Source of the DNA: Pacificibacter maritimus
GTDB taxonomy: Bacteria > Pseudomonadota > Alphaproteobacteria > Rhodobacterales > Rhodobacteraceae
Direction of reading: 5' to 3'
Length of the DNA: 64,000 nt
Assembly: GCF_003814915.1 (NCBI RefSeq)
Contig: NZ_RKQK01000001.1
Span: 698,031-762,030 of the forward strand
Positions 1 to 64,000 of this stretch are shown here, piece by piece (the first letter of the stretch is position 1; every line of letters begins with the position of its first letter). A program made the translations under genes and the position numbers. A model generated the notes under the pieces. It was not told where the DNA came from, searched no databases, and saw only the letters and a list, made by a program, of their open reading frames with translations.

Positions 1-130
1 CTTCGCGGCGCTTATCATCGCGGGCAATATGCACCACAGGGCCGTCAGATTTTTCGATCTCGCGCATCAACAGGTAGGCGTCGAACCCCTCAGGCGCGCC
101 GCCAACTTGGATATGTTTTTTTGCTGTCAT
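1..130 (-). CDS. mfd: Transcription-repair coupling factor Mfd, N-terminal fragment
   Basis: Only the first 43 codons lie in the window; the gene runs off the left edge. The N-terminus starts MTAKKHIQVGGAPEGFDAYL and continues to a VVHIARDDKR segment. This matches the opening of alphaproteobacterial Mfd, the ATPase that removes stalled RNA polymerase and recruits UvrA to the lesion. The match covers only the beginning of the UvrB-like domain; the translocase and RNAP-interaction domains lie outside. The ATG is at 130, with an AT-rich stretch before it. The next gene in the same direction starts upstream at 675, so the two may be co-transcribed. Confidence 0.75.
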   Translation of the reverse strand, partial: MTAKKHIQVGGAPEGFDAYLLMREIEKSDGPVVHIARDDKRRE

Positions 131-147
131 TGTTCTTATCCGCGTTG

Positions 148-675
148 TTATCCGCCCAAAGGTCCTGTCACAAGGTTTTGGTACATGCCCCACATTGCAG
201 TGACGAAAATCGACATCATGCCAATCACTTGCGTCTTGAACCTATGGAATTTCAAAGTCTCGAACAAAGCCGCCCCTTGCAGGGTCTCACTGCGGATTTT
301 GCGGGCAGTTAAAACATTCATCAAAGCCACGCAACACATTGGAAAAGCTAATAAAAATGTCGCTTGCGCAAATTCAACACTATAGAAAATTCCCAAAGAA
401 AACAGTACAGTAAGCCCTGTGCACACAAGCGCCACCGAAAACAGACCCGTTACTTCGGCGATGTTCAGCAAACGGTTGATGTTGATCCTCACCAAGGTTT
501 CAATATCTGCCTGTTTTTCGCCGCCTTCTTTTGAGGCTTTTTGCACCAAATCAAAAGGTACACCCAGAACGTAGTGAGATGTGGCAGACCACAAAACCGC
601 CAAAGCGATCCAGTACCATAGGTTTGAAAAGGATCGCATATCGATCACTTCAAAGATAGTTTGATAGAGATTCAA
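148..675 (-). CDS. Conserved membrane protein of the kind annotated 'component of SufBCD complex'
   Basis: 175 residues with four likely membrane segments (about residues 18-36, 77-96, 101-119 and 149-166). The N-terminal block (YQTIFEVIDMRSFSNLWYW) and the C-terminal block (TQVIGMMSIFVTAMWGMYQN) are the conserved parts I associate with a Rhodobacterales family labelled 'component of SufBCD complex'. That label rests on annotation tradition; nothing in the sequence shows a role in Fe-S assembly. The start used is TTG at 675, kept because the conserved N-terminal block begins right there; an ATG occurs at codon 13. It lies 17 bases upstream of mfd on the same strand and may be in its operon. 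Confidence 0.6.
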   Translation of the reverse strand: MNLYQTIFEVIDMRSFSNLWYWIALAVLWSATSHYVLGVPFDLVQKASKEGGEKQADIETLVRININRLLNIAEVTGLFSVALVCTGLTVLFSLGIFYSVEFAQATFLLAFPMCCVALMNVLTARKIRSETLQGAALFETLKFHRFKTQVIGMMSIFVTAMWGMYQNLVTGPLGG

Positions 676-820
676 AACTGCAACTCTTTCTGATCGTTAT
701 GCCGTCTTTTGACGACTTTATGCTGTGGATGCGGCGATTCCTACCCTTGAAGCAGAGGAAAATCCATGGCACCTGATAATCTATAGAAAATACATCGATT
801 TCCTGCAAAAAGGACACGCT

Positions 821-1825
821 ATGCCTCGCACTGTTGCTCCCTATCCGTTGACGCGTCTACGCCGCACACGCAAGATGAGCGCCCTGCGCGGTTTGGTGCG
901 TGAAAATGCCCTTGAAGCCCATGATTTGATCTGGCCCGTCTTTGTACAAGAGGGCGAAAACAAATCGACGCCTATCGTATCGATGCCTGGCGTCAACCGT
1001 TTGTCGATTGATCTTTTGGTACAATCCGCCAGCGAAGCCTATGATTTGGGCATTGGCGTAATCTGCCTTTTTCCGTATATAGAACAAGATCTTAAAACCG
1101 AAGATTGTGCGGGAGCTTGGGCAAGTGACAACCTGATCAACCGCGCCATTCGCGCCCTGAAACAGGCCTTGCCCGACTTGGCCATTATGACCGACGTGGC
1201 ACTAGACCCCTATAACATCAACGGCCATGACGGATTTGTTGTAAACGGTGAAATCGTCAATGATTTGACGGTTGAAGCCCTCGTGAAAATGGCCGTTGCG
1301 CAGGCGGAAGCAGGCGCTGATATCATCGGCCCGTCTGATATGATGGATGGGCGCATCGGGGCAATTCGCCGCGCCTTGGAAGTGGACGGTCATTCGAACG
1401 TGACGATCATGTCTTATTCGGCCAAATATGCCTCATCATTCTACGGTCCGTTTCGCGATGCTGTCGGGGCCTCTGGCGCGTTGACAGGCGATAAAAAGAC
1501 TTATCAAATGGACCCCGCGAATGCCGAAGAAGCCATGCGTTTGATCGAACGCGACCTGACCGAGGGCGCAGATATGGTGATGGTGAAACCTGGCATGCCT
1601 TATTTGGATATCTGCCGCCAAGCCCGTGATACTTTCGGTGTGCCGACCTTTGCCTATCAGGTGTCAGGCGAATATGCGATGATTTCGGCGGCTGCTGAAA
1701 ATGGCTGGATTGACCGTAAATCGACCATTTTAGAAAGCCTGATGTGCTTCAAGCGTGCGGGATGCAGCGGGATTTTGACCTATTTCGCGCCCGAAGTGGC
1801 AAAACTTTTAAAATCATCCGATTAA
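821..1825 (+). CDS. hemB: Delta-aminolevulinic acid dehydratase (porphobilinogen synthase)
   Basis: 334 residues. Condenses two molecules of 5-aminolevulinate to porphobilinogen, the shared precursor of heme, bacteriochlorophyll and the B12 made by genes at 16-20 kb. Both Schiff-base lysine contexts are present: SYSAKYASSFYGPF around residue 205 and VKPGMPYLD around residue 259. The metal site reads DVALDPYNINGHDG, with Asp/Ala where zinc enzymes have cysteines, so this is the magnesium-responsive type. The ATG at 821 is chosen over an upstream in-frame start at 725 because AAAAGGA sits just before it and the family N-terminus PYPLTRLRRTRK follows directly. Confidence 0.95.
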   Translation: MPRTVAPYPLTRLRRTRKMSALRGLVRENALEAHDLIWPVFVQEGENKSTPIVSMPGVNRLSIDLLVQSASEAYDLGIGVICLFPYIEQDLKTEDCAGAWASDNLINRAIRALKQALPDLAIMTDVALDPYNINGHDGFVVNGEIVNDLTVEALVKMAVAQAEAGADIIGPSDMMDGRIGAIRRALEVDGHSNVTIMSYSAKYASSFYGPFRDAVGASGALTGDKKTYQMDPANAEEAMRLIERDLTEGADMVMVKPGMPYLDICRQARDTFGVPTFAYQVSGEYAMISAAAENGWIDRKSTILESLMCFKRAGCSGILTYFAPEVAKLLKSSD

Positions 1826-1975
1826 AGCACGGGTTTTTCGCCGAAAATCGCACCAAATGCGCTTTGGTCATGACAAAATGGAAAAACCATGCAAAATACG
1901 GGTAAACAAAGATAAAAGAGGCTTTAAAGCTTCGTGAGCAATGATGCCTTCGGGCAAGAATATAAGGGCAGCCCT

Positions 1976-2560
1976 ATGACACAATCCGTCGTTACGCGAA
2001 AACCATCCCTCGGCAACCGCCGCACATTTATGATCGGTCTTGGGGCCACCAGCCTTTTGGCGGCCTGTAACAATGGCCTCACAGGAAATGGCGGCCCACG
2101 GATCGAAGCCCGCGCTGACGCATCACTGGATTACCTGTACAACACCTACCCCAACACGCGTGACCTGCGTGAAAAATCCGTTGGCATGTTGGTCATGCCC
2201 TTGGTGACAAAAGCGGGTCTTGGTGTTGGTGGCTCTTACGGGCGCGGCGTCTTGCGGGTGAATGACGTAACGGTTGACTATTATTCCTCAACTCAGGCCT
2301 CGGTTGGTTTGCAGATCGGCGCCCAGCAATATGCGCATGTGCTGTTTTTCATGACCAATGATGCCTTGGCGACCTTCCGCAGATCATCAGGTTGGGCCGC
2401 CGGTGCGGATATTGAATATGCATTGAACAACCGTGGTGAAAACCTATCCGCGGAAACCACAACATCACGGTCGCCTGTGATTGCAGTGGTGTTTGGTCAA
2501 GCAGGATTGATTGCTGGCGCCACGGTTGAAGGCATCAAATATTCCCGCATCATTCCATAG
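1976..2560 (+). CDS. SYLF-domain (Ysc84-like) lipoprotein
   Basis: 194 residues from the ATG at 1976. A GTG at 1934 would add 14 residues, but it has no ribosome binding site and would bury the signal. The N-terminus holds twin arginines (NRRTFMIG) followed by a lipobox LLAAC, so it is probably an exported lipoprotein, possibly through Tat. The rest is the SYLF fold: MLVMPLVTKAGLGVGGSYG, the YYSSTQASVGLQIG segment and the closing AGATVEGIKYSRI. In eukaryotes the domain binds phosphoinositides; the bacterial role is unknown. A terminator follows 22 bases after the stop codon, so the gene is probably monocistronic. Confidence 0.85.
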   Translation: MTQSVVTRKPSLGNRRTFMIGLGATSLLAACNNGLTGNGGPRIEARADASLDYLYNTYPNTRDLREKSVGMLVMPLVTKAGLGVGGSYGRGVLRVNDVTVDYYSSTQASVGLQIGAQQYAHVLFFMTNDALATFRRSSGWAAGADIEYALNNRGENLSAETTTSRSPVIAVVFGQAGLIAGATVEGIKYSRIIP

Positions 2561-2582
2561 ATCGATGCGGAATTATCAAGCA

Positions 2583-2608
2583 AAAAGCGCACCTTACGGG
2601 GCGCTTTT
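2583..2608 (+). terminator. Rho-independent terminator of the SYLF lipoprotein gene
   Basis: AAAAGCGC at 2583-2590 pairs with GCGCTTTT at 2601-2608; two further C-G pairs can form inside, and the right arm runs straight into T residues. It lies 22 bases after the stop codon. Confidence 0.85.
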
Positions 2609-2630
2609 TACGTTTTAAGTTAACTTTAGA

Positions 2631-2666
2631 ATTATATCAGCGCTGCAAATTATATCAGCGCTGCTA
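2631..2666. repeat. 18-bp tandem duplication
   Basis: Two adjacent copies of ATTATATCAGCGCTGC plus two bases (2631-2648 and 2649-2666) differ only in the last base or two. Each copy contains the palindrome CAGCGCTG. It lies between two convergent genes, after the terminator of the first. Confidence 0.85.
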
Positions 2667-2687
2667 AGTACGTTAAGGACCTCTAGG

Positions 2688-3800
2688 TTAAGGAACCGTA
2701 TCTTCCAAAACGCCATCCACGCTCATCTGAGCATAAAGCAAGCCTTCGCGCAAACCACGATCCGCAACCGAAAGACGGTCAGTTGGCCAGATGCGCAGCA
2801 AAGCTTGCAAGATCGCCGAACCAGACATGATCAAATCTTGACGGTCGCGACCAATGCGCGGATCACGGCGGCGCCCTTCTGGACCCAAGCTCAGGTAATT
2901 GCGGATCACTTTATCAATCTGCTCAGAGGTCATACGCAACCCGTCAACTTTGTTGCGGTCATATCTGCGCAATCCTAAATGCGACGCCGCAACAGTGGTC
3001 ACCGTGCCCGACGTGCCAATGATCTGAAATCCTTCGCGGCAGGCATCATTGGCATAGGGCGCAAAGCTGGCCAGTTTTTCTTCGAACAACCACGACATCA
3101 GTGCAAAGCGTGCGGAATCGTCATCCACATCGTTGAATTGATCTTTGAGCGTGGCGACACCCAAAGGCACCGAAATCCAATCCACGACTTTCGCATGTGG
3201 AAAAGGACTGTCGGCGTTTTGGAAGCCTCGGTGCAGACGCATGATCGCACGTGGGCGTTCAATCGGCGGCACGGATGACAAATCGATCCAGACCAATTCC
3301 GTAGACCCGCCGCCAATATCCACCACCAAAAGCTGTTCGGTTTTTGTCGACACCAATGGCGCGCAAGAAATGACGGCCAAGCGCGCTTCTTCTTCGGGTT
3401 TGATGATTTCGAGTTCGATCCCCACTTCGCGGCGCACTGCACGCAGAAAATCACGCGAATTGCGTGCACGACGGCAGGCTTCTGTCGCCACCAGACGCAT
3501 GTGTTTCACTTCATGCTTTTCCAGCTTTTTACGGCAGACTTTTAGCGCTTGTATCGTGCGAGAAATCGACGATCTGGACAAACGGCCAGACTTTTCCAAT
3601 CCCGCGCCAAGCTGGACGGATTTTGAAAAACTATCAACCACATGAAACTGACTGCCTTTGGGTTGGGCAATCAACATGCGGCACGAATTTGTACCAAGGT
3701 CCAGCGCCGCATAGAGCTGCGCAGGATCGACTTTTGCAGGTGCGAGATGCTCGACCGCTTTGGGGAACGCGACCGCACCAGTGGGACGCTTGGGCGCCAT
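2688..3800 (-). CDS. Ppx/GppA family phosphatase (exopolyphosphatase / pppGpp phosphatase)
   Basis: 370 residues. Belongs to the ASKHA-fold Ppx/GppA family, which hydrolyses terminal phosphates of polyphosphate or the 5' phosphate of pppGpp. The first phosphate loop is LDLGTNSCRML (residues 33-43). The second is VVDIGGGSTELVW near residue 170. A family-type acidic stretch KPEEEARLA lies between them, and the later GTSGTVTT motif is also present. The N-terminus carries a 30-residue extension without obvious function. The protein is of the short type without the C-terminal HD-like domain of long Ppx. The start has a strong ribosome site (GGAGGG). Polyphosphate versus pppGpp preference cannot be told from sequence. 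Confidence 0.88.
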   Translation of the reverse strand: MAPKRPTGAVAFPKAVEHLAPAKVDPAQLYAALDLGTNSCRMLIAQPKGSQFHVVDSFSKSVQLGAGLEKSGRLSRSSISRTIQALKVCRKKLEKHEVKHMRLVATEACRRARNSRDFLRAVRREVGIELEIIKPEEEARLAVISCAPLVSTKTEQLLVVDIGGGSTELVWIDLSSVPPIERPRAIMRLHRGFQNADSPFPHAKVVDWISVPLGVATLKDQFNDVDDDSARFALMSWLFEEKLASFAPYANDACREGFQIIGTSGTVTTVAASHLGLRRYDRNKVDGLRMTSEQIDKVIRNYLSLGPEGRRRDPRIGRDRQDLIMSGSAILQALLRIWPTDRLSVADRGLREGLLYAQMSVDGVLEDTVP

Positions 3801-4050
3801 ATTACACGCCCTCCTTTTTGAGTTATCCCCATCTTACGCCCAAAACCAAAACCCCTGCAAGGCCTGTGATGTGCTTTCACGATGTTTGTGATCCAACGTG
3901 ACGAGACCCGTGATTATTCATAACCTTCTTGAGAATTATTCCGATCACCTGACCCTTGCTGTGACTGGTATTGAAACGCGGATTTCTTTATGAGTTTGCG
4001 CAAGCAAGGCCAAGACTGGCCCAAAAATTCTGAATACTCACGAGGCCCCT

Positions 4051-4356
4051 ATGTCTGAACTGACACTTATTTATTGGCGCGACATTCCTGCACAGGTGCG
4101 TGTTGGACGCGGTCGAAAAGCCGCACGCGCTGTATTGCCAGAACGGTTCGAACAAGCAATCGACCGTGTTGCCATGCGCATTGGTGCGACAGATGGTGAT
4201 GCCTATATGGCCGAGTGGCGCGATGTATCAGGCGGCGACGTCACAGGCGATCTGCAAGCCGCGGCGGATGCGAAAGCCGCTGAACTCGATGCAGCCTTTG
4301 ATCAAGCCACACTCAAGGCCTATGTCGACAACGAAGGTCGCGCCCCAGACGCCTAG
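4051..4356 (+). CDS. Small conserved protein of the 'virulence factor' family (PF13769-like)
   Basis: 101 residues, starting MSELTLIYWRDIPAQVRVGRG. It is acidic in its second half and has no membrane segment or signal peptide. I recognise the pattern as the short alphaproteobacterial family traditionally annotated 'virulence factor'. The name is historical and gives no biochemical role. It lies 70 bases upstream of the methyltetrahydrofolate methyltransferase and heads the block that also holds the corrinoid-protein activator at 6033. An accessory role in corrinoid-dependent one-carbon transfer is therefore an inference from context. GAGG precedes the ATG. Confidence 0.6.
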   Translation: MSELTLIYWRDIPAQVRVGRGRKAARAVLPERFEQAIDRVAMRIGATDGDAYMAEWRDVSGGDVTGDLQAAADAKAAELDAAFDQATLKAYVDNEGRAPDA

Positions 4357-4426
4357 CGCATCTGGCCGTAGCAGCCCCCACAGTATTCGGCCAAAACGGC
4401 CACAGCATTATATAAGGACGCCCCAC

Positions 4427-5413
4427 ATGACCCGCACTGTGATCGAAAGCAAAACGAAAACCGTCACCATCGGTTTTGACGAACCCTTTTGCGTGATCGG
4501 CGAACGCATTAACCCAACAGGGCGCAAAAAGCTGGCAGCAGAACTGGAGCTGGATGATTTTTCAACCGTCGAACGCGATGCTATCGAACAGGTGCTTTGC
4601 GGTGCCACGATTTTAGACATCAATTCCGGCGCTGTCTTTTCCAACAAAATGGCCCAAGACCCCCGCTATGCTGACAACAATTTTGTTGAACCGCCTTTGA
4701 TGCGCGAATTGATCACACGGGTGCAAGCGATCGTTGATGTCCCCTTATGCATCGACAGCTCTGTGCCTGCCGCTTTGGAAGCGGGGCTTGAAGCCTCAGA
4801 AGGTCGCCCGCTGTTGAATTCCGTTACAGGCGAGGAAGAACGCCTCGAACTGGTTTTGCCATTGGTGAAGAAATACAACGTGCCTGTAGTGGCGATTTCT
4901 AACGATGACACAGGTATATCAGAAGACCCCGATGTGCGCTTTGCTGTTGCCAAAAAGATTGTTGAACGCGCAGCGGACTTTGGAATTCCAGCCCATGATA
5001 TCGTGGTGGACCCCTTGGTGATGCCGATCGGCGCAATGCGCACAGCTGGTCAGCAGGTGTTCACTTTGGTACGCCGCTTGCGCGAAGAACTGGGTGTAAA
5101 CACAACATGTGGCGCCTCAAATGTCTCATTCGGTCTACCAGAACGCCATGGGATCAACGCCGCCTTTTTGCCGATGGCCATCGGCGCTGGCATGACTTCC
5201 GCGATTATGAACCCCGTGCGTTCACAAGAAATGGAAGCCATCCGTGCCGCCAATCTTTTGATGAACCACGACCCAGACGGCACACAATGGATCGGTTTCG
5301 CGCGCATTTTAGAAGCCATGAAAGATGGAACATCCTACCCTGATGCCGCCAAGGCAGCCGCCGCTGGTGGCGCAGGTGGTGGTCGTCGTGGTGGCGGGCG
5401 TCGTCGTCGTTAA
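4427..5413 (+). CDS. Methyltetrahydrofolate:corrinoid methyltransferase (MeTr-type, pterin-binding fold)
   Basis: 328 residues. The pterin-binding TIM-barrel opening is clear: CVIGERINPTGRKKLA near residue 24, then a DINSGA block. The later NDDTG, VVDPLVMPIGA and TTCGASNVSFGLP blocks are those of AcsE/MeTr and the MetH pterin domain. It should move a methyl group between a corrinoid protein and tetrahydrofolate, in the cytoplasm. The ATG at 4427 follows AAGGACG. The last 20 residues are a Gly/Arg tail (GGAGGGRRGGGRRRR) that is not part of the fold. The reductive activator at 6033 has a similar tail. No corrinoid protein or substrate methyltransferase is encoded in this window. Confidence 0.85.
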   Translation: MTRTVIESKTKTVTIGFDEPFCVIGERINPTGRKKLAAELELDDFSTVERDAIEQVLCGATILDINSGAVFSNKMAQDPRYADNNFVEPPLMRELITRVQAIVDVPLCIDSSVPAALEAGLEASEGRPLLNSVTGEEERLELVLPLVKKYNVPVVAISNDDTGISEDPDVRFAVAKKIVERAADFGIPAHDIVVDPLVMPIGAMRTAGQQVFTLVRRLREELGVNTTCGASNVSFGLPERHGINAAFLPMAIGAGMTSAIMNPVRSQEMEAIRAANLLMNHDPDGTQWIGFARILEAMKDGTSYPDAAKAAAAGGAGGGRRGGGRRRR

Positions 5414-5445
5414 ACTGTGGTTTCAATACGCAAAAGGAATTCGAT

Positions 5446-6012
5446 ATGTCGCGCCTGATCGCTTTAAACAAACCTTTTGATGTCTTGTCGCAATTCACCG
5501 ACAAAGGCACCGAAGGCAGCACGCGCGCGACACTTTCGAAATTTGTCAAGGTGCCCGCGGTTTACCCCGCAGGGCGGCTTGATCGCGATTCCGAAGGGCT
5601 TTTACTGCTCACAGATGATGGCGCTTTACAGGCGAAAATATCGAACCCGAAAAACAAAATGCCCAAGACCTATATCGCGCAGGTCGAAGGCGATTTGACC
5701 GATGAGGCCATCGATCACCTGCGCCGCGGTGTGGAGTTGAAAGACGGTAAAACCCGCCCCGCCAAAGCGCGCAAAATTGCCGAACCAAAGATGCTTTGGG
5801 AACGTAATCCGCCTGTGCGCTACCGAAAATCCGTGCCTGATAGCTGGCTTGAACTGACAATTTCAGAGGGCAAAAACCGTCAAGTGCGTCGCATGACAGC
5901 CCATGTGGGCTTTCCCACCTTGCGTTTGATCCGTGTGGCCATCGGCCCTTGGACCATTGCGGGGCTTGAAAGTGGCGCGTGGCGTGATCTTGATCCGAAT
6001 GATCTAAAATAG
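5446..6012 (+). CDS. rRNA large-subunit pseudouridine synthase, RluE/RsuA-like
   Basis: 188 residues, without the S4 domain found at the N-terminus of RsuA and RluB. The catalytic aspartate lies in GRLDRDSEGLLLLT (about residue 46), followed by the family blocks KTYIAQVEG and EGKNRQVRRMTAHVGFPTLRLIRVAIG. This short form resembles RluE, which modifies a uridine in helix 89 of 23S rRNA, but the target here is not proven. CAAAAGGA precedes the ATG. It sits between the two corrinoid genes, 32 bases after one and 20 before the other, so it is probably transcribed with them although functionally unrelated. Confidence 0.88.
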   Translation: MSRLIALNKPFDVLSQFTDKGTEGSTRATLSKFVKVPAVYPAGRLDRDSEGLLLLTDDGALQAKISNPKNKMPKTYIAQVEGDLTDEAIDHLRRGVELKDGKTRPAKARKIAEPKMLWERNPPVRYRKSVPDSWLELTISEGKNRQVRRMTAHVGFPTLRLIRVAIGPWTIAGLESGAWRDLDPNDLK

Positions 6013-6032
6013 TCGAAAAGAGTACCTCCCGT

Positions 6033-8078
6033 ATGACTGATGCATCTCAAGACCCGCTTGTGATCTTTACGCCCTCAGGCAAACGGGGGCGCGTGCCTGC
6101 GGGCACGTCTGTATTGGCCGCAGCGCGCCAGCTTGGCGTTGATCTGGATTCGGTTTGCGGCGGGCGCGGCGTCTGTTCAAAATGCCAAATCCAGCCATCA
6201 TATGGCGATCATTCCAAACATGGGATAACCGCCAAAACCGATGCTTTGACCGATTTCAACGCCGTTGAGGAACGCTATGATCGTGTGCGCGGGCTGAAAA
6301 CGGGTCGTCGCTTGGGCTGTCAGGCCTGTGTTCAAGGCGATGTCGTTCTGGATGTGCCAGCAGAAAGCCAAGTGCACAAACAGGTCGTGCGCAAAGCGGC
6401 CACGACCCGCCACATCGAAATGGATACAGCCACGCGGCTTTACTATGTAGAAGTGGCTGAAGCCGATATGCATGATCCATCGGGGGATTGGGAACGTACG
6501 CAGATTGCCCTGAAAACCCAGTTTGATCTGCACGGCGTCACCCTGCCCTTTGCTCAGCTATCCTTACTGCAAAAAGCCCTGCAAGACGGTAAAAACACCG
6601 CGACTTTAGCCATTCACACAGCCCGCGCAGGTCAGGCCAAAGTTGTGGGCATCTGGCCCAGTTTTACAGAACCAAACCTGTTTGGTCTCGCGGTAGATCT
6701 GGGATCAACCACCATCGCGGCGCATTTGACGAATTTGGTAACGGGTGAAGTCAAAGCGTCAGGTGGCGTGATGAACCCGCAAATTCGTTTCGGCGAAGAC
6801 CTTATGTCACGCGTGTCTTACGCGATGATGAACGAGGGTGGCGAGAAAGATATGACCTTGGCCGTGCGTGACGCCATGAATGGTTTGGCGCAAGATTTGG
6901 CCCAACAAGCAGGCATCGAAACCAGCGATATTTTTGAAACCGTCTTTGTCATGAACCCCGTAATGCATCACTTGTTGCTGGGTCTTGACCCTATTCCCCT
7001 GGGCCAAGCCCCCTTTGCTTTGGCCACATCAAACGCCCTTGATATCACGGCTGCGGATTTGGACCTGAATTTGGCGCCCCATGCCCAAGTGTATATCCTG
7101 CCTTTGATCGCTGGCCATGTGGGTGCAGATGCCGCGGCCGTGGCCCTGTCTGAAGCGCCGCAAAAGGTTGATCCACTGACGCTTATTGTCGATGTGGGCA
7201 CCAATGCCGAAATCTTGTTGGGCAATAAAACCCGCGTGCTGGCCTGTTCATCGCCCACGGGGCCTGCCTTTGAAGGGGCGCAGATATCCAGCGGGCAGCG
7301 CGCCGCACCAGGCGCAATCGAACGTGTCGAAATTGATCCCATCACCAAAGAGCCAAGGTTCAAAGTGATCGGCTGCGACCTCTGGTCAACCGATCCTGAT
7401 TTTTCAACCCAAATTGCGACAACAGGTGTCACAGGGATTTGCGGATCGGGCATCATCGAAGCCGTGGCAGAAATGCGCATCGCTGGACTGTTGGATGCGG
7501 GCGGATTGATTGGTTCAGCCGAGCAAACGGGTACCACGCGTAGCAAACCCACAGGTCGCACCCATTCCTACCTTATCTTTGATGGGTCCGAGACGGGCGG
7601 CCCTGTTGTAGAAGTCACCCAAGGCGATATTCGTGCCATTCAATTGGCGAAATCCGCCCTTTATGCAGGGGCGCGTTTGCTGATGGATGAATTTGGCACT
7701 GATAGCGTTGACCGCGTGGTGCTTGCGGGCGCTTTTGGCGCTCATATTTCGCCAAAGCACGCGATGGTTTTGGGCATGATCCCCGATTGCGCTTTGGAAC
7801 ATGTGACATCCGCAGGCAATGCGGCGGGCACTGGCGCGCAAATCGCACTTTTGAACGTCGCAGCACGCCGCGAGGTCGAAGACTTAGTGCATAAAATCAC
7901 CAAAGTCGAAACAGCGATTGAGCCGCGTTTCCAAGAACATTTTGTTGCGGCCAATGCTATTCCTCATGCGACAGCGCCGTTTTCGGGCCTGCGTGCCATT
8001 GTGCCCCTGCCCGATCCATCCTTTAATTCAGGCGGATTAGACGGCGCACGTGGACGTGGGCGCAGACGGCGCGGATAA
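6033..8078 (+). CDS. Reductive activator of corrinoid enzymes: [2Fe-2S] ferredoxin plus ASKHA (DUF4445) protein
   Basis: 681 residues. A plant-type ferredoxin domain occupies about residues 8-110, with likely cluster ligands Cys42, Cys48, Cys51 and Cys96. A linker is followed by the ASKHA ATPase-like domain from Asp222 (VDLGSTT), with VDVGTNAEILLG and GICGSGIIEA blocks further on. The layout matches RACE/RACo proteins, which use ATP to reduce Co(II) corrinoid back to Co(I) when methyl carriers are oxidised. That fits the methyltetrahydrofolate methyltransferase at 4427 as its client pathway. The C-terminus ends in a basic Arg/Gly tail (GARGRGRRRRG), echoing the tail of that enzyme. Confidence 0.88.
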   Translation: MTDASQDPLVIFTPSGKRGRVPAGTSVLAAARQLGVDLDSVCGGRGVCSKCQIQPSYGDHSKHGITAKTDALTDFNAVEERYDRVRGLKTGRRLGCQACVQGDVVLDVPAESQVHKQVVRKAATTRHIEMDTATRLYYVEVAEADMHDPSGDWERTQIALKTQFDLHGVTLPFAQLSLLQKALQDGKNTATLAIHTARAGQAKVVGIWPSFTEPNLFGLAVDLGSTTIAAHLTNLVTGEVKASGGVMNPQIRFGEDLMSRVSYAMMNEGGEKDMTLAVRDAMNGLAQDLAQQAGIETSDIFETVFVMNPVMHHLLLGLDPIPLGQAPFALATSNALDITAADLDLNLAPHAQVYILPLIAGHVGADAAAVALSEAPQKVDPLTLIVDVGTNAEILLGNKTRVLACSSPTGPAFEGAQISSGQRAAPGAIERVEIDPITKEPRFKVIGCDLWSTDPDFSTQIATTGVTGICGSGIIEAVAEMRIAGLLDAGGLIGSAEQTGTTRSKPTGRTHSYLIFDGSETGGPVVEVTQGDIRAIQLAKSALYAGARLLMDEFGTDSVDRVVLAGAFGAHISPKHAMVLGMIPDCALEHVTSAGNAAGTGAQIALLNVAARREVEDLVHKITKVETAIEPRFQEHFVAANAIPHATAPFSGLRAIVPLPDPSFNSGGLDGARGRGRRRRG

Positions 8079-8115
8079 TCTTATCGTCAGGGCGGTGTCG
8101 CAGGCGTTCCACCGC

Positions 8116-8144
8116 TTGACGCCTGCCCTTTGACGCCGTAATGA
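8116..8144 (+). promoter_or_regulatory. Sigma-70 type promoter of tRNA-Gly
   Basis: TTGACG at 8116-8121, a 17-base spacer and TAATGA at 8139-8144, ending 10 bases before the mature tRNA. The sequence around the -35 (TTGACGCCTGC) recurs in the promoter of the tRNA gene at 46679. Confidence 0.7.
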
Positions 8145-8154
8145 AACCAAATGA

Positions 8155-8228
8155 GCGGGTATGGTGAAAAGGTATCACGGCAGCTTCCCAAGCTTTAGTT
8201 ACGAGTTCAATTCTCGTTACCCGCTCCA
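8155..8228 (+). tRNA. tRNA-Gly (anticodon CCC)
   Basis: 74 bases with encoded CCA. The acceptor stem GCGGGTA/TACCCGC pairs perfectly, the D arm is GTGA/TCAC, and the T arm ACGAG-TTCAATT-CTCGT is normal. The anticodon loop TTCCCAA gives CCC, reading GGG. The anticodon stem is weak: GCAGC faces GCTTT, leaving a 28C-42T mismatch and a 27G-43T wobble where I would expect GCTGC. GGG can usually also be read by tRNA-Gly(TCC), so relaxed constraint is plausible. Confidence 0.9.
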
Positions 8229-8303
8229 GACTTTCCAAAACATCAGACAGGCTGCTTCAGGTTCCATATACTGCCGAGCGCTGTGATTTTACGCGCTCGA
8301 TAC

Positions 8304-8334
8304 GAAAAGACCCGCAGAAGTTATTCTACGGGTC
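8304..8334 (-). terminator. Terminator downstream of pgi
   Basis: Read on the minus strand, GACCCG-TAGAA-TAAC-TTCTG-CGGGTC forms a stem with one internal mismatch, followed by TTTT. It lies just past the pgi stop codon. Confidence 0.85.
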
Positions 8335-8356
8335 ACATCATACAGGACTGAATTTG

Positions 8357-9973
8357 TTATACTTTTAGGAATTTCACCAAATTCAGGGTTGATCCGTCTT
8401 TGCCTGCACCATCTTGTGCCCCTGCCAAGACAGGTTGCAATGCCACAGCCAGTTCTTTGCCCAGCTCTACGCCCCATTGATCAAAAGAATTGATGCCCAA
8501 AACAACGCCTTCAACGAAGACACGGTGCTCATAAAGCGCAACAATCTGTCCCAAAACATAGGGCGTCAGCTTGTCATAGGCCAAAGTCGTCGTTGGACGG
8601 TTGCCCGGGAACACACGGTGATGTGCTTGGCGATCGAGTTCATCCCCTTCAAAGCCTTTTGCGGCCATCAACGCACGCGCTTCTTCAAAGGTGCGGCCGC
8701 GCAGCAGGGCTTCGGATTGGGCCAAACAGTTTGACACCAGTAGTTCGTGATGATGTTTAAGCGACGCTTCATGCCCGTAACGGCCCACCATAAATTCACA
8801 CGGAATAACGCGCGTGCCTTGGTGGATCAGCTGGTAAAAAGCATGTTGGCCATTGGTGCCAGGCTCACCCCAGACAACAGGGCCTGAATGATAAGGCAAT
8901 TCCTGACCATCCATAGACACGCGCTTGCCGTTACTTTCCATTTCCAGCTGCTGCAAATAAGCAGGCAGACGCACCAGACGTTGCTCATAAGGCAAGACCG
9001 CGCGCGTTGCATAGCCGCAGACTTGGTTGTGCCAAATCCCAGTCAAAGCCAAAAGCGCTGGCAGGTTTTCATCCCATGGGGCGGTTTTGAAATGCTGATC
9101 CATGGCTTGGGCGCCACGCAAAAACTGTGCGAAATCTTGAGGTCCAATCGCAAGCATCAAAGGCAGGCCAATAGGCCCCCAAACGGAATAGCGCCCGCCA
9201 ACCCAGTCTTCGAAACCAAAAACCAAATCGGGATCAATGCCAAAGGCGGCGGTTTTATCGCGCGCAGTTGATAGCGCTGCGAAATGACTGGAAATGCCTT
9301 CTTTGCCCACATGTTTCATCAACCAAGACTTAGCCGTTTCGGCATTGGTCATCGTTTCGATGGTGGTAAAGGTTTTTGACGCAACAATCACAAGCGTTGT
9401 CAGCGGGTTAAGCCCTTTAAGCACGTCATGGATATGCGCGCCATCGACATTGGATACGAAATGGCACCGCGGACCATCGGCATAGGGTTTTAACGCCTCA
9501 TAGGCCATTACAGGACCCAAATCAGAACCGCCGATGCCGATATTCACTACATCTTCGAAAGGCGTATCCGCGGATGAAGTGATATCGCCGCGGCGGACGC
9601 GATCAGCAAAATCATCCATACGCGCCAAAGTGTGACGCACAGATTTCATCACGCCCTTGCCATCAACCATGACATCATCGCCATCCAGATTGCGCAAGGC
9701 AGTGTGCAAAACGGCACGCCCTTCGGTGTCATTTATGGCGCTGCCTTCAAACATTGCGTCACGCTTTGCGCCGACACCTGTTTCATCCAGCAAAGCAATC
9801 AAACCGCTGCGTTGGTCTTCATCGAGATTGGTTTTCGAGTAATCAAACAACAGCCCATCAGCCTGCGCTGAAAATCTATCAGCTCGATCAGGGTCTGCAG
9901 CAAATAGGTCCAAAATCTTGCGCTGATCTTGGGCGGTTTGAAGGGCTTTTAGATGTGAAAAATCTGCGGACAT
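8357..9973 (-). CDS. pgi: Glucose-6-phosphate isomerase
   Basis: 538 residues, full length for the bacterial GPI family. Interconverts glucose 6-phosphate and fructose 6-phosphate in the cytosol. The phosphate-binding region GIGGSDLGPVMAYEAL is near residue 148. The FGFEDWVGGRYSVWGPIGLP block and the C-terminal GINSFDQWGVELGKELA block, which precedes the catalytic lysine region, are all intact. GAGG lies before the ATG. It is the last gene of a zwf-pgl-pgi block that feeds sugars toward the Entner-Doudoroff pathway; 110 bases separate it from pgl. The edd/eda genes are not in the window. Confidence 0.96.
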   Translation of the reverse strand: MSADFSHLKALQTAQDQRKILDLFAADPDRADRFSAQADGLLFDYSKTNLDEDQRSGLIALLDETGVGAKRDAMFEGSAINDTEGRAVLHTALRNLDGDDVMVDGKGVMKSVRHTLARMDDFADRVRRGDITSSADTPFEDVVNIGIGGSDLGPVMAYEALKPYADGPRCHFVSNVDGAHIHDVLKGLNPLTTLVIVASKTFTTIETMTNAETAKSWLMKHVGKEGISSHFAALSTARDKTAAFGIDPDLVFGFEDWVGGRYSVWGPIGLPLMLAIGPQDFAQFLRGAQAMDQHFKTAPWDENLPALLALTGIWHNQVCGYATRAVLPYEQRLVRLPAYLQQLEMESNGKRVSMDGQELPYHSGPVVWGEPGTNGQHAFYQLIHQGTRVIPCEFMVGRYGHEASLKHHHELLVSNCLAQSEALLRGRTFEEARALMAAKGFEGDELDRQAHHRVFPGNRPTTTLAYDKLTPYVLGQIVALYEHRVFVEGVVLGINSFDQWGVELGKELAVALQPVLAGAQDGAGKDGSTLNLVKFLKV

Positions 9974-10083
9974 TTCATTTCCTCTCAGGCGTAATTTCTG
10001 CTTATTCGGGCAGAGTTGAATTGCCCTTAACGGATACGAGCAAGTGATCGAAAGGACGCAAAATGCGCCCCTGCGTATTGATT

Positions 10084-10755
10084 TTATGGCGCCCAGTGCA
10101 CATCAGCATGACGCAAGAACGCAGCTATGGGGGCTTCATCTGGGGACAGGTGTTGCGCCTTTTCGACCACTGAGCGTTTTTCATCGCCCGTGATCAAAAT
10201 ATGCGTTGAAACAGCGGTTTTCAGGGCTTTCGCAGACAGGGTGATACGTGGTTCTGGCGCACCAGGAGCCCGCATCGCAAGCAAAGTTGGCGCCGCGTCT
10301 GACAGGCCCAGTTCAAGTTGATCTGCGCCTGGAAAAAGACTCGCCGTATGCATATCCAAGCCCATGCCAAGCACCAAGACATCTAATGGCAATGCCGCGT
10401 CGATCGCTGGCATCAAGCTGTCCAAACCCTCTTCTGGTGTCGGGGTATCTGTGTAAAGTGGAACCAAAGTCGCCGCACTCGCAGCCCCCGTGATCAAACG
10501 CCGTTTCAGCAAGGCCGTGTTGGAGCGATCAGAGGTTTCAGGCACCCAGCGTTCATCATTCAAAATCACATCAACGCGGTCCCAATCCAAATGCACCCCC
10601 GAGAGCGTATCAAAAATCGGACCAGGCGTTGTGCCACCAGGCACAGACATAGAGGCGCGATCAGATTGCGCCAAGGCTGAGCGCAATTGCCCAGCAATCA
10701 CATCCGCCAGTTCCAGCATTAGAATTTCGCGGTCTGAATATTCGATAAAGTTCAT
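10084..10755 (-). CDS. pgl: 6-phosphogluconolactonase
   Basis: 223 residues from the ATG at 10755. Hydrolyses 6-phosphogluconolactone made by the zwf product encoded just upstream. Typical DevB/Pgl blocks are present: SVPGGTTPGPIFDTL, the VDVILNDERWVPETSDRSN active-site segment and LGMGLDMHTASLFPG, which carries the conserved His. The ATG overlaps the zwf stop as ATGA, showing translational coupling; an earlier in-frame start at 10773 would sit inside zwf and is less likely. Confidence 0.95.
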   Translation of the reverse strand: MNFIEYSDREILMLELADVIAGQLRSALAQSDRASMSVPGGTTPGPIFDTLSGVHLDWDRVDVILNDERWVPETSDRSNTALLKRRLITGAASAATLVPLYTDTPTPEEGLDSLMPAIDAALPLDVLVLGMGLDMHTASLFPGADQLELGLSDAAPTLLAMRAPGAPEPRITLSAKALKTAVSTHILITGDEKRSVVEKAQHLSPDEAPIAAFLRHADVHWAP

Positions 10756-12203
10756 TCTTTGATCTCCCGCCATGCACGTTTTTCACGTTTCAACATCATG
10801 TCAGCATCGCTTGGCCCCGCAGACCCAACATCATACAACTTGGGCACGTCATTGCGTGCAGTCCAACCGTTGATCAAAGGATCCGTCCATGCCCATGCAG
10901 CTTCGACTTCATCGCCGCGCATAAACAAGGTTTGGTTGCCGCGCATCACATCCATGATCAGCCGTTCGTAGGCGTCTGGCACATCCTCTTCGTCGCCCAA
11001 AGCATCCGCAAAGGACATATCAAGCGGCACATCTATCAAACGCATCCCGCCTGGGCCTGGTTCTTTGATCGTCACTTGCAGGGTGATACCCTCATTGGGT
11101 TGCAAACGAATACGCAACACATTGGCGTGTTTGCCTGCCTCTTCGCCGAAAATAGAATGCGGCGTTTCTTTGAATACGACAGCGATTTCTGACGCGCGGG
11201 CTTTCAGTTTTTTACCTGTGCGCATGTAGATCGGTGTGTTTGCCCACCGCCAGTTGGCGATTTCGCAGCGCAGCGCGATATAGCTTTCGGTGCGCGATTT
11301 GGGATCGCCTGCATCTTCGCGGTATGATTGTTCTGTCTCTGTCGCGTCATATTGGCCGCGCACAATGTGATGTGGCGCGATGGGTTCAAGGGCACGGATG
11401 ACCTTGAGTTTTTCGTCACGCACAGCATCAGGATCGTATTTGCTGGGCGGTTCCATTGCGATCAAACACAAAAGCTGCATCAGGTGGTTTTGCACCATAT
11501 CGCGCATGGCCCCTGCACGGTCGTAATATTCGCCGCGCCCGCCCACTCCGACAGTTTCCGCCACAGTGATTTGAATGTGGTCGATAAATTGCGCGTTCCA
11601 CAATGGTTCGAACAAGATATTGCCAAAGCGCACAGCCATAAGGTTTTGCACGGTTTCTTTGCCAAGATAGTGATCGATACGGTAAATCTGGGTCTCATCA
11701 AAATGCTCCGCAAGATCGGCGTTCAACGCCTTTGCGGTTTCGAGATCACGGCCAAAAGGTTTTTCCACAACAATACGGCTGTCTTTGTCGGAAATCTCAT
11801 TGGTGTGCAGACGCTCTGCAAGCGCACCAAACAGACTTGGTGCGACAGAGAAATAAAAGGATTTGACCACCCCATCACGCATGAGGCCTTTCAGCTCGGC
11901 CCATCCATCTTCACCTTTGGCGTCGATGGTCACATAGTGCAATTGGCCTAAAAACTGTTCGATTTTATTCTCATCGCAGTCGTTCTTTTGCGAGAACTCA
12001 TTGATGGCATCGCGCACCATATCGCGGAACTCAGCTGTGCCAAAATCAGACCGTGCGGCCCCGATGATACGCGCATCCGCAGGCATCTGACCCGAACAGT
12101 AGCGGCGGTACAGGCCTGGCAAAATTTTGCGGCGTGCCAAATCGCCTGTGCCACCAAAGATGACCAGATCGAAATCGTCGACAGGAATAACCCGTGAGGC
12201 CAT
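10752..12203 (-). CDS. zwf: Glucose-6-phosphate 1-dehydrogenase
   Basis: 483 residues. Oxidises glucose 6-phosphate to the lactone while reducing NADP (or NAD). The nucleotide-binding motif GGTGDLARRKILPGL is near residue 15. The catalytic signature YRIDHYLGKETVQN lies near residue 180, and the EKPFG block is present. The start has AAAAGGAGAAG nine bases upstream. It is first in the zwf-pgl-pgi transcription unit. About 80 bases upstream lies a 14-bp perfect palindrome resembling a LacI-family operator, so sugar-dependent repression is likely but unproven. Confidence 0.96.
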   Translation of the reverse strand: MASRVIPVDDFDLVIFGGTGDLARRKILPGLYRRYCSGQMPADARIIGAARSDFGTAEFRDMVRDAINEFSQKNDCDENKIEQFLGQLHYVTIDAKGEDGWAELKGLMRDGVVKSFYFSVAPSLFGALAERLHTNEISDKDSRIVVEKPFGRDLETAKALNADLAEHFDETQIYRIDHYLGKETVQNLMAVRFGNILFEPLWNAQFIDHIQITVAETVGVGGRGEYYDRAGAMRDMVQNHLMQLLCLIAMEPPSKYDPDAVRDEKLKVIRALEPIAPHHIVRGQYDATETEQSYREDAGDPKSRTESYIALRCEIANWRWANTPIYMRTGKKLKARASEIAVVFKETPHSIFGEEAGKHANVLRIRLQPNEGITLQVTIKEPGPGGMRLIDVPLDMSFADALGDEEDVPDAYERLIMDVMRGNQTLFMRGDEVEAAWAWTDPLINGWTARNDVPKLYDVGSAGPSDADMMLKREKRAWREIKE

Positions 12204-12281
12204 GTGCTTCTCCTTTTGTGCGCAGCAGAGCGCTGTTTTCCTGCGTCACGCTTTGTGCAAGCGATCTGCTGTGCTGTAGTT

Positions 12282-12295
12282 CGTTAGCGCTAACG
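12282..12295. promoter_or_regulatory. Palindromic operator-like site upstream of zwf
   Basis: CGTTAGCGCTAACG is a perfect 14-bp inverted repeat with the CG centre typical of LacI-family operators. It lies 79 bases upstream of the zwf start. No LacI-type regulator is encoded in the window. A related but imperfect sequence (GTAGCGCTAAC) lies upstream of fumC near 35533. Confidence 0.55.
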
Positions 12296-12509
12296 CGCCC
12301 ATGTTAAATGCGGGTTTAATGATGCATTTGCGCAAAGTCTAGCATCCGTTTTCCATTTCGTCAGCCAAAGTGATTGGATTTTTGCCTGACTTTAGGCCAA
12401 GGTCTGCTCTTATGAATACGATAACGATGGCGTGGCATAGGCAAAACCGCCTTTTCTATGGCATTACAAACGCATACCACAGTTAAAATGAACCTCAACG
12501 GGTGGATCT
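12296..12509. other. Intergenic region between zwf and the radical SAM gene
   Basis: Together with the operator this divergent spacer is 306 bases. Apart from the palindrome I see no RNA structure, repeat or small gene I can support. It must hold the radical SAM promoter; the only ribosome-site-like sequence before its ATG is GGGTGGATCT. Confidence 0.4.
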
Positions 12510-13469
12510 ATGAAAGACTTCGATGCAGCACATCCTTCTTGGCCACATGGTGAAAAATTCATCAATCCAAATGTGACAGCCAAGGGTGAAAAACGCGCGA
12601 CCGTGGCTTTGACCAATCCACAAACGCTTTGGTTCAACACGGGCACCCTTTGCAATATCACATGCGTCAATTGCTATATCGACAGTTCACCCAAAAACGA
12701 TGCCTTGGTTTACATCACCACCGAAGAAGTCACCGCCTATTTGGATGAACTGGAGGGCCTAGACTGGGATTTGCGCGAAATCGCCTTTACTGGCGGCGAA
12801 CCGTTTATGAACCCCGATATGATTGATATGACACGCGCTGCTTTGGCGCGTGGCTATGAGGTGTTGATCCTGACCAATGCCATGCAGCCCATGCAACGCC
12901 CCGCTGTTCAGGCGGGCCTTGTGGCTTTGAATAGGGAATTTCCCAACAAGCTGACCCTGCGGATCTCATTGGATCACTGGTCGCAAGAAAACCATGACGA
13001 AATGCGCGGGCTTGGCAGCTTTAGTCGCACATTAGACGGTATGGATTGGCTGCGCGATGCGGGTATTTCGATGGCTGTGGCTGCACGATCTTTGTGGCAT
13101 GAAACTGATGCAGAGGCGCGCAGCGGATTTGCAGATCTATACCGTGCCCGCAACTATAAGATCGACGCGCAAAACCCTGCAATAACAGTGATTTTTCCTG
13201 AAATGGATGCCCGTGTTGAGGTGCCTGAAATCACCACAGAGTGTTGGGGTATTTTAGACAAATCGCCCGACAGTGTGATGTGTGCCTCTTCGCGGATGGT
13301 CGTGAAGCGCAAAGGCGAAGCCCCCTCCGTGGCTGCCTGTACTTTGCTGCCCTATGACCGTCAATTCGACCTTGGGGTGACATTGAAGGAAGCGCAAAAA
13401 GATGTGGCCTTAAACCATCCCCATTGCGCGAAATTCTGCGTGCTCGGCGGGGCGTCTTGTTCTGCGTAG
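12510..13469 (+). CDS. Radical SAM protein with a cysteine-rich C-terminus
   Basis: 319 residues. The core cluster motif is Cys48-x3-Cys52-x2-Cys55 (LCNITCVNCY), followed by the SAM-binding GGEP at residues 95-98. The C-terminal third holds six further cysteines (245, 258, 277, 306, 310, 317). The last three are in HPHCAKFCVLGGASC, reminiscent of SPASM/twitch auxiliary Fe-S sites. Such proteins modify peptides or cofactors, but I cannot name a substrate. No precursor peptide gene is visible beside it; the next gene is convergent, 7 bases away. It appears to be a single-gene transcription unit. Confidence 0.85.
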   Translation: MKDFDAAHPSWPHGEKFINPNVTAKGEKRATVALTNPQTLWFNTGTLCNITCVNCYIDSSPKNDALVYITTEEVTAYLDELEGLDWDLREIAFTGGEPFMNPDMIDMTRAALARGYEVLILTNAMQPMQRPAVQAGLVALNREFPNKLTLRISLDHWSQENHDEMRGLGSFSRTLDGMDWLRDAGISMAVAARSLWHETDAEARSGFADLYRARNYKIDAQNPAITVIFPEMDARVEVPEITTECWGILDKSPDSVMCASSRMVVKRKGEAPSVAACTLLPYDRQFDLGVTLKEAQKDVALNHPHCAKFCVLGGASCSA

Positions 13470-13476
13470 AGTCGCC

Positions 13477-14073
13477 TTAGGCTTCCAGTTCTGAATCCCA
13501 ATAGAGAAAATCGATCCAGCTTTCATGTAGGTGGTTGGGTGGAAACTTGCGCCCAACATTGTGCAATTGCGAATTTTCAGGCGCGCGCGGCGTTTTACGC
13601 AAGGTCATACCGATTTGCCGCAGGGATTTCGAACCTTTGCGCAAATTACATTTCTGACAGGCTGCCACTACATTTTCCCATGAGGTGATTCCCCCACGGG
13701 CGCGCGGAATGACGTGATCAAAGGTCAAATTGCCCTTGGACCCACAGTATTGGCAGCAAAATTCGTCCCGTAAAAACAAATTAAAGCGCGTGAAGGCCAC
13801 GCGCTTTTGAGGTTTGACATAGTCTTTGAGAACGACAACAGAAGGGATTTTTATTTCATGTCGCGGACTGCGTACCGTCTGATCATATTCTGCAACAATA
13901 TCAACGCGGTCCAACCAAACTGCCTTGATCGCTTCCTGCCATGGCCACAGGGATAAAGGATAGTAGGACAAGGGCCTGTAATCCGCATTCAGCACCAGAG
14001 CAGGATGCATTTTTCGCGCATTTGGTTCTCTTACAAATTCTGTCCTAAACTCACTGTCCATTTCAATTTCCAT
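13477..14073 (-). CDS. HNH endonuclease family protein
   Basis: About 198 residues. The HNH core is clear: CCQYCGSKGNLTFDHVIPRARGG, then WENVVAACQKCNLRKGSK, giving two CxxC zinc knuckles around DHV and N. The N-terminal half (ALVLNADYRPLSYYPLSLWPW) is the conserved extension of a chromosomal HNH family common in proteobacteria and cyanobacteria, whose function is unknown. There is no sign that it belongs to a phage or intron. The start is uncertain: ATG at 14073 or 14061, or TTG at 14085; none has a strong ribosome site. Confidence 0.85.
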   Translation of the reverse strand: MEIEMDSEFRTEFVREPNARKMHPALVLNADYRPLSYYPLSLWPWQEAIKAVWLDRVDIVAEYDQTVRSPRHEIKIPSVVVLKDYVKPQKRVAFTRFNLFLRDEFCCQYCGSKGNLTFDHVIPRARGGITSWENVVAACQKCNLRKGSKSLRQIGMTLRKTPRAPENSQLHNVGRKFPPNHLHESWIDFLYWDSELEA

Positions 14074-14256
14074 CTGCAACGTCAATCATCAAGCTGGATC
14101 GCGACCAGTCAAAGGCCTGGACCTCTCAACTTAACATTTACTATATATAGCGGCCAACAGGTGGCAATACCCTCTATCTGCCAAAGTGCTGTCCCTGCTA
14201 TATCAATGTAAAATGACAGTGCTATGACGCTTTTCATTTCATCAATATCGCAAAGA

Positions 14257-14284
14257 AAAAGGCCGCCCTATCGAGCGACCTTTT
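14257..14284 (-). terminator. Terminator downstream of the microprotein gene
   Basis: On the minus strand GGTCGCT pairs with GGGCGGCC through G-C and G-T pairs around a six-base loop and is followed by five T residues. Confidence 0.75.
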
Positions 14285-14338
14285 GAAACTATTGGTACAG
14301 TGGCGCAGCATGTGCTGCGTCGCATAACTGTGTGGCGC

Positions 14339-14458
14339 TTACAGGCGGCGCTTGTTTTCGGCGCGCACGCGAACTGCGCGTGGCTGAGGCTGCGGCAGAA
14401 ATGACAGGCCAGCCAAAACCAAAGCTGCGGCGGCGCCAAAAGCAAAAATCAATTCCAT
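14339..14458 (-). CDS. 39-residue single-pass membrane microprotein
   Basis: Too short for most gene callers, but well supported. The ribosome site GGAGGA lies seven bases before the ATG at 14458. The product begins MELIFAFGAAAALVLAGLSF, a complete hydrophobic helix, and ends in a proline turn and a basic tail (RAVRVRAENKRRL). A terminator follows 55 bases after the stop, giving a compact single-gene unit. The predicted topology is N-out or membrane-inserted with a positively charged cytoplasmic C-terminus. Function unknown; it is unrelated in sequence to the neighbouring HNH and esterase genes. Confidence 0.7.
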   Translation of the reverse strand: MELIFAFGAAAALVLAGLSFLPQPQPRAVRVRAENKRRL

Positions 14459-14624
14459 AGGACAGTCCTCCAAAACGTGTTCTTAACTGAACCGTAACAA
14501 TTAGATGAAGCAGGTCAAGCGGTTCTGACAGTTTTCCAACAAATATCTAAAGATTGCCTAAATTTCGCCAATAAGAGTGAATTACCAGCCATTTCTAGCC
14601 GATAAAACCCGTTAAAACCCGCTT

Positions 14625-15290
14625 TTATTCGTAGCCAAGCTGTTCACGCAAGAAGGCCAAAGCCATAGACAGCCCATCGGGATCGATTCCATGAGCGGTG
14701 CCTTCCATCACATGGGCATATACTTTCTCAAACCCAGCGGTTTCCAAAGCTTGCACTGCAGCTGGCAAAGACTGGGGTGGCACAACATCGTCTTGATCGC
14801 CATGCGCCAGAAAAACGGGCATCCTGACGCGCAATTCATCACTTAGCATTTCGGGTTCCAACAGGCGCCCTGAAAAACCAACCACACCTGAAACAGCATC
14901 TTCGCGGCGCGGCGCCACATGCAGCGCCATCATGGTCCCTTGCGAAAAGCCGACGATGGCCATGTTTTCAGGCTCAAGATCCAGATCCACCAAAATGTCA
15001 TCCAAATAGGCATTCAATTCGGCTGAGGCGCGCTCCATACCTGCGCGGGCTTCTTCTTCGGATGATCCATCAATCCAAGGAATGGGAAACCACTGAAATC
15101 CCATCGGATTGCCAATACATTGTTCTGGCGCATCGGGCGCATAAAACACCGTATCAGGCATATGTTCGGCCATCGGTTCAGCAAGGCCCAATAGGTCTTC
15201 GCCATTGGCACCATAGCCATGCAAAAACACCACAACAGAATGGGCTGATCCTGAATGGCTTTCTTTGATTTTATGCTCAAGCACGGACAT
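14625..15290 (-). CDS. Carboxylesterase/phospholipase-type alpha/beta hydrolase
   Basis: 221 residues of the abhydrolase_2 family (carboxylesterase/lysophospholipase, YpfH-like). The oxyanion region is VVFLHGYGANGEDLL, the nucleophile serine lies in GFSQG (about residue 115), the acid is in HGDQDDVVP and the histidine is in GTAHGID. No signal peptide, so cytoplasmic; the substrate is unknown. The ATG at 15290 overlaps the stop of the DNA glycosylase gene as TAATG. It is therefore the last gene of a tight run cbiD-cobK-glycosylase-esterase. Confidence 0.88.
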   Translation of the reverse strand: MSVLEHKIKESHSGSAHSVVVFLHGYGANGEDLLGLAEPMAEHMPDTVFYAPDAPEQCIGNPMGFQWFPIPWIDGSSEEEARAGMERASAELNAYLDDILVDLDLEPENMAIVGFSQGTMMALHVAPRREDAVSGVVGFSGRLLEPEMLSDELRVRMPVFLAHGDQDDVVPPQSLPAAVQALETAGFEKVYAHVMEGTAHGIDPDGLSMALAFLREQLGYE

Positions 15291-15946
15291 TATCTTATTC
15301 CTTCACGGGTTTTCTCAACATGGTAATAGGCCCATAAAAGCCGCGCTGCAACAGACCTATCGGGGGCCCAGTCTTCAGCCATCAGGCGCATCTGTTTTTC
15401 TGTGGGCCGTTGTGGCAGTTCAAACAAAAGGCGTGCGCCTTCTTGCAGCGCTAAATCATTGGCCGCAAAGACATCTGCGTGACCCAGCGAAAACTTAGCG
15501 TATATTTCAGCAGTCCAACGCCCGATTCCTTTGACTTGGGTTAACCTGTCGATCACCTCATCGGTTGAGGCCGAACGCAAGGCGATAAAATCAATATTTG
15601 CCTCAGCCAAGGCCCGCAAATATTTGACCTTTGGGCGCGACAAGCCGCAAGCGCGCAGGGCGTCATCACTGGCCTCAATGATAGGCGCAGGGCGATCATA
15701 GCCTGCCGCACAGACCCGCGCCCAAATGGCATTTGCTGAGGCAACTGAAACCTGTTGGCTGACGATGGCTGAGGCCAGTTCGCCGAAACCATCCTTGCGC
15801 AGGCGCAAAGGAAGCGGCCCCGTTAGTGCATATGCTTTGCAAAATTGTGGCACCAAACCTGCGAGCCGCTCTGCCGCGCGATCCACATCCGCCTGACAGG
15901 TGATGGGACTGGGGCCAGTTTCCTCAGCCCCCGCTAGCCGCCCCAT
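15290..15946 (-). CDS. DNA-3-methyladenine glycosylase II-like (AlkA, HhH-GPD)
   Basis: 218 residues from the ATG at 15946. Removes alkylated purines from DNA. The helix-hairpin-helix LTQVKGIGRWTAEIY is followed by the catalytic aspartate segment DVFAANDLALQ, as in AlkA. The N-terminal fold SAIVSQQVSVASANAIWARV is typical. It lacks the extra N-terminal domain of E. coli AlkA and resembles the compact bacterial type. The start overlaps the cobK stop by 13 bases, so the B12 gene and this repair gene are translationally coupled; that appears to be a matter of gene packing, not function. Confidence 0.88.
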   Translation of the reverse strand: MGRLAGAEETGPSPITCQADVDRAAERLAGLVPQFCKAYALTGPLPLRLRKDGFGELASAIVSQQVSVASANAIWARVCAAGYDRPAPIIEASDDALRACGLSRPKVKYLRALAEANIDFIALRSASTDEVIDRLTQVKGIGRWTAEIYAKFSLGHADVFAANDLALQEGARLLFELPQRPTEKQMRLMAEDWAPDRSVAARLLWAYYHVEKTREGIR

Positions 15947-16668
15947 TGTTCGGCCCAGTCCAAGGCATCGCAAATCTGTTCTCGCCGCTCAATTCCGATA
16001 GGCTCCTTCGGGCGTGTCATCATTGCCACCTGAATACCCAAAGCGCGCGCTGCAGCCAGTTTGGTTTTGCCGGAGGCACCGCCTGAATTTTTCACCACCA
16101 GCCAATCGGGTTTTAGCTTTTGAAACAGGGCCATTTCACTGTCTTGTGAAAAAGGCGGACGTCCGACAATCCATTCGCCATTGGGATAAGGAAAATCCGC
16201 GTCAGGCGCATCAATCACACGGCACATAAGATGGCGGTCTTGCAGATCCGCATAGTGAGCCAAACTTTGGCGTCCAGTGGCCACGAACACACGTGCAGAT
16301 TTAGGAATAAGCCGATCTAAATCGGCGTAACTGTCAGCGCGATGCCAAGCATCGCCCGTGCGCGAAATCCACTGCGCGCGTTCAAACCGCAAATATGGCA
16401 GATCACGCGCCTTGCAAATTTGCGCCGTACGTGCGGTGATTTTTTCGGCAAAAGGATGCGTTGCATCGATTACAGCCGTGATATTTTCGGCCTCAAGAAA
16501 GGCACAAAATCCGTCAGCCCCACCAAATCCACCATGGCGTGTCGGCACAGCCAAATCCGCAGGGTTGCGCGTCGCCCCAGCCAAGGAAGCGATACAATCG
16601 ATCCCTGCATCAGTAAGATAACTGGCGAGATTGCGCGCCTCAGCCGTGCCGGCCAAAAGAAGTATCAT
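15934..16668 (-). CDS. cobK: Precorrin-6A reductase
   Basis: 244 residues. Reduces the corrin ring of precorrin-6A with NADPH during B12 synthesis. The N-terminus MILLLAGTAEARNLASYL is the GT-E-R motif of CobK/CbiJ. The AVIDATHPFAEKITARTAQIC block is the central signature, and VKNSGGASGKTKLAAARALG is the C-terminal one. Twelve bases separate it from cbiD upstream on the same strand. Confidence 0.93.
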   Translation of the reverse strand: MILLLAGTAEARNLASYLTDAGIDCIASLAGATRNPADLAVPTRHGGFGGADGFCAFLEAENITAVIDATHPFAEKITARTAQICKARDLPYLRFERAQWISRTGDAWHRADSYADLDRLIPKSARVFVATGRQSLAHYADLQDRHLMCRVIDAPDADFPYPNGEWIVGRPPFSQDSEMALFQKLKPDWLVVKNSGGASGKTKLAAARALGIQVAMMTRPKEPIGIERREQICDALDWAEQWGG

Positions 16669-16680
16669 AGGAAGATCTTT

Positions 16681-17736
16681 CTAAGAAGCGCTGGCGAGAA
16701 TTGCACCAGCGCGGTCAATAACGATGATATCATAGGTGATTTTACGCCCGTCAGCCGCTTCCAAAAACCGCGCTTGCACGGTTTCTAAGGCTTTTTGCGC
16801 TACGGTTTGCGCGAAAACTGCCCCTGCAATCTGGCTGGCTTCAAGGGCTGTATTGGCATGGGCAAGCGCGGGCAAGTCAAGCGTATCGGCCCAAAACTGC
16901 AAATCAACTTGGCCACGTTTGGAATGTAAATCCATCTCTCCTTGGGCGAGCTTTGCAATTTTGCCAATACCCCCGCCGATGGTCACGCGGTCTACGGGAT
17001 GCTTCACGAGATATTTCAACATGCCGCCGACGAAATCCCCCATGTCCAACATGGCCGCATCTGGCAACTTATGATGGGCTTGCACAGTGCGCTCGGATGT
17101 TGCGCCTGTGCAGCCTGACACATGTGTTAGACCTTCAGCGCGCGCCACATCAATACCGCGATGGATTGATGCGATCCAAGCCGCGCAAGAAAAGGGCCGA
17201 ACAACCCCAGTGGTGCCCAAAACCGACAGGCCGCCGACAATGCCAAGGCGCGGGTTCCATGTTTTTGCAGCAATGCTTTCGCCATCAGGAATGGAAATGG
17301 TGATTTCAACATCTGGAGATTGCCCCAAGCGCTTGGCCATTTCGACCACCTGAGCGGTCATCATATCGCGCGGCACAGGGTTGATCGCAGGTTCCCCCAC
17401 ACCGATCGGCAGCCCAGCTTTGGTCACAGTGCCAACCCCTGCCCCAGCTTTAAAAATAACGCCCCCAGATGAGGCGCGTACATGGGCGCGAATTTCGGCC
17501 CCATGGGTGACATCAGGATCATCGCCTGCGTCTTTAATAATGCCCGCTTCGGCCCAATCGCTTCCGCAAGCCTGATAGGATATAGCAAACTCGGGCCGTT
17601 CACCTTTGGGCAATGTAATACGCGCTTTGACGGGAAAGCCTTCGCCCCAAAGCGCCATCAAGGCCGCGCGGGTGGCGGCTGTGGCACAGGCCCCTGTGGT
17701 CCAACCACGGCGCAAAGGTTTGGATGCATCACTCAT
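16681..17736 (-). CDS. cbiD: Cobalt-precorrin-5B C1-methyltransferase
   Basis: 351 residues from the ATG at 17736; an in-frame start 18 codons earlier would add residues not seen in the family. Signature blocks are RRGWTTGACATAATRAAL at the N-terminus, GAGVGTVTKAGLPIGVGEPAINPVPR in the middle and VTIGGGIGKIAKLAQG toward the end. It methylates C1 of the corrin ring and replaces CobF in organisms with a mixed cob/cbi gene set. Divergent from cobA across a 114-base spacer in which I see no B12 riboswitch. Confidence 0.94.
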   Translation of the reverse strand: MSDASKPLRRGWTTGACATAATRAALMALWGEGFPVKARITLPKGERPEFAISYQACGSDWAEAGIIKDAGDDPDVTHGAEIRAHVRASSGGVIFKAGAGVGTVTKAGLPIGVGEPAINPVPRDMMTAQVVEMAKRLGQSPDVEITISIPDGESIAAKTWNPRLGIVGGLSVLGTTGVVRPFSCAAWIASIHRGIDVARAEGLTHVSGCTGATSERTVQAHHKLPDAAMLDMGDFVGGMLKYLVKHPVDRVTIGGGIGKIAKLAQGEMDLHSKRGQVDLQFWADTLDLPALAHANTALEASQIAGAVFAQTVAQKALETVQARFLEAADGRKITYDIIVIDRAGAILASAS

Positions 17737-17850
17737 AGATGTGACTATAAAACAGCCCAGCATGGAAAGGCTATGCGTTTTATTTTGCAAAACGCGCGAG
17801 AAAGACGCTGATCCCTTTTACCTTGTCGTGCTCTGCGTCATAAATCAGCT

Positions 17851-18711
17851 ATGGAAGAATCAACACTCACACTCCCAAATGAAAATTGGCCCAGTATCGA
17901 AGCTGGCTGGGTCTGGCTGTGCGGCGCAGGCCCCGGCGATCCGGGTCTGATGACACTGCACGCTGTGAACGCTCTGCGCCAAGCAGATGTCATAGTCTAT
18001 GATGCTCTGGTCGCGCCTGAAATTTTGGATTGGGCACGCCCTGAGGCGGAAAAGATTTACGCGGGAAAACGTGGCGGTAAGCCTTCGGCCAAGCAGGTCG
18101 ATATATCGCTGACGCTGGTGGATTTGGCACAGCAAGGCAAACGCGTCTTACGCCTGAAAGGCGGCGATCCATTTGTCTTTGGACGTGGCGGTGAAGAAGC
18201 GCAAACATTGATCCAACACGGTGTGCCAGTGCGCATTGTGCCGGGTATTTCGGCTGGTATCGGCGGCTTGGCCTATGCGGGCATCCCTGTGACCCACCGC
18301 GATGTGAACCAAGCTGTGACCTTTGTCACAGGGCACGATCAAACGGGGGAAGCCACAAAAACACTGGATTGGGATGCCCTGTCGCGATCCTCAGGCGTTT
18401 TGGTGATCTACATGGGCATGAAACATGCCCCTTCCATTCGCGCGGGCCTTATGGGCGCTGGGCGCGCCGCAGATGAACCTGTCGCAATCGTATCGCAAGC
18501 CACCACGCCAAACCAAAAGGTGCTGGAAACAACTTTGGGGCAGATGCTTGATGACATTGCCAAAACCGAAATGGGACCGCCTGCGATTATCTGTGTCGGG
18601 CGTGCTGTTTTGATGCGCCAAGTCCTAGACTGGCAGGCTTTGATGCGTGGCGAACAGCCTCGCAATCTTGATCCATTGGGGCGCGGCAAACCTGCTGAGG
18701 TGCGTGATTGA
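17851..18711 (+). CDS. cobA: Uroporphyrinogen-III C-methyltransferase
   Basis: 286 residues. Adds methyl groups at C2 and C7 of uroporphyrinogen III to give precorrin-2, the branch point to B12 and siroheme. The SAM-binding loop WLCGAGPGDPGLMTLHAVNAL and the LRLKGGDPFVFGRGGEE motif are intact, with the later VPGISAG and GMKHAP blocks. It is a stand-alone enzyme without the CysG dehydrogenase/chelatase part. Its last codons overlap the start of cobB as TTGA. Confidence 0.95.
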   Translation: MEESTLTLPNENWPSIEAGWVWLCGAGPGDPGLMTLHAVNALRQADVIVYDALVAPEILDWARPEAEKIYAGKRGGKPSAKQVDISLTLVDLAQQGKRVLRLKGGDPFVFGRGGEEAQTLIQHGVPVRIVPGISAGIGGLAYAGIPVTHRDVNQAVTFVTGHDQTGEATKTLDWDALSRSSGVLVIYMGMKHAPSIRAGLMGAGRAADEPVAIVSQATTPNQKVLETTLGQMLDDIAKTEMGPPAIICVGRAVLMRQVLDWQALMRGEQPRNLDPLGRGKPAEVRD

Positions 18712-20015
18712 GCCGTGCTATCGTGATAGCTGCGCCCAGTTCTGGGTCGGGCAAAACCACGATCACGCTGGGCTTGCTGCGCGCCCTCGCACGCCGCGCA
18801 CTCCCTGTGCGGGGCGCGAAATCTGGCCCTGATTACATCGACCCCCGCTTTCACGAAGCTGCCTGTGGCCAGACCTGTTTTAACTTGGATGCTTGGGCGA
18901 TGGGGCCTGATCGGCTACACAGTCTTGCACAAGACGGCGAAGATACAGTCCTGATCGAAGGCGCGATGGGCCTGTTTGATGGCGCTGGGCACATTGACCC
19001 TGCGCGTGATGGGAAAGGCGCCAGCGCCGATTTGGCCCGTTTGTTTAACTGCCCCGTGGTATTGGTTGTTGATGCCTCACGAATGGCGCAAAGCATCGCA
19101 CCCGTTTTGGCGGGGTTTGCCCGTCATGATCCAAACGTAAAGATCGCAGGCGTTATCTTAAACAAGGTCGGATCACCGCGCCATGCGCAGATGTTGCGCC
19201 GCGCTTTGGCCCCTGTGGGTTTGCCCGTTTTGGGGGCGGTGCCGCGTGATAACACGCTTGCCCATCCAGATCGTCATTTGGGATTGGTGCAAGCGCATGA
19301 GCGCAGTGATCTTGAGGATTTTCTTGATCAGGCTGCGGATTGTGTGGAAGCACATGTGGATATCGACGCCCTTTTGTCGCTGTGCTCGGAAATCCCCCAA
19401 GGCCAACCCCCACAGCGCCTTGCCCCACCCGCGCAAAAGATCGCCATCGCCCAAGACCAAGCCTTTGCCTTTGCCTATCCTCATATTTTGGCCGATTGGC
19501 AGGCGCAGGGCGCGGAATTATCCTTCTTTTCGCCCCTCGCTGATCAAGCGCCTGCACCTGCTGATTTTGTCTATTTGCCAGGAGGATACCCCGAACTTCA
19601 CGCAGGGGCCTTGGCTGGGAACACTCGGTTTTTACAAGGGCTGCGCGCAGCCGCCACCCAAGCCCAGATTTACGGCGAATGCGGCGGCTATATGGTTTTG
19701 GGCGCAGGATTGATCGACGCAGACGGCCACAGGCATGAAATGGCGGGACTTTTGGGTCTGGAAACATCTTTCCAAACCCGCAAGTTGCATTTGGGTTATC
19801 GCAATCTGACCGCGCACACGCCTATGTTTCACGGCCATTGGAAAGCGCATGAGTTTCATTACGCGACGACCGTAAGTGCCAAAGGTCAGCCATTGTTCAG
19901 CGTAACGGATGCAATGGACAAAGACTTGCCCGATACAGGATTGGTTGACGGATCGGTCTCAGGATCATTCATGCATCTCATTGATCGCGGCACGGCTGAA
20001 CGGACTGAGCCTTAA
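18708..20015 (+). CDS. cobB: Cobyrinate a,c-diamide synthase
   Basis: 435 residues. Amidates the a and c side chains of (hydrogeno)cobyrinate with glutamine and ATP. The P-loop APSSGSGKTT is at residues 9-18, a GAMGLFDG switch lies near residue 86, and the glutamine amidotransferase domain carries Cys325 in GECGGYMVLG. The start codon is TTG at 18708, overlapping the cobA stop by four bases; no better start is near. The pair was probably built for coupled translation. The C-terminal HEFHYA segment supplies the amidase histidine. Confidence 0.94.
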   Translation: MSRAIVIAAPSSGSGKTTITLGLLRALARRALPVRGAKSGPDYIDPRFHEAACGQTCFNLDAWAMGPDRLHSLAQDGEDTVLIEGAMGLFDGAGHIDPARDGKGASADLARLFNCPVVLVVDASRMAQSIAPVLAGFARHDPNVKIAGVILNKVGSPRHAQMLRRALAPVGLPVLGAVPRDNTLAHPDRHLGLVQAHERSDLEDFLDQAADCVEAHVDIDALLSLCSEIPQGQPPQRLAPPAQKIAIAQDQAFAFAYPHILADWQAQGAELSFFSPLADQAPAPADFVYLPGGYPELHAGALAGNTRFLQGLRAAATQAQIYGECGGYMVLGAGLIDADGHRHEMAGLLGLETSFQTRKLHLGYRNLTAHTPMFHGHWKAHEFHYATTVSAKGQPLFSVTDAMDKDLPDTGLVDGSVSGSFMHLIDRGTAERTEP

Positions 20016-20123
20016 CAAACTGATCAAAAATCGTGATGCCCTGCGCACAAAAACTGACATGTATTTTTCTGCAAATGCCCTTAAACCATGGGTCTAATAT
20101 ATTTTGTCAAAAGAAGTTTTAGA

Positions 20124-21341
20124 ATGACTGATCTGAGCACAGCTGCAAACCATGCACGCGCCAAGCGCAATGTCTTTATTCTTGTCGCAGCCCAAGCGTT
20201 TTTGGGCGCCCAAATGGCGATGATTTTCACGATTGCAGGGCTTGCAGGTCAGTCATTGGCCTCAAATATTTGTTTTGCCACCTTGCCGATCACCGCCACA
20301 GTGCTGGGATCTATGTTATCGGCCACGCCCATGTCCAACATCATGCAAAAATACGGGCGCAGGATTGGATTTTTCATTGGGGCTGGCGCAGGGGCTTTGG
20401 GCGCAGCCATTGGCGCAATCGCCCTGTTGCAACAAAACTTTTGGCTGTTTGTCTTGGGAGGACTTTTCACAGGCATCTATCAATCCTCGCAAGGCTTCTT
20501 TCGCTTTGCCGCCACGGATACGGCCTCTGAAGCCTTTCGTCCCAAGGCCATTTCTTATGTTATGGCAGGCGGATTGGCGTCGGCCATCATCGGTCCGCAA
20601 CTTGTCAAACTGACTGCGCAATCCATGGTGGTCCCATTTCTGGGCACCTATTTGGCCGTGATCGCGATAAATGTCTTAGGTTCAGCCTTGTTCCTCTTTA
20701 TCGACATTCCCAAGCCGCCTGCGCCGAAAGAAGGTGAAAGCCTTGGTCGCAGCAAATTGGAACTGTTAAAAACCCCTCGTATCGCTGTGGCAATTATCGT
20801 TGGCATGGTGTCTTACGCTTTGATGAATTTGGTTATGACCGCCACGCCTTTGGCGGTTGTTGGCTGCGGCTTTACGCAAAATAATGCAGCCGACGTGGTG
20901 TCTTTCCACGTGCTCGCGATGTTCATTCCATCGTTTTTCACGGGCAGCTTGATTGCACGGTTCGGCGTTGAGAAAATCATGGCCATCGGTCTTGTGATCT
21001 TGGCTGTCGCAGGCGGTGTCGCCCTGTCAGGCGTGACTTTGGAAAACTTCTTTATCGCTTTGATCTTGCTGGGCGTTGGTTGGAACTTTGGCTTTATCGG
21101 GGCGACAGCCATGCTATCGGCAGCCCATACACCCGCTGAACGTGGACGCGTACAGGGCATGAATGATCTGTTGGTCTTCGGCGGCGTGACATTTGCCTCG
21201 CTTGCCTCTGGCGGTTTGATGAATTGTTCAGGCGGCACAGCGCAAAATGGGTGGAGCGCTGTTAACATTGCGATGATCCCGTTTTTAACGCTGGCTGGTG
21301 CTGCATTGATCTGGCTGTGGCTCAGACCGAAAGAAGACTGA
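20124..21341 (+). CDS. Major facilitator superfamily transporter
   Basis: 405 residues from the ATG at 20124, with about twelve hydrophobic helices and no signal peptide. The cytoplasmic loop after helix 2 reads MQKYGRRIGFFIG, the usual MFS motif A region, and a second loop carries IARFGVEKIMA. The C-terminal half has the HTPAERGRVQGMNDLLVFGG block found in a roseobacter MFS subgroup. The substrate is unknown. It follows cobB by about 110 bases on the same strand, so a role in corrinoid or precursor transport is possible but has no direct support. Confidence 0.85.
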   Translation: MTDLSTAANHARAKRNVFILVAAQAFLGAQMAMIFTIAGLAGQSLASNICFATLPITATVLGSMLSATPMSNIMQKYGRRIGFFIGAGAGALGAAIGAIALLQQNFWLFVLGGLFTGIYQSSQGFFRFAATDTASEAFRPKAISYVMAGGLASAIIGPQLVKLTAQSMVVPFLGTYLAVIAINVLGSALFLFIDIPKPPAPKEGESLGRSKLELLKTPRIAVAIIVGMVSYALMNLVMTATPLAVVGCGFTQNNAADVVSFHVLAMFIPSFFTGSLIARFGVEKIMAIGLVILAVAGGVALSGVTLENFFIALILLGVGWNFGFIGATAMLSAAHTPAERGRVQGMNDLLVFGGVTFASLASGGLMNCSGGTAQNGWSAVNIAMIPFLTLAGAALIWLWLRPKED

Positions 21342-21396
21342 CACAAGCACAGGCACGGGCACGGGCACACTGACACTAGCACAGGCACGGGCGCAA
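21342..21396. repeat. Low-complexity GGCACG / CACAAGCAC repeat
   Basis: Directly after the transporter stop codon the sequence is made of interleaved copies of GCACAGGCACGGGCAC and ACACTGACACTAG-like units with almost no T outside the ACT triplets. It looks like slippage-generated DNA in a convergent spacer. It does not form a clear terminator hairpin. Confidence 0.6.
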
Positions 21397-21414
21397 TCCA
21401 CGCCTCTCAAAGCC

Positions 21415-22266
21415 CTATAGGCGGTCTTTATGGCGCGCCAACCACAGGGCTGTCACCATCAATGGCCCTGTGTCCAATGCGCCTTGATCGGCCAAATCGA
21501 GAAAATCATCAACGCTTATGAGTTGACTGGCGATATCCTCATCTTCTGTTTCTAAGCCACTGACGCCAACGCAGTCGTCGGGCAAATCTGCGATACCAAC
21601 ATAGGACCAAATATATTCCGTCGCAGCCCCTGGAGATGGGTAATATCCACTGACGCAGTGCAATTTGGAAAATGTAATATTCGCTTCTTCTATCGCTTCG
21701 CGATGTGCCGTGCTTTCAGGTGTTTCGCCTGGATCAATGCGCCCTGCGATGGGTTCCAATATCCATGGTTTTTGATCGCCGCGCACATAGGGCGCTGCAC
21801 GAAACTGTTCGACCACCAGCACCCTTTGGCGCTTGGGATCATAGGGCAAAACAGTCACTGCATCCGCCATAACAAAGGTGGCGCGATCCACTGTGTCAGA
21901 ATAGCCGCCTGTATATTTCGGATGGGAAAACTGTATATCTTCAAGGCCAAAGAACTTGGAATAGGGCATTTGGCGCCCAGTTACCTTGACATCCTGCGCG
22001 GAAAACTGACTGCGCCTCACACCACCCTGCCCCAAAGCGCGCCCCGCTTTTGCACGCAAGCGTGTATCGGCACGCACACAAATAACGTGGCGGCGCTTGG
22101 CCACCTGTTCTGCGGGTTCAAAAGCGCGGTAGAGCAATATTTCATGCGCTGCCTCTTTGATAAACTCAGGCGTTAAAAAGGGTTCTGGCCCTGCGAGCAC
22201 TGTTTCAAGGTAAGTCAGCTCGTCATCGGAAAATCTATCAGCCAGCGCCGTGAAAACCGATGTCAT
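21415..22266 (-). CDS. trgB: TrgB-type Nudix hydrolase
   Basis: 283 residues from the ATG at 22266, which overlaps the trgA stop as ATGA. The Nudix box is complete at about residue 175: GRIDPGETPESTAHREAIEEAN. The flanking PWILEPIAG and SGYYPSPGAATEYIW segments are those of ADP-sugar pyrophosphatases. The first 120 residues are a helical region with a basic stretch (AEQVAKRRHVICVRADTRLRAKAGRALGQGG). In Rhodobacter, trgAB confers tellurite resistance. I recall TrgB there as having a gamma-glutamylcyclotransferase-like N-terminal domain, which I do not see here. The physiological substrate is unknown. Confidence 0.75.
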   Translation of the reverse strand: MTSVFTALADRFSDDELTYLETVLAGPEPFLTPEFIKEAAHEILLYRAFEPAEQVAKRRHVICVRADTRLRAKAGRALGQGGVRRSQFSAQDVKVTGRQMPYSKFFGLEDIQFSHPKYTGGYSDTVDRATFVMADAVTVLPYDPKRQRVLVVEQFRAAPYVRGDQKPWILEPIAGRIDPGETPESTAHREAIEEANITFSKLHCVSGYYPSPGAATEYIWSYVGIADLPDDCVGVSGLETEDEDIASQLISVDDFLDLADQGALDTGPLMVTALWLARHKDRL

Positions 22267-22703
22267 GACCATTTTCGCCCAACCTTTTCAACCAACCACC
22301 CGCCAAAAAGCCCGCCGATCAGCAACACAAGGATGACATCAATTTTAGCAACCAAAATCAAATACTCACCCATCAGCTCAACAACACTAACCACTGCATC
22401 CATTGGGCCATCGTATCGGTTGTTCAACGACCGCTGCACCATCTTTTCGGCTGAAAAATAGAACAGACAGTAAAACACAGTTAAAGCCACAGCGGTGAGC
22501 CCATACCCCAAGGCCGCGCGCATTGTATCGCCCGCGCGCCGCCCTAGGAAAGTCCAGCCGACCAAGCCGCCAAAACCTGCTGAAATCAATGCAAAATGGC
22601 CCAGCTGCGTGCCTTCTGGCAGATATCTTGTCACCATCCCAGCACAAAACCACGCCAGAGCTGCGAACCAGAGTGCGGCGACAAGTTTTGGGGCTGTGGG
22701 CAT
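22263..22703 (-). CDS. trgA: TrgA family membrane protein
   Basis: 146 residues with four membrane helices (about 8-24, 35-52, 64-84 and 118-138). Sequence and placement beside a Nudix gene match TrgA of the Rhodobacter tellurite-resistance locus. The mechanism is not known. It overlaps the following trgB by four bases and starts three bases after the cfa stop on the same strand. The three form a probable membrane/envelope stress operon. Confidence 0.8.
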   Translation of the reverse strand: MPTAPKLVAALWFAALAWFCAGMVTRYLPEGTQLGHFALISAGFGGLVGWTFLGRRAGDTMRAALGYGLTAVALTVFYCLFYFSAEKMVQRSLNNRYDGPMDAVVSVVELMGEYLILVAKIDVILVLLIGGLFGGWLVEKVGRKWS

Positions 22704-22706
22704 AAT

Positions 22707-23954
22707 TTACTGCTTTGGTTTGGACATTGTGATCTGTGTTACATCGCAATTTCCACTGTGAAACGTCGCAGCGCAAGAGGTGAGATAAAAATTCCACATT
22801 TTTCGAAACGTCGCGTCAAATCCAAGCGGTTCGATCTGATCCCATTTCGCGTTGAAATCATCATACCAAATACGCAATGTTTTACTGTAGCTTTCGCCAA
22901 ATTCCTTTGACTTTTCAAACTGTAAGCCCGCCAGATCAATCTGTGAACGCAGTGCATTCGGGCTGGGCAGCATGCCGCCTGGAAAGATGAATTTCTGGAT
23001 GAAGTCGACATTCTTGCGGTAGATTTCAAAGCGTCGTTCTTGCACCGTTATGATCTGCAAGGTCGCTTGCGCGCCTGGTTTGAGGCATTTTTTCACCGTT
23101 TCGAAATAGACAGGCCAGTATTTTTCGCCCACCGCTTCGAACATTTCAATCGAAGCAACGCCATCATATTGTGCCAGCTCATCGCGGTAGTCTTGCAATT
23201 TTAGAGTGACAAGATGCGACAGCCCCGCATTATCTATGCGTTTTTGGGCGTAATCGAATTGTTCTTGCGAAATGGTAAGACCCGTCACACGCAATCCGCG
23301 TTGCCCAGCCGCATATTCGGCAAAACCGCCCCAACCACAGCCGATTTCCAACACATGATCGCCTGCTTTTACGCCAAGCTCATCCACCATGGATTTGTAT
23401 TTGGCGATCTGTGCTTGGGCAAGGGTTTCACTGTTTGTCTCATACAAAGCTGATGAATAGGTCATGGTTTCATCCAACCACAGCCCATAGAATGCATTTC
23501 CAAGATCGTAATGATGGGCGATATTTTTCTTGGCTTGGCGTTTGGAATTTGACCGCAACCAATGACGCATACGCTCATAAGCGCGCACAAATGCCATTCC
23601 TGGAAACCCATCATAAAGCGCGTCATTATCCGCATGAATCAAATCCATGAAGGCTTGCAAATCGGGTGTGTCCCAACCGCCATCTAGGTAGTCTTCGCAA
23701 AAGCCCAGATCGCCTTCGCGGATCAATCGCGCAAAGACATCATCATTTTTGATGTTCAACGTGGCATGAGGGCCGTCAGCCATACCTTTGGCGCGAAACA
23801 CCCGCCCATCGGCCAGCACAAAATCCAATTGGCCGCGTTCCATCTGACCCGCTGCCTCGAACACTTGGGTGAAATAGCGCGGCAGATTGCCTTGGCCTTT
23901 TATATCCAAAATAACCTCGGAATCGCTTAGATCTGTTGATGCAGTATCGAGCAT
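22707..23954 (-). CDS. cfa: Cyclopropane-fatty-acyl-phospholipid synthase family methyltransferase
   Basis: 415 residues from the ATG at 23954, which has AAGGGGGG before it; an upstream in-frame start lacks one. The SAM-binding motif is VLEIGCGWGGFAEYAAG near residue 195, preceded by the family's NIAHHYDLGNAFYGLWLDETMTYSSA and followed by SIEMFEAVGEKYW. Methylates unsaturated phospholipid acyl chains to cyclopropane or related products at the inner membrane. Rhodobacterales often carry several paralogues, so the exact product is uncertain. Leads into trgA-trgB. Confidence 0.88.
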   Translation of the reverse strand: MLDTASTDLSDSEVILDIKGQGNLPRYFTQVFEAAGQMERGQLDFVLADGRVFRAKGMADGPHATLNIKNDDVFARLIREGDLGFCEDYLDGGWDTPDLQAFMDLIHADNDALYDGFPGMAFVRAYERMRHWLRSNSKRQAKKNIAHHYDLGNAFYGLWLDETMTYSSALYETNSETLAQAQIAKYKSMVDELGVKAGDHVLEIGCGWGGFAEYAAGQRGLRVTGLTISQEQFDYAQKRIDNAGLSHLVTLKLQDYRDELAQYDGVASIEMFEAVGEKYWPVYFETVKKCLKPGAQATLQIITVQERRFEIYRKNVDFIQKFIFPGGMLPSPNALRSQIDLAGLQFEKSKEFGESYSKTLRIWYDDFNAKWDQIEPLGFDATFRKMWNFYLTSCAATFHSGNCDVTQITMSKPKQ

Positions 23955-24055
23955 AGTGCCCCCCTTATCGCGCCGCGCATTGAACAACGCTGACTCTTGT
24001 TGTTTGAAATGTAACGCGATTTTTTCGGTTCACGCTAGGATTTCGAAAAAAATAT

Positions 24056-25450
24056 TTAACTTGACCTTGCGGAATAGGCTTCGAGGGCGCGGTTGCGCCC
24101 ATCTGCAAGTGAAATCATTGGATCGGGATAGTCATCTTGTGCCGAAATCGACCAAGACTTTGGAATTGCGTCAAAATATGACAAAGCGGTTTCGCTCGGC
24201 TTGCGCTTATTTTCGGCGAGCCAACGGTCCAAGTAGATGTTGTCAGCATCGAATTTAGCGCTTTGACCATCGGGATTGAAAATCCTGAAATAGGGCGCTG
24301 CATCTGGACCACAGCCTGCGACCCATTGCCAACCCATCGCGTTGGATGCAGGATCCCAATCAATCAAACAGTCTTCAAACCAAGCACGCCCGATACGCCA
24401 ATCGGTCATCAGATGTTTGGTAAGATAAGAAGCAACGATCATACGCGCACGGTTGTGCATTGTGCCCGTCACATACATTTCGCGCATGGCTGCATCGACG
24501 AATTTTACGCCCGTGCGCCCCTGACGCCAACGCTCAGCCGCAGCGCTATCGCCTTGCCAAGGAAAGTCATCCCAGCCCTCGCGAAAGTTTTCAGTGGCCA
24601 AATTGGGCTGGTGGTAGAGCAAATGATAGGCAAACTCGCGCCATGTGACTTCTTTCAAAAAATGCTCTGCCCCTGCAGCCCCTGATTGCATGACAAATTG
24701 ACCCGCATGCCAAATCATGCGGGGTGAAATTTCGCCGTAGGTCAGGTTTTCGGACAGGCCCGAACAGACGTTTTCAGCGGGAAAATCACGTTTTGCTTTG
24801 TAATGTTCGGCGTGATTTTCAATGAAATTTTGCAAGCGCGCCTCGGCCGCTTGAGTTCCCACATGCGTATAGGGCAAAACCACATTCGCCCCGCGCCGCA
24901 TTTGAGCGCCCAATTGCCAATCGCTAAGTGTTTCTGTGTCTATTGCTGCGGCCCAATCGACATCGGGTTGTGGCAAGCTGTCTGCGATAGGGGTGTCTTT
25001 GACACTGCGCCAAAACGGGGAATAGACCTTGTAAAACCCATCGGTTTTGGTGCGCACGGTCCAAGGTTCGAATAGAAGATGACCCTCAAAGGATTGCACT
25101 GTAAGGCCCAAATCAGTCAGGCCAGATTTTACGGCCGTGTCGCGATCTATCGCCTCGGCATCGTATAAACGTGACCAAACAACGCTTTGCGCCCCTGTTT
25201 CTTGCGCGATGTTAGAAAGCACAGTTAAAGGATCACCACTGCGCAAGCTCACTTGGCCGCCAAGGTCTTGGATCTCTTGCATTAAATGCTCGAGCCCCAA
25301 ACCCAAGCGCCATTTTGGCGCCGCCCCCAAATTATCAACACATGCATCACGAATAAACACGGGCAAGACTGCACCAGCCTTGGCCGCTGCTGTCAAAGCG
25401 GGATGATCCTTTAGGCGTAAATCGCGCCTGATCCACCAAATTGTCACCAT
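24056..25450 (-). CDS. phrB: Deoxyribodipyrimidine photolyase
   Basis: 464 residues. Light-driven repair of cyclobutane pyrimidine dimers using FAD and an antenna pigment. The N-terminal antenna domain begins with IWWIRRDLRLKDHPAL. The FAD-binding domain shows WREFAYHLLYH, then AAMREMYVTGTMHNRARMIVASYLTKHL, and the dimer-contact block WQWVAGCGPDAAPYFRIFNP. GGGGGCAC precedes the ATG. An open 100-base spacer separates it from cfa. Confidence 0.93.
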   Translation of the reverse strand: MVTIWWIRRDLRLKDHPALTAAAKAGAVLPVFIRDACVDNLGAAPKWRLGLGLEHLMQEIQDLGGQVSLRSGDPLTVLSNIAQETGAQSVVWSRLYDAEAIDRDTAVKSGLTDLGLTVQSFEGHLLFEPWTVRTKTDGFYKVYSPFWRSVKDTPIADSLPQPDVDWAAAIDTETLSDWQLGAQMRRGANVVLPYTHVGTQAAEARLQNFIENHAEHYKAKRDFPAENVCSGLSENLTYGEISPRMIWHAGQFVMQSGAAGAEHFLKEVTWREFAYHLLYHQPNLATENFREGWDDFPWQGDSAAAERWRQGRTGVKFVDAAMREMYVTGTMHNRARMIVASYLTKHLMTDWRIGRAWFEDCLIDWDPASNAMGWQWVAGCGPDAAPYFRIFNPDGQSAKFDADNIYLDRWLAENKRKPSETALSYFDAIPKSWSISAQDDYPDPMISLADGRNRALEAYSARSS

Positions 25451-25555
25451 GTTGTGCCCCCATCATTGACTGTTTATGTGTCTACGACAGGTATACTTAC
25501 ATGGATCACTCTTTGAGTGTTTTCAGATAATTAAAATTGCTTTCATGATCTGCGC

Positions 25556-27379
25556 CTATTGAGCGGCAACGCGATCTTCGGCTTGGGCGGCCCACATGGC
25601 ACTGTATTTTCCACCCTTGGCCAAAAGAGTATCATGTGTGCCGCGCTCAATCACATGCCCATCTTGCAAGACGATGATTTCATCGGCATCAGAAATTGTC
25701 GACAAACGATGCGCGATGGTGATGACTGTGCGCCCCTCGCCTGCGGCTTTTAAAGCGCCCAAAATATCGCGTTCTGTTTGGGTATCAAGGGCGGAAGTTG
25801 CTTCATCCAGCAGCAAAATTGGTGGGTCTTTTAACAGGGTGCGTGCGATGCCGACACGTTGCTTTTCGCCGCCAGATAATTTCAAACCGCGTTCCCCAAC
25901 TTGGGTGTCATACCCATCGGGCAAGCTGAGAATAAACTCATGGATTTGCGCTTTTTTGGCTGCGGCTTCAATCTCTTGCTCCGTCGCATTGTCTTTGCCG
26001 TAAGCGATATTATACCGCACGGTATCATTGAAAAGCACAGTATCTTGCGGCACCACACCGATGGCGGCATGTAGGGTTGCTTGAGTTACATCGCGCACAT
26101 CTTGGCCATCGATTGTCAAACTGCCGCCTGCAATATCGTAAAAGCGAAACAGCATACGCCCGATGGTGGATTTCCCCGCTCCAGAGGGGCCAACCACAGC
26201 GACTTTTTTACCCGCAGGCACAGAGAGATTAAGGCCCTTTAAAATCGGGCGTTCGGGATCATAGGCGAAATCCACATCGTTAAATTGCAAAGCACCGCCA
26301 TTGACCTGCAAAGGTTTCGCATCAGGCGCATCAACGACATCGGCAGGCTGTTCCAGCAAGGTGAACATTTCTTCCATATCCACCATCGCTTGACGGATAT
26401 TGCGGTACATAGAACCGAGAAAATTCAAGGGCATGGTGATCTGGATCATCAAAGCATTGACCATAACGAAATCGCCCACAGTCATCACGCCATTTTGCAC
26501 GCCCAAAACGGCCATAACCATCACGGTCACAAGGCCTGAAGTGATGAACAAAGATTGGCCAAAGTTTAGAAATGCCAATGAATATTCGGTTTTGACAGCC
26601 GCTTTTTCATAGGCCGCCATGGCCGTATCATAGCGACGAATTTCGCGGGTATCAGCGTTGAAATATTTCACCGTTTCAAAATTCAGCAAACTATCGACGG
26701 CCTTTTGATTGGCGTCATTGTCTTGATCGTTCATTTCTTTGCGGATTTTTACGCGCCATTCGGTGACTTTGAATGTAAAAGCCACATAGGCGGCAATCGT
26801 CGCGGCAACCACGGCCAAATAGCTAAAGCCAAAGGCGCTCCATAAGATCACCAAAACCATGCCCAGTTCTAAAAACAGCGGAAAAATCCCGAACAGCATG
26901 ATGTTCAACAAAAAGGCGACGCCTTTGACACCGCGTTCAATAATACGGCTCAGCCCCCCTGTCTTGCGCGTCAGATGATAGCGCAGGGACAGGGCGTGAA
27001 TATGTTCAAAGGTTTGCAAGGCCAGTTTGCGCAATGCCGCCTGACCAACAGGGGCAAAAACCGCATCGCGCAATTGCTGAAACCCGTTTGTCATCAAACG
27101 TGACAGCCCGTAGGCCACAGTCAATCCGACCGCCCCTAGCATCAAAATCATGGCGGGATCTGCCTCGGTTTCACCGCTGAGCAAATCGACCACAAGTTTG
27201 TAAAAATAGGGTGCGGAAACTGATACAACTTTCGCAAGGACCATGAACACCAAGGCCACAACCACGCGCACCCGCGCTGATTTTGAATCGCGCGGCCAAA
27301 GGTAAGGCACAACTTGGCGTGCGACTTTCCAACCGTTTTCAGGGCCTTCGGAACTGGTGATCGACGGACGTGGCGACAT
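25556..27379 (-). CDS. Atm1/HMT-type ABC exporter (fused permease and ATPase)
   Basis: 607 residues: six membrane helices in the first 330, then one ATPase domain with Walker A GPSGAGKST, signature LSGGEKQR, Walker B ILLLDEATSALD and the H-loop IAHRLST. The transmembrane block DSLLNFETVKYFNADTREIRRYD is characteristic of the Atm1/ABCB7/HMT1 group, which exports glutathione-linked sulfur or heavy-metal conjugates. It should work as a homodimer in the inner membrane. Single-gene unit; the photolyase gene lies 105 bases downstream on the same strand. Confidence 0.9.
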   Translation of the reverse strand: MSPRPSITSSEGPENGWKVARQVVPYLWPRDSKSARVRVVVALVFMVLAKVVSVSAPYFYKLVVDLLSGETEADPAMILMLGAVGLTVAYGLSRLMTNGFQQLRDAVFAPVGQAALRKLALQTFEHIHALSLRYHLTRKTGGLSRIIERGVKGVAFLLNIMLFGIFPLFLELGMVLVILWSAFGFSYLAVVAATIAAYVAFTFKVTEWRVKIRKEMNDQDNDANQKAVDSLLNFETVKYFNADTREIRRYDTAMAAYEKAAVKTEYSLAFLNFGQSLFITSGLVTVMVMAVLGVQNGVMTVGDFVMVNALMIQITMPLNFLGSMYRNIRQAMVDMEEMFTLLEQPADVVDAPDAKPLQVNGGALQFNDVDFAYDPERPILKGLNLSVPAGKKVAVVGPSGAGKSTIGRMLFRFYDIAGGSLTIDGQDVRDVTQATLHAAIGVVPQDTVLFNDTVRYNIAYGKDNATEQEIEAAAKKAQIHEFILSLPDGYDTQVGERGLKLSGGEKQRVGIARTLLKDPPILLLDEATSALDTQTERDILGALKAAGEGRTVITIAHRLSTISDADEIIVLQDGHVIERGTHDTLLAKGGKYSAMWAAQAEDRVAAQ

Positions 27380-27512
27380 TTATGGGCCTTTCAGCATGAT
27401 GTGAGCAAAGCGCAACGCGCTCTGTCCTAAAAGCCCCAAGGGCAAGAGACCCTATATAGGCAGAGAGACAAAGAAACGAAAGGGATGAGACCGAAGTGAT
27501 TTTGATCTAAGC

Positions 27513-28961
27513 CTATTGCGCTTCGGTTTGAACATCATTCGGGATGACAAACACTTGTCCTGGATAGATCAAATCGGGATCGATGATCTGCGCCACATTG
27601 GCATTAAAGACGCGTGCGTATAAAAAACCATCGCCATATGTGTCGCTTGCAATCCCCCAAAGCGTATTGCCAGGTTGCACAGTGACAGAGGCAATACGGG
27701 TGGGAACAGATTGCGTGGCTGCACTTGCGCTGGCTGCACTTACACTGTCTTGCGCTGTTGGCGTTTGAACTTCTGGGCTATCTGTTGCCACATCGCTTGC
27801 ACTGTCCGTTTCAACAGCCTCTTGCTGTGACGCAGGCTCAGACGCCCCTGAAAGCGTGGCCAGAACCGACACATCTTCGCGTTTAAACGGGATCTGCACG
27901 CGACTTAAAACCTTGCCCGTGTCATCAATCATATCAGCACGCAGTGAATAGATCCCCGCTTTTACGGGCAGTTCCACACGCCATTGGCCATCCTTGTCCA
28001 CTTGCGTGTCGATCAGCTGATCAGTGTCCAAATACAAACGCACGGTAAAATTCGCCTGCCCGCGTCCTGAGGCAAACACCGCCCCCTTGGGGTCATAGGT
28101 GATCGCATCAATGCTAACCCCATCAAACGGCGCGGCTGATTGGAAGATTTTCACGCCCGTGTCATCGGCAATCATAACCGTCGGCTGCGCCCGTTTGGGC
28201 GCATCGGCGCTAGGTACTTCACTGTCAGGCGATGGCAATTGCGCGGTCACCATGGGGGCAACACTGGTGGCATCGACCTGTGCTGCGTCTAGTTGTGGCG
28301 CTGTCGCGTCAGAGCCATCAGGCGCTGTCGCGTCAGAGCCATCAGGCGCTATAACTTGAGCCACCTCTGCTGCCTCCGACTGCGCGACGGGGGCGGCCAA
28401 GAATGGCGCAATCACGACTGAGGCATCAGCCATTTGTCGGGCATCATCGCGCATCGCAAAGACTTGCATTTCGCGCGGGCGATCAACAGCAGGAATATCA
28501 AACAAAGCGACATACTCACCGCTGGCGCTGGCTGTGCTGCGCGCCATTTCTTGGCCGTCAATGTAAATCACAACCTGACTGCCTGCCTCGGCTTGCCCTG
28601 CTATGGTGGAAAGGCCCGATTGCGGGATGCGGACCACATCGACCGTCGGCGCGGTCAAAGCAGGCAAGGTGACGGCGGTTTTGTTGGTATCTTGTGCTGC
28701 GACTTGGGCAGGTTCGGTCGTGGGTGCATCTTTTGCGCGGATATCTTCAGTTGGTGCTGACGTTGACGTTGACGTTGACGTTGAAGCTGTTGCCTGTGGT
28801 GCCTGTGGCAATATAGCCCCATCCGTGACAGGAACCGATCCAGCCGTGTCTTGTGGTTGCTTTTGCGTGACAAGCACAACACCAATCGCGATGACCGCAG
28901 CCAAAGCAACCCCTCCCGCGACAGGTACGGCCGCATTCCCCAAAGCCTGTTTCAACGGCAT
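27513..28961 (-). CDS. LysM-domain envelope protein with low-complexity linker
   Basis: 482 residues from the ATG at 28961. One N-terminal membrane helix (about residues 13-32) is followed by a Ser/Thr/Ala/Gln-rich region with TSTSTSTS and a duplicated APDGSDAT unit. Two Ig-like beta-rich segments contain PQSGLSTIAGQAEAGSQVVIYIDG and ASGRGQANFTVRLYLD. A C-terminal LysM domain (VQPGNTLWGIASDTYGDG to YPGQVFVIPN) should bind peptidoglycan. This layout is common in Rhodobacterales and suggests an inner-membrane-anchored cell-wall protein; no catalytic site is visible. Confidence 0.85.
   Translation of the reverse strand: MPLKQALGNAAVPVAGGVALAAVIAIGVVLVTQKQPQDTAGSVPVTDGAILPQAPQATASTSTSTSTSAPTEDIRAKDAPTTEPAQVAAQDTNKTAVTLPALTAPTVDVVRIPQSGLSTIAGQAEAGSQVVIYIDGQEMARSTASASGEYVALFDIPAVDRPREMQVFAMRDDARQMADASVVIAPFLAAPVAQSEAAEVAQVIAPDGSDATAPDGSDATAPQLDAAQVDATSVAPMVTAQLPSPDSEVPSADAPKRAQPTVMIADDTGVKIFQSAAPFDGVSIDAITYDPKGAVFASGRGQANFTVRLYLDTDQLIDTQVDKDGQWRVELPVKAGIYSLRADMIDDTGKVLSRVQIPFKREDVSVLATLSGASEPASQQEAVETDSASDVATDSPEVQTPTAQDSVSAASASAATQSVPTRIASVTVQPGNTLWGIASDTYGDGFLYARVFNANVAQIIDPDLIYPGQVFVIPNDVQTEAQ
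28297..28344. repeat. 24-bp in-frame tandem repeat in the LysM gene
   Basis: Two identical 24-base units (28297-28320, 28321-28344) plus a partial third encode the repeated APDGSDAT in the linker. Copy-number change would keep the reading frame. Confidence 0.9.
28758..28781. repeat. Hexanucleotide repeat TGACGT x4 in the LysM gene
   Basis: Four perfect TGACGT units encode the Ser-Thr run on the minus strand. Slippage would add or remove two residues without frameshift. Confidence 0.9.
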
Positions 28962-29077
28962 AATTTTATTCCTAATTCCCAATACCCTGACCAGAAAGCC
29001 AAGACTTGAGCAAAGGTAGCAATGCGCCTAACAAGGGTCAAAGACTTCCGTTCAATTTTAGCCAAAAGGATCGCCAA

Positions 29078-29638
29078 ATGTCACAATTTTCCCTTTCTGT
29101 TTGCGTTTTTTGTGGATCTCGTGCGGGCGATGACCCAAGTCACACAAAAGCGGCTGTGGATTTTGGTCATGCAATCGCAAAACAAGGTTGGCGTTTGGTT
29201 TATGGCGCAGGCGACGTCGGGCTGATGGGATCGGTTGCGCGCGCCTGCCAAGACGCTGGCGGCGTGACCTTTGGCGCAATCCCTGTGCATTTGTTTAAAA
29301 AGGAAGTCGCGAAGTCGGATTTGACCACTTATGTCGTGACCGAAAACATGCATGAACGCAAAAAAGTCATGTTCATGAATTGCGATGCAATCGTGGTCTT
29401 GCCCGGCGGTGCGGGATCATTGGATGAGTTCTTTGAAGTGCTCACTTGGAAACAGATTGGGCTGCACAGCAAGCCGATCTATCTTTTGTCCATCAATGAC
29501 TATTGGAAACCGCTTGAGGCCTTGATCGATCATGTGATTGACGCTGGTTTTGCTGATGAGGTGAACAAAACCTACTTCAAGACCGTGCACAGCGTCGAAG
29601 ACCTGACAGAAGATTTACGTCGCTTGCAGCTTACCTAA
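29078..29638 (+). CDS. LOG family protein (nucleoside 5'-monophosphate phosphoribohydrolase)
   Basis: 186 residues from the ATG at 29078 (AAAAGGA upstream). The Rossmann-fold LOG/TIGR00730 family shows VCVFCGSRAG, VYGAGDVGLMG, MHERKKVMF and the active-site motif PGGAGSLDEFFE around residue 108. Members cleave cytokinin-type or ordinary nucleoside monophosphates to base and ribose 5-phosphate. Many bacterial members were once called lysine decarboxylases, wrongly. Likely monocistronic, with a terminator just after the stop. Confidence 0.88.
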   Translation: MSQFSLSVCVFCGSRAGDDPSHTKAAVDFGHAIAKQGWRLVYGAGDVGLMGSVARACQDAGGVTFGAIPVHLFKKEVAKSDLTTYVVTENMHERKKVMFMNCDAIVVLPGGAGSLDEFFEVLTWKQIGLHSKPIYLLSINDYWKPLEALIDHVIDAGFADEVNKTYFKTVHSVEDLTEDLRRLQLT

Positions 29639-29657
29639 ATAAATCACGTTAAAACGT

Positions 29658-29687
29658 GAAAAAGGGCGCCCAAAAGCGCCCTTTTCG
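29658..29687. terminator. Bidirectional terminator between LOG gene and sodB
   Basis: AAAAAGGGCGC and GCGCCCTTTT form a strong stem with A and T tracts on both sides. It lies between two convergent genes and can serve both. Confidence 0.88.
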
Positions 29688-29732
29688 TTAGCAGAGAAAC
29701 CGAAGTCTTCTCCACTAGATCTGCATGTGAGC

Positions 29733-30335
29733 TTAGCCCAAACGAGACGCCACGTTTTCCCAGTTCACAAGCTTCTCAAGGAAGTTTGTCAGGTAAACAG
29801 GGCGTTTGTTGCGGAAATCGATGTAGTAAGAGTGCTCCCATACATCACAGCCAAGCAAAGTCGTTTGGCCAAAGCACAATGGGTTCACACCGTTTTCTGT
29901 TTTGGTCACTTTCAAAGAACCGTCTGTGTCTTTGACAAGCCAAGCCCAACCAGAACCGAATTGACCTGCGCCAGCCGCTGAGAATTGCTTTTTGAATTCA
30001 TCAACTGAACCGAAAGATTCAACCAAAGCTTTTTCCAACTCACCTGGCATAGCTGTTTGGTTTGGACCCATCATTTCCCAGAACTGGTTGTGGTTCCAAA
30101 GCTGTGAGATGTTGTTGAAGATGCCGTTTTGTGCCACAGAAGACTTGTCGTATGTGCCAACGATGATTTCTTCTAGGGATTTACCTTCCCACTCTGTGCC
30201 AGCGATCGCAGCATTGCCGTTTGTGACGTAAGCGTTGTGGTGCAGGTCGTGGTGAAATTCGAGTGTTTCCGCAGACATGCCAAGGTCAGCAAGCGCGTCA
30301 TGTGCATATGGTAGATCTGGAAGTGAAAAAGCCAT
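29733..30335 (-). CDS. sodB: Superoxide dismutase, Fe/Mn family
   Basis: 200 residues. Converts superoxide to hydrogen peroxide in the cytoplasm. Metal ligands are visible in context: His28 in LEFHHDLHHNAYV, a His in ISQLWNHNQFWEMM, and the Asp and His of DVWEHSYYIDFRN. The AGAGQFGSGWAWLV segment with a glutamine in the second shell favours iron over manganese. The gene is isolated, with a 256-base upstream region before ccmI that should carry its promoter; I see no specific operator there. Confidence 0.94.
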   Translation of the reverse strand: MAFSLPDLPYAHDALADLGMSAETLEFHHDLHHNAYVTNGNAAIAGTEWEGKSLEEIIVGTYDKSSVAQNGIFNNISQLWNHNQFWEMMGPNQTAMPGELEKALVESFGSVDEFKKQFSAAGAGQFGSGWAWLVKDTDGSLKVTKTENGVNPLCFGQTTLLGCDVWEHSYYIDFRNKRPVYLTNFLEKLVNWENVASRLG

Positions 30336-30591
30336 AATATAAGGTCCTCGTATTAGGGGTGTTCGTTGGCCTATAGGTGAGCCTAAGCGGCCGTGGGGTC
30401 AAGGGCTGACAACACATCTGTAAGAAATATGCGCAAGAATTCTCGCACCGCCTGCGCGTTTTGCTGCGCCAATGCGCCTGAGCACGCCTCCAAAGCGGTG
30501 CCAAAGCGTCACATCCACTTGATCTCCTCTTTCGCATCCCTGCCCAGCCCGTTACATCTAGCACGCAACCAAATTATCGCGGATACGCCTT

Positions 30592-31821
30592 ATGACCTTT
30601 TGGATCATCGTCTTTATCATCGCCGTTTTGACCACTGCCCCTTTGGTTTTGGTTTTGCTGCGCGCGCGTCGCGATGATGATGCAATGCAGGGTGACACAG
30701 CGGTGGAACAGAAGGTCTATAAAGACCAATTGCGCGAAGTGGATCGTGATTTGGCCCGTGGGCTGCTTTCTGTTGAGGCCGCCCAGCGTGCGCGTTTGGA
30801 AATCTCACGCCGAATTTTAGATCTCGACAGTGCAGCTTTGCGGCAAACCAAAGGCAAGGCACTGCCCCTATGGCTGGCGGCCACTGCGGGGCTTTTCGTG
30901 CTTTTGGGCGGCATTGGCTTATACGCGAAAATGGGGGCGCCTAATTATATGGACCTGCCCTTGGAGCGCCGCTTGCAAATGGCCGAAAACCTGCGCGACA
31001 CGCGCCCCACGCAAGCCAAAGCGGAAGAAACAGCCCCCATCGAGCAGGCGTTTCCGTCGGCTGATCCGCAACATCTTGCCTTGCTCGAAAAATTGCGCAC
31101 TGCGCTTGAAGATCGCCCCGATGATTTGCAAGGTCACCTTATTTTAACCCGCAATGCGGCCTCTGTTGGTCTTTACCAAGAAGCCTACCGAGTACAGTCC
31201 CGCGTGATTGAACTGAAAGGGCTTTCCGCCACCGCCCAAGATTACGCTGATCTTGCGGATATGATGATCTTATCTGTCGGCGGCTATGTGTCACCAGAGG
31301 CAGAACAAGCCATCAGCAAATCTTTGAGCTTGGATGCAGACAATGGCACAGCGCGCTACTATGCTGGTTTGATGTTTGTGCAAACAGGGCGACCTGACAC
31401 GGCCTTTCAATTGTGGAACGCGCTGTTGAATGACAGCACAGCGGATGACCCTTGGGTGCCCGCCATTCGCAGCCAGATCGAAAGTCTGGCTCAAGCGGCA
31501 GGCATTCGTTATACCCTGCCCCCCTTGCCTGCGCCTGCGTTAAAAGGCCCGACACAAGACGACATTGAGGCCGCATCAGATATGTCAGATGAAGATCGCG
31601 ATGCCTTTGTACGCTCTATGGTGGATCAACTGTCAGCGCGATTGGCCAATCAAGGGGGAGCCCCGCAAGAATGGGCTCAACTGATTTCAGCTTTGGGCGT
31701 TTTGGGTGACACAAGCCGCGCCCGCGCCATCTGGACAGAAGCGCAAGTGCTGTTTAGCACAGACCCAGATGCAACCGCGTTGATCCGCAACGCTGCACAA
31801 TCCGCAGGAGTGGCACCATGA
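30592..31821 (+). CDS. ccmI: Cytochrome c biogenesis protein CcmI
   Basis: 409 residues. N-terminal membrane helix (residues 3-22), then the KVYKDQLREVDRDLARGLLSVEAAQRARLEISRRIL coiled region, a second helix around residues 85-105 and a periplasmic TPR-like part. This is the CcmI layout: the protein holds apocytochrome c for heme ligation. The other ccm genes are not nearby. The stop overlaps ruvX as ATGA. The ribosome site is weak. Confidence 0.9.
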   Translation: MTFWIIVFIIAVLTTAPLVLVLLRARRDDDAMQGDTAVEQKVYKDQLREVDRDLARGLLSVEAAQRARLEISRRILDLDSAALRQTKGKALPLWLAATAGLFVLLGGIGLYAKMGAPNYMDLPLERRLQMAENLRDTRPTQAKAEETAPIEQAFPSADPQHLALLEKLRTALEDRPDDLQGHLILTRNAASVGLYQEAYRVQSRVIELKGLSATAQDYADLADMMILSVGGYVSPEAEQAISKSLSLDADNGTARYYAGLMFVQTGRPDTAFQLWNALLNDSTADDPWVPAIRSQIESLAQAAGIRYTLPPLPAPALKGPTQDDIEAASDMSDEDRDAFVRSMVDQLSARLANQGGAPQEWAQLISALGVLGDTSRARAIWTEAQVLFSTDPDATALIRNAAQSAGVAP

Positions 31822-32303
31822 GCGCTGAGATTTTTGACGACATCACCGAATTTGCAGCGAAACTTCAGCCTATGCGCGCCATTGCAGGACTTGATTTTGG
31901 CGATAAAACTATCGGCGTTGCAGTCTCGGATCGCTTTCGCAATATTTCGTCTTCGGCCATGACCGTAAGGCGCAAGAAATTCACGCTGGATGCACAAGAG
32001 CTGATCAAAGTCTTCGCAGAGCGCGAAATCGGCGGCGTTGTTTTGGGATTGCCGCGCAATATGGATGGATCCGAAGGCCCGCGCTGTCAAAAGACCCGTG
32101 CTTTCGCGCGCAACTTGAGCCAATTGATCGAACAACCGATCACCTATTGGGACGAACGCCTGTCATCTGTCGCGGCTGACCGCGTGATGCTAGAAGCGGA
32201 CATGTCACGCGCAAAACGTGCGGAAAAGATTGACCAAGTGGCCGCTGGATTGATTTTGCAAGGCGCTTTGGATCGTTTAGGGCATTTGAAAGCACAAGCA
32301 TGA
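31818..32303 (+). CDS. ruvX: Holliday junction resolvase-like protein RuvX (YqgF)
   Basis: 161 residues of RNase H fold. The first acidic residue lies in AGLDFGDKTIGVAVSD, followed by VVLGLPRNMDGSEGPR and YWDERLSSVAADRVM with the catalytic Glu. The family acts in 16S rRNA 5' end maturation and possibly in junction resolution. It overlaps ccmI upstream (ATGA) and the DUF1289 gene downstream (ATGA), so the three are translationally coupled. Confidence 0.92.
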   Translation: MSAEIFDDITEFAAKLQPMRAIAGLDFGDKTIGVAVSDRFRNISSSAMTVRRKKFTLDAQELIKVFAEREIGGVVLGLPRNMDGSEGPRCQKTRAFARNLSQLIEQPITYWDERLSSVAADRVMLEADMSRAKRAEKIDQVAAGLILQGALDRLGHLKAQA

Positions 32304-32548
32304 CCCCATCCAGCGACCATATTTGGACACGCAAAGAGGTGGAAAGCCCCTGCACCAAAGTCTGTCAGATACATCCTGAAACACGGCTGTGTCTTGGCTG
32401 CGCGCGATCAATTGATGAAATCGGTGGCTGGGGCTTGATGACGCCTGAGGAGCGTCGCGCGATTATGGCAGAACTGCCAAACCGTAGCCCCGCACCGACA
32501 AAACGCCGTGGCGGACGCGCCGCACGCCTAAAGCGCCAATTTGATTGA
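32300..32548 (+). CDS. DUF1289 family protein
   Basis: 82 residues. Family signature with four cysteines: SPCTKVCQIHPETRLCLGCARSIDEIGGW, then TPEERRAIMAELP and a basic tail. The cysteines probably bind a metal or Fe-S cluster. Function unknown; commonly found as a short final gene of an operon in proteobacteria, as here. Confidence 0.9.
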   Translation: MTPSSDHIWTRKEVESPCTKVCQIHPETRLCLGCARSIDEIGGWGLMTPEERRAIMAELPNRSPAPTKRRGGRAARLKRQFD

Positions 32549-32630
32549 CCCTCAAACCGATCTTGGGACCGTTTGCAGCAGGTGACCTGATCACATGCAG
32601 CAAACACTGTATTTCTGCGCTTTGACCGCT

Positions 32631-33614
32631 TTAGAGTTTCACCAAGACGCGGCCTTTCACTTGGCCTTTCAAAATATCGGCCCCCAGTTGGGGCAAATCT
32701 TCTAACGTGGCGGGGACAACCATCGCTTCAAGCTTGTCCATTGGCAGATCCTTGGCAACGCGCGCCCAAGCACGCTGACGATTTTCAAACGGCTGCATCA
32801 CGCTGTCGATGCCCAGCAGGTTCACACCACGCAGCAAAAACGGAATAACGGTCGTGGGCAAGCCAGCGCCCCCCGCCAAACCAACGGCTGCAACAGAACC
32901 ACCGTATTTCATTTGCCCCAAGACACGCGCCAACATGTCACCGCCGACAGCATCAACGCAGCCCGCCCATGTTTCAGATTCAAGCGGGCGCTTTACAGTT
33001 TCATTGATGTCACCACGGGCAATAATTTGACTGGCCCCAAGGGATTTCAAATAGTCAGCTTGTTCTGGTCGCCCTGTGACACCCGCAACTTCGTACCCAA
33101 GGTTGGCCAAGATTGCAGTGGCGACAGATCCAACACCGCCAGCCGCACCCGTGACCAAGACTGGCCCATTTTCAGGCTTTAACCCGTGATCTTCTAGGGC
33201 TTGCACGGCCAACATCGCGGTCAATCCAGCTGTGCCAACAGACATGGCTTGCGCTGTCGTGATGCCATCGGGCAAAGGCACCAACCAGTCGCCATCGACC
33301 CGCGCTTCTTGGCAATAGCCGCCCCAATAGGTTTCGCCAACACGCCACCCTGTCAATACGACTTTATCACCTGGCGAAAAGCGTGAGTCTTCTGAGGCTT
33401 CCACAGTGCCAGCAAAATCGATGCCAGGAATATGGGGGTATGTGCGCACCAAGCCGCCACCTTTGGGCGACATGCACAGGCCGTCTTTGTAATTCAGGGT
33501 AGAATATTCCACTTTCACGGTCACGTCACGTTTGACCAAAAGACCGCCATCGATGTCCTTGACCACAGGCTGCGCCACCCCATCTGGCCCCTGTTCCATT
33601 ATCAATGCCCGCAT
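32631..33614 (-). CDS. acuI: Acrylyl-CoA reductase AcuI (NADPH)
   Basis: 327 residues of the zinc-free medium-chain dehydrogenase group. Nucleotide-binding loop VLVTGAAGGVGSVATAILANLGY near residue 150; N-terminal YSTLNYKDGLCMSPKGGGLVRTYPHIPGIDFAG and later CVDAVGGDMLARVLGQMKYGGSVAAVGLAGG match AcuI closely. Reduces toxic acrylyl-CoA to propionyl-CoA in DMSP-degrading roseobacters, where it often lies beside dmdA. No dmd or ddd gene is in this window. GGGAGGA lies before the ATG. Confidence 0.9.
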   Translation of the reverse strand: MRALIMEQGPDGVAQPVVKDIDGGLLVKRDVTVKVEYSTLNYKDGLCMSPKGGGLVRTYPHIPGIDFAGTVEASEDSRFSPGDKVVLTGWRVGETYWGGYCQEARVDGDWLVPLPDGITTAQAMSVGTAGLTAMLAVQALEDHGLKPENGPVLVTGAAGGVGSVATAILANLGYEVAGVTGRPEQADYLKSLGASQIIARGDINETVKRPLESETWAGCVDAVGGDMLARVLGQMKYGGSVAAVGLAGGAGLPTTVIPFLLRGVNLLGIDSVMQPFENRQRAWARVAKDLPMDKLEAMVVPATLEDLPQLGADILKGQVKGRVLVKL

Positions 33615-33810
33615 ACTATCCTCCCTAATCTGCAGATATTTTTCCTCATCTTATGCGCCCCAAAGAGCCGATGACAGGTCAAGCGTCCTATTGTGCTTGG
33701 CCAACGCATCTTTGGCACCTGCCCCTGACAGTTTACGCCGTAAGGTGGATTGTCAATTCACATGCCAATGACTTTGCAACAGTTTTAACCCAAATACCCC
33801 AAGCGCCCAC

Positions 33811-33839
33811 TTGCAGCTTGGAACACCAGCACCTATATC
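33811..33839 (+). promoter_or_regulatory. Probable promoter of ssrA
   Basis: TTGCAG at 33811-33816, 17-base spacer, TATATC at 33834-33839. Transcription would begin near 33846, where the acceptor piece of the tmRNA is expected to start. Confidence 0.5.
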
Positions 33840-33845
33840 TGTGCT

Positions 33846-34185
33846 GTCGGGCTTGCTCGACTATGAACATAAACGCGCTCGCAATAAGCGGATCGGACCA
33901 GGGGGCGGTACCCTGCGTCTCCACCAATCACTCCCGCACATCGCCTTCATTTGAGGCATGGATGGGGCACATGGGGACGAAATAGGATCGACGGACGTCT
34001 AAAGGGGTTAGCTTTGTTTCGGTGAGTTACCACCGTTATCGGTACACAATGAGTAGTTGCAAATGACAACAAAGCTCCAATGGCTCTCGCAGCGTAAGCT
34101 GTGCGAAACATTGAAATCTTAAGCCCTGTCGCCTAGCAGCGTCAGGCGGGGTTCGCAGGTACCTGGCAACAGAAACCTGCACTTT
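33846..34185 (+). ncRNA. ssrA: Two-piece (circularly permuted) tmRNA
   Basis: The acceptor piece comes first and ends CGTCTCCACCA at 33926. After an internal spacer the coding piece begins GGGGACG at 33973, followed by ATAGGATCGACGG. The seven 5' bases pair with CGTCTCC of the acceptor piece, keeping the G3-U70 wobble needed for alanine charging. The resume frame at 34059-34097 encodes ANDNKAPMALAA and stops at TAA. This order is the alphaproteobacterial permuted form. The outer ends are estimates, good to perhaps 10-20 bases. It rescues stalled ribosomes; the adaptor SspB is encoded 700 bases downstream. Confidence 0.9.
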
Positions 34186-34304
34186 TCCCAAACTTCCACA
34201 TTTTTTCGCTACGCGTATCTTTTCGCGCGCAAAGTTTCGCGTGACCGTTAACTCTTTCTTTTTCAGGCAGGGATAAACTGCCTAAACTAGGATAAGGGTT
34301 TTTT

Positions 34305-34730
34305 ATGACAGGCATAGAATTGTTAACGCTCTGGTACAAACGCGTCTGGGAACAAGGCGATTTAACGGCTGTGGCAGAGTATTTTGATGTAGAGGCCAAG
34401 GCCAATGGGTTGATGTCGAATTTGGCGGCAGAACTCGAAGATTTTAAAACAATCGTGCCCGCAATTCAAAAATCTGTGCGAAATATCACTGTGTCGATTG
34501 ACCGATCTATGGAGGTCGATGATCAGGCTTGGGCATTGGTGACGATTGCGGCGCAGAATGCCAAAACGATGGATCCTGTCACTTGCTCTGGTCAGGTGAT
34601 TATTCGTGTGAGAGATGAAAAAATCATCGAAGCGCACAATCATTTCGATTTCATTGGCCTTTTCGAACAATTGGGATGTTTGCCGCAAGACACCATTGCG
34701 CTGTGCCTGTCTGGCGAAACTTTGACGTGA
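34305..34730 (+). CDS. NTF2-like / SnoaL-type protein
   Basis: 141 residues with the pattern of the NTF2-like fold (SnoaL-like polyketide-cyclase group): LLTLWYKRVWEQGDLTAVAEYFDVEA at the start, then alternating strands, and IIEAHNHFDFIGLFEQLGCLP near the end. No signal peptide or clear catalytic dyad that I can assign. AAGGG lies 11 bases before the ATG. It stands between ssrA and sspB; whether it shares their role is unknown. Confidence 0.65.
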   Translation: MTGIELLTLWYKRVWEQGDLTAVAEYFDVEAKANGLMSNLAAELEDFKTIVPAIQKSVRNITVSIDRSMEVDDQAWALVTIAAQNAKTMDPVTCSGQVIIRVRDEKIIEAHNHFDFIGLFEQLGCLPQDTIALCLSGETLT

Positions 34731-34888
34731 AGAAATACGCGCTGCGATCGAATGCTGAATATTTTCGACAGATCTTCATGCCGAATGCCCGATTATGAGC
34801 AGAAGTTACAAAATCAGCCTATCACCGCCTCTTTCCTTCGTCCCCGAATCCCCTATGCTAGAGACAAGAAGACATGGAAGGATGCGTG

Positions 34889-35401
34889 ATGGGAAAATCC
34901 ATCGATTACGGAAATCTAATGCACAATGCGATGCGCGGTTTGATCCGCCAAGTGCTTGAGAACGTGCGTAAAGACGGTTTGCCAGGCGATCACCACTTTT
35001 TCATAACTTTCGATACCATGCATCCCGACGTAGAATTGGCGGATTGGTTATCTGATCGTTACCCAGAAGAAATGACGGTGGTCATTCAGCATTGGTTCGA
35101 CAATTTGGAAGTGAATGAGGATAGTTTCTCAATCACTTTGAATTTCGGTGACAGTCCTGAACCTTTGTTCATTCCCTATGACGCTATCCGCACCTTTGTG
35201 GACCCTTCCGTCGAATTTGGTCTGCGCTTTGAAACCCAAGACAGCGACGATGATGACGATTTTGACGAAGAGGACGACAGCGCGATCAGCGACAGCGAAG
35301 TTGCAGACTTTGAACCTGCGCAAAAGTCGGACACACATGTCGAAAAAAATGACGCCCCGAAAGAGGCTGAAATCGTATCATTAGACAATTTCCGCAAGTA
35401 A
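34889..35401 (+). CDS. sspB: SspB family ClpXP adaptor (alpha type)
   Basis: 170 residues from the ATG at 34889 (GGAAGGA upstream). The substrate-binding domain is residues 1-115 (IDYGNLMHNAMRGLIRQVL, DHHFFITFDTMHPDVELADW, FVDPSVEFGLRF). An acidic flexible linker follows, with SDDDDDFDEEDD. The short C-terminal ClpX-docking tail is IVSLDNFRK. SspB delivers ssrA-tagged peptides to ClpXP; the tag-encoding gene lies directly upstream. Confidence 0.9.
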   Translation: MGKSIDYGNLMHNAMRGLIRQVLENVRKDGLPGDHHFFITFDTMHPDVELADWLSDRYPEEMTVVIQHWFDNLEVNEDSFSITLNFGDSPEPLFIPYDAIRTFVDPSVEFGLRFETQDSDDDDDFDEEDDSAISDSEVADFEPAQKSDTHVEKNDAPKEAEIVSLDNFRK

Positions 35402-35426
35402 TCTGTCACGCATAATCTGTCACGCT
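35399..35426. repeat. 14-bp tandem duplication at the sspB stop codon
   Basis: TAATCTGTCACGC plus one base occurs twice in a row (35399-35412, 35413-35426), with the sspB stop codon in the first copy. Confidence 0.85.
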
Positions 35427-35431
35427 TGAAG

Positions 35432-35448
35432 AGGGTCTGCCCTTTTTA
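35432..35448 (+). terminator. Short terminator after sspB
   Basis: AGGG-TCTG-CCCT followed by five T residues. The stem is only four pairs, so the call is tentative. Confidence 0.4.
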
Positions 35449-35637
35449 ATGTTGACGAATAGATGCCATTCATTCGGCATCTCGCGTGCTCACTGACACC
35501 GACCTGCACTGTAATTCATAAATTTACTTTTTGTAGCGCTAACAGGCCGCCCTTAAAGGCCTGTTTACATTGCATGACGCTGCGCAAAGTCGTATAGCCA
35601 AGTCAAATTTTTGGCTTGCACCAAGGGAGAGAGCCCC

Positions 35638-37032
35638 ATGACAAATACCCGTACAGAAACCGACAGCTTTGGCCCACTTGAGGTCCCTTCTGACAAATAC
35701 TGGGGCGCGCAAACTCAGCGTTCAATCATGAACTTTCCAATCGGTTGGGAAAAACAACCTGTGCCGATCATCCGCGCCCTTGGTGTTGTGAAAAAAGCCT
35801 GTGCCATGGAAAACTTCGCCCAAGGCAATCTGCCCAAAGACCTTGCTGACGCGATCATCGCTGCTGCGACCGAGGTAATTGACGGCAAATTCGACGACAA
35901 CTTTCCCTTGGTGGTTTGGCAAACAGGTTCGGGCACACAATCCAACATGAACGCCAATGAAGTCATTTCAAACCGCGCGATTGAAATGCTTGGCGGCGAA
36001 TTGGCATCCAAATCGCCTGTTCACCCGAACGATCACTGCAACATGGGCCAGTCGTCAAACGACACATTCCCAACTGCGATGCATGTCGCGATTGGTATGC
36101 AGGCGCGTGATGTTTTGCTGCCTGGCCTTGAAAAACTTGCCGCAGCTTTGGAAGCTAAATCCGAAGAATTCAAAGACATTATCAAAATTGGCCGCACGCA
36201 CACGCAGGATGCGACACCTTTGACTTTGGGTCAGGAATTCGGCGGCTACGCGCATCAAGTGCGCAAAGGCATCGAGCGGGTGAAATCTTGCCTGCCTGAC
36301 ATTTACGAATTGGCGCAAGGCGGTACTGCCGTGGGCACTGGCCTGAACACCAAAAAAGGTTGGGCAGAAGCTGTGGCCAAACATATGGCCGAGATCACCG
36401 ACCTGCCCTTCGTGACAGCGCCAAACAAATTCGAATCCTTGGCTGCACATGACGCGATGGTCATGTTCTCAGGCGCTTTGAAAACCGTTGCTGGCTCTTT
36501 GTTCAAAATCGCCAACGACATGCGCCTTTTGGGCTCTGGTCCACGTTCAGGTCTGGGTGAATTGATCTTGCCAGAAAACGAACCAGGTTCATCCATCATG
36601 CCAGGTAAAGTGAACCCGACACAGGCCGAAGCTTTGACCATGGTCTGTTGCCACGTGATGGGCAATGACGCGGCTGTTGGAATGGCTGGCTCACAAGGCC
36701 ATTTTGAATTGAACGTTTACAACCCAATGATGTCCTACAACGTGTTGCAATCTATGCAACTTTTGGGCGACAGCGCCTCTGCCTTTACTGATAATATGGT
36801 TGTCGGCACCAAAGCAAATGTTGAGCGCATCGATAAGTTGATGAAAGAAAGCTTGATGTTGGTCACAGCCTTGGCTCCGACCATCGGCTATGACAATGCG
36901 ACCAAAGTGGCCAAAACGGCGCATAAGAACGGCACCACTTTGAAAGAAGAAGCAATCGCTTTGGGCTTTGTTGACGCTGAAACATTTGACGCAGTTGTGC
37001 GCCCCGAACAAATGATCGGTCCAAAAGACTAA
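35638..37032 (+). CDS. fumC: Fumarate hydratase, class II
   Basis: 464 residues from the ATG at 35638 (AAGGGAGAG upstream; a start at 35611 lacks support). Oxygen-stable, Fe-S-free fumarase of the TCA cycle. Superfamily signature [16 protein letters not shown], plus [41 protein letters not shown] and [17 protein letters not shown] are all intact. A terminator follows. The 236-base upstream region has a 7-bp hairpin at 35461-35482 and a GTAGCGCTAAC element near 35533 resembling the zwf operator. Confidence 0.96.
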
Positions 37033-37055
37033 ACAATAGAAATATCAGCTATTTA

Positions 37056-37084
37056 AGGGGCAGCTTTACGGCTGCTCCTTTTTT
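37056..37084 (+). terminator. Terminator of fumC
   Basis: AGGGGCAGC (37056-37064) pairs with GCTGCTCCT (37071-37079), then six T residues. Confidence 0.88.
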
Positions 37085-37131
37085 CTTGCACCCACTTGTC
37101 AGGGCTGATCAATGCGGTACAATTCTACCCC

Positions 37132-37314
37132 ATGAGCACACCGATCAATCTAAATAAATTTCGCAAAATCAAAGCCCGCGCAGATAAACGCCTCAAGGCG
37201 GATGAAAATTCGCTAAAATTTGGGCGCAGCAAGGCCCAAAAAGCCGCCGAGAAAGCGCAGTCCAACTCATTGCAGAGGCATCTGGACGCCCACAAACGGG
37301 ATAGGTCCGAATGA
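37132..37314 (+). CDS. DUF4169 family small basic protein
   Basis: 60 residues from the ATG at 37132, starting MSTPINLNKFRKIKARADKRLKA. Highly charged, helical, no membrane segment. Matches the pattern of the short alphaproteobacterial DUF4169 family, usually found just before a ribbon-helix-helix gene as here. Its last codon overlaps that gene as ATGA. Function unknown; the charge suggests nucleic-acid contact. Confidence 0.75.
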   Translation: MSTPINLNKFRKIKARADKRLKADENSLKFGRSKAQKAAEKAQSNSLQRHLDAHKRDRSE

Positions 37315-37544
37315 TTGGCCGCCCCGTCAAACGATCCTTAACCCTTCACGGGCACCGCACATCCGTATCGCTGGAAGAACCCTTTTGGGCTGCGTTTCGC
37401 ATGATCGCACAGGAAAAATCAAAACCAATCAATGTCTTAGCAGCCGAAATTGATGAGCTACGTGGCGTAGACTCAGGGCTTGCCTCAGCCATTCGGGTTT
37501 ATGTTTTGGCCTATTATCAGACAAAAGCCCAAGAAGGCGCTTGA
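37311..37544 (+). CDS. Ribbon-helix-helix domain protein
   Basis: 77 residues. RPVKRSLTLHGHRTSVSLEEPFW gives the beta strand and the first helix starts at EPFWAAFRMIAQEK; INVLAAEIDEL follows. This is the RHH_4 type found as a conserved small protein in Rhizobiales and Rhodobacterales. Coupled to the DUF4169 gene by a four-base overlap. Could be a DNA-binding regulator; there is no sign of a toxin partner. Confidence 0.8.
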   Translation: MIGRPVKRSLTLHGHRTSVSLEEPFWAAFRMIAQEKSKPINVLAAEIDELRGVDSGLASAIRVYVLAYYQTKAQEGA

Positions 37545-38308
37545 GACACCAACGCCAATCGCACCGATTGACGTAACGGTGTCATGCTAAAACGCCCCTC
37601 GACAACAGATTGCGGGTCACGGATTGCCAGCTTTAAAAGCGGTAGATGGGTCATGGCATCAATCATTGGCGCACGCTGTAATTTGGTGAGTTCTGACAAC
37701 GCAGCGCCTGTGCCCTTGATGTCATCCAATGCATCTTGCGCCAAGTCACTCACAGCTTGGGGGCGCCCGTCCAACAAAGGGATGCGCCCAGCCTCTTGCA
37801 ACTTGGGAACAGCGGCAAGATAACGCAACAAACCACCAGCATAACCTATATTTTTCAGGGCATTAAAGCCGTTTCCTGAAGCACCAAGCAGGCGCGCAGC
37901 TTGCAAGAGAGGCAAGGCATAACTGTTGTTTAAGTAGCGTTTTAACGCCGATAAATCTTCATGCGGATCTTTGTAAATATCCCACTGGCGTGCTGTAATG
38001 GTCGCGTCGAGAGACAGCGCGGCCTCACCATCCAACACATGTGCCAAGGGGCGCGCTACCTCATGGGCGCGTGGGTCTTTGCCGTCAATTTTCTCTTGCA
38101 AGACATCGCGCCAAAACTGCAAACGCATTTCCGCGATCATGCTTTCCTTGGTCAACCATGGGGCTTTGGCGATTTCCAAACAAAAGGCATGGATCGGAAA
38201 CAACACATCGCGCGCGGGCACAGGTGCGGCCATCGTGGCGCGAAACCGTTCTTGATCGGCCTCAAACACCAAATTGGCGCAGGCTTGAACATCTTGCGGG
38301 GCCAACAT
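37517..38308 (-). CDS. Squalene/phytoene synthase-fold protein, NDUFAF6-like
   Basis: 263 residues from the ATG at 38308, overlapping the cimA stop as TAATG. The fold resembles squalene/phytoene synthase, but the first Asp-rich motif is missing and the conserved element is WDIYKDPHEDLSALKRYLNNSY. That corresponds to the D-Y-DP-DL-Y pattern of the mitochondrial complex I assembly factor NDUFAF6 group. Prenyl transfer is therefore unlikely, and a role in respiratory complex I maturation is an inference by homology. The 3' end overlaps the convergent ribbon-helix-helix gene by 28 bases. Confidence 0.75.
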   Translation of the reverse strand: MLAPQDVQACANLVFEADQERFRATMAAPVPARDVLFPIHAFCLEIAKAPWLTKESMIAEMRLQFWRDVLQEKIDGKDPRAHEVARPLAHVLDGEAALSLDATITARQWDIYKDPHEDLSALKRYLNNSYALPLLQAARLLGASGNGFNALKNIGYAGGLLRYLAAVPKLQEAGRIPLLDGRPQAVSDLAQDALDDIKGTGAALSELTKLQRAPMIDAMTHLPLLKLAIRDPQSVVEGRFSMTPLRQSVRLALVSQAPSWAFV

Positions 38309-39945
38309 TATTGCGCCCCAAGAGCCTGCGCACCGTCTTGCACAAGTTTCCAATTGATCGCATCAAGCAAAGCTTCAAACGAGGCATCGATAATATTCGA
38401 CGACACGCCAACGGTGGACCAGCGCCGCCCCGTGCTATCTTCGTGGTCGATGATAACCCGCGTACGCGCCTCTGTGCCGCCTTGGGTAATTCTCACTTTA
38501 TAATCAACAAGTTCCATATCTTCGATAAGGCTTTGGTATGGCCCGAGATCTTTAACCAAGGCTTTTGAGAGCGCATTGACTGGCCCCCCATCGCTGCCAT
38601 CGGCAATAATGCCTTCTGAGACGGATAAAAGCCGTTCGCCACCGATATTAACCACAACCGTCGCTTCGGAGAGGTGACTCATTTTGCCACGTGCATCCAA
38701 GCGGCGCTCGACTGTGGCGCGGTAGCGTTCGACCGCAAAGAATTGCGGCAAAAGCCCGATTTCAGAGCGGGCCAACAATTCGAAAGACGCCTGCGCGGTA
38801 TCAAATGAATAACCATCCCCCTCTAGCTGCTTGATCCGATCCAAAATACGGCCCATTGCGGGATCGTTTTTAGGCAGGTTCAAGCCCATATCGCCCAAAC
38901 GTTTGCGCAAATTGGATTGTCCAGCTTGGTTTGACATGGGCACAATACGTTGATTTCCCACGACTTCTGGTTCGATATGTTCGTAGGTGGTTGGATCTTT
39001 CAAGATCGCAGAGGCATGCAGTCCCGCTTTATGCGCAAATGCAGAGGCACCGACATAGGGCGCAGAGCGCGTGGGGACGCGGTTCAAAATGTCATCCAAC
39101 ATACGCGAAACCTGCACTAGGTTTTGCAAAGCCTCCTCAGGCACATTGCTGTGCAGGGTCGATTTAAACGGCTCTTTGAGCAGCAAAGTGGGGATCAAAG
39201 TGATCAAATTGGCATTGCCGCAGCGTTCACCCAAACCATTCAATGTTCCTTGAATTTGACGCACCCCTGCCGTGACAGCTGCCAAAGAATTGGCCACAGC
39301 GTTGCCTGTGTCATCATGGGTGTGGATGCCCAAACGCGCGCCTTCAATGCCACTCTCAATCACCTTGCGGGTGATCTTATAGATTTCATCGGGCAAGGTG
39401 CCACCATTGGTATCACATAAAACCACCCAGCGCGCCCCTGCGTCATAGGCGGCTTTCAGGCATTGCAGAGCGTAATCGGGATTGGCCTTGTAGCCGTCAA
39501 AGAAATGTTCGGCGTCAAACAGCGCTTCGCGGCCTGATTTGACCAAATGCGCAATAGAGGCGCTGATGTTTTCGAGGTTTTCGTCTAAGGTGATGCCAAG
39601 CGCCGTTGTGACGTGGAAATCATGGGTCTTGCCGACCAAACACACGGCCTTGGTGCCCGCATTCATCACGCCCGCGAGAACTTCGTCATTTTCAGCCGAG
39701 CGCCCTGCCCGTTTGGTCATGCCAAAGGCCAAAAACGTGGCTTTTGTCTTGGGCGCTTGTTCGAAAAATTCGGAATCTGTCGGATTGGCACCGGGCCAAC
39801 CGCCTTCGATGTAATCCACGCCCAGATTGTCCAAAGCATCGGTGATCTGGAATTTTTCAGCCGTAGAAAACTGCACACCTTGGGTTTGCTGACCATCGCG
39901 TAATGTGGTGTCGAAAAGGTAGAGGCGATCTTTTTGAGCGGTCAT
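38308..39945 (-). CDS. cimA: (R)-citramalate synthase
   Basis: 545 residues. Condenses pyruvate and acetyl-CoA to citramalate, an alternative entry to isoleucine. HMGL-like catalytic domain: [19 protein letters not shown] with the metal Asp, [20 protein letters not shown] with the metal His pair, and [19 protein letters not shown]. The C-terminal regulatory LeuA dimer domain covers residues 410-530. The [12 protein letters not shown] variant and length point to citramalate rather than 2-isopropylmalate synthase. The start overlaps the cysS stop as ATGA. Confidence 0.9.
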
Positions 39946-41405
39946 AGCAAGCCCTCCAATTTTGAGGGATCGAATTTCGGCCCCGCCTCAAGCTCAACAC
40001 CTGTTTTCGACATGCGCACTTCTACACCTGCGTCTAGGAGTGCTGTTTTGATACGATCAACTTCTGAAAAATCTTTAGAGACCATCGCCGCCATTCTCTC
40101 GGTAGAAAGCCGTGATTTAATAGGTGTTAAGAGCACCTCCACATTGCCATCGACAGCACTTTCCCACCCGCTTAATTCATCGGTCAACAAGCCAAGAAGT
40201 GTTGCAGAAGCTTTAAGAATTCCGCGCCAATGATTGCTAGAGTGCGTGAGCTGATCTGTCATGCCAGCTTTCTCAAATTTCTCAATATGAATAATATCAT
40301 TTGCAATCGCTCGAAGGCTTGCGATCGCAGCTGGGGTATTCAAATCTTGAGACAAATTGAATGCGACTCCCAGATCTACTTCTGTTGGTTGAATTCCTGC
40401 GACGAGCCGCCTCCACTTCGTTAGTTCCTTCTTGGCCTGTTCCGCTTTCTCCGCAGTCCAATCCATCGGTTTGCGATAATGCGTGCTCAGAAACACAAAG
40501 CGGACGACTTCACCGGGGACGCCTTGGTCAAGTAAATCTCGCACGGTGAAGAAATTGCCAAGGCTCTTGGACATTTTCTTGCCCTCGACCTGCAACATCT
40601 CGTTGTGCAGCCAATAGTTAGCAAAGCCCTCGCCATCGTCGGCGTGGCCAGAGGCGCAGCAGCTTTGGGCGATTTCATTTTCGTGGTGCGGGAACATTAA
40701 ATCATTGCCGCCGCCGTGAATGTCGAAATGATCGCCCAAGATATCCTTGGCCATGGCAGAACATTCGATATGCCAACCAGGGCGGCCTTTGCCCCAAGGG
40801 CTGTCCCATCCTGGCGTGTCCGCATCGGAGGGTTTCCACAGCACAAAATCCATCGGATCGCGTTTGTTATCTGCAACTTCAACGCGTGCCCCTGCGATCA
40901 TATCGTCTGTGTTGCGGCCGGAAAGCGCACCGTATTGGGCGTAGCTGTTGACGGAAAACAACACATGACCTGCGCCATCGGGATAAGCGTGGCCTTTTTC
41001 AATCAGGTCTTGGATCATCGTGATCATCTGATCAATATATTCGGTCGCGCGGGGCATGTGATCGGGGTTCATGGCGCCGACAGCTTGCATATCATCCAGA
41101 TACCACTGGCTTGTCTCATCGGTGATCTCGCGAATAGAGCGCCCTGTTTCAGCCGCCTTAGCGTTGATTTTATCATCCACGTCGGTGAAATTGCGCACAT
41201 AGGTGACGTGGTTTTCGCCGTAGACATGCCGCAGCAAGCGGTAGAGCACATCAAAGACAATCACAGGGCGCGCATTGCCGATATGGGCGCGATCATAGAC
41301 GGTCGGCCCACAGACATACATCCGGACATTTTGCGCATCAATCGGGATAAAATCCTCTTTTTTGCGGGTCTTGGTATTGGTCAGACGGATGGTGGTCTGT
41401 GTCAT
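39942..41405 (-). CDS. cysS: Cysteine--tRNA ligase
   Basis: 487 residues. Class I synthetase: HIGH-like motif THIGNARPV reads as [16 protein letters not shown], the zinc-binding Cys28 lies in [16 protein letters not shown], and the KMSKS motif is in [16 protein letters not shown]. The C-terminal part (about residues 350-487, bases 39990-40360) uses visibly more ATT, CTT, TCT and GCA codons than the rest. Upstream of cimA in a two-gene or three-gene unit with the NDUFAF6-like gene. Confidence 0.95.
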
Positions 41406-41597
41406 AGCTATAGCTTTCCTTCGGGTGTCCCCGCGGGCATATCAGCTTCATTCATAAGAGAAAAGAGACCAGACCCCGCGTGACACTGTCAGCGGATAAT
41501 GCAGCAAATAATCTGAGTGCATAATGTGGTCATAGCTGTTTATGTAACAGCGCAAACTGGGCTTGCAAAGCCCCTTAATTCTGATCACTTTAACGCC

Positions 41598-42431
41598 ATG
41601 ACAGATAAACCAAACCGCGACCCGATCTTTGAAGTGCCTGAGGGCATTGAACAACTGTTGGAAATCATGCGCCGCTTGCGTGATCCTGAGGGCGGCTGCC
41701 CATGGGATATCGAACAGAGCTTTGAAACAATAGCGCCCTATTCGATTGAAGAAGCTTACGAGGTCGAGGATGCGATCAAACGCGGCGATATGACTGATCT
41801 ACAATCAGAGCTCGGCGATCTGTTGTTTCAATCGGTGTTTCAATCGCAAATCGCGGCCGATAAGGGCCTGTTTGATTTTCAAGATGTGGCCAAAACCATT
41901 GCCGCGAAAATGATTGATCGCCATCCGCATGTCTTTGGCGATCAAAGCAATCAGAAATCGCCAGAACAGCAAACCATCGATTGGGAAGTGCAAAAAGCAG
42001 CCGAACGTGAGCGGCGCGGGGAAACTCGCACGCTTGATGGGGTCGCTTTAGGTCTGCCTGCTTTGATGCGGGCGCAAAAGCTGCAAAACCGCGCCGCGCG
42101 TGTGGGGTTTGATTGGCCCGATGTGAGCCATGTGATTGATAAAGTGGTCGAAGAAGCAAGCGAGCTGATCGAGGCGCGTGACAGTAAAACCCAAGCTGAT
42201 GTGTATGAAGAATACGGTGACCTGCTGTTTGTTATGGTCAATCTTGGGCGACATATGGGGATCAATTCCGAAGAAGCTTTGCGCAGCGCCAATGATAAAT
42301 TTACACGCCGTTTCAATGCCGTGGAAGACGAACTTAAACTACAAGGTAAAGAGCCGAAAGAGAGCGATTTGGCGGAAATGGATGCCCTTTGGGATAAAGT
42401 GAAAGCACGCGACAAAAAGGGGATGTTGTAG
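41598..42431 (+). CDS. mazG: Nucleoside triphosphate pyrophosphohydrolase MazG
   Basis: 277 residues from the ATG at 41598; an earlier start at 41517 would add a non-family leader. Two tandem MazG domains: LMRRLRDPEGGCPWD-type opening (EIMRRLRDPEGGCPWD), ELGDLLFQSVFQSQIA with the metal-binding E/D, and the second domain with KVVEEASELIEA and EYGDLLFVMVNLGRHM. Hydrolyses NTPs to NMPs, lowering aberrant nucleotides and influencing ppGpp signalling. Confidence 0.94.
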   Translation: MTDKPNRDPIFEVPEGIEQLLEIMRRLRDPEGGCPWDIEQSFETIAPYSIEEAYEVEDAIKRGDMTDLQSELGDLLFQSVFQSQIAADKGLFDFQDVAKTIAAKMIDRHPHVFGDQSNQKSPEQQTIDWEVQKAAERERRGETRTLDGVALGLPALMRAQKLQNRAARVGFDWPDVSHVIDKVVEEASELIEARDSKTQADVYEEYGDLLFVMVNLGRHMGINSEEALRSANDKFTRRFNAVEDELKLQGKEPKESDLAEMDALWDKVKARDKKGML

Positions 42432-42478
42432 AGTGTCTTTGACACGGGTGGGTTAAATCCGATTTTATCAATCAGGTA

Positions 42479-42506
42479 TTGACCGACTAATTTAGTCAGG
42501 TTAAAA
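42479..42506 (+). promoter_or_regulatory. Promoter with embedded palindrome upstream of the iron-binding protein gene
   Basis: TTGACC (42479-42484), 16-base spacer, TTAAAA (42501-42506). The spacer contains the perfect 13-bp palindrome GACTAATTTAGTC at 42485-42497. A repressor bound there would block polymerase. The sequence resembles iron-responsive operators of Rhodobacterales (IscR/RirA type), which suits the downstream gene. Confidence 0.5.
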
Positions 42507-42532
42507 GGCCTCCAATGAAACTGGAGACTGAT

Positions 42533-43537
42533 ATGACCCTGCGCACTTCTCTTATTGCAACGACTCTTTTGGCCACAGCACCTGCTTTTGCAGCTGACGT
42601 AAATGTTTACTCTCACCGCCAGCCAGAATTGATCGCCCCGCTCACAGAAGCCTTCACAGCCAAAACAGGTATCAACGTCAATGTCGCCTTTATGGACTCT
42701 GGCTTGGTGGAACGCCTGAAAGCCGAAGGCGACCGTTCCCCTGCAGATGTGATCCTAACAGTCGACATTTCACGTTTGGCCCAAGCGGTTGACGCGGGTG
42801 TGACACAATCAATCGAAACAGAAACCCTAAAAACCAATGTGCCTGCCGCTTACCATGATCCTGCGGGTCACTGGTGGGGTGTGACCACCCGCGCACGTGT
42901 TGTTTACGCCTCGAAAGAAGCTGTCGCAGATGGGGAAATCACCACGTATGAAGATCTTGCTGATCCAAAATGGAAAGGCCGCATCTGTACGCGTTCAGGC
43001 ACCAATTCCTACATGATCGGCCTGACATCAGCCTACCTTGTGCACCACGGCGCTGAGGAAACCAAAACGTGGCTTGAAGGCGTAAAAGCCAACCTCGCGC
43101 GCAAGCCACAAGGCAACGATCGCGCGCAAGTTAAAGCCATCTGGGCTGGCGAATGTGATATTTCCATCGGCAACACCTATTACATGGGGCAAATGCTGGC
43201 GGATGAAGAGCAAAAAGAATGGGCGGATTCAGTACGTCTTGAATTCCCAGTCTTCGAAAACGGTGGCACGCATGTGAACATTTCAGGCGTGGCTTTGACC
43301 AAAGCTGCGAAAAACTTGGATGAAGCGACACAATTCATCGAATACCTGACATCACCAGAAGCGCAAGAAATCTACGCGGAAGTAAATAACGAATACCCAA
43401 TCGCGCCAGGCACAGCAGCCTCAGATTTGGTGGAAAGCTGGGGTGAATTTACCGCAGATGATTTGAACTTGATGACCATTGCTGAGGTTCGTGGCGAAGC
43501 TTTGCGTCTGACAGAAGAAGTTGACTACGACGGCTAA
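42533..43537 (+). CDS. Fe(3+) ABC transporter substrate-binding protein (FbpA/FutA-like)
   Basis: 334 residues from the ATG at 42533, which has GGAG before it and directly begins a signal peptide (MTLRTSLIATTLLATAPAFA). An in-frame ATG at 42515 is possible but puts charged residues ahead of the signal. Periplasmic ferric-iron binder: mature start DVNVYSHRQPELIAPL, the LTVDISRLAQAVDAG hinge and the iron-ligand tyrosine pair Tyr216-Tyr217 in GNTYYMGQM. No permease or ATPase gene follows; a terminator does, so the membrane components are encoded elsewhere. Confidence 0.92.
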   Translation: MTLRTSLIATTLLATAPAFAADVNVYSHRQPELIAPLTEAFTAKTGINVNVAFMDSGLVERLKAEGDRSPADVILTVDISRLAQAVDAGVTQSIETETLKTNVPAAYHDPAGHWWGVTTRARVVYASKEAVADGEITTYEDLADPKWKGRICTRSGTNSYMIGLTSAYLVHHGAEETKTWLEGVKANLARKPQGNDRAQVKAIWAGECDISIGNTYYMGQMLADEEQKEWADSVRLEFPVFENGGTHVNISGVALTKAAKNLDEATQFIEYLTSPEAQEIYAEVNNEYPIAPGTAASDLVESWGEFTADDLNLMTIAEVRGEALRLTEEVDYDG

Positions 43538-43560
43538 ATATAGCTGCTATTGACTTCGTG

Positions 43561-43599
43561 AAAACACCCACCTCTTTAATGCAGAAGGTGGGTGTTTTT
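43561..43599. terminator. Bidirectional terminator between the iron-binding protein gene and rnd
   Basis: AAAACACCCACCT (43561-43573) and AGGTGGGTGTTTT (43586-43598) form a perfect 13-bp stem with A and T tracts. Confidence 0.93.
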
Positions 43600-43637
43600 A
43601 CATTTGAATATCGATTTTAACAAATCATATCATAGTC

Positions 43638-44795
43638 TTAAAGCGTGATGACATCGACTTTCTGACCTTTAACCGCCAAACCGATTTCACCATTGCACAG
43701 GCGCAAAGCATCCGCGCCAAACACCTCTGCACGCCAGCCCTTTAAAGACGGCACATCGCGTTTGCCCGCTGCGATCATGTCGAGTTCGGCTGAGGATGCG
43801 ATCATTTTTGCCGCAACATTGGCATTGTCAGATTTGGCTTTCAACAAAACGCGCAACATATCGGCCAAAGCTGGATTGACCTGCAATTTATCGCGCTCAA
43901 GATCAGGTTTTGGCATTTGCTCGGGGCTATATTTTGCCGCCGCATCAATAGCAGCCAGAATACCATCCGCGATATCCCCTTTGCGGGCCTCACGCAGCAG
44001 CAAGCGTGAGCGCGACAGATCTTGCGCGGTCTTCGGTTTGGTCGATGCCAATTCTAGCATCGCATCGTCTTTATAAACGCGGTTGCGGGGAATATCGCGC
44101 TTTTGCGAATAATCTTCGCGGAAGGCTGCCAATTCTTTAACCGCAGCTAAGAATTTTCCTGAACTGGTGCGGGTTTTCACACGTTTCCACGCGTTTTCAG
44201 GTTCAACCACATAGGTCTCAGGGCTCATCAAGACCTGCATTTCCTCGGCGACCCATTTTTCGCGCTTGGATTTCTTGACCTCTGCATCAAGGAATTCATA
44301 GATCATCCGCAAATGCGTTACATCAGCAAGCGCATATGTTTCTTGCGCAGGCGTCAAAGGGCGGCGCGACCAATCGGTGAAACGTGATGTTTTATCTAGG
44401 CTTTGTTTGGCAATCTTGCGCACCAAAGTCTCATATCCGACCTGTTCACCAAAACCGCAGACCATCGCTGCGACCTGCGTGTCGAATAAAGGTGACGGGA
44501 TCACTTTGCCTTGGATATAGAAAATTTCTAAATCTTGGCGTGCGGCGTGAAAGACTTTGACAACATTTTCATCACGAAACAGGTCGTAAAGCGGTGCAAG
44601 GTCGATATCTTTGGCCAAAGGGTCGACCAAAACAGCATCTTCTTCGTTGTCACCTGTCACAGCCAATTGCACGAGGCAGAGCTTAGAATAATAGGTTCTT
44701 TCGCGAAGAAATTCAGTATCCACAGTCACAAAGGGGTAATTTTTGGCGTGGTCGCAGAAGGCTTGCAGCGCTTCGGTCGTTTTGATGGTGATCAT
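43638..44795 (-). CDS. rnd: Ribonuclease D
   Basis: 385 residues from the ATG at 44795. 3'-5' exoribonuclease for tRNA and stable RNA maturation. DEDDy exonuclease motifs: FVTVDTEFLRERTYY (Asp, Glu), VVKVFHAARQDLEIFY (Asp) and YALADVTHLRMIYEFL (Tyr, Asp). An HRDC domain follows in the C-terminal half around LAAVKELAAFREDYSQKRDIPRNRVYKDDAM. The ribosome site is weak; an upstream in-frame start at 44843 exists but is less likely. Confidence 0.93.
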   Translation of the reverse strand: MITIKTTEALQAFCDHAKNYPFVTVDTEFLRERTYYSKLCLVQLAVTGDNEEDAVLVDPLAKDIDLAPLYDLFRDENVVKVFHAARQDLEIFYIQGKVIPSPLFDTQVAAMVCGFGEQVGYETLVRKIAKQSLDKTSRFTDWSRRPLTPAQETYALADVTHLRMIYEFLDAEVKKSKREKWVAEEMQVLMSPETYVVEPENAWKRVKTRTSSGKFLAAVKELAAFREDYSQKRDIPRNRVYKDDAMLELASTKPKTAQDLSRSRLLLREARKGDIADGILAAIDAAAKYSPEQMPKPDLERDKLQVNPALADMLRVLLKAKSDNANVAAKMIASSAELDMIAAGKRDVPSLKGWRAEVFGADALRLCNGEIGLAVKGQKVDVITL

Positions 44796-44893
44796 ATATA
44801 TCTTTTCTAAACTGAGCGGGGTCATCCCGCAGGACTTCGTCAATTTCTACGCAACTCAAAGGGGAATGAAAAGCAAATAGGCCGAAATGCGAA

Positions 44894-44919
44894 ACAGGCG
44901 CCCTCTGAGAGACGCCTGT
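44894..44919 (-). terminator. Terminator downstream of purN
   Basis: ACAGGCG and CGCCTGT form a seven-pair stem with a 12-base loop; on the minus strand it is followed by TTTC. Moderate strength. Confidence 0.55.
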
Positions 44920-44923
44920 GTGC

Positions 44924-45511
44924 CTAAATATCAACCCGACTACGATCCCCTTTGGCAAAACGCAGTAAGGTTTCGGGATATATTTTATGTTCCAAAGGCA
45001 AGACCCGCGCAGCCAAATCATCTGCCGTATCATCAGGCAAAATATCAACACGGCCTTGGGCCAAAATCGGCCCACCATCCAACTCGGCGGTGACTTCATG
45101 CACTGAACATCCTGCCTGACGATCGCCTGCATCAATCGCGCGTTGATGGGTGTGCAAGCCTTTGTATTTTGGCAGCAAAGACGGGTGAATATTCAACATT
45201 TTGCCTGCATAATGCGTGATGAAATCTGGCGTTAAAATTCGCATAAACCCAGCAAGCGCAATGATATCAGGACTATAGGGGTCGAGTGCAGCGATTACGG
45301 CTGCATCAAATGCATCGCGGTCACCTTTATAGTCTTTGTGATCCACAACCACTGTCTCAATGCCCAAAGCGCGGGCTTTTTCCAGCCCGCCTGCATCAGG
45401 TCGATTGCTCAGCACGACACAGGGCCGCGCTGGGTGATCGCCCGTCATAGATTGCGCCAGCGTCACCATATTGGAGCCGCTGCCAGAAATCAGGATCGCG
45501 ACTTTTTTCAC
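44924..45511 (-). CDS. purN: Phosphoribosylglycinamide formyltransferase
   Basis: 195 residues. Transfers a formyl group from 10-formyl-THF to GAR in purine synthesis. [17 protein letters not shown] binds the phosphate; [44 protein letters not shown] carries the catalytic Asn and His, and the C-terminal [20 protein letters not shown] the Asp. The start codon is GTG, overlapping the purM stop as GTGA. Confidence 0.95.
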
Positions 45512-46554
45512 TTGAGCGCCCCAGAGTAACGCACGCCCGCGCCCGCAGTGACAGTGCCGAGCGTGTAGACTGTTTCACCTTCGGCTTTGAGCAAAGCAAT
45601 GATGTCATCGGCGCGTGCAGCATCGACTGACAAGACCATGCCAACGCCAGCGTTGAAGGTTTTGAGCATTTCAGATTCGGCCAAATCGGCAACCTGAGCG
45701 ATCCAAGAAAACACAGGCGGCAAAGTCCATGAGGTCAGATCGATATCCGCGCCAAGACCTTCGGGCAGAACGCGTGGCAGGTTTTCGGTCAAACCGCCGC
45801 CTGTGATATGCGCGAGGGCATGAACCCCCCCCGCACGCACAGCTTTTAGGGTTTGTTTGACGTAAAGACGTGTGGGTTTTAAAAGCTCTTCGCCCAAAGT
45901 GCCCTCACCAAAGGGGGCTTTATCATCCCAGCCAAGACCAGAGACCTCAACGGTTTTACGCACCAAAGAATACCCATTGGAATGCACCCCATCAGACGCC
46001 AAGCCGATGAGAACATCGCCCTCTTTCACGCCAGCAGGCAGATCTTCGCCTCGTTCCATGGCGCCGACTGAAAAGCCAGCCAAGTCGAAATCTCCATCAT
46101 GGTACATGCCAGGCATTTCAGCAGTTTCACCACCGATCAGAGCACAGCCAGACAATTCACAGCCTTTGGCGATGCCTTCGATGATCGCTGTGGCTTGGTC
46201 CAATTCCAGTTTTCCTGTGGCAAAGTAGTCAAGGAAGAACAATGGTTCAGCCCCCTGACACACAAGGTCATTCACACACATGGCGACCAAATCGATACCG
46301 ATGGTCGACACATTGCCTGTATCAATCGCGATGCGCAGTTTGGTGCCAACACCATCGGTGGCCGCAACCAAGATAGGATCCGTGTAGCCTGCGCCTTTCA
46401 GGTCGAATAATGCGCCAAAACCGCCCAATCCTGCCATAACGCCCGAGCGCGATGTCTTTTTGGCAGCGGGTTTAATCCGCTCGACAAGCGCATTGCCCGC
46501 ATCAATATCCACACCGGCGTCCGCATATGTCAGACCGTTTTTTGCATCGCTCAT
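45508..46554 (-). CDS. purM: Phosphoribosylformylglycinamidine cyclo-ligase
   Basis: 348 residues. Closes the imidazole ring to AIR with ATP. Typical blocks: [22 protein letters not shown] at the start, [52 protein letters not shown] and the glycine-rich [18 protein letters not shown]. Precedes purN in a two-gene operon with translational coupling; a tRNA gene lies divergently 124 bases away. Confidence 0.96.
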
Positions 46555-46639
46555 GATTCAGAGTCCCCAAACTGGCTTCATTTGCACGCGCTTTAGCGCA
46601 CTCTTACGCTTAAGGAAAGCAAAAGCACAAATCATGCGC

Positions 46640-46668
46640 TTGACGCCTGCTGAAACACACCATATTCA
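46640..46668 (+). promoter_or_regulatory. Promoter of tRNA(CAT)
   Basis: TTGACG at 46640-46645, 17-base spacer, TATTCA at 46663-46668, ten bases before the tRNA. Shares TTGACGCCTGC with the tRNA-Gly promoter at 8116. Confidence 0.7.
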
Positions 46669-46678
46669 AGGGCTTGGC

Positions 46679-46755
46679 GGGCCCGTAGCTCAGTTGGTTA
46701 GAGCAGAGCGCTCATAACGCTTTTGTCGTAGGTTCAAGTCCTACCGGGCCTACCA
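46679..46755 (+). tRNA. tRNA with CAT anticodon (tRNA-Met, or tRNA-Ile2 if lysidine-modified)
   Basis: 77 bases with encoded CCA. Acceptor GGGCCCG/CGGGCCT closes with a G1-T72 wobble. D arm GCTC/GAGC, anticodon loop CTCATAA, T arm GTAGG-TTCAAGT-CCTAC. It is not the initiator, since 1-72 pairs and three G-C pairs do not flank the anticodon loop. Elongator Met and Ile2 both read CAT; the GGGCCC acceptor leans to the Ile2 type, but the sequence alone does not settle it. Confidence 0.9.
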
Positions 46756-46866
46756 AATTCCCTCTTTTCTCAAGACCTTACCGCCAAGGCTTTGGAATGA
46801 AATTGGGCGCACACCCTATGTCATTTTGATTGAGATTTGCCACAACACCGAAAAAATCGGTGAAAA

Positions 46867-48201
46867 TTATCGGGCGATGATCAGTTCGCATTTTAAACCA
46901 CCCAATGCCTCGCTGACGCCCAGACGCAAACTGCCGCCATGTTTGCGTGCAATATCGGTGGTGATGGCCAAGCCAAGCCCGACACCAGAGCCACGGTTTT
47001 GGTTGCGCGCCACATCCAATCGCTCGAAGGGTTGCAAGGCTTTTTCACGGTCTTCAGGGGCAATGCCCGGCCCATCATCTTCGACACAAAAGACCACAGA
47101 GCGTTCATAAACATGCACAGAAACACGCGCGGCCATTCCGTAACGCAAGGCGTTGGAAATAAGATTATCCAAGGCCCGCCCTAGGGCATCGGGGCGCGCA
47201 GATAGGCTGATCCGAGGTCCATCAAAGGCGCAAAACGTCACATCCCCCCCTGCCCGCAGGCCACGTTCCACAGCGGAGTGAGCGACATCAACAGGGTCAA
47301 CTTTTTGCAATTCATCCAAAGCATCTGCGCGGGTAAAGGCAAGGAATTCATCCAAAAGCCTTTCCATTTCTGACAGATCGTTTTGCAGGTCTTTAATGTC
47401 ATCTGCTAAAGCAGGGTCTGCATCCATCATCGACAGGCTGAGTTTCATTCGTGTCAAGGGCGTACGCAGATCATGCGAGACCCCCGACAAAATCAGTGTG
47501 CGCTGTTCGATATGGCGCTCAATTCTGGCCCGCATATTGACAAAAGCAGCGCCTGCTGCACGTACTTCTGAGGCGCCCGCAAGCTTATAGGGTTCATTGC
47601 GCCCCCGCCCAAAGGCCTCGGCTGCCCGTGCCAAGCGGCGGATTGGGCGCAATTGGTTGCGCAAAAAGATCGCTGCGATAAAGGCCATGAAAACCCCTGT
47701 CACCAGAGTCATCAAAATCAGCTGATGCGGATTGCTCGCAGAGGTGCGCGTGCGCGGCACTGTCACGGACAAACGCCCCGCATCAGTTTGCATCGAAAAG
47801 GATACAGCGCGCATATCTGTCAACAGATCGACGCCCTCTAGCCCCTCAAAAGCGTCCGACAGGATGCGCGTGATCAAAACACCCGAAAAGTCATACCATG
47901 CGCGGCGATTTTTCACCTGCGCTTGCCCTTGATCCAATGTCGATTGAAACCCCAGACGCACATCCAAGGCATCGATCACCATCGGCACCTGTGCTTGGGG
48001 CGCGTGATCGATGGCGTCGAGATACAAAGAGACTTCGGCGCGTACTCCGCGCATCAACTGGTCGGTAACATCGCTAAAATACCGTTGCGAAAACGCGGTC
48101 AAAACGACCACCTGCAGCACAACAATCGGCACGAGCAAGATCAAAATCGCCCGCCCGTACAATCCGCGCGGCATATATGTTTTGAGCCATTTGAAAAACA
48201 T
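46867..48201 (-). CDS. Membrane sensor histidine kinase, EnvZ-like
   Basis: 444 residues from the ATG at 48201. Two membrane helices (about 17-37 and 161-181) flank a 120-residue periplasmic domain. HAMP region to residue 230, phospho-acceptor His243 in LSGVSHDLRTPLTRMK, then N box DNLISNALRYG, G1 EDDGPGIAPED and G2 GSGVGLGLAI. The next gene upstream is divergent and the downstream neighbour is a tRNA, so no response regulator is adjacent. The start is uncertain because no ribosome site is visible. Confidence 0.9.
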   Translation of the reverse strand: MFFKWLKTYMPRGLYGRAILILLVPIVVLQVVVLTAFSQRYFSDVTDQLMRGVRAEVSLYLDAIDHAPQAQVPMVIDALDVRLGFQSTLDQGQAQVKNRRAWYDFSGVLITRILSDAFEGLEGVDLLTDMRAVSFSMQTDAGRLSVTVPRTRTSASNPHQLILMTLVTGVFMAFIAAIFLRNQLRPIRRLARAAEAFGRGRNEPYKLAGASEVRAAGAAFVNMRARIERHIEQRTLILSGVSHDLRTPLTRMKLSLSMMDADPALADDIKDLQNDLSEMERLLDEFLAFTRADALDELQKVDPVDVAHSAVERGLRAGGDVTFCAFDGPRISLSARPDALGRALDNLISNALRYGMAARVSVHVYERSVVFCVEDDGPGIAPEDREKALQPFERLDVARNQNRGSGVGLGLAITTDIARKHGGSLRLGVSEALGGLKCELIIAR

Positions 48202-48246
48202 AGGTATTGGTAACGAGCCGCAGGAGGCTTGCAAAGAGGGAATAAA

Positions 48247-49161
48247 ATGGATCGCCCAAATACAGTGACAACCTTGGCAACAGGATTGATCCGCATTATC
48301 GCACCGAACCCTTCAAAGATGACCTACTGGGGCACCAATACCTATATTTTAGGGAATGGCGCAGAGCGCGTTCTGGTTGATCCTGGCCCCGACGATTTGG
48401 ATCATCTGCGCAGATGCCTTGAAGCGCTGCCCCAACATGCGCGTATCTCGCATATTCTAGTGACACATGCGCATAAAGATCACAGCGCGGGCGCGCAGCG
48501 CCTGTCCGATCTGTGCTCAGCTCCCACCTATGCCTTTGGCGATTCCTTGGCTGGGCGCATGCAGATCATGATCGATCTGGCAGCATCAGGTCTGGTGGCT
48601 GGTGGTGAAGGGGTGGATCTTGATTTCACACCCGATCACCTGCTGCACGACTCCGAAGTTTTGCAAACTCCAGCGGGGCCGATCACAGCCCTGCACACGC
48701 CAGGCCATATGGGAAACCATCTGTGTTTCGCTTGGAACGGTCACATTTTAACAGGGGATTTAATCATGGGATGGTCCAGTTCTCTGATTTCACCACCTGA
48801 TGGGGATGCAGCTGCATTTCGCGAAAGCTGTAAAAAACTGTTGAAAAGATCCGATCTTTCGCTGCTTCCCGCCCATGGTGCCCCTGTCCCTGATGGAGCC
48901 AGCCGCATCACCGCCCTGCTGAAACACCGCGCGCATCGCGAGAACCAAATCATCGAAGCGCTTGCAAACGGCCCCCTAGATCTGCCGCAGCTTACTGAAC
49001 GCGTTTATGGCGCAGTTGATTCTTTTACTTTTCAAGCAGCACAGCGTAATACCTTTGCCCACCTCATTGATTTAGCACAACAATCAAGGGTGACGGCCCA
49101 TCCCCATCTGCACGAAACCGCTGAATTCAGGGCTGTTTTAAAGAAAGTGAAAGAAAATTAG
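48247..49161 (+). CDS. Metallo-beta-lactamase fold hydrolase, LACTB2-like
   Basis: 304 residues from the ATG at 48247 (GAGGGAA upstream). Intact metal motif VTHAHKDHSAGA (HxHxDH), later HTPGHMGNH, LTGDLIMGWSS and LPAHGAPV. A C-terminal winged-helix segment (ALANGPLDLPQLTERVYGAVD) matches LACTB2/glyoxalase-II-related proteins, some of which are RNA endonucleases. Cytoplasmic; the substrate is unknown. Divergent from the histidine kinase. Confidence 0.87.
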   Translation: MDRPNTVTTLATGLIRIIAPNPSKMTYWGTNTYILGNGAERVLVDPGPDDLDHLRRCLEALPQHARISHILVTHAHKDHSAGAQRLSDLCSAPTYAFGDSLAGRMQIMIDLAASGLVAGGEGVDLDFTPDHLLHDSEVLQTPAGPITALHTPGHMGNHLCFAWNGHILTGDLIMGWSSSLISPPDGDAAAFRESCKKLLKRSDLSLLPAHGAPVPDGASRITALLKHRAHRENQIIEALANGPLDLPQLTERVYGAVDSFTFQAAQRNTFAHLIDLAQQSRVTAHPHLHETAEFRAVLKKVKEN

Positions 49162-49181
49162 AATTTTGTCGTAAATTCCTC

Positions 49182-49210
49182 TTGCGGCCCCCAAACCCCA
49201 TAGCTATACA
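49182..49210 (+). promoter_or_regulatory. Promoter of tRNA-Asn
   Basis: TTGCGG at 49182-49187, 17-base spacer, TATACA at 49205-49210, ten bases before the tRNA. Confidence 0.65.
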
Positions 49211-49220
49211 GCCCTCACAT

Positions 49221-49295
49221 TCCGGCGTAGCTCAGCGGTAGAGCAGTTGACTGTTAATCAATTTGTCGTAGGTTCGATCCCTACCGCCGGAGCCA
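49221..49295 (+). tRNA. tRNA-Asn (anticodon GTT)
   Basis: 75 bases with encoded CCA. Acceptor TCCGGCG/CGCCGGA, D arm GCTC/GAGC, anticodon stem GTTGA/TCAAT with a terminal G-T, loop CTGTTAA, T arm GTAGG/CCTAC. Marks the boundary between core genes and the accessory stretch to its right; I could not find a second copy of its 3' end further along. Confidence 0.94.
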
Positions 49296-49303
49296 AAGTT
49301 TTC

Positions 49304-49335
49304 AAAGGGTTAGCTGATATCAGCTAGCCCTTTTT
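49304..49335 (+). terminator. Terminator of tRNA-Asn
   Basis: AAAGGGTTAGCTGAT and ATCAGCTAGCCCTTT form an almost perfect inverted repeat (one G-T pair), ending in five T residues. Confidence 0.9.
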
Positions 49336-49574
49336 GGTTTTTGGATATCCTCTGGGGGAACACAAACCTCACAATATCGACAAGCCCTTATTTGCGTATT
49401 TTCTGCGAAGACGACGAAGGGAACGATTATACTGTAATCGTATGGCAGCACTTTGTTTCTCAAGGCTACCATACAGGCGTCACGTCGCCGAAGCCGTCGA
49501 GAAAAACATTTGAGCTTTTTGATGCAAGCGAGGGAAAGGAACGAAACCCCGCCTGCATGTTTAATTTACGATAT
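49336..49574. other. Non-coding stretch between tRNA-Asn and the LysR block
   Basis: About 240 bases in which the only open frames look random in composition. No att-like repeat of the tRNA, integrase remnant or insertion sequence end is recognisable. Confidence 0.4.
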
Positions 49575-49712
49575 TCAGTTTTCTGGCGCAAAATTGACCA
49601 GTTGCGCGGCCTTGTCCAAGTCAACGCCGCTTTCTTTCGCCAGTGCCATAGCCCAAACAATCTGAGCCATCGCCCTTGCACGCCCACCAGCATCAAACCG
49701 CGACGGGTCCAC
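49575..49712 (-). CDS. Possible 45-residue protein or gene remnant behind the LysR gene
   Basis: A GTG at 49712 follows the LysR stop without any gap (TGAGTG). The frame starts MDPSRFDAGGRARAMAQIVW and ends in LVNFAPEN. GGGGCAGAGG upstream could serve as ribosome site. Composition is protein-like (amphipathic helix, GC-rich third positions like its neighbours), but I recognise no family. It may be the surviving tail of a longer gene truncated when the block was inserted. Confidence 0.35.
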   Translation of the reverse strand: MDPSRFDAGGRARAMAQIVWAMALAKESGVDLDKAAQLVNFAPEN

Positions 49713-50621
49713 TCAACCTCTGCCCCTTATCTTTTCCGCTTGCCGCAGCATTTCTGTAAAGACCGATACTTTTGCGGCGCGGAATTTTGCCGCAGGAAGC
49801 ACCGCGTAAATCCCCCCCTCGGGAAGTTGCCACGCGGGCAATACCTGCATCAGCGCGCCCGAGGTCAGACGATCACGCACCAGATAGTCAGGCAGAATAG
49901 CCAAACCTGCGCCTTGCTCAACGGCGGACATGATCGCGGGGGCGCTGTCGATTGAAAGCTCGCTTTGCATGGCAACGGGGACGGTTTCGCCAGCGGCGTT
50001 TTCGAACAGCCAGTGCAGCGGGTCGGACAGCGCCGTATTAGCGACGAAAGGCGCCGTGGCGAGATCGCTGGGGTGTTGAATGTGATCGAACCGACCCGAC
50101 ATGTCGCCCGCGCCGACGAGACACTGCCGGAACCCACCCAGTTTGCGCGCCGAGAGGCCAGAATCGCGCAGCCACCCGACCCGAATGGTCAAATCAAGCC
50201 CGCCCGCCATGAGATCCCTGTGATCATCGCCGAGATATAGCTCGACCTGACATTCGGGGTATTGGTGTCGGAACGCCGCAACAAGCGGTGCCACGATCGC
50301 CGTACCGTAATCATTCGGGGCGGTCATGCGCAATGTGCCCATCGGCTGCTCTGAGAGTTGCGACAATTCGCTGAAGGCTTCTTCCGCCTCGTTCAGGATC
50401 GACGCGCAGCGTGTGTAAAACAGTTTGCCTGCCTCGGTGGCGCTGACCTTGCGCGTGTTGCGCACGAGCAGAGCTGTTTGCAGTTCCTGCTCCAACTGCG
50501 TCACTTGGCTGCTGACCACGGCCTTTGTCACGCCAAGGCGGTCTGCGGCATTGGTGAAGGAGCCGGTTTCGACAACGGCCGCGAAATAGGCCAGACGGTT
50601 CAGGTTGTGTGATTTAGCCAT
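49713..50621 (-). CDS. LysR-family transcriptional regulator
   Basis: 302 residues from the ATG at 50621. N-terminal winged helix: LNRLAYFAAVVETGSFTNAADRLGVTKAVVSSQVTQLEQEL, then the usual linker and a periplasmic-binding-protein-like effector domain (MRMTAPNDYGTAIVAPLVAAF-type segment, DLTIRVGWLRDSGL, VEQGAGLAILPDYLV). Divergent from the dsbA-like gene across 95 bases containing a T-N11-A type inverted repeat, so it probably controls that gene and the metallo-hydrolase behind it. Codons end in G or C more often than in the core genes. Confidence 0.9.
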   Translation of the reverse strand: MAKSHNLNRLAYFAAVVETGSFTNAADRLGVTKAVVSSQVTQLEQELQTALLVRNTRKVSATEAGKLFYTRCASILNEAEEAFSELSQLSEQPMGTLRMTAPNDYGTAIVAPLVAAFRHQYPECQVELYLGDDHRDLMAGGLDLTIRVGWLRDSGLSARKLGGFRQCLVGAGDMSGRFDHIQHPSDLATAPFVANTALSDPLHWLFENAAGETVPVAMQSELSIDSAPAIMSAVEQGAGLAILPDYLVRDRLTSGALMQVLPAWQLPEGGIYAVLPAAKFRAAKVSVFTEMLRQAEKIRGRG

Positions 50622-50630
50622 GATCAGATT

Positions 50631-50647
50631 GTATACCCTTGGCATAC
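50631..50647. promoter_or_regulatory. LysR-type operator in the divergent spacer
   Basis: GTATACCCTTGGCATAC is an inverted GTAT-N9-ATAC repeat of the T-N11-A form bound by LysR regulators. It lies between the LysR and dsbA-like starts. Confidence 0.55.
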
Positions 50648-50716
50648 ACTGTGTCAAAATTGTTTATCTTATCATTGGCAATTGATGCCCCTATATAGGG
50701 CCCAAGGAGACAGACC

Positions 50717-51358
50717 ATGACACAGAAAACGACACTGCATTACCTTTTTGATCCGCTGTGCGGCTGGTGCTACGGCGCTTCGGCGACCATTGGCACACTT
50801 GCGGCCGATGCCGAGATCGACCTTCAGCCACATGCGACAGGACTGTTCGCCGGCAGCGGCGCGCGTCCGATGAAAAGCTTCGCAGCGCAAGCTTGGGCAA
50901 ACGATCAGCGCATCGCCGCATTAAGCGGTCGACCGTTCACCGAAGCCTATCGCCGCGATGTTCTGGGGGCTGACGATGCGTCTTTGGACTCCACGGTTGC
51001 GACTCTTGCAGTAACGGCGGTGGCTGACAGCAGCCCTGATCGCGTGATCGAGGCGCTCTCTGCCATTCAATCGGCACGCTATGTGGATGGCAAGGATGTG
51101 ACCTCCTCTGAGGTCGTCGCAGGCTTGCTGGCCGACCTTGAGCTTGCCGATGCCGCCAAGCGTGTTTTGACACCTGACACCAGCCTCGTTGAACTGGTCC
51201 AAACCCGTATGGCAGAGGCCCGCAAGTTGATGATGGCGTTTAACCTGCAAGGCGTTCCCGCCCTCATTGCCGAGGTCGATGGCACCCGCCGCGGGCTGGA
51301 CTCAAGCACCCTATATTCTGGTCCCGATGCGGTACGCGCCGCACTCGGACTGGCCTGA
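50717..51358 (+). CDS. DsbA-family thioredoxin-fold protein (FrnE-like)
   Basis: 213 residues with no signal peptide, so cytoplasmic. The redox motif is Cys15-Gly-Trp-Cys18 in FDPLCGWCYG, followed by a helical insert; the cis-proline segment is NLQGVPALIAEV near residue 180. This layout fits the FrnE/DsbA-like oxidoreductases tied to stress or thiol isomerase functions. AAGGAGA lies ahead of the ATG. The gene is followed 26 bases later by a metallo-hydrolase-fold gene; both are opposite the LysR regulator. Confidence 0.85.
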   Translation: MTQKTTLHYLFDPLCGWCYGASATIGTLAADAEIDLQPHATGLFAGSGARPMKSFAAQAWANDQRIAALSGRPFTEAYRRDVLGADDASLDSTVATLAVTAVADSSPDRVIEALSAIQSARYVDGKDVTSSEVVAGLLADLELADAAKRVLTPDTSLVELVQTRMAEARKLMMAFNLQGVPALIAEVDGTRRGLDSSTLYSGPDAVRAALGLA

Positions 51359-51384
51359 ACCCACTTTACCGAAAGGACAAGACA

Positions 51385-52278
51385 ATGAATCGTAGAGACA
51401 TTCTAAAACTTTCCACCGCAGCCGCAGCTGCTGCCCTGATCGCGCCCAAACTCTCATTTGCGGATGAAAACGGCCTCACTTGGACGCATTTCCCTGCTGG
51501 CGAAAACGGCTTTTACCGTGCGCCCGTTTTGATTGAAGGCGCAAACGAGGCCGTGCTGATCGACGGCGGCTTCACCCTGCCCGATGGTCGCGCCTTGGCC
51601 GAAGAAATCAAGGCGACAGGCAAAACGCTGACAACCATCTACATCAGCCAAAGCGATCCTGATTTCTATTTCAGCCTGCGCCCGATCGTCGAAGCCTTCC
51701 CCGAGGCCCGCGTCATCGCAGCCAGCGAGACAATCGCGGCCATCAACGCCAATGTGGCCAAAAAGGTCGAAACATGGGGGCCGCAACTTGGCGAAAACGG
51801 CCCTGCGACTGTGGCAGAGGTAATCATTCCCGAGGCCGACGACAGCACGACTTTGACAGTGGATGGCCACGACATCGAGATCGTTCCTGCTGATGGGCTG
51901 GCGAACCGTCGCTATCTTTGGGTCGAAGACCTACAGGCTGTGTTCGGTGGGGTTATGGTCTTTTCCGGCACCCATGTCTGGACTGCCGACACCCCCACCA
52001 AAGAACAGCGCGCTGCATGGATCGCCAACCTTGATGCTATCATCGCTCGCAATCCGAAGGTTGTCGTGCCTGGCCACATGACGCTGGACGCGCCGATGGG
52101 CCTTGCTGCGGTGGAATTCACCAAAGAGTATCTTCTGGCCATCGACGAAGAGCTGGCCACCGCCGAAACTGCGGCAGATCTGCACGCGGCGATGACAGCC
52201 CGTTACCCCGATTTGGGGATGAGCGTCGCATTGGATGTCGGCGCCAAGGTTCTCACCGGCGAGATGGAATGGGGCTGA
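51385..52278 (+). CDS. Exported metallo-beta-lactamase-fold protein with altered metal site
   Basis: 297 residues. The N-terminus MNRRDILKLSTAAAAAALIAP is a Tat-type signal (twin Arg at 3-4), cleaved near SFA-DE. The fold is that of MBL hydrolases, with LIEGANEAVLIDGG at 49-62, but the HxHxDH site reads Gln89-Ser-Asp91-Pro-Asp93-Phe94; only the Asp is kept. The last ligand His survives in VVPGHMTLDAP. Either a pseudoenzyme or a family with a different metal set. AAAGGACA precedes the ATG. Ends in a strong terminator. Confidence 0.8.
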   Translation: MNRRDILKLSTAAAAAALIAPKLSFADENGLTWTHFPAGENGFYRAPVLIEGANEAVLIDGGFTLPDGRALAEEIKATGKTLTTIYISQSDPDFYFSLRPIVEAFPEARVIAASETIAAINANVAKKVETWGPQLGENGPATVAEVIIPEADDSTTLTVDGHDIEIVPADGLANRRYLWVEDLQAVFGGVMVFSGTHVWTADTPTKEQRAAWIANLDAIIARNPKVVVPGHMTLDAPMGLAAVEFTKEYLLAIDEELATAETAADLHAAMTARYPDLGMSVALDVGAKVLTGEMEWG

Positions 52279-52327
52279 TCCGCGCCTGATCCCTTTCGCG
52301 GCACTTGCCGCAGATAAACACCGTTAA

Positions 52328-52361
52328 ACGAGAGCGGCCAAGCTATCTTGGCCGCTCTCGT
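52328..52361 (+). terminator. Strong terminator after the LysR/DsbA/MBL block
   Basis: ACGAGAGCGGCCAAG (52328-52342) and its exact complement (52347-52361) form a 15-bp perfect stem with a four-base loop; GTCGTTTT follows. Confidence 0.88.
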
Positions 52362-52447
52362 GTCGTTTTCGGCACGCCCCCTTGAGATCGCAAAAGACGG
52401 CAGAGCCTGCGAAGGATGTGTCGAAACACCCACAGCAGGCCTTCGGG

Positions 52448-54379
52448 TTAATTCATTGTACTTGGGAGCCAAAGTGACAGGACTGGGAATGCGACCAAGA
52501 TAACGATTTTTACAAAGTCAGCGATCACAAAGGGCAGCACCCCACGCATGACAGTCCCGAGACCCTCCTCTGGATCAATGCTTTTGAGAATGAACAAGTT
52601 CATTCCAAATGGCGGCGTAATCATGCCTGTTTCAACCACAACAAGCATCAAAACGCCCCAAAACAGCATATCATAGCCCAAATCCAGAATAATCGGCGTC
52701 ACCACGGGCAAGGTTATGATCATCACGGCGAAACTATCCATAACTGACCCAAGGAGCAGGTAAATACAGATCAAGACCATCAGTATAACCACAGGTCGAG
52801 CATCAATGCTCGCGATCCATCCCGCAACAAGGTCGGGCGCGCCCGTCAGATTGACGCTAAAGGCAAAGATCAAGCCGCCAAAGACAAGCGCATAAATCAT
52901 TGCGACAGTCGTTGTGGTTTCTCCAAAAACAGACAAAAGACTTGCCCGCGTGAGCCGCCCGCGAAACAAGGCCAATGCAAAGGCCGCAACAGCGCCCACA
53001 GCTGCACTTTCTGTGACCGTAAACAGCCCCCCGTAGAGACCACCAATCACGATTGCGAACAGCCCCATGACAGGCAAGGCGGTGACAACTGCGTCCCAAA
53101 TTTCACGACCTGATGCGCCTGCGGATTTGGGGGCTGCCTCTGCATTAAGTGTTACAATGCAAAAGATAACTGCGAAATACAGCACCAAGGCAAGGATCGC
53201 TGGAAGCAATGCCGCAATAAACAGGGCGCCGATCGATTCTTGGGTGAGCAGAGCGAACAGAATGATGACGCCAGAAGGCGGCACCAAAGCCCCCAAGGTA
53301 CCGCCTGCTGCGACAGTGGCGGTGGACAGGGTTGGTGCATAGCCCAGCTTTTTCATTTCTGGCAAGGCCATGCGTCCAAATGTGGCCGAGGTCACAAGCG
53401 AGTTGCCCGAAACAGCGCCAAACCCTGCACAAGCTGCAACCGTTGCATAGGCAAGCCCTCCGCGAAAGCGCCCTAAAAGCGCATCCCCCAGACGGAACAG
53501 ATCAGACGAGATGCCCGAGATAACGGCAAAGGCGCCCATGATCAAAAACAATGGCAAAGTCGCGACCTGCGGGTTCAGCAAAAAGGTAATCGCTTCGCTG
53601 GTCATCGTGTCGACAGAGGCCGCTCCGCCGACAACTGGCATGGCTCCGACAACGCCCAACCCTGCGGTCACGGTTGCCAATGGCAATTGGGCAAAGACAC
53701 CGAGCCACAACAGGGCAAATCCGCACAACACGGCCGCGCTCGGATGCAGCAAAACAAAGTTCGTCACAGCCCCCATATTGGTGGCCATAAGAAAGCTCAG
53801 CATGCCCATGCTCACCGCCAAAATAGTTAAAAGTGCAATCACTGCGAGATGGGTTTTGCGCCCTTCCCGCCCGATGGCGCGGGCTTGTTGGACCGCGACA
53901 TAGATAGCCGTTATTTGCACAAGAGCGCCTGCAAACATCGCCAATGCAACAGCGAAGTAAACGGGATGCAGCGGCAACCGCAAGAGCATTGTAAAGCTGC
54001 CCTGCGCCACTTTTTGCAGCCCAATGCCCCATGCGCTGACCCCGATCACACCGAAGAACACAAGCAATGAAACCGCGCTGATCACATTCAACCATGCATT
54101 CACACGGGGGGATGTCAGATGGGCCAGCAGATCAAGTCGCAGGTTCACATTATACGCGGCCCCCGCGGGAATTGTCGCCGCAACAGCGATGGCGAAGACG
54201 ATGGATAATATTTCGTTCAAGGCAAAGATGGATTGCCCAAGGAGCCAACGCATAAGCACATCGACCACAATCGTCATCGCACCAAGCAAAACACTAGCGA
54301 TTGCGAGGATCGATATAACCCCAGTGACCCTGCGTGCGCGCTGCGCGACCACAGGGACAGACTGTGACGATGCAAACAT
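52448..54379 (-). CDS. TRAP transporter, fused small and large permease (DctQM)
   Basis: 643 residues from the ATG at 54379, which has GGAGAAG before it; an ATG at 54394 is in frame. The first four helices (to about residue 165) are DctQ-like, with LRWLLGQSIFALNEIL-type features. The rest is DctM, showing GGAASVDTMTSEAITFLLNP, FGAVSGNSLVTSATFGRMALPEM, GALVPPSGVIILFALLT and GMITPPFGMNLFIL. Imports substrates by Na+ gradient with the DctP protein encoded at 57959. A palindrome in its promoter matches one near the TetR/GH3 promoter. Confidence 0.93.
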   Translation of the reverse strand: MFASSQSVPVVAQRARRVTGVISILAIASVLLGAMTIVVDVLMRWLLGQSIFALNEILSIVFAIAVAATIPAGAAYNVNLRLDLLAHLTSPRVNAWLNVISAVSLLVFFGVIGVSAWGIGLQKVAQGSFTMLLRLPLHPVYFAVALAMFAGALVQITAIYVAVQQARAIGREGRKTHLAVIALLTILAVSMGMLSFLMATNMGAVTNFVLLHPSAAVLCGFALLWLGVFAQLPLATVTAGLGVVGAMPVVGGAASVDTMTSEAITFLLNPQVATLPLFLIMGAFAVISGISSDLFRLGDALLGRFRGGLAYATVAACAGFGAVSGNSLVTSATFGRMALPEMKKLGYAPTLSTATVAAGGTLGALVPPSGVIILFALLTQESIGALFIAALLPAILALVLYFAVIFCIVTLNAEAAPKSAGASGREIWDAVVTALPVMGLFAIVIGGLYGGLFTVTESAAVGAVAAFALALFRGRLTRASLLSVFGETTTTVAMIYALVFGGLIFAFSVNLTGAPDLVAGWIASIDARPVVILMVLICIYLLLGSVMDSFAVMIITLPVVTPIILDLGYDMLFWGVLMLVVVETGMITPPFGMNLFILKSIDPEEGLGTVMRGVLPFVIADFVKIVILVAFPVLSLWLPSTMN

Positions 54380-54403
54380 GTTTACTTCTCCCATTTAATT
54401 AGA

Positions 54404-54421
54404 TTACCAACTTATAGGTAA
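54404..54421. promoter_or_regulatory. Candidate TetR operator, site 1
   Basis: TTACCAACTTATAGGTAA, core ACCAACTTATAGGT at 54406-54419, followed by AATTAAT. Differs from site 2 at 56077 in only three of 25 bases. It lies in the spacer between the divergent TRAP permease and esterase genes. Confidence 0.65.
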
Positions 54422-54497
54422 ATTAATATTTGACGCAACAAATATGTGCATCTGCGGACTCTGCGCAGGCGCCATGACGTAGAAACGGACCCTGCAC

Positions 54498-55328
54498 GTG
54501 ACGAAATCAAAAGACGAAACACCGCGCGACGCGCGCCCGAAAATGGCAGTGCCGCAAGCTACAAAAGCCCCCGATCTTGAGAAGATCACGCTTGGCGAAG
54601 ACCAAGGCTCAGGCCAGATATGGGAAACCTTTATGGGGAACTTGATTGCCCGAAATGTGCAAACGGCGATCTTGTATCCGTTTCGTCCGCCACAAGATAA
54701 AGACAACGGAAAATCAGTCATCGTCTTGCCGGGTGGAGGATACAAATTCCTCTCGATGGAGCATGAGGGATTTAAGGCTGCACGCGCCCTTTGCGACCTA
54801 GGGTTCACCGCCTATGTCCTCGCTTATCGCACGGTGCCGACCGCTGTGTCATCCGATGCCTTTTTTGAGGATATGGTTGCGGGTTTCAAATTGCTTGGCA
54901 GTACGCCACCACCAGAAAACCCACTGGCAGTCACGGATCTGGACCATGCGATTGCAGCTGTGCGCGGATTAAACCGCAGCGCGCCCATTGGGGTTCTTGG
55001 CTTTTCTGCAGGGGCGCGTACGGCCATTCGTTGGCTTGAGCAATGCAGCTCAGACGCCGCCATTGAACAAGTGGCTTTGATCTATCCAGCTATGGCGAAA
55101 ATGCAAAACGTGGCGATTTCGCCAGACATTTTCGTCGCCATCGCGCAGGACGACCCTGTTTTTAAAGCCCATAGATTTGCGCTTATTGACGGATTGCTGA
55201 ACGCAGGTATCAGCGTCGACTTTCATCTGTTCGATAAAGGTGGGCACGGCTTTGGCATGTCCTCAACTGGCACCACCGCAAGCGCTTGGTTTGAGGCCTA
55301 TCAAAACTGGCTTTCGACACGTCCCTAA
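54498..55328 (+). CDS. Alpha/beta hydrolase, acetyl-esterase type
   Basis: 276 residues from a GTG at 54498; an ATG at 54543 is a possible later start. No signal peptide. Esterase features: SVIVLPGGGYKFLSMEHEG with the HGGG-like oxyanion hole, serine nucleophile in LGFSAGARTA, DDPVF with the Asp and GGHGFGM with the His. This order resembles BD-FAE/acetylxylan-esterase-like enzymes that act on acylated sugars. It is divergent from the TRAP permease and convergent with TetR, 16 bases apart. Probably part of the same regulon. Confidence 0.85.
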   Translation: MTKSKDETPRDARPKMAVPQATKAPDLEKITLGEDQGSGQIWETFMGNLIARNVQTAILYPFRPPQDKDNGKSVIVLPGGGYKFLSMEHEGFKAARALCDLGFTAYVLAYRTVPTAVSSDAFFEDMVAGFKLLGSTPPPENPLAVTDLDHAIAAVRGLNRSAPIGVLGFSAGARTAIRWLEQCSSDAAIEQVALIYPAMAKMQNVAISPDIFVAIAQDDPVFKAHRFALIDGLLNAGISVDFHLFDKGGHGFGMSSTGTTASAWFEAYQNWLSTRP

Positions 55329-55344
55329 AAGGGTGCCGCCCCCG

Positions 55345-55962
55345 TCATGGGACCAAAAGCCGTTGTTTTGTTTGCTCAAGAAAGACGTCAAAAATAGACT
55401 TGGCCCGACAGGTGTCAGGCATGCGGGTCCACCAAAGCTGCAAGCCCTCCATCATCGCAAGGATCGAGATTGCTTCGTCTTGACAATCGACATCACTGCG
55501 GATGATGCCTTGGCGTTGCAAACTGCTTAGATCTGTAGACAGCGATGACAGGATTTTCTCGTTCCTCAGCTTGAACCACGCGTGGGCGGGATGCGTATCT
55601 GACTGTGCCTCGGCTGAGAGCATTCTGAAAAGCTGTGTCATTTGCGCCCCGACAGTCAAATCACGCGCCATAAGCTGTGCCAGCGTTTCGAAAATCTTAT
55701 GCGGATCACGATCAGGGTTTTGGCTGAACATCTCAGCGTCACGATCTTCGAGAACGGCCAAAAGCAAGCCAATTTTGCTTGGGAAATAGTGGGTCAGACC
55801 TGGAAGTGTCATGCCCACCGCAGTGGCGACGGACGCAAATGAGGTTTTATTGAATCCCTGCATTGCGAACAGCTTCGCAGCTTCTGACAGGATGCGCGCA
55901 ATCTTTGCATCGGCGTCATCTGCGCGGGGGCGCCCACGTGCTCTTTTTGATTGCGATGCCAT
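55345..55962 (-). CDS. TetR/AcrR-family transcriptional regulator
   Basis: 205 residues. The N-terminal HTH reads KIARILSEAAKLFAMQGFNKTSFASVATAVGMTLPGLTHYFPSKIGLLLAVL, a textbook TetR DNA-binding region. An effector domain of about 150 residues follows. Its 196-base spacer to the divergent GH3 gene contains the palindrome at 56077, and the same motif lies upstream of the TRAP permease. Local control of both promoters is the simplest reading. The basic N-terminal leader SKRARGRPRADD may add DNA contacts. Confidence 0.92.
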   Translation of the reverse strand: MASQSKRARGRPRADDADAKIARILSEAAKLFAMQGFNKTSFASVATAVGMTLPGLTHYFPSKIGLLLAVLEDRDAEMFSQNPDRDPHKIFETLAQLMARDLTVGAQMTQLFRMLSAEAQSDTHPAHAWFKLRNEKILSSLSTDLSSLQRQGIIRSDVDCQDEAISILAMMEGLQLWWTRMPDTCRAKSIFDVFLEQTKQRLLVP

Positions 55963-56074
55963 GTCTGCCCGTTCCCTTGCTGTCGTTTCAAGAGTTTATC
56001 ATCAAACGTCGCTGCACATCCAGAGCGATTCAGAGGTTTCGCCGAAGAGCTTCAAAACGGGTCTTGTATTTAAA

Positions 56075-56092
56075 TTACCTACTGATAGGTTA
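56075..56092. promoter_or_regulatory. Candidate TetR operator, site 2
   Basis: TTACCTACTGATAGGTTA, core ACCTACTGATAGGT at 56077-56090, followed by AATTAAT. It lies in the divergent TetR/GH3 spacer, 113 bases from the TetR start and 67 from the GH3 start. Confidence 0.65.
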
Positions 56093-56158
56093 ATTAATTA
56101 TCACAACTTGAGACGCCCCATTATGTGAGCGGCTTTGACACATTCAGAAAGGCACTTC

Positions 56159-57859
56159 ATGCACGACACCCTCATCGCAGGTTTTGCACAGCCACCATTC
56201 TCGCTAGATCAATCCGCGCAAAAATGGGTGACAGACACGTTCGAAACCTTGCAGAACGTCCAAAAGGCACGGTTGTTGTTCTCGCAAATGACGATGGGCC
56301 CAGTGCTTGATCTTGAAGAACTCGCCGCCGTACAGCCAGGGTTCATTACCCGTATGGGCAGCGGAGAGGCCGAAGATGAGTTGCAGCAACTTGAGAAACT
56401 GAATGCGCTCTTGGATATCCCTGTTGGCTATTGCGCTGATCTCGAAGGGTCGATGACCGTCCAAAGCGGATCAACGCCTGCACCCAACCCTATGGCGCTG
56501 GCTGCTGCGAACGATCCCGCGCTGACAAAAAGGGCTGTGCGCGCTTTGGCCAGTGAGGCACGCGGCTTCGGTATCCGCTGGAGTTTCACCCCTGCGATTG
56601 ATCTGAACATTGCGTTTCGCTCTGCCGTTGTTGGCACCCGCAGCTACGGATCAGATCAAGAGACGGTCCAAGCCCAAGGCTTGGCGACACTTGCGGGGCT
56701 GACAGAAGCAGGCATTGCCGCCACCGTGAAACACTGGCCAGGCGAGGCAACAGACCAGCGTGACCAGCACCTTGTTACAACGATCAACGATCTTAGCTTT
56801 GCCGACTGGCAAGCCTCTTTTGGCACCATGTACCGCGCGGCGATTGATGCAGGCGCAATGACTGTGATGTCCGCGCATATCGCCTTGCCGTCCTATATGA
56901 AGGATGTGGTCGGCGTGTCAGGGCCAGAGGCCTTTTTGCCAGCATCACTCAATGTCCACTTGAACGAAGGCCTGCTGCGCGACACGTTGGGATTTAAAGG
57001 TCTGATCGTATCGGACGCGACCCCGATGGCTGGCATGTCTGGGGTATACCCGCGCAGCGAACTGGTGGTGAACGCGTTGATGGCAGGCTGTGATGTGCTT
57101 CTTGGCGCACAGGGGCTGGAACAAGATGCCGATTTTATTCTTGCTGGTTTGGCCGATGGTCGCGTCACCCAAGACCGTTTGGACACTGCGATTTTGCGTC
57201 AGCTTGCGATGAAGGCAGCGCTTGGGTTGCACATCCGGCCCAATGCAGGTGCGCCCGAACAGATCGACACCCAACCCATTCACGAGGTGATGAAAAAGGC
57301 GCCCACACTGGTCAAGGCCCGTGACGGCCTGCTTCCGATCACACCTGAGCGTTATAAGCGGATCTACGTGGTCTCACGCGGGGTCGGGTTTCCGCCCGCA
57401 TCCTCCACAGAGCCCCTGCCCCTCGCCTTCAAAGGCATGATGAAAGAGGCTGGCTTTGAGGTTGTTGAACACATATGGGGCACGCCCGTCGATCCAACAG
57501 GATGCGATCTGTTGCTTTATGTTTACGCGGAAGAAACCTTGTTAACGCGTGGCACGATCACCAATGAATGGGGCGCGATGAACGGCAATTTCGTATCCGC
57601 CATGTCACGCCATTGGCACGATACGCCGACATTTATGATTTCGTTTGGCTGGCCCTATCACATGTACGAAGCCCCTGGCGTTTGGGGCTATGCCAACGCC
57701 TACATGAGCCATCCAGCCATGCAATCGATTATGCTCGACGCGATGATGGGCAAGCAGGCGTTTGAAGGCACCTCGCCCATCGATCCGTTTTGCGGAATCG
57801 ATCCCGACTATTTCGATTTGCCCATTGGCAATAGAAAACATGCGAAATCAAGACTTTAG
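56159..57859 (+). CDS. Glycoside hydrolase family 3
   Basis: 566 residues from the ATG at 56159 (AAAGG upstream; a TTG at 56135 is unlikely). No signal peptide, so the enzyme is cytoplasmic. The TIM barrel shows Lys191-His192 (VKHWPGEATDQRDQH) and the nucleophile Asp286 in GLIVSDATPM, and is followed by a second alpha/beta domain. The KH-x-D-H arrangement and the SDA context resemble beta-N-acetylhexosaminidase/beta-glucosidase-like members, but specificity cannot be read from sequence. It precedes the DctP gene by 100 bases on the same strand: imported substrate would meet it in the cytosol. Confidence 0.88.
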   Translation: MHDTLIAGFAQPPFSLDQSAQKWVTDTFETLQNVQKARLLFSQMTMGPVLDLEELAAVQPGFITRMGSGEAEDELQQLEKLNALLDIPVGYCADLEGSMTVQSGSTPAPNPMALAAANDPALTKRAVRALASEARGFGIRWSFTPAIDLNIAFRSAVVGTRSYGSDQETVQAQGLATLAGLTEAGIAATVKHWPGEATDQRDQHLVTTINDLSFADWQASFGTMYRAAIDAGAMTVMSAHIALPSYMKDVVGVSGPEAFLPASLNVHLNEGLLRDTLGFKGLIVSDATPMAGMSGVYPRSELVVNALMAGCDVLLGAQGLEQDADFILAGLADGRVTQDRLDTAILRQLAMKAALGLHIRPNAGAPEQIDTQPIHEVMKKAPTLVKARDGLLPITPERYKRIYVVSRGVGFPPASSTEPLPLAFKGMMKEAGFEVVEHIWGTPVDPTGCDLLLYVYAEETLLTRGTITNEWGAMNGNFVSAMSRHWHDTPTFMISFGWPYHMYEAPGVWGYANAYMSHPAMQSIMLDAMMGKQAFEGTSPIDPFCGIDPDYFDLPIGNRKHAKSRL

Positions 57860-57870
57860 AAACGAAGGCC

Positions 57871-57894
57871 ATGGCCCAAAAGCTTGCGGGCCAT
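57871..57894 (+). promoter_or_regulatory. Hairpin between GH3 and dctP genes
   Basis: ATGGCCC and GGGCCAT form a seven-pair stem around a 10-base loop in the 99-base spacer, with no T tract. It could stabilise the upstream or downstream mRNA segment, as is common where a binding protein must be made in excess. Confidence 0.4.
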
Positions 57895-57958
57895 GCCATC
57901 CACCAGCCGGACATAAAAACAACGATCTGGCCATTTAAACCGCACTTGGGAGGAAACC

Positions 57959-58969
57959 ATGCGATCCGAGATGAAACTGACGACCTTAGCGGCTTTGACA
58001 GCGCTCACAACAACCACAGCAACCGCAGAAACGCTGATTTTTGGGACAGGAAACCCCGCTGGCGGCGTCGCGAATGAATACCTGTTGCAACCTTGGATCG
58101 ACAAGGTTCAAGCGGAAAGTGGTGATGCGCTGACACTTGTGCAGCGTGACGGCCCTGCGCTTGTCAATTCCGTGAATGCGCCTGAACGCGTTGCCAATAA
58201 CATTGTTCAAATCTCATGGACGATGACTGTGTTTGATCCGGGCCGTTTTACCAAATCACTTGTGGCCACCACCCCGTTTTTCGATGTCTCTGCTTCAGCG
58301 GCTACGGGCGTGTTCTGCCAGATGTACGAAGAAGGTCTGTTTGGCGACGAATACGATGCATTCCAACCGCTGTATTTCATCCCCTTCCCACAGAACTATA
58401 TCCACACCAAAGAAGGCCCGCTCAACTCTCTTGAGGATCTCGCTGGCAAAAAAATTATGGTCGAAAGCCCACCTGCGGCTGAACTGATCGGTGGGTTTGG
58501 CGCGACACCTCTTTCAATCAACCTATTGGATCAATATCAGGCGCTGCAACGCAACACGGCTGACGGCACTGTTATTACTTACACAGCACTTCCAGCGTTC
58601 AAACTGGACGAAGTGACAAACTACCACCTTGAGTTCCCGCTTGGCAGTGCCATGGGCATGGTCTTCATGGATAAGGCGCGCTACGACGCCTTGTCGGATG
58701 AAGCAAAAGCCGTGCTTGACGCCAATTCGGGCTGTGACGTCAGCCGCGAAGCGGGCGCACGTGTTGATGAATGGGCCGACAGCGTTCGCGTATCGCTTGA
58801 AGATGCAGGACACAGCGTGGTTGCAACCCCAGCGGAAGACGTAGCAGCGCTTCGCGAAAAATTCTTGCAGCCAAGCGTTGAAATGTTTGCGCAATTTGTT
58901 GAAGGCGGCGCACCTATCATCGAACGTTGGGTTGAGCTGAGCATGGAAGCGGAAGCCGCTGAAAAGTAA
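57959..58969 (+). CDS. TRAP transporter substrate-binding protein (DctP family)
   Basis: 336 residues. GGGAGGAAACC precedes the ATG; a signal peptide covers residues 1-23 (cut before ETLIFG). DctP fold landmarks: DLAGKKIMVESPPAAELIGGFGATPLSIN, then WEFTYYPS-type middle replaced by LDEVTNYHLEFPLGSAMGMVFM. In carboxylate-binding relatives such as SiaP the first landmark holds an Arg that binds the substrate carboxylate; here the position is Met167. The ligand may therefore be uncharged. Partner of the DctQM permease at 52448. Confidence 0.9.
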   Translation: MRSEMKLTTLAALTALTTTTATAETLIFGTGNPAGGVANEYLLQPWIDKVQAESGDALTLVQRDGPALVNSVNAPERVANNIVQISWTMTVFDPGRFTKSLVATTPFFDVSASAATGVFCQMYEEGLFGDEYDAFQPLYFIPFPQNYIHTKEGPLNSLEDLAGKKIMVESPPAAELIGGFGATPLSINLLDQYQALQRNTADGTVITYTALPAFKLDEVTNYHLEFPLGSAMGMVFMDKARYDALSDEAKAVLDANSGCDVSREAGARVDEWADSVRVSLEDAGHSVVATPAEDVAALREKFLQPSVEMFAQFVEGGAPIIERWVELSMEAEAAEK

Positions 58970-58981
58970 GACCATTACAAC

Positions 58982-59021
58982 AGCCAAAAGCCGGTGGGAT
59001 GATACGCACCGGCTCTTGGCT
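58982..59021 (+). terminator. Terminator-like hairpin after dctP
   Basis: AGCCAAAAGCCGGTG (58982-58996) pairs with CACCGGCTCTTGGCT (59007-59021), 14 of 15 positions matched. No T tract follows, so it may stabilise the mRNA end or work with Rho. Confidence 0.6.
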
Positions 59022-59451
59022 CCGCGATATCTGTCATGGGGCAACAAGATGTCCAAATCTAAAACCGATTTATGGACAAGCGGGATCATTGGGCGCAGGC
59101 TTCCCAGCAGGCGACATGATGCAATCTCCAAACCACAGTGCGCCTGCATTGCCTTTTGGCACGCACAGTACTCAGAAAGCACAAAGCGCGCCTATTGATC
59201 AGCTAAAGCATCCCAGTGTGGCGCCCAATAGGCCGAGGCCTCCCCAACTCATCCCTTACGCCTCAGGCGCTTTATGGTTTTTACAAATCAGTGGTCTTTT
59301 AATCCCTGTCCCGTATCGGTCCAATTCACTAAGACGTGTTGTGTCAACAAGTGACTTAGATGTTCAAAAATTGTACATTTGCGCAATCACCCGACGGAAA
59401 CTTGGGGGTCGCACGTTGAACCTATACTTGAAACGACCAAAGAGCATCTCA
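59022..59451. other. 430-base spacer before the dioxygenase gene
   Basis: I see no conserved coding frame, RNA or repeat here. An open frame running through it into the dioxygenase has no protein-like conserved segment before the Tat signal. Confidence 0.4.
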
Positions 59452-60087
59452 ATGACCAATTCTAATTTCACGCGTCGTGGTATCCTTGCTTGGGCCCTAG
59501 GCGCTTTGGGCCTGTCGGCTGCTGGACGCTCAGCACTTGCAGCCGCACCTACGCCATCCGCAACCGAAGGCCCCTTTTACCCCACTCAGCCCATGCGCAG
59601 GGCTGATGTCGACAATGATTTGGTTAAGATCATGGGTAAGGTTCATGAAGCTGGTGGCGAGGTTTTTACACTTAGAGGCCGCGTGATGGATGCAGATGGC
59701 CAACCGCTCAACGGCATGCGGATCGAGATTTGGCAATGCGACATGAACGGTAAATATCTGCACCCTGGAGACAGTCAAAACATCGACTTTGATGCGGCTT
59801 TTCAAGGCTTCGGCCATGACATCACTGGCACGGATGGGTCTTACGAATTTCGCACAATTAAGCCTGTGACCTACCCTGGCCGCACGCCTCACATACACGT
59901 CAAGGTCTTTGACGGCGAGACAGAAATCTTGACCAGTCAGTTCTATATCGACGGGCATCCAGCAAACGATCGTGACCGAATTTTTGGCAGGCTTTCACAA
60001 AGCGAAGCGAAAGCTGTGTCGATGGTTTTCACCCAAGTTGAAGATCGAACAGAAGCGCAAGTCGATGTTATCCTGCCCACTGCCTAA
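59452..60087 (+). CDS. Tat-exported intradiol ring-cleavage dioxygenase
   Basis: 211 residues. Start MTNSNFTRRGILAWALGALGL is a Tat signal (Arg8-Arg9), cut around residue 30. The domain matches protocatechuate/hydroxyquinol intradiol dioxygenases: EGPFYP at 39-44 and a likely Fe(III) ligand set Tyr102, Tyr141, His147 and His149 in YPGRTPHIHV. A conserved Arg144 is also present. Cytosolic family members cleave catechols to muconates; exported ones have been linked to extracytoplasmic aromatics. The gene stands alone, convergent with an esterase-like hydrolase. Confidence 0.87.
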   Translation: MTNSNFTRRGILAWALGALGLSAAGRSALAAAPTPSATEGPFYPTQPMRRADVDNDLVKIMGKVHEAGGEVFTLRGRVMDADGQPLNGMRIEIWQCDMNGKYLHPGDSQNIDFDAAFQGFGHDITGTDGSYEFRTIKPVTYPGRTPHIHVKVFDGETEILTSQFYIDGHPANDRDRIFGRLSQSEAKAVSMVFTQVEDRTEAQVDVILPTA

Positions 60088-60138
60088 GGCGGCTCAGGGG
60101 GCACGAAATCAGAATTTGACAACGATAAAAAACAGCAC

Positions 60139-60164
60139 GCGTCCCTTTTCAGTGAAAGGGACGC
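60139..60164. terminator. Bidirectional terminator between dioxygenase and hydrolase genes
   Basis: GCGTCCCTTT (60139-60148) and AAAGGGACGC (60155-60164) form a perfect 10-bp stem with a six-base loop. Confidence 0.8.
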
Positions 60165-60169
60165 CGCGC

Positions 60170-60931
60170 CTATTTCAACCCTGCGATATCAGCCACAGAG
60201 CGCTGCAATAACAATGTCCGCTCTGCAAGGCTGTTCCAACCATGGTCGGCATCAGCGTAGCGATATAGGGTTGCATTTTGATCCCAAATCTTCGCGTAGC
60301 GCTCAGCGTATTTCATAGGAACAACAGCATCAGCTGCGCCTTGGTGGATCTTTACAGGGCCTTGAAAGGCCTCCAACCCAGCAAAAGGGTCAAACGACTT
60401 GGCGGTTTGTACAAAGGGCAATCCAAGCGCCTGTCCATTGTGATCGAAAAGGCCAGTCTCATAGAGCGGGTCCAAGGATTTCCCCTGAATTTCGTTATTC
60501 TTGATATCATCGACAAAAACAGCCGCAGCCGCCCAGAGTGTCAGACTTGCGACATCACCTGCGCGTTGCGCCGCAAGGCAAGCGGTTTCCATCCCTCCAA
60601 GCGAGTGGCCCAAAAGATGAACCTGCCCTGCCCCCTCTGCCTTGATAAAATCCAGCATGGCGTTCAATTGCGCCAATTCATCAGGCACGGTGATATCCTG
60701 AAACCGCCCGTCGCTTTCGCCGTGTCCTAAACGGTCGAACGCATAGACGGTGCAACCCGCTTGCGTCAGGCCACGTGCCAGATCGACAAATGCGCGTCCC
60801 ACGCCTGTTCGTGTTACGCCGAAAGCATGGTTGATCAAAACGCGCGCCCCGCCAGAGTGCAAAGCAGGGTAACGCACGCCTGAAATGCGCTGGCCTTTGT
60901 GATCAAGATGGATGGCGGCCGGCTGTGACAT
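60170..60931 (-). CDS. Alpha/beta hydrolase, cinnamoyl/feruloyl-esterase-like
   Basis: 253 residues, no signal peptide. Fold landmarks: VLINHAFGVTRTG oxyanion region, FDRLGHGESDG, nucleophile Ser in LLGHSLGGMETA (about residue 110), Asp in GAADAVVP and His in ADADHGWN. The extended lid with VFVDDIKNNEIQGKSLDP recalls bacterial cinnamoyl esterases, which release ferulic and related acids from plant esters. The link to the aromatic dioxygenase next door is an inference from position only; the two are convergent. Confidence 0.8.
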   Translation of the reverse strand: MSQPAAIHLDHKGQRISGVRYPALHSGGARVLINHAFGVTRTGVGRAFVDLARGLTQAGCTVYAFDRLGHGESDGRFQDITVPDELAQLNAMLDFIKAEGAGQVHLLGHSLGGMETACLAAQRAGDVASLTLWAAAAVFVDDIKNNEIQGKSLDPLYETGLFDHNGQALGLPFVQTAKSFDPFAGLEAFQGPVKIHQGAADAVVPMKYAERYAKIWDQNATLYRYADADHGWNSLAERTLLLQRSVADIAGLK

Positions 60932-61062
60932 TGCAAAGCTCCGTGTTCAAGACATTTGGTAACCGATTTGACGGCAACCATTCTGCATGTGTTGTGACAG
61001 ATAGCCCGCAACATGGATTTTTAAAGACCCTCTCTGTCGCGCAAGGGGGAACAGTATGCGTG

Positions 61063-61755
61063 CTATTCAGGGCATGTTCTAGGCAGATACGGATTGCGCA
61101 TAGGATCGAGTGGATCAAAACGCATCCCTTTTTTTGACCAGTTGTATAGTTGAAACTGCCCGTCATTTTGCGTCACAAGGATGGCATGATAATCCCAAAT
61201 ATAATGGCCATTCGAACTGGTGTTTTGAGAGGCAACCTCAGGCAAGCGCATCTGCCATATCGAGCGTAATTCTGTCGTATAGTCCCCTTGGGTGGGCATC
61301 AAAATACAAGCGATCTCACTGGGGCTTTGCACCCCGCGATGGAAATACATCCCAAGCGCAGCGCCCCATGACCACACAGCAGCCAGCATGAGCATCAGCC
61401 CACCTGCGCCAATGGGCGCAAAACGGCGGGATCTGCGCGAAATAATAGCCCCGATCATCAAAAGATAGCCCGCAAAGCCAAGGACAAAAAACAGCAAGAT
61501 GCCAGCATTCGCAGATCTGCCCTCTGCCCATGTCATCACCGTCAAAAGCCCGCCGATCATGCAGGTCGCAACGGCCGTAGCGACGGTGGTTTTTGCGGGC
61601 CAGACGCGGCTATTTTCGGATTTTCGAACCATCTGCGCCATAGCCAGCCCCAAAACGCAACAGGCCGCAATCATGATTGCGCCTCTTTCAGGCGATGTTG
61701 GAAACCAACTGCTGATCCAAATCAGCAAGACCACAAAGGGCGCGAAGATTTTCAA
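61063..61755 (-). CDS. Uncharacterised membrane protein
   Basis: 230 residues from a TTG at 61755 with GGAGG 12 bases upstream. Five hydrophobic segments in the first 145 residues (about 4-20, 26-42, 57-75, 82-104 and 114-136). A soluble C-terminal part ends in KKGMRFDPLDPMRNPYLPRTCPE. I recognise no family; the soluble part contains NGHYIWDYHAILVTQNDGQFQLYNW. The next gene upstream (61792) is 36 bases away on the same strand, so the two may be an operon of unknown envelope function. Confidence 0.55.
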   Translation of the reverse strand: MKIFAPFVVLLIWISSWFPTSPERGAIMIAACCVLGLAMAQMVRKSENSRVWPAKTTVATAVATCMIGGLLTVMTWAEGRSANAGILLFFVLGFAGYLLMIGAIISRRSRRFAPIGAGGLMLMLAAVWSWGAALGMYFHRGVQSPSEIACILMPTQGDYTTELRSIWQMRLPEVASQNTSSNGHYIWDYHAILVTQNDGQFQLYNWSKKGMRFDPLDPMRNPYLPRTCPE

Positions 61756-61791
61756 ACTGACCTACCTCCCAAGTGCGGCCTGCGCGCGCCG

Positions 61792-62805
61792 CTAATAAGA
61801 TGCGTTGACAAAATATATGTTGTCCACGCGGTTATTTTGCCCAAAGTCGATCACCATGGTCCATTCGGGATCAGACACTGCATTATCCATACAAACATGT
61901 GACGCAAAACTGGACGCAGTGGCCGTATAGCCGTTGGGCACAGTCCCCAAAAGGCGGATGACTTCGCCGCGTGTCAAACCCACGCGCAACCCAGATGGCA
62001 TTTTCCAATCGGGGGATGTGGTGGACAAGGCCACCACGGTCTCTTGGAAAATGTCCACCTCAAGTCCAACCAGCGTCATGCGATCTATGGCCTGACCGCG
62101 CCCCATGGGATCGGCATCAATGGCCTCTGGGGATCCAAGTTTGCCGAGCACTCTCAAGGAATCGCCCATGCGCACGCCCCCCAGACTAAATTCGGTCGCA
62201 GGCAGACAATATTCGCGGGGATCAACGCTGGGGTTTGCGCGTAAAATCGAAGTGGGCCTGGGCTGAATATCTTGCGACACCCATGTGAACGAATAGGAAT
62301 CCCACGCAAGACCCGCGGCTTGTTTAAGATCATGAAGACCGCCGCCAAAGCCGTAACTCACCGTGTCTGGGACACATTCAAGACTGGCTGCGGGCACACC
62401 GCTTTCTGTCACCTCAACCCAACCAAAGCGCCTGATATCGCTTTGCATGTCTTCTTCAGAAAAGGGACGATCAAAACCACCGCCAACATTATAGGCATAA
62501 TCGCCGTTGTAGAATGTGATGTTTTCATGGATCGATATGCCCGATCCTGACCAAGGTTTATAATCAACGCGCTCAATGGTTTCTGACAGGACTAACTCAG
62601 CAGGTCCGCCGGTTGGTCCATAGCTATAGGTTGCGATGTGGTCATCGAAACACACGAAAACTTCGGTATCGCGGCCTTCAATTTGACAAGAGGTAAAGAC
62701 CTCTTGCCCCTGTGCGCAGCCTGCTTGCGCCTCGCCGGCCAGCACGACGGCCCAAAACAATAGATACAGACCAAAGCTTTGTCTCAATCCCCTGCCCTCA
62801 TTCAC
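61792..62805 (-). CDS. Uncharacterised exported protein with BamE-like repeats
   Basis: 337 residues from a GTG at 62805. Signal peptide to about residue 28 (AEAQAGCAQGQEV). The C-terminal half has two short motifs resembling the BamE/SmpA 'GM-x-V-LG' element: GVRMGDSLRVLGKLGSPEAI and GLRVGLTRGEVIRLLGTVPNGY. Cys residues at several places could form disulfides. No enzymatic signature. Probably periplasmic; sits upstream of the membrane protein at 61063. I found no similarity I could name for the first half. Confidence 0.6.
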   Translation of the reverse strand: MNEGRGLRQSFGLYLLFWAVVLAGEAQAGCAQGQEVFTSCQIEGRDTEVFVCFDDHIATYSYGPTGGPAELVLSETIERVDYKPWSGSGISIHENITFYNGDYAYNVGGGFDRPFSEEDMQSDIRRFGWVEVTESGVPAASLECVPDTVSYGFGGGLHDLKQAAGLAWDSYSFTWVSQDIQPRPTSILRANPSVDPREYCLPATEFSLGGVRMGDSLRVLGKLGSPEAIDADPMGRGQAIDRMTLVGLEVDIFQETVVALSTTSPDWKMPSGLRVGLTRGEVIRLLGTVPNGYTATASSFASHVCMDNAVSDPEWTMVIDFGQNNRVDNIYFVNASY

Positions 62806-62904
62806 CGATCAACCTCTCACTTTGGCCAATGATGATTGCCTTGGAAATGAAAGTCTACAGTTTAAAGACCTGCTTAAAAATCTGCACCGTGGCGCTATCG
62901 AAAA

Positions 62905-62932
62905 GCTGTCTCTCGATACCTCAAGAGACAGC
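62905..62932 (-). terminator. Terminator of the NAD(P)-binding protein gene
   Basis: GCTGTCTCT (62905-62913) pairs with AGAGACAGC (62924-62932); read on the minus strand the stem is followed by TTTT. Confidence 0.8.
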
Positions 62933-62955
62933 CGATACTTCGATCATGGCGGTGC

Positions 62956-63597
62956 TTACTTTTCCGAAATAACGGGGGTTTCTTTGATGTGACTGGCGTT
63001 TTCAACAGCTGACAACATAAATCCAGCCACAGCACTGCGACGCACCATCATACCAGGTTTAGGGCTGGTGGCCGTGCCAACGATCAAGGTTTTCTCCTTT
63101 TCGCTGTTCGACAGCCCCATTGCACGAACCAAAGTCCAATCGGTTTGTGAGGCGCGGAAGGTCTTTTCGGCTGAATTGTGATCGGCATAGGCATATTTCA
63201 AGTTTGTACGATTGATCATAAACTTCATGAACCATGGGGCAGAGGCAAAGCTGTCGCCAACACCAGCGGCCGACAAGAAAACAACGCGTTGCTTGCCCAA
63301 AGCTGAAATGTTTTCAGCAACTTGCGTCAAGATTTTTTCAGTGCTCACAGGCTTGGCCCAAGGGGCATCCGAAGTACGTGGATTGTTCAAAGCAACAAGA
63401 ATGGCGTCCACATTCTGTGCCGCACCCGCCACATCTGCGGCATCTGTTGGCGTGCCTTTGATCAATGTCAGTCCATCGCGCGGTGTAACTTTGCTTGGAT
63501 CGCGCACCAAGGCTGTGATCGCGTGACCTTTGGCAAGACCCTGTGCGACAATGTGCTGCCCAGTGCGCCCAGTGGCGCCTAATACGAGTAAGTTCAT
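62956..63597 (-). CDS. NAD(P)-binding protein, atypical SDR
   Basis: 213 residues. N-terminal Rossmann motif MNLLVLGATGRTGQHIVAQGL, the GTPTDAADVAGA segment, and VVFLSAAGVGDS instead of a catalytic Tyr-x3-Lys pair, typical of NAD(P)H-binding atypical SDRs (NmrA/YwnB-like). Could sense or use NADPH; the substrate is unknown. AAAGGAAAAAAC precedes the ATG. It is 35 bases downstream of the dioxygenase gene at the window edge and probably co-transcribed. Confidence 0.85.
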   Translation of the reverse strand: MNLLVLGATGRTGQHIVAQGLAKGHAITALVRDPSKVTPRDGLTLIKGTPTDAADVAGAAQNVDAILVALNNPRTSDAPWAKPVSTEKILTQVAENISALGKQRVVFLSAAGVGDSFASAPWFMKFMINRTNLKYAYADHNSAEKTFRASQTDWTLVRAMGLSNSEKEKTLIVGTATSPKPGMMVRRSAVAGFMLSAVENASHIKETPVISEK

Positions 63598-63632
63598 GTT
63601 TTTTCCTTTTGTCAGGCTGGTGCGCAGCGCAA

Positions 63633-64000
63633 TCAGCCGAATTTATAATTGGAGACTGTGATCCCAGTGATCTCACTGGTGTCATGAAAAATCCGCTCTG
63701 CTGGTTCATTTTCAGCAGCACCAAGCGCCACGAATAACGGCACCAAATGGTCTTCTTCGTCATGGCAAATGCGCGCAGAAGGCGCGGTTTCCCAATTCAA
63801 AATGGCGTTCAATCGCGCCTCTGGTGAGGCTTTCATCGCGTCAAAGAGCCAAGCATCGAATTCAGCAGAAGGCGCAGTGCCTCCGCTGCGCATCAGGCGC
63901 ATATTGTGGAAACTCAAACCAGATCCAACGATCAAAATGCCCTCATTGCGCAACGGTTTCAAAGCGCGGCCTATAGCGATGTGATCAGCTGGATCATAGG
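63633..64000 (-). CDS. ygiD: 4,5-DOPA dioxygenase extradiol family protein, C-terminal part
   Basis: The frame stays open to the right edge, so the start is outside. The visible 122 residues include DHIAIGRALKPLRNEGILIVGSGLSFHN, with the His of the class III extradiol dioxygenase active site, and HDEEDHLVPLFVALGAA. These match the LigB/DODA family (E. coli YgiD). The family cleaves catechols such as DOPA; the natural substrate in bacteria is unclear. Upstream of the NAD(P)-binding gene on the same strand. Confidence 0.85.
   Translation of the reverse strand, partial: YDPADHIAIGRALKPLRNEGILIVGSGLSFHNMRLMRSGGTAPSAEFDAWLFDAMKASPEARLNAILNWETAPSARICHDEEDHLVPLFVALGAAENEPAERIFHDTSEITGITVSNYKFG

Follow-up and report, generated by a model that had tools for sequence, protein, structure and literature searches.

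A possible TetR-linked glycoside uptake and cleavage cluster with an arginine-less TRAP binding protein in Pacificibacter maritimus

Genes and features of the locus

We analysed a 64,000-nucleotide stretch of the Pacificibacter maritimus genome (hereafter the window), in which a preliminary description had placed a TRAP permease, an esterase, a TetR regulator, a GH3 glycosidase and a DctP binding protein side by side. This gene order was borne out by the open reading frames and by Pfam searches (Table 1). DctP, DctQ and DctM all scored above the Pfam gathering scores, which identifies a DctP-type TRAP transporter, and the fused permease reached 273.7 bits against TIGR00786 (cut-off, 268.45) in a profile search. 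The starts of the permease and binding-protein genes lie about 3.6 kb apart and are read in opposite directions. The first ATG of the permease is at 54394; judged by eye, a better Shine-Dalgarno sequence precedes an ATG at 54379. The GH3 start was set at its ATG, while the open reading frame list begins at a TTG at 56135. The GH3 and DctP genes share one strand with a 99-base gap, and a stem-loop lies inside this gap; terminator-like matches numbered 11 in the whole stretch versus 5.2 in shuffles. Profile searches of the window further identified an intradiol dioxygenase-like gene after DctP.

Table 1. Coordinates of the genes, the stem-loop and the candidate operators (window positions)
Feature	Positions	Strand	Details
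Fused DctQ+DctM TRAP permease	52448..54394	-	648 aa; Pfam DctM E 1.4e-74, DctQ E 1.4e-13
Site 1, candidate TetR operator	54403..54427		ATTACCAACTTATAGGTAAATTAAT; permease/esterase divergent region
Alpha/beta hydrolase (DLH-like)	54498..55328	+	GTG start; Pfam DLH E 5e-6
TetR-family regulator	55345..55962	-	205 aa; Pfam TetR_N E 4.8e-11
Site 2, candidate TetR operator	56074..56098		ATTACCTACTGATAGGTTAATTAAT; TetR/GH3 divergent region
GH3 enzyme, BglX-like	56159..57859	+	566 aa; Pfam PF00933 E 1e-49
Stem-loop between GH3 and DctP	57870..57895		9 pairs, loop 8; terminator-like match on - strand
DctP-type TRAP solute-binding protein	57959..58969	+	336 aa; Pfam DctP E 6.5e-19

By eye, the N-terminus of DctP carries a signal peptide and those of the esterase and the GH3 enzyme do not. 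The esterase had been described as an acyl-sugar type. A hydrolase is indeed present, with likely catalytic residues Ser170/Asp219/His250 read from motifs, but its likeness to acyl-sugar esterases was weak: it scored 56 bits against PaeX (cut-off, 550) and 48 bits against AxeA1 (cut-off, 700), and its PDB matches, 7dwc and 4q3k, were weak too. Esterase relatives were found in 2/285 genomes including its own at E ≤ 1e-15, and the other one (G273) shares 35% identity. For TetR, the only genome with a match was its own, both among 290 family genomes at E ≤ 1e-20 and among 385 class genomes at E ≤ 1e-15.

Paired palindromic sites in the two divergent regions

The two promoter regions had been reported to carry nearly the same palindrome, each followed by AATTAAT, and the sequence check confirmed this. 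The 14-mer cores are ACCAACTTATAGGT at 54406-54419 (site 1) and ACCTACTGATAGGT at 56077-56090 (site 2). At site 2 the 5-4-5 inverted repeat, ACCTA-N4-TAGGT, is perfect, and at site 1 the arms have one mismatch. Symmetry outside the core was modest, with reverse-complement agreement of 14/23 for site 2 and 10/23 for site 1. The motif ACCNACTNATAGGT, allowing ≤1 mismatch, occurred twice in the window, while the shuffle mean was 0.09 and none of 100 shuffles held two. Genome-wide, the exact degenerate 14-mer was found at these two places only; however, a reversed-letter control also gave 2, and the 14-mer alone is thus not striking at this scale. The longer 25-mer ATTACCWACTKATAGGTWAATTAAT, with ≤3 mismatches, likewise had no occurrence in the 3.08 Mb genome beyond these two, and here the control gave 0. 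The two 25-mers are identical at 22/25 positions. This 22 was also the best 25-base match between both intergenic regions, and 0/2000 dinucleotide shuffles reached 20; among random segment pairs of the same size from the window, 1/1981 reached 20 of 25 and none went higher. Statistically, the local pairing of the two sites is thus real.

Site 1 precedes the permease and site 2 precedes GH3-DctP, that is, the gene pair with the other half of the transporter. Among the sequence evidence, the presence of the same site before both argues most strongly for co-regulation. The proposal that one regulator controls the whole cluster therefore holds as far as a real pair of sites is concerned, whose placement would suit a single local regulator; the TetR protein would be the presumed binder of both candidate operators. 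At neither site did we detect a sigma-70-like promoter, of which the window as a whole yielded 1 (2.9 in shuffles). At 44 loci of relatives (35 GH3, 9 DctP), where the same motif was also sought, there was no match with ≤1 mismatch.

The GH3 enzyme, the binding protein and their relatives

The GH3 enzyme matched BglX (5vqd) best among PDB entries, over its full length and at E 3.3e-75 (next match, 4.4e-41). Foldseek also ranked 5vqd first against the predicted model, with a TM of 0.81 and 31% identity in the fold alignment (mean pLDDT 80.3; the dyad loop, 194-207, was below 50). The two proteins have a KH.PG...RDQH motif and the nucleophile stretch in common. D202-Q-H204 forms the His/Asp acid/base dyad of the BglX/Nag3 kind of GH3 phosphorylase, and both the dyad and the nucleophile D286 were present in all 28 aligned rows, which comprise 25 relatives and three rows that are the window gene or parts thereof. 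In the accessible part of a review (PMC8950772), two GH3 phosphorylases are described as characterised, the dyad is linked to phosphorylase activity, and the beta-glucoside phosphorylase BglX is called BglP. The enzyme may thus be a phosphorylase rather than a hydrolase. Some GH3 N-acetylglucosaminidases, however, are reported in the available portions of two papers (PMC6572805, PMC6987092) to be devoid of phosphorylase activity. Moreover, the best score in the genome for the beta-phosphoglucomutase-like family TIGR02009 was 91.9 bits (cut-off, 153.35), while 4/14 control genomes were above the cut-off; in this single-family search, the result may count against a putative phosphorolysis to beta-glucose-1-phosphate. 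For both reasons we label the enzyme BglX-like, hydrolase or phosphorylase. A plain beta-glucosidase label was replaced given the 5vqd match by sequence and fold, and an N-acetylhexosaminidase label was rejected at 104 bits against NF003740 (cut-off, 207). The earlier view of a cytoplasmic GH3 glycosidase accordingly stands as to family and lack of a signal peptide, but BglX-like with a His/Asp dyad describes the enzyme better.

We found that Met167 of DctP occupies the column of the TRAP selectivity arginine (SiaP Arg147), a correspondence that was drawn from the alignment and from strand position, SiaP itself being outside the alignment. According to the accessible text of PMC5812351, this arginine sits in the sixth strand and is found in 96.8% of 6,142 sequences; in the DctP model (pLDDT 90.7), M167 lies in the sixth strand (165-167). 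In a MAFFT alignment of 33 DctP rows (the window protein plus 32), the column held R in 25 rows and another residue in 8 (M in five; A, I and S in one each), the window protein among them. A branch with support 100/99 sets these 8 rows apart from the others, in a tree whose midpoint root serves for drawing only. The end branch of the window protein was 0.97, versus 0.18-0.56 in the six nearest rows; since another arginine-less row (L080) reached 0.98 and three R-type rows 1.03-1.09, the window DctP is not alone in having so long a branch. The missing arginine separates the protein from canonical carboxylate TRAP binding proteins and argues against an ordinary carboxylate substrate, TRAP ligands being mostly carboxylates in the part of PMC4646407 available. 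A plain organic-acid TRAP transporter was therefore weakened as an explanation. IseP has been described with a second arginine at an earlier position; its counterpart in the window DctP, mapped by spacing, is Asn, and this position does not discriminate because it held Arg in 0/33 rows.

The top matches to DctP, by sequence and by predicted fold, were solute-binding proteins for aromatic acids, namely TarP_Csal (7nsw/7ntd/7nte/7nrr) and TarP_Sse (7nr2/7nra); ligands of TarP are documented in PMC3610893, as far as its accessible text goes. Proteins of the same kind from marine metagenomes (5i5p/5i7i and 5iga/5izz) and also 5im2 were likewise at the top by sequence and Foldseek. In contrast to the window protein, 5i5p, 5iga, 5im2, 7nsw and 7nrr have the arginine, and all five HMMER alignments set it opposite Met167. 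As in the window DctP, there is no equivalent of SiaP Arg147 in the ethanolamine-binding Csal_0678 and in a Treponema protein, for which a non-carboxylate or hydrophobic ligand was reported or proposed in the accessible parts of PMC4646407 and PMC5812351. By fold, the Csal_0678 structures ranked only 37 and 42 against the DctP model.

DctP relatives occurred in 47/290 family genomes including its own at E ≤ 1e-30, and in the genus the only one of 20 genomes with a match at E ≤ 1e-40 was its own. The closest (42-52%) came from five other genomes and from a paralogue in the same genome (49%). We inspected nine DctP loci (these six, two weaker relatives and one plasmid), all of which held a permease match together with DctP. 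A VOC gene was found at 6/9 of them, by Pfam at L076, by annotation at L095, and by a common N-terminus seen by eye at L074, L075, L077 and L078 (L080 and L081 were outside the VOC inspection). Pfam searches also identified an FAD monooxygenase and a cyclase at L074 and an FAA hydrolase at L076, and a cyclase and an epimerase were recognised by eye at L079. The nearest kin of DctP, the paralogue included, thus appear to sit among aromatic-catabolism genes. GH3, TetR and esterase matches were absent from the nine loci (tblastn, E ≤ 1e-3).

GH3 relatives were found in 13/295 family genomes at E ≤ 1e-30 and in 2/20 genomes of the genus, the own genome included in both counts. A contig collection gave 16 loci, 13 of them from Devosia, in a scan whose patterns came from one protein and which detects close relatives only, and plasmids gave 54 records, all below 60% identity. 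Alignment rows were left out if the match covered less than 60% of the query or the copy was identical or contained. Four GH3 rows, from two genes represented twice each, were dropped because the match extended beyond a stop codon, and L015 is a fragment. We examined 35 other GH3 loci: 11 of the 12 from other family genomes, 16/16 from the contig collection, 7/54 from plasmids and 1 from the genus. Two of them (L016 and L017) differ at 20 residues and are not independent, and four are short at contig ends (L022, L024, L035 and L042). DctP or DctM genes were present at 0/35 of these loci (HMM, E ≤ 1e-5), with profiles built from the window's own relatives, which a very distant TRAP type could escape. 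In a search with nine window genes, the 35 loci had no match to any of the others either (tblastn, E ≤ 1e-3); the flanks covered at these and at the DctP loci were about 7-9 kb or less, and more distant genes would escape.

The closest GH3 relative (60%, in G042, the one genome of its genus) is accompanied by sugar-ABC-like and GH78-like genes, recognised by eye, and by a BD-FAE esterase (Pfam). Seven annotated plasmid loci carried carbohydrate ABC genes in three cases, other or unspecified ABC genes in three, and MFS/TonB genes in one. These alphaproteobacterial loci resemble ours in that the same GH3 subfamily, cytoplasmic, adjoins an importer, with an esterase at the 60% relative. They differ in that the recognised importers are ABC or MFS rather than TRAP and the regulators are different ones. 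At our locus, the TRAP transporter would take the place held by an ABC importer elsewhere. The second GH3 gene in the genus (G296, 38%) adjoins a TctC-like binding protein and sugar-ABC-like genes, as seen by eye, with no DctP or DctM.

Conserved TetR/GH3/TRAP synteny, which the preliminary description had suggested looking for in other genomes, was thus not found, and among the loci examined the TRAP-GH3 pairing is confined to this genome. A conserved TRAP-GH3 module was therefore rejected for the genomes searched, and conservation cannot support the pairing. Together with the TetR, seen in its own genome only among those searched, and the rare esterase, the unpaired GH3 and DctP kin make the cluster look like a local assembly. 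As for the literature, titles and abstract openings among the matches listed held no description of a TRAP-glycosidase pair; subscription papers were mostly beyond reach.

Proposed pathway and alternatives

As the leading explanation, which we hold tentatively and at slightly under even chances, we propose that the cluster serves to take up a neutral beta-glycoside, perhaps an acylated or aryl one, and to cleave it inside the cell, under the control of TetR. By binding the paired palindromes, TetR would repress both divergent promoter regions, of which one would serve the permease and the esterase and the other GH3-DctP and tetR itself, and both would become active when an inducer is present. 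DctP would capture the neutral beta-glycoside in the periplasm, the usual carboxylate clamp being absent along with the selectivity arginine, and the fused QM permease would import it. The esterase would then strip acyl groups, and GH3 would hydrolyse or phosphorolyse the glycoside in the cytoplasm. The more specific combination of an arginine-less binding protein for a neutral (acylated or aryl) beta-glycoside, cytoplasmic phosphorolysis and a dedicated TetR is somewhat unlikely as a whole.

Several observations speak for this explanation: the 25-base sites unique to the locus stand before both transporter halves, DctP carries Met in place of the arginine and belongs to the 8-row arginine-less clade, a signal peptide is seen by eye in DctP and not in GH3 or the esterase, and GH3 relatives elsewhere adjoin importers. 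The arginine-less binding protein, the adjoining cytoplasmic glycoside-cleaving enzyme, the possible acyl-sugar esterase and the one paired site all lead in the same direction, and the unusual TRAP/glycosidase pairing noted before gains substance from the absent arginine. The kin and the nearest structures of the binding protein are tied to aromatic compounds, which makes an aryl or acylated beta-glycoside the leading guess for the ligand. Against the explanation stand the single genome, the nearest DctP kin without GH3, and the nearest solved structures, which bind aromatic acids. The arginine-less clade, one member of which adjoins a glycoside-cleaving enzyme, offers a direct test of neutral-glycoside uptake by TRAP carriers; if such uptake is true, the annotation of such genes would change.

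The main alternative is that the neighbours are unlinked, with the TRAP pair importing a neutral phenolic or cyclic compound like that of its kin and GH3, esterase and TetR merely lying between. This would fit the company of the DctP and permease kin, which includes VOC, FAD monooxygenase, FAA hydrolase, cyclase and LysR genes and at none of the nine loci GH3, as well as the intradiol dioxygenase-like gene in the window. We consider it unlikely, however, given that GH3 and DctP are close together on one strand and that the genome has the shared 25-mer only ahead of the permease and ahead of GH3-DctP. Alternatively, the substrate could be an acidic glycoside, either an aromatic acid glycoside or a uronic-acid sugar, whose carboxylate is held by other DctP residues. 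Although the aromatic-acid proteins among the nearest structures and the general preference of TRAP carriers for carboxylates (PMC4646407, accessible part) favour this possibility, Met at the arginine position speaks against it, and we regard it as quite doubtful. It is highly improbable that the palindromes bind another regulator while TetR acts on other genes or on its own gene alone: the lack of a related TetR for comparison in the family and class genomes and the absence of the motif at related loci would allow this, but the sites are confined to this locus and one of them lies directly upstream of tetR.

The arginine-less DctP clade

The window DctP grouped with seven relatives (L044-L048, L080 and L082) in an eight-row clade, all of whose members lack the TRAP selectivity arginine. 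Several of them are linked to genes apparently of aromatic catabolism, and the clade may serve the uptake of neutral phenols or of cyclic compounds. One member, L082 (49%; locus L074), is a second arginine-less DctP in the same genome as the window, and is accompanied by a fused permease (62%). Cyclase and FAD monooxygenase genes (identified by Pfam), as well as VOC and LysR genes (by eye), accompany this paralogous TRAP pair.

Loci of GH3 relatives

Formylglycine-generating enzyme genes adjoin the BglX-like GH3 genes at L091 and L096, and a sulfatase-like gene is also present at L091; these neighbours might indicate sulfated glycosides in Neorhizobium. Inspection by eye of the ORFs near the TctC-like gene of L100 revealed no TctA or TctB.

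Genes flanking the TRAP–GH3 locus

The Vmh-like protein scored 278 bits, under the NCBIfam cut-off of 430. The N-terminus of the dioxygenase-like protein appeared Tat-like by eye.

Coordinates of associated genes
Feature	Location	Remark
TctC-like binding protein (by eye)	L100 6047-7030	Adjoins 38% GH3 relative, same genus
Second arginine-less DctP (L082)	G000:C1:1328643-1329623	
Vmh-like MBL-fold protein	window 51385-52278	Tat signal match
Intradiol (protocatechuate 3,4-) dioxygenase-like protein	window 59449-60087	Downstream of DctP
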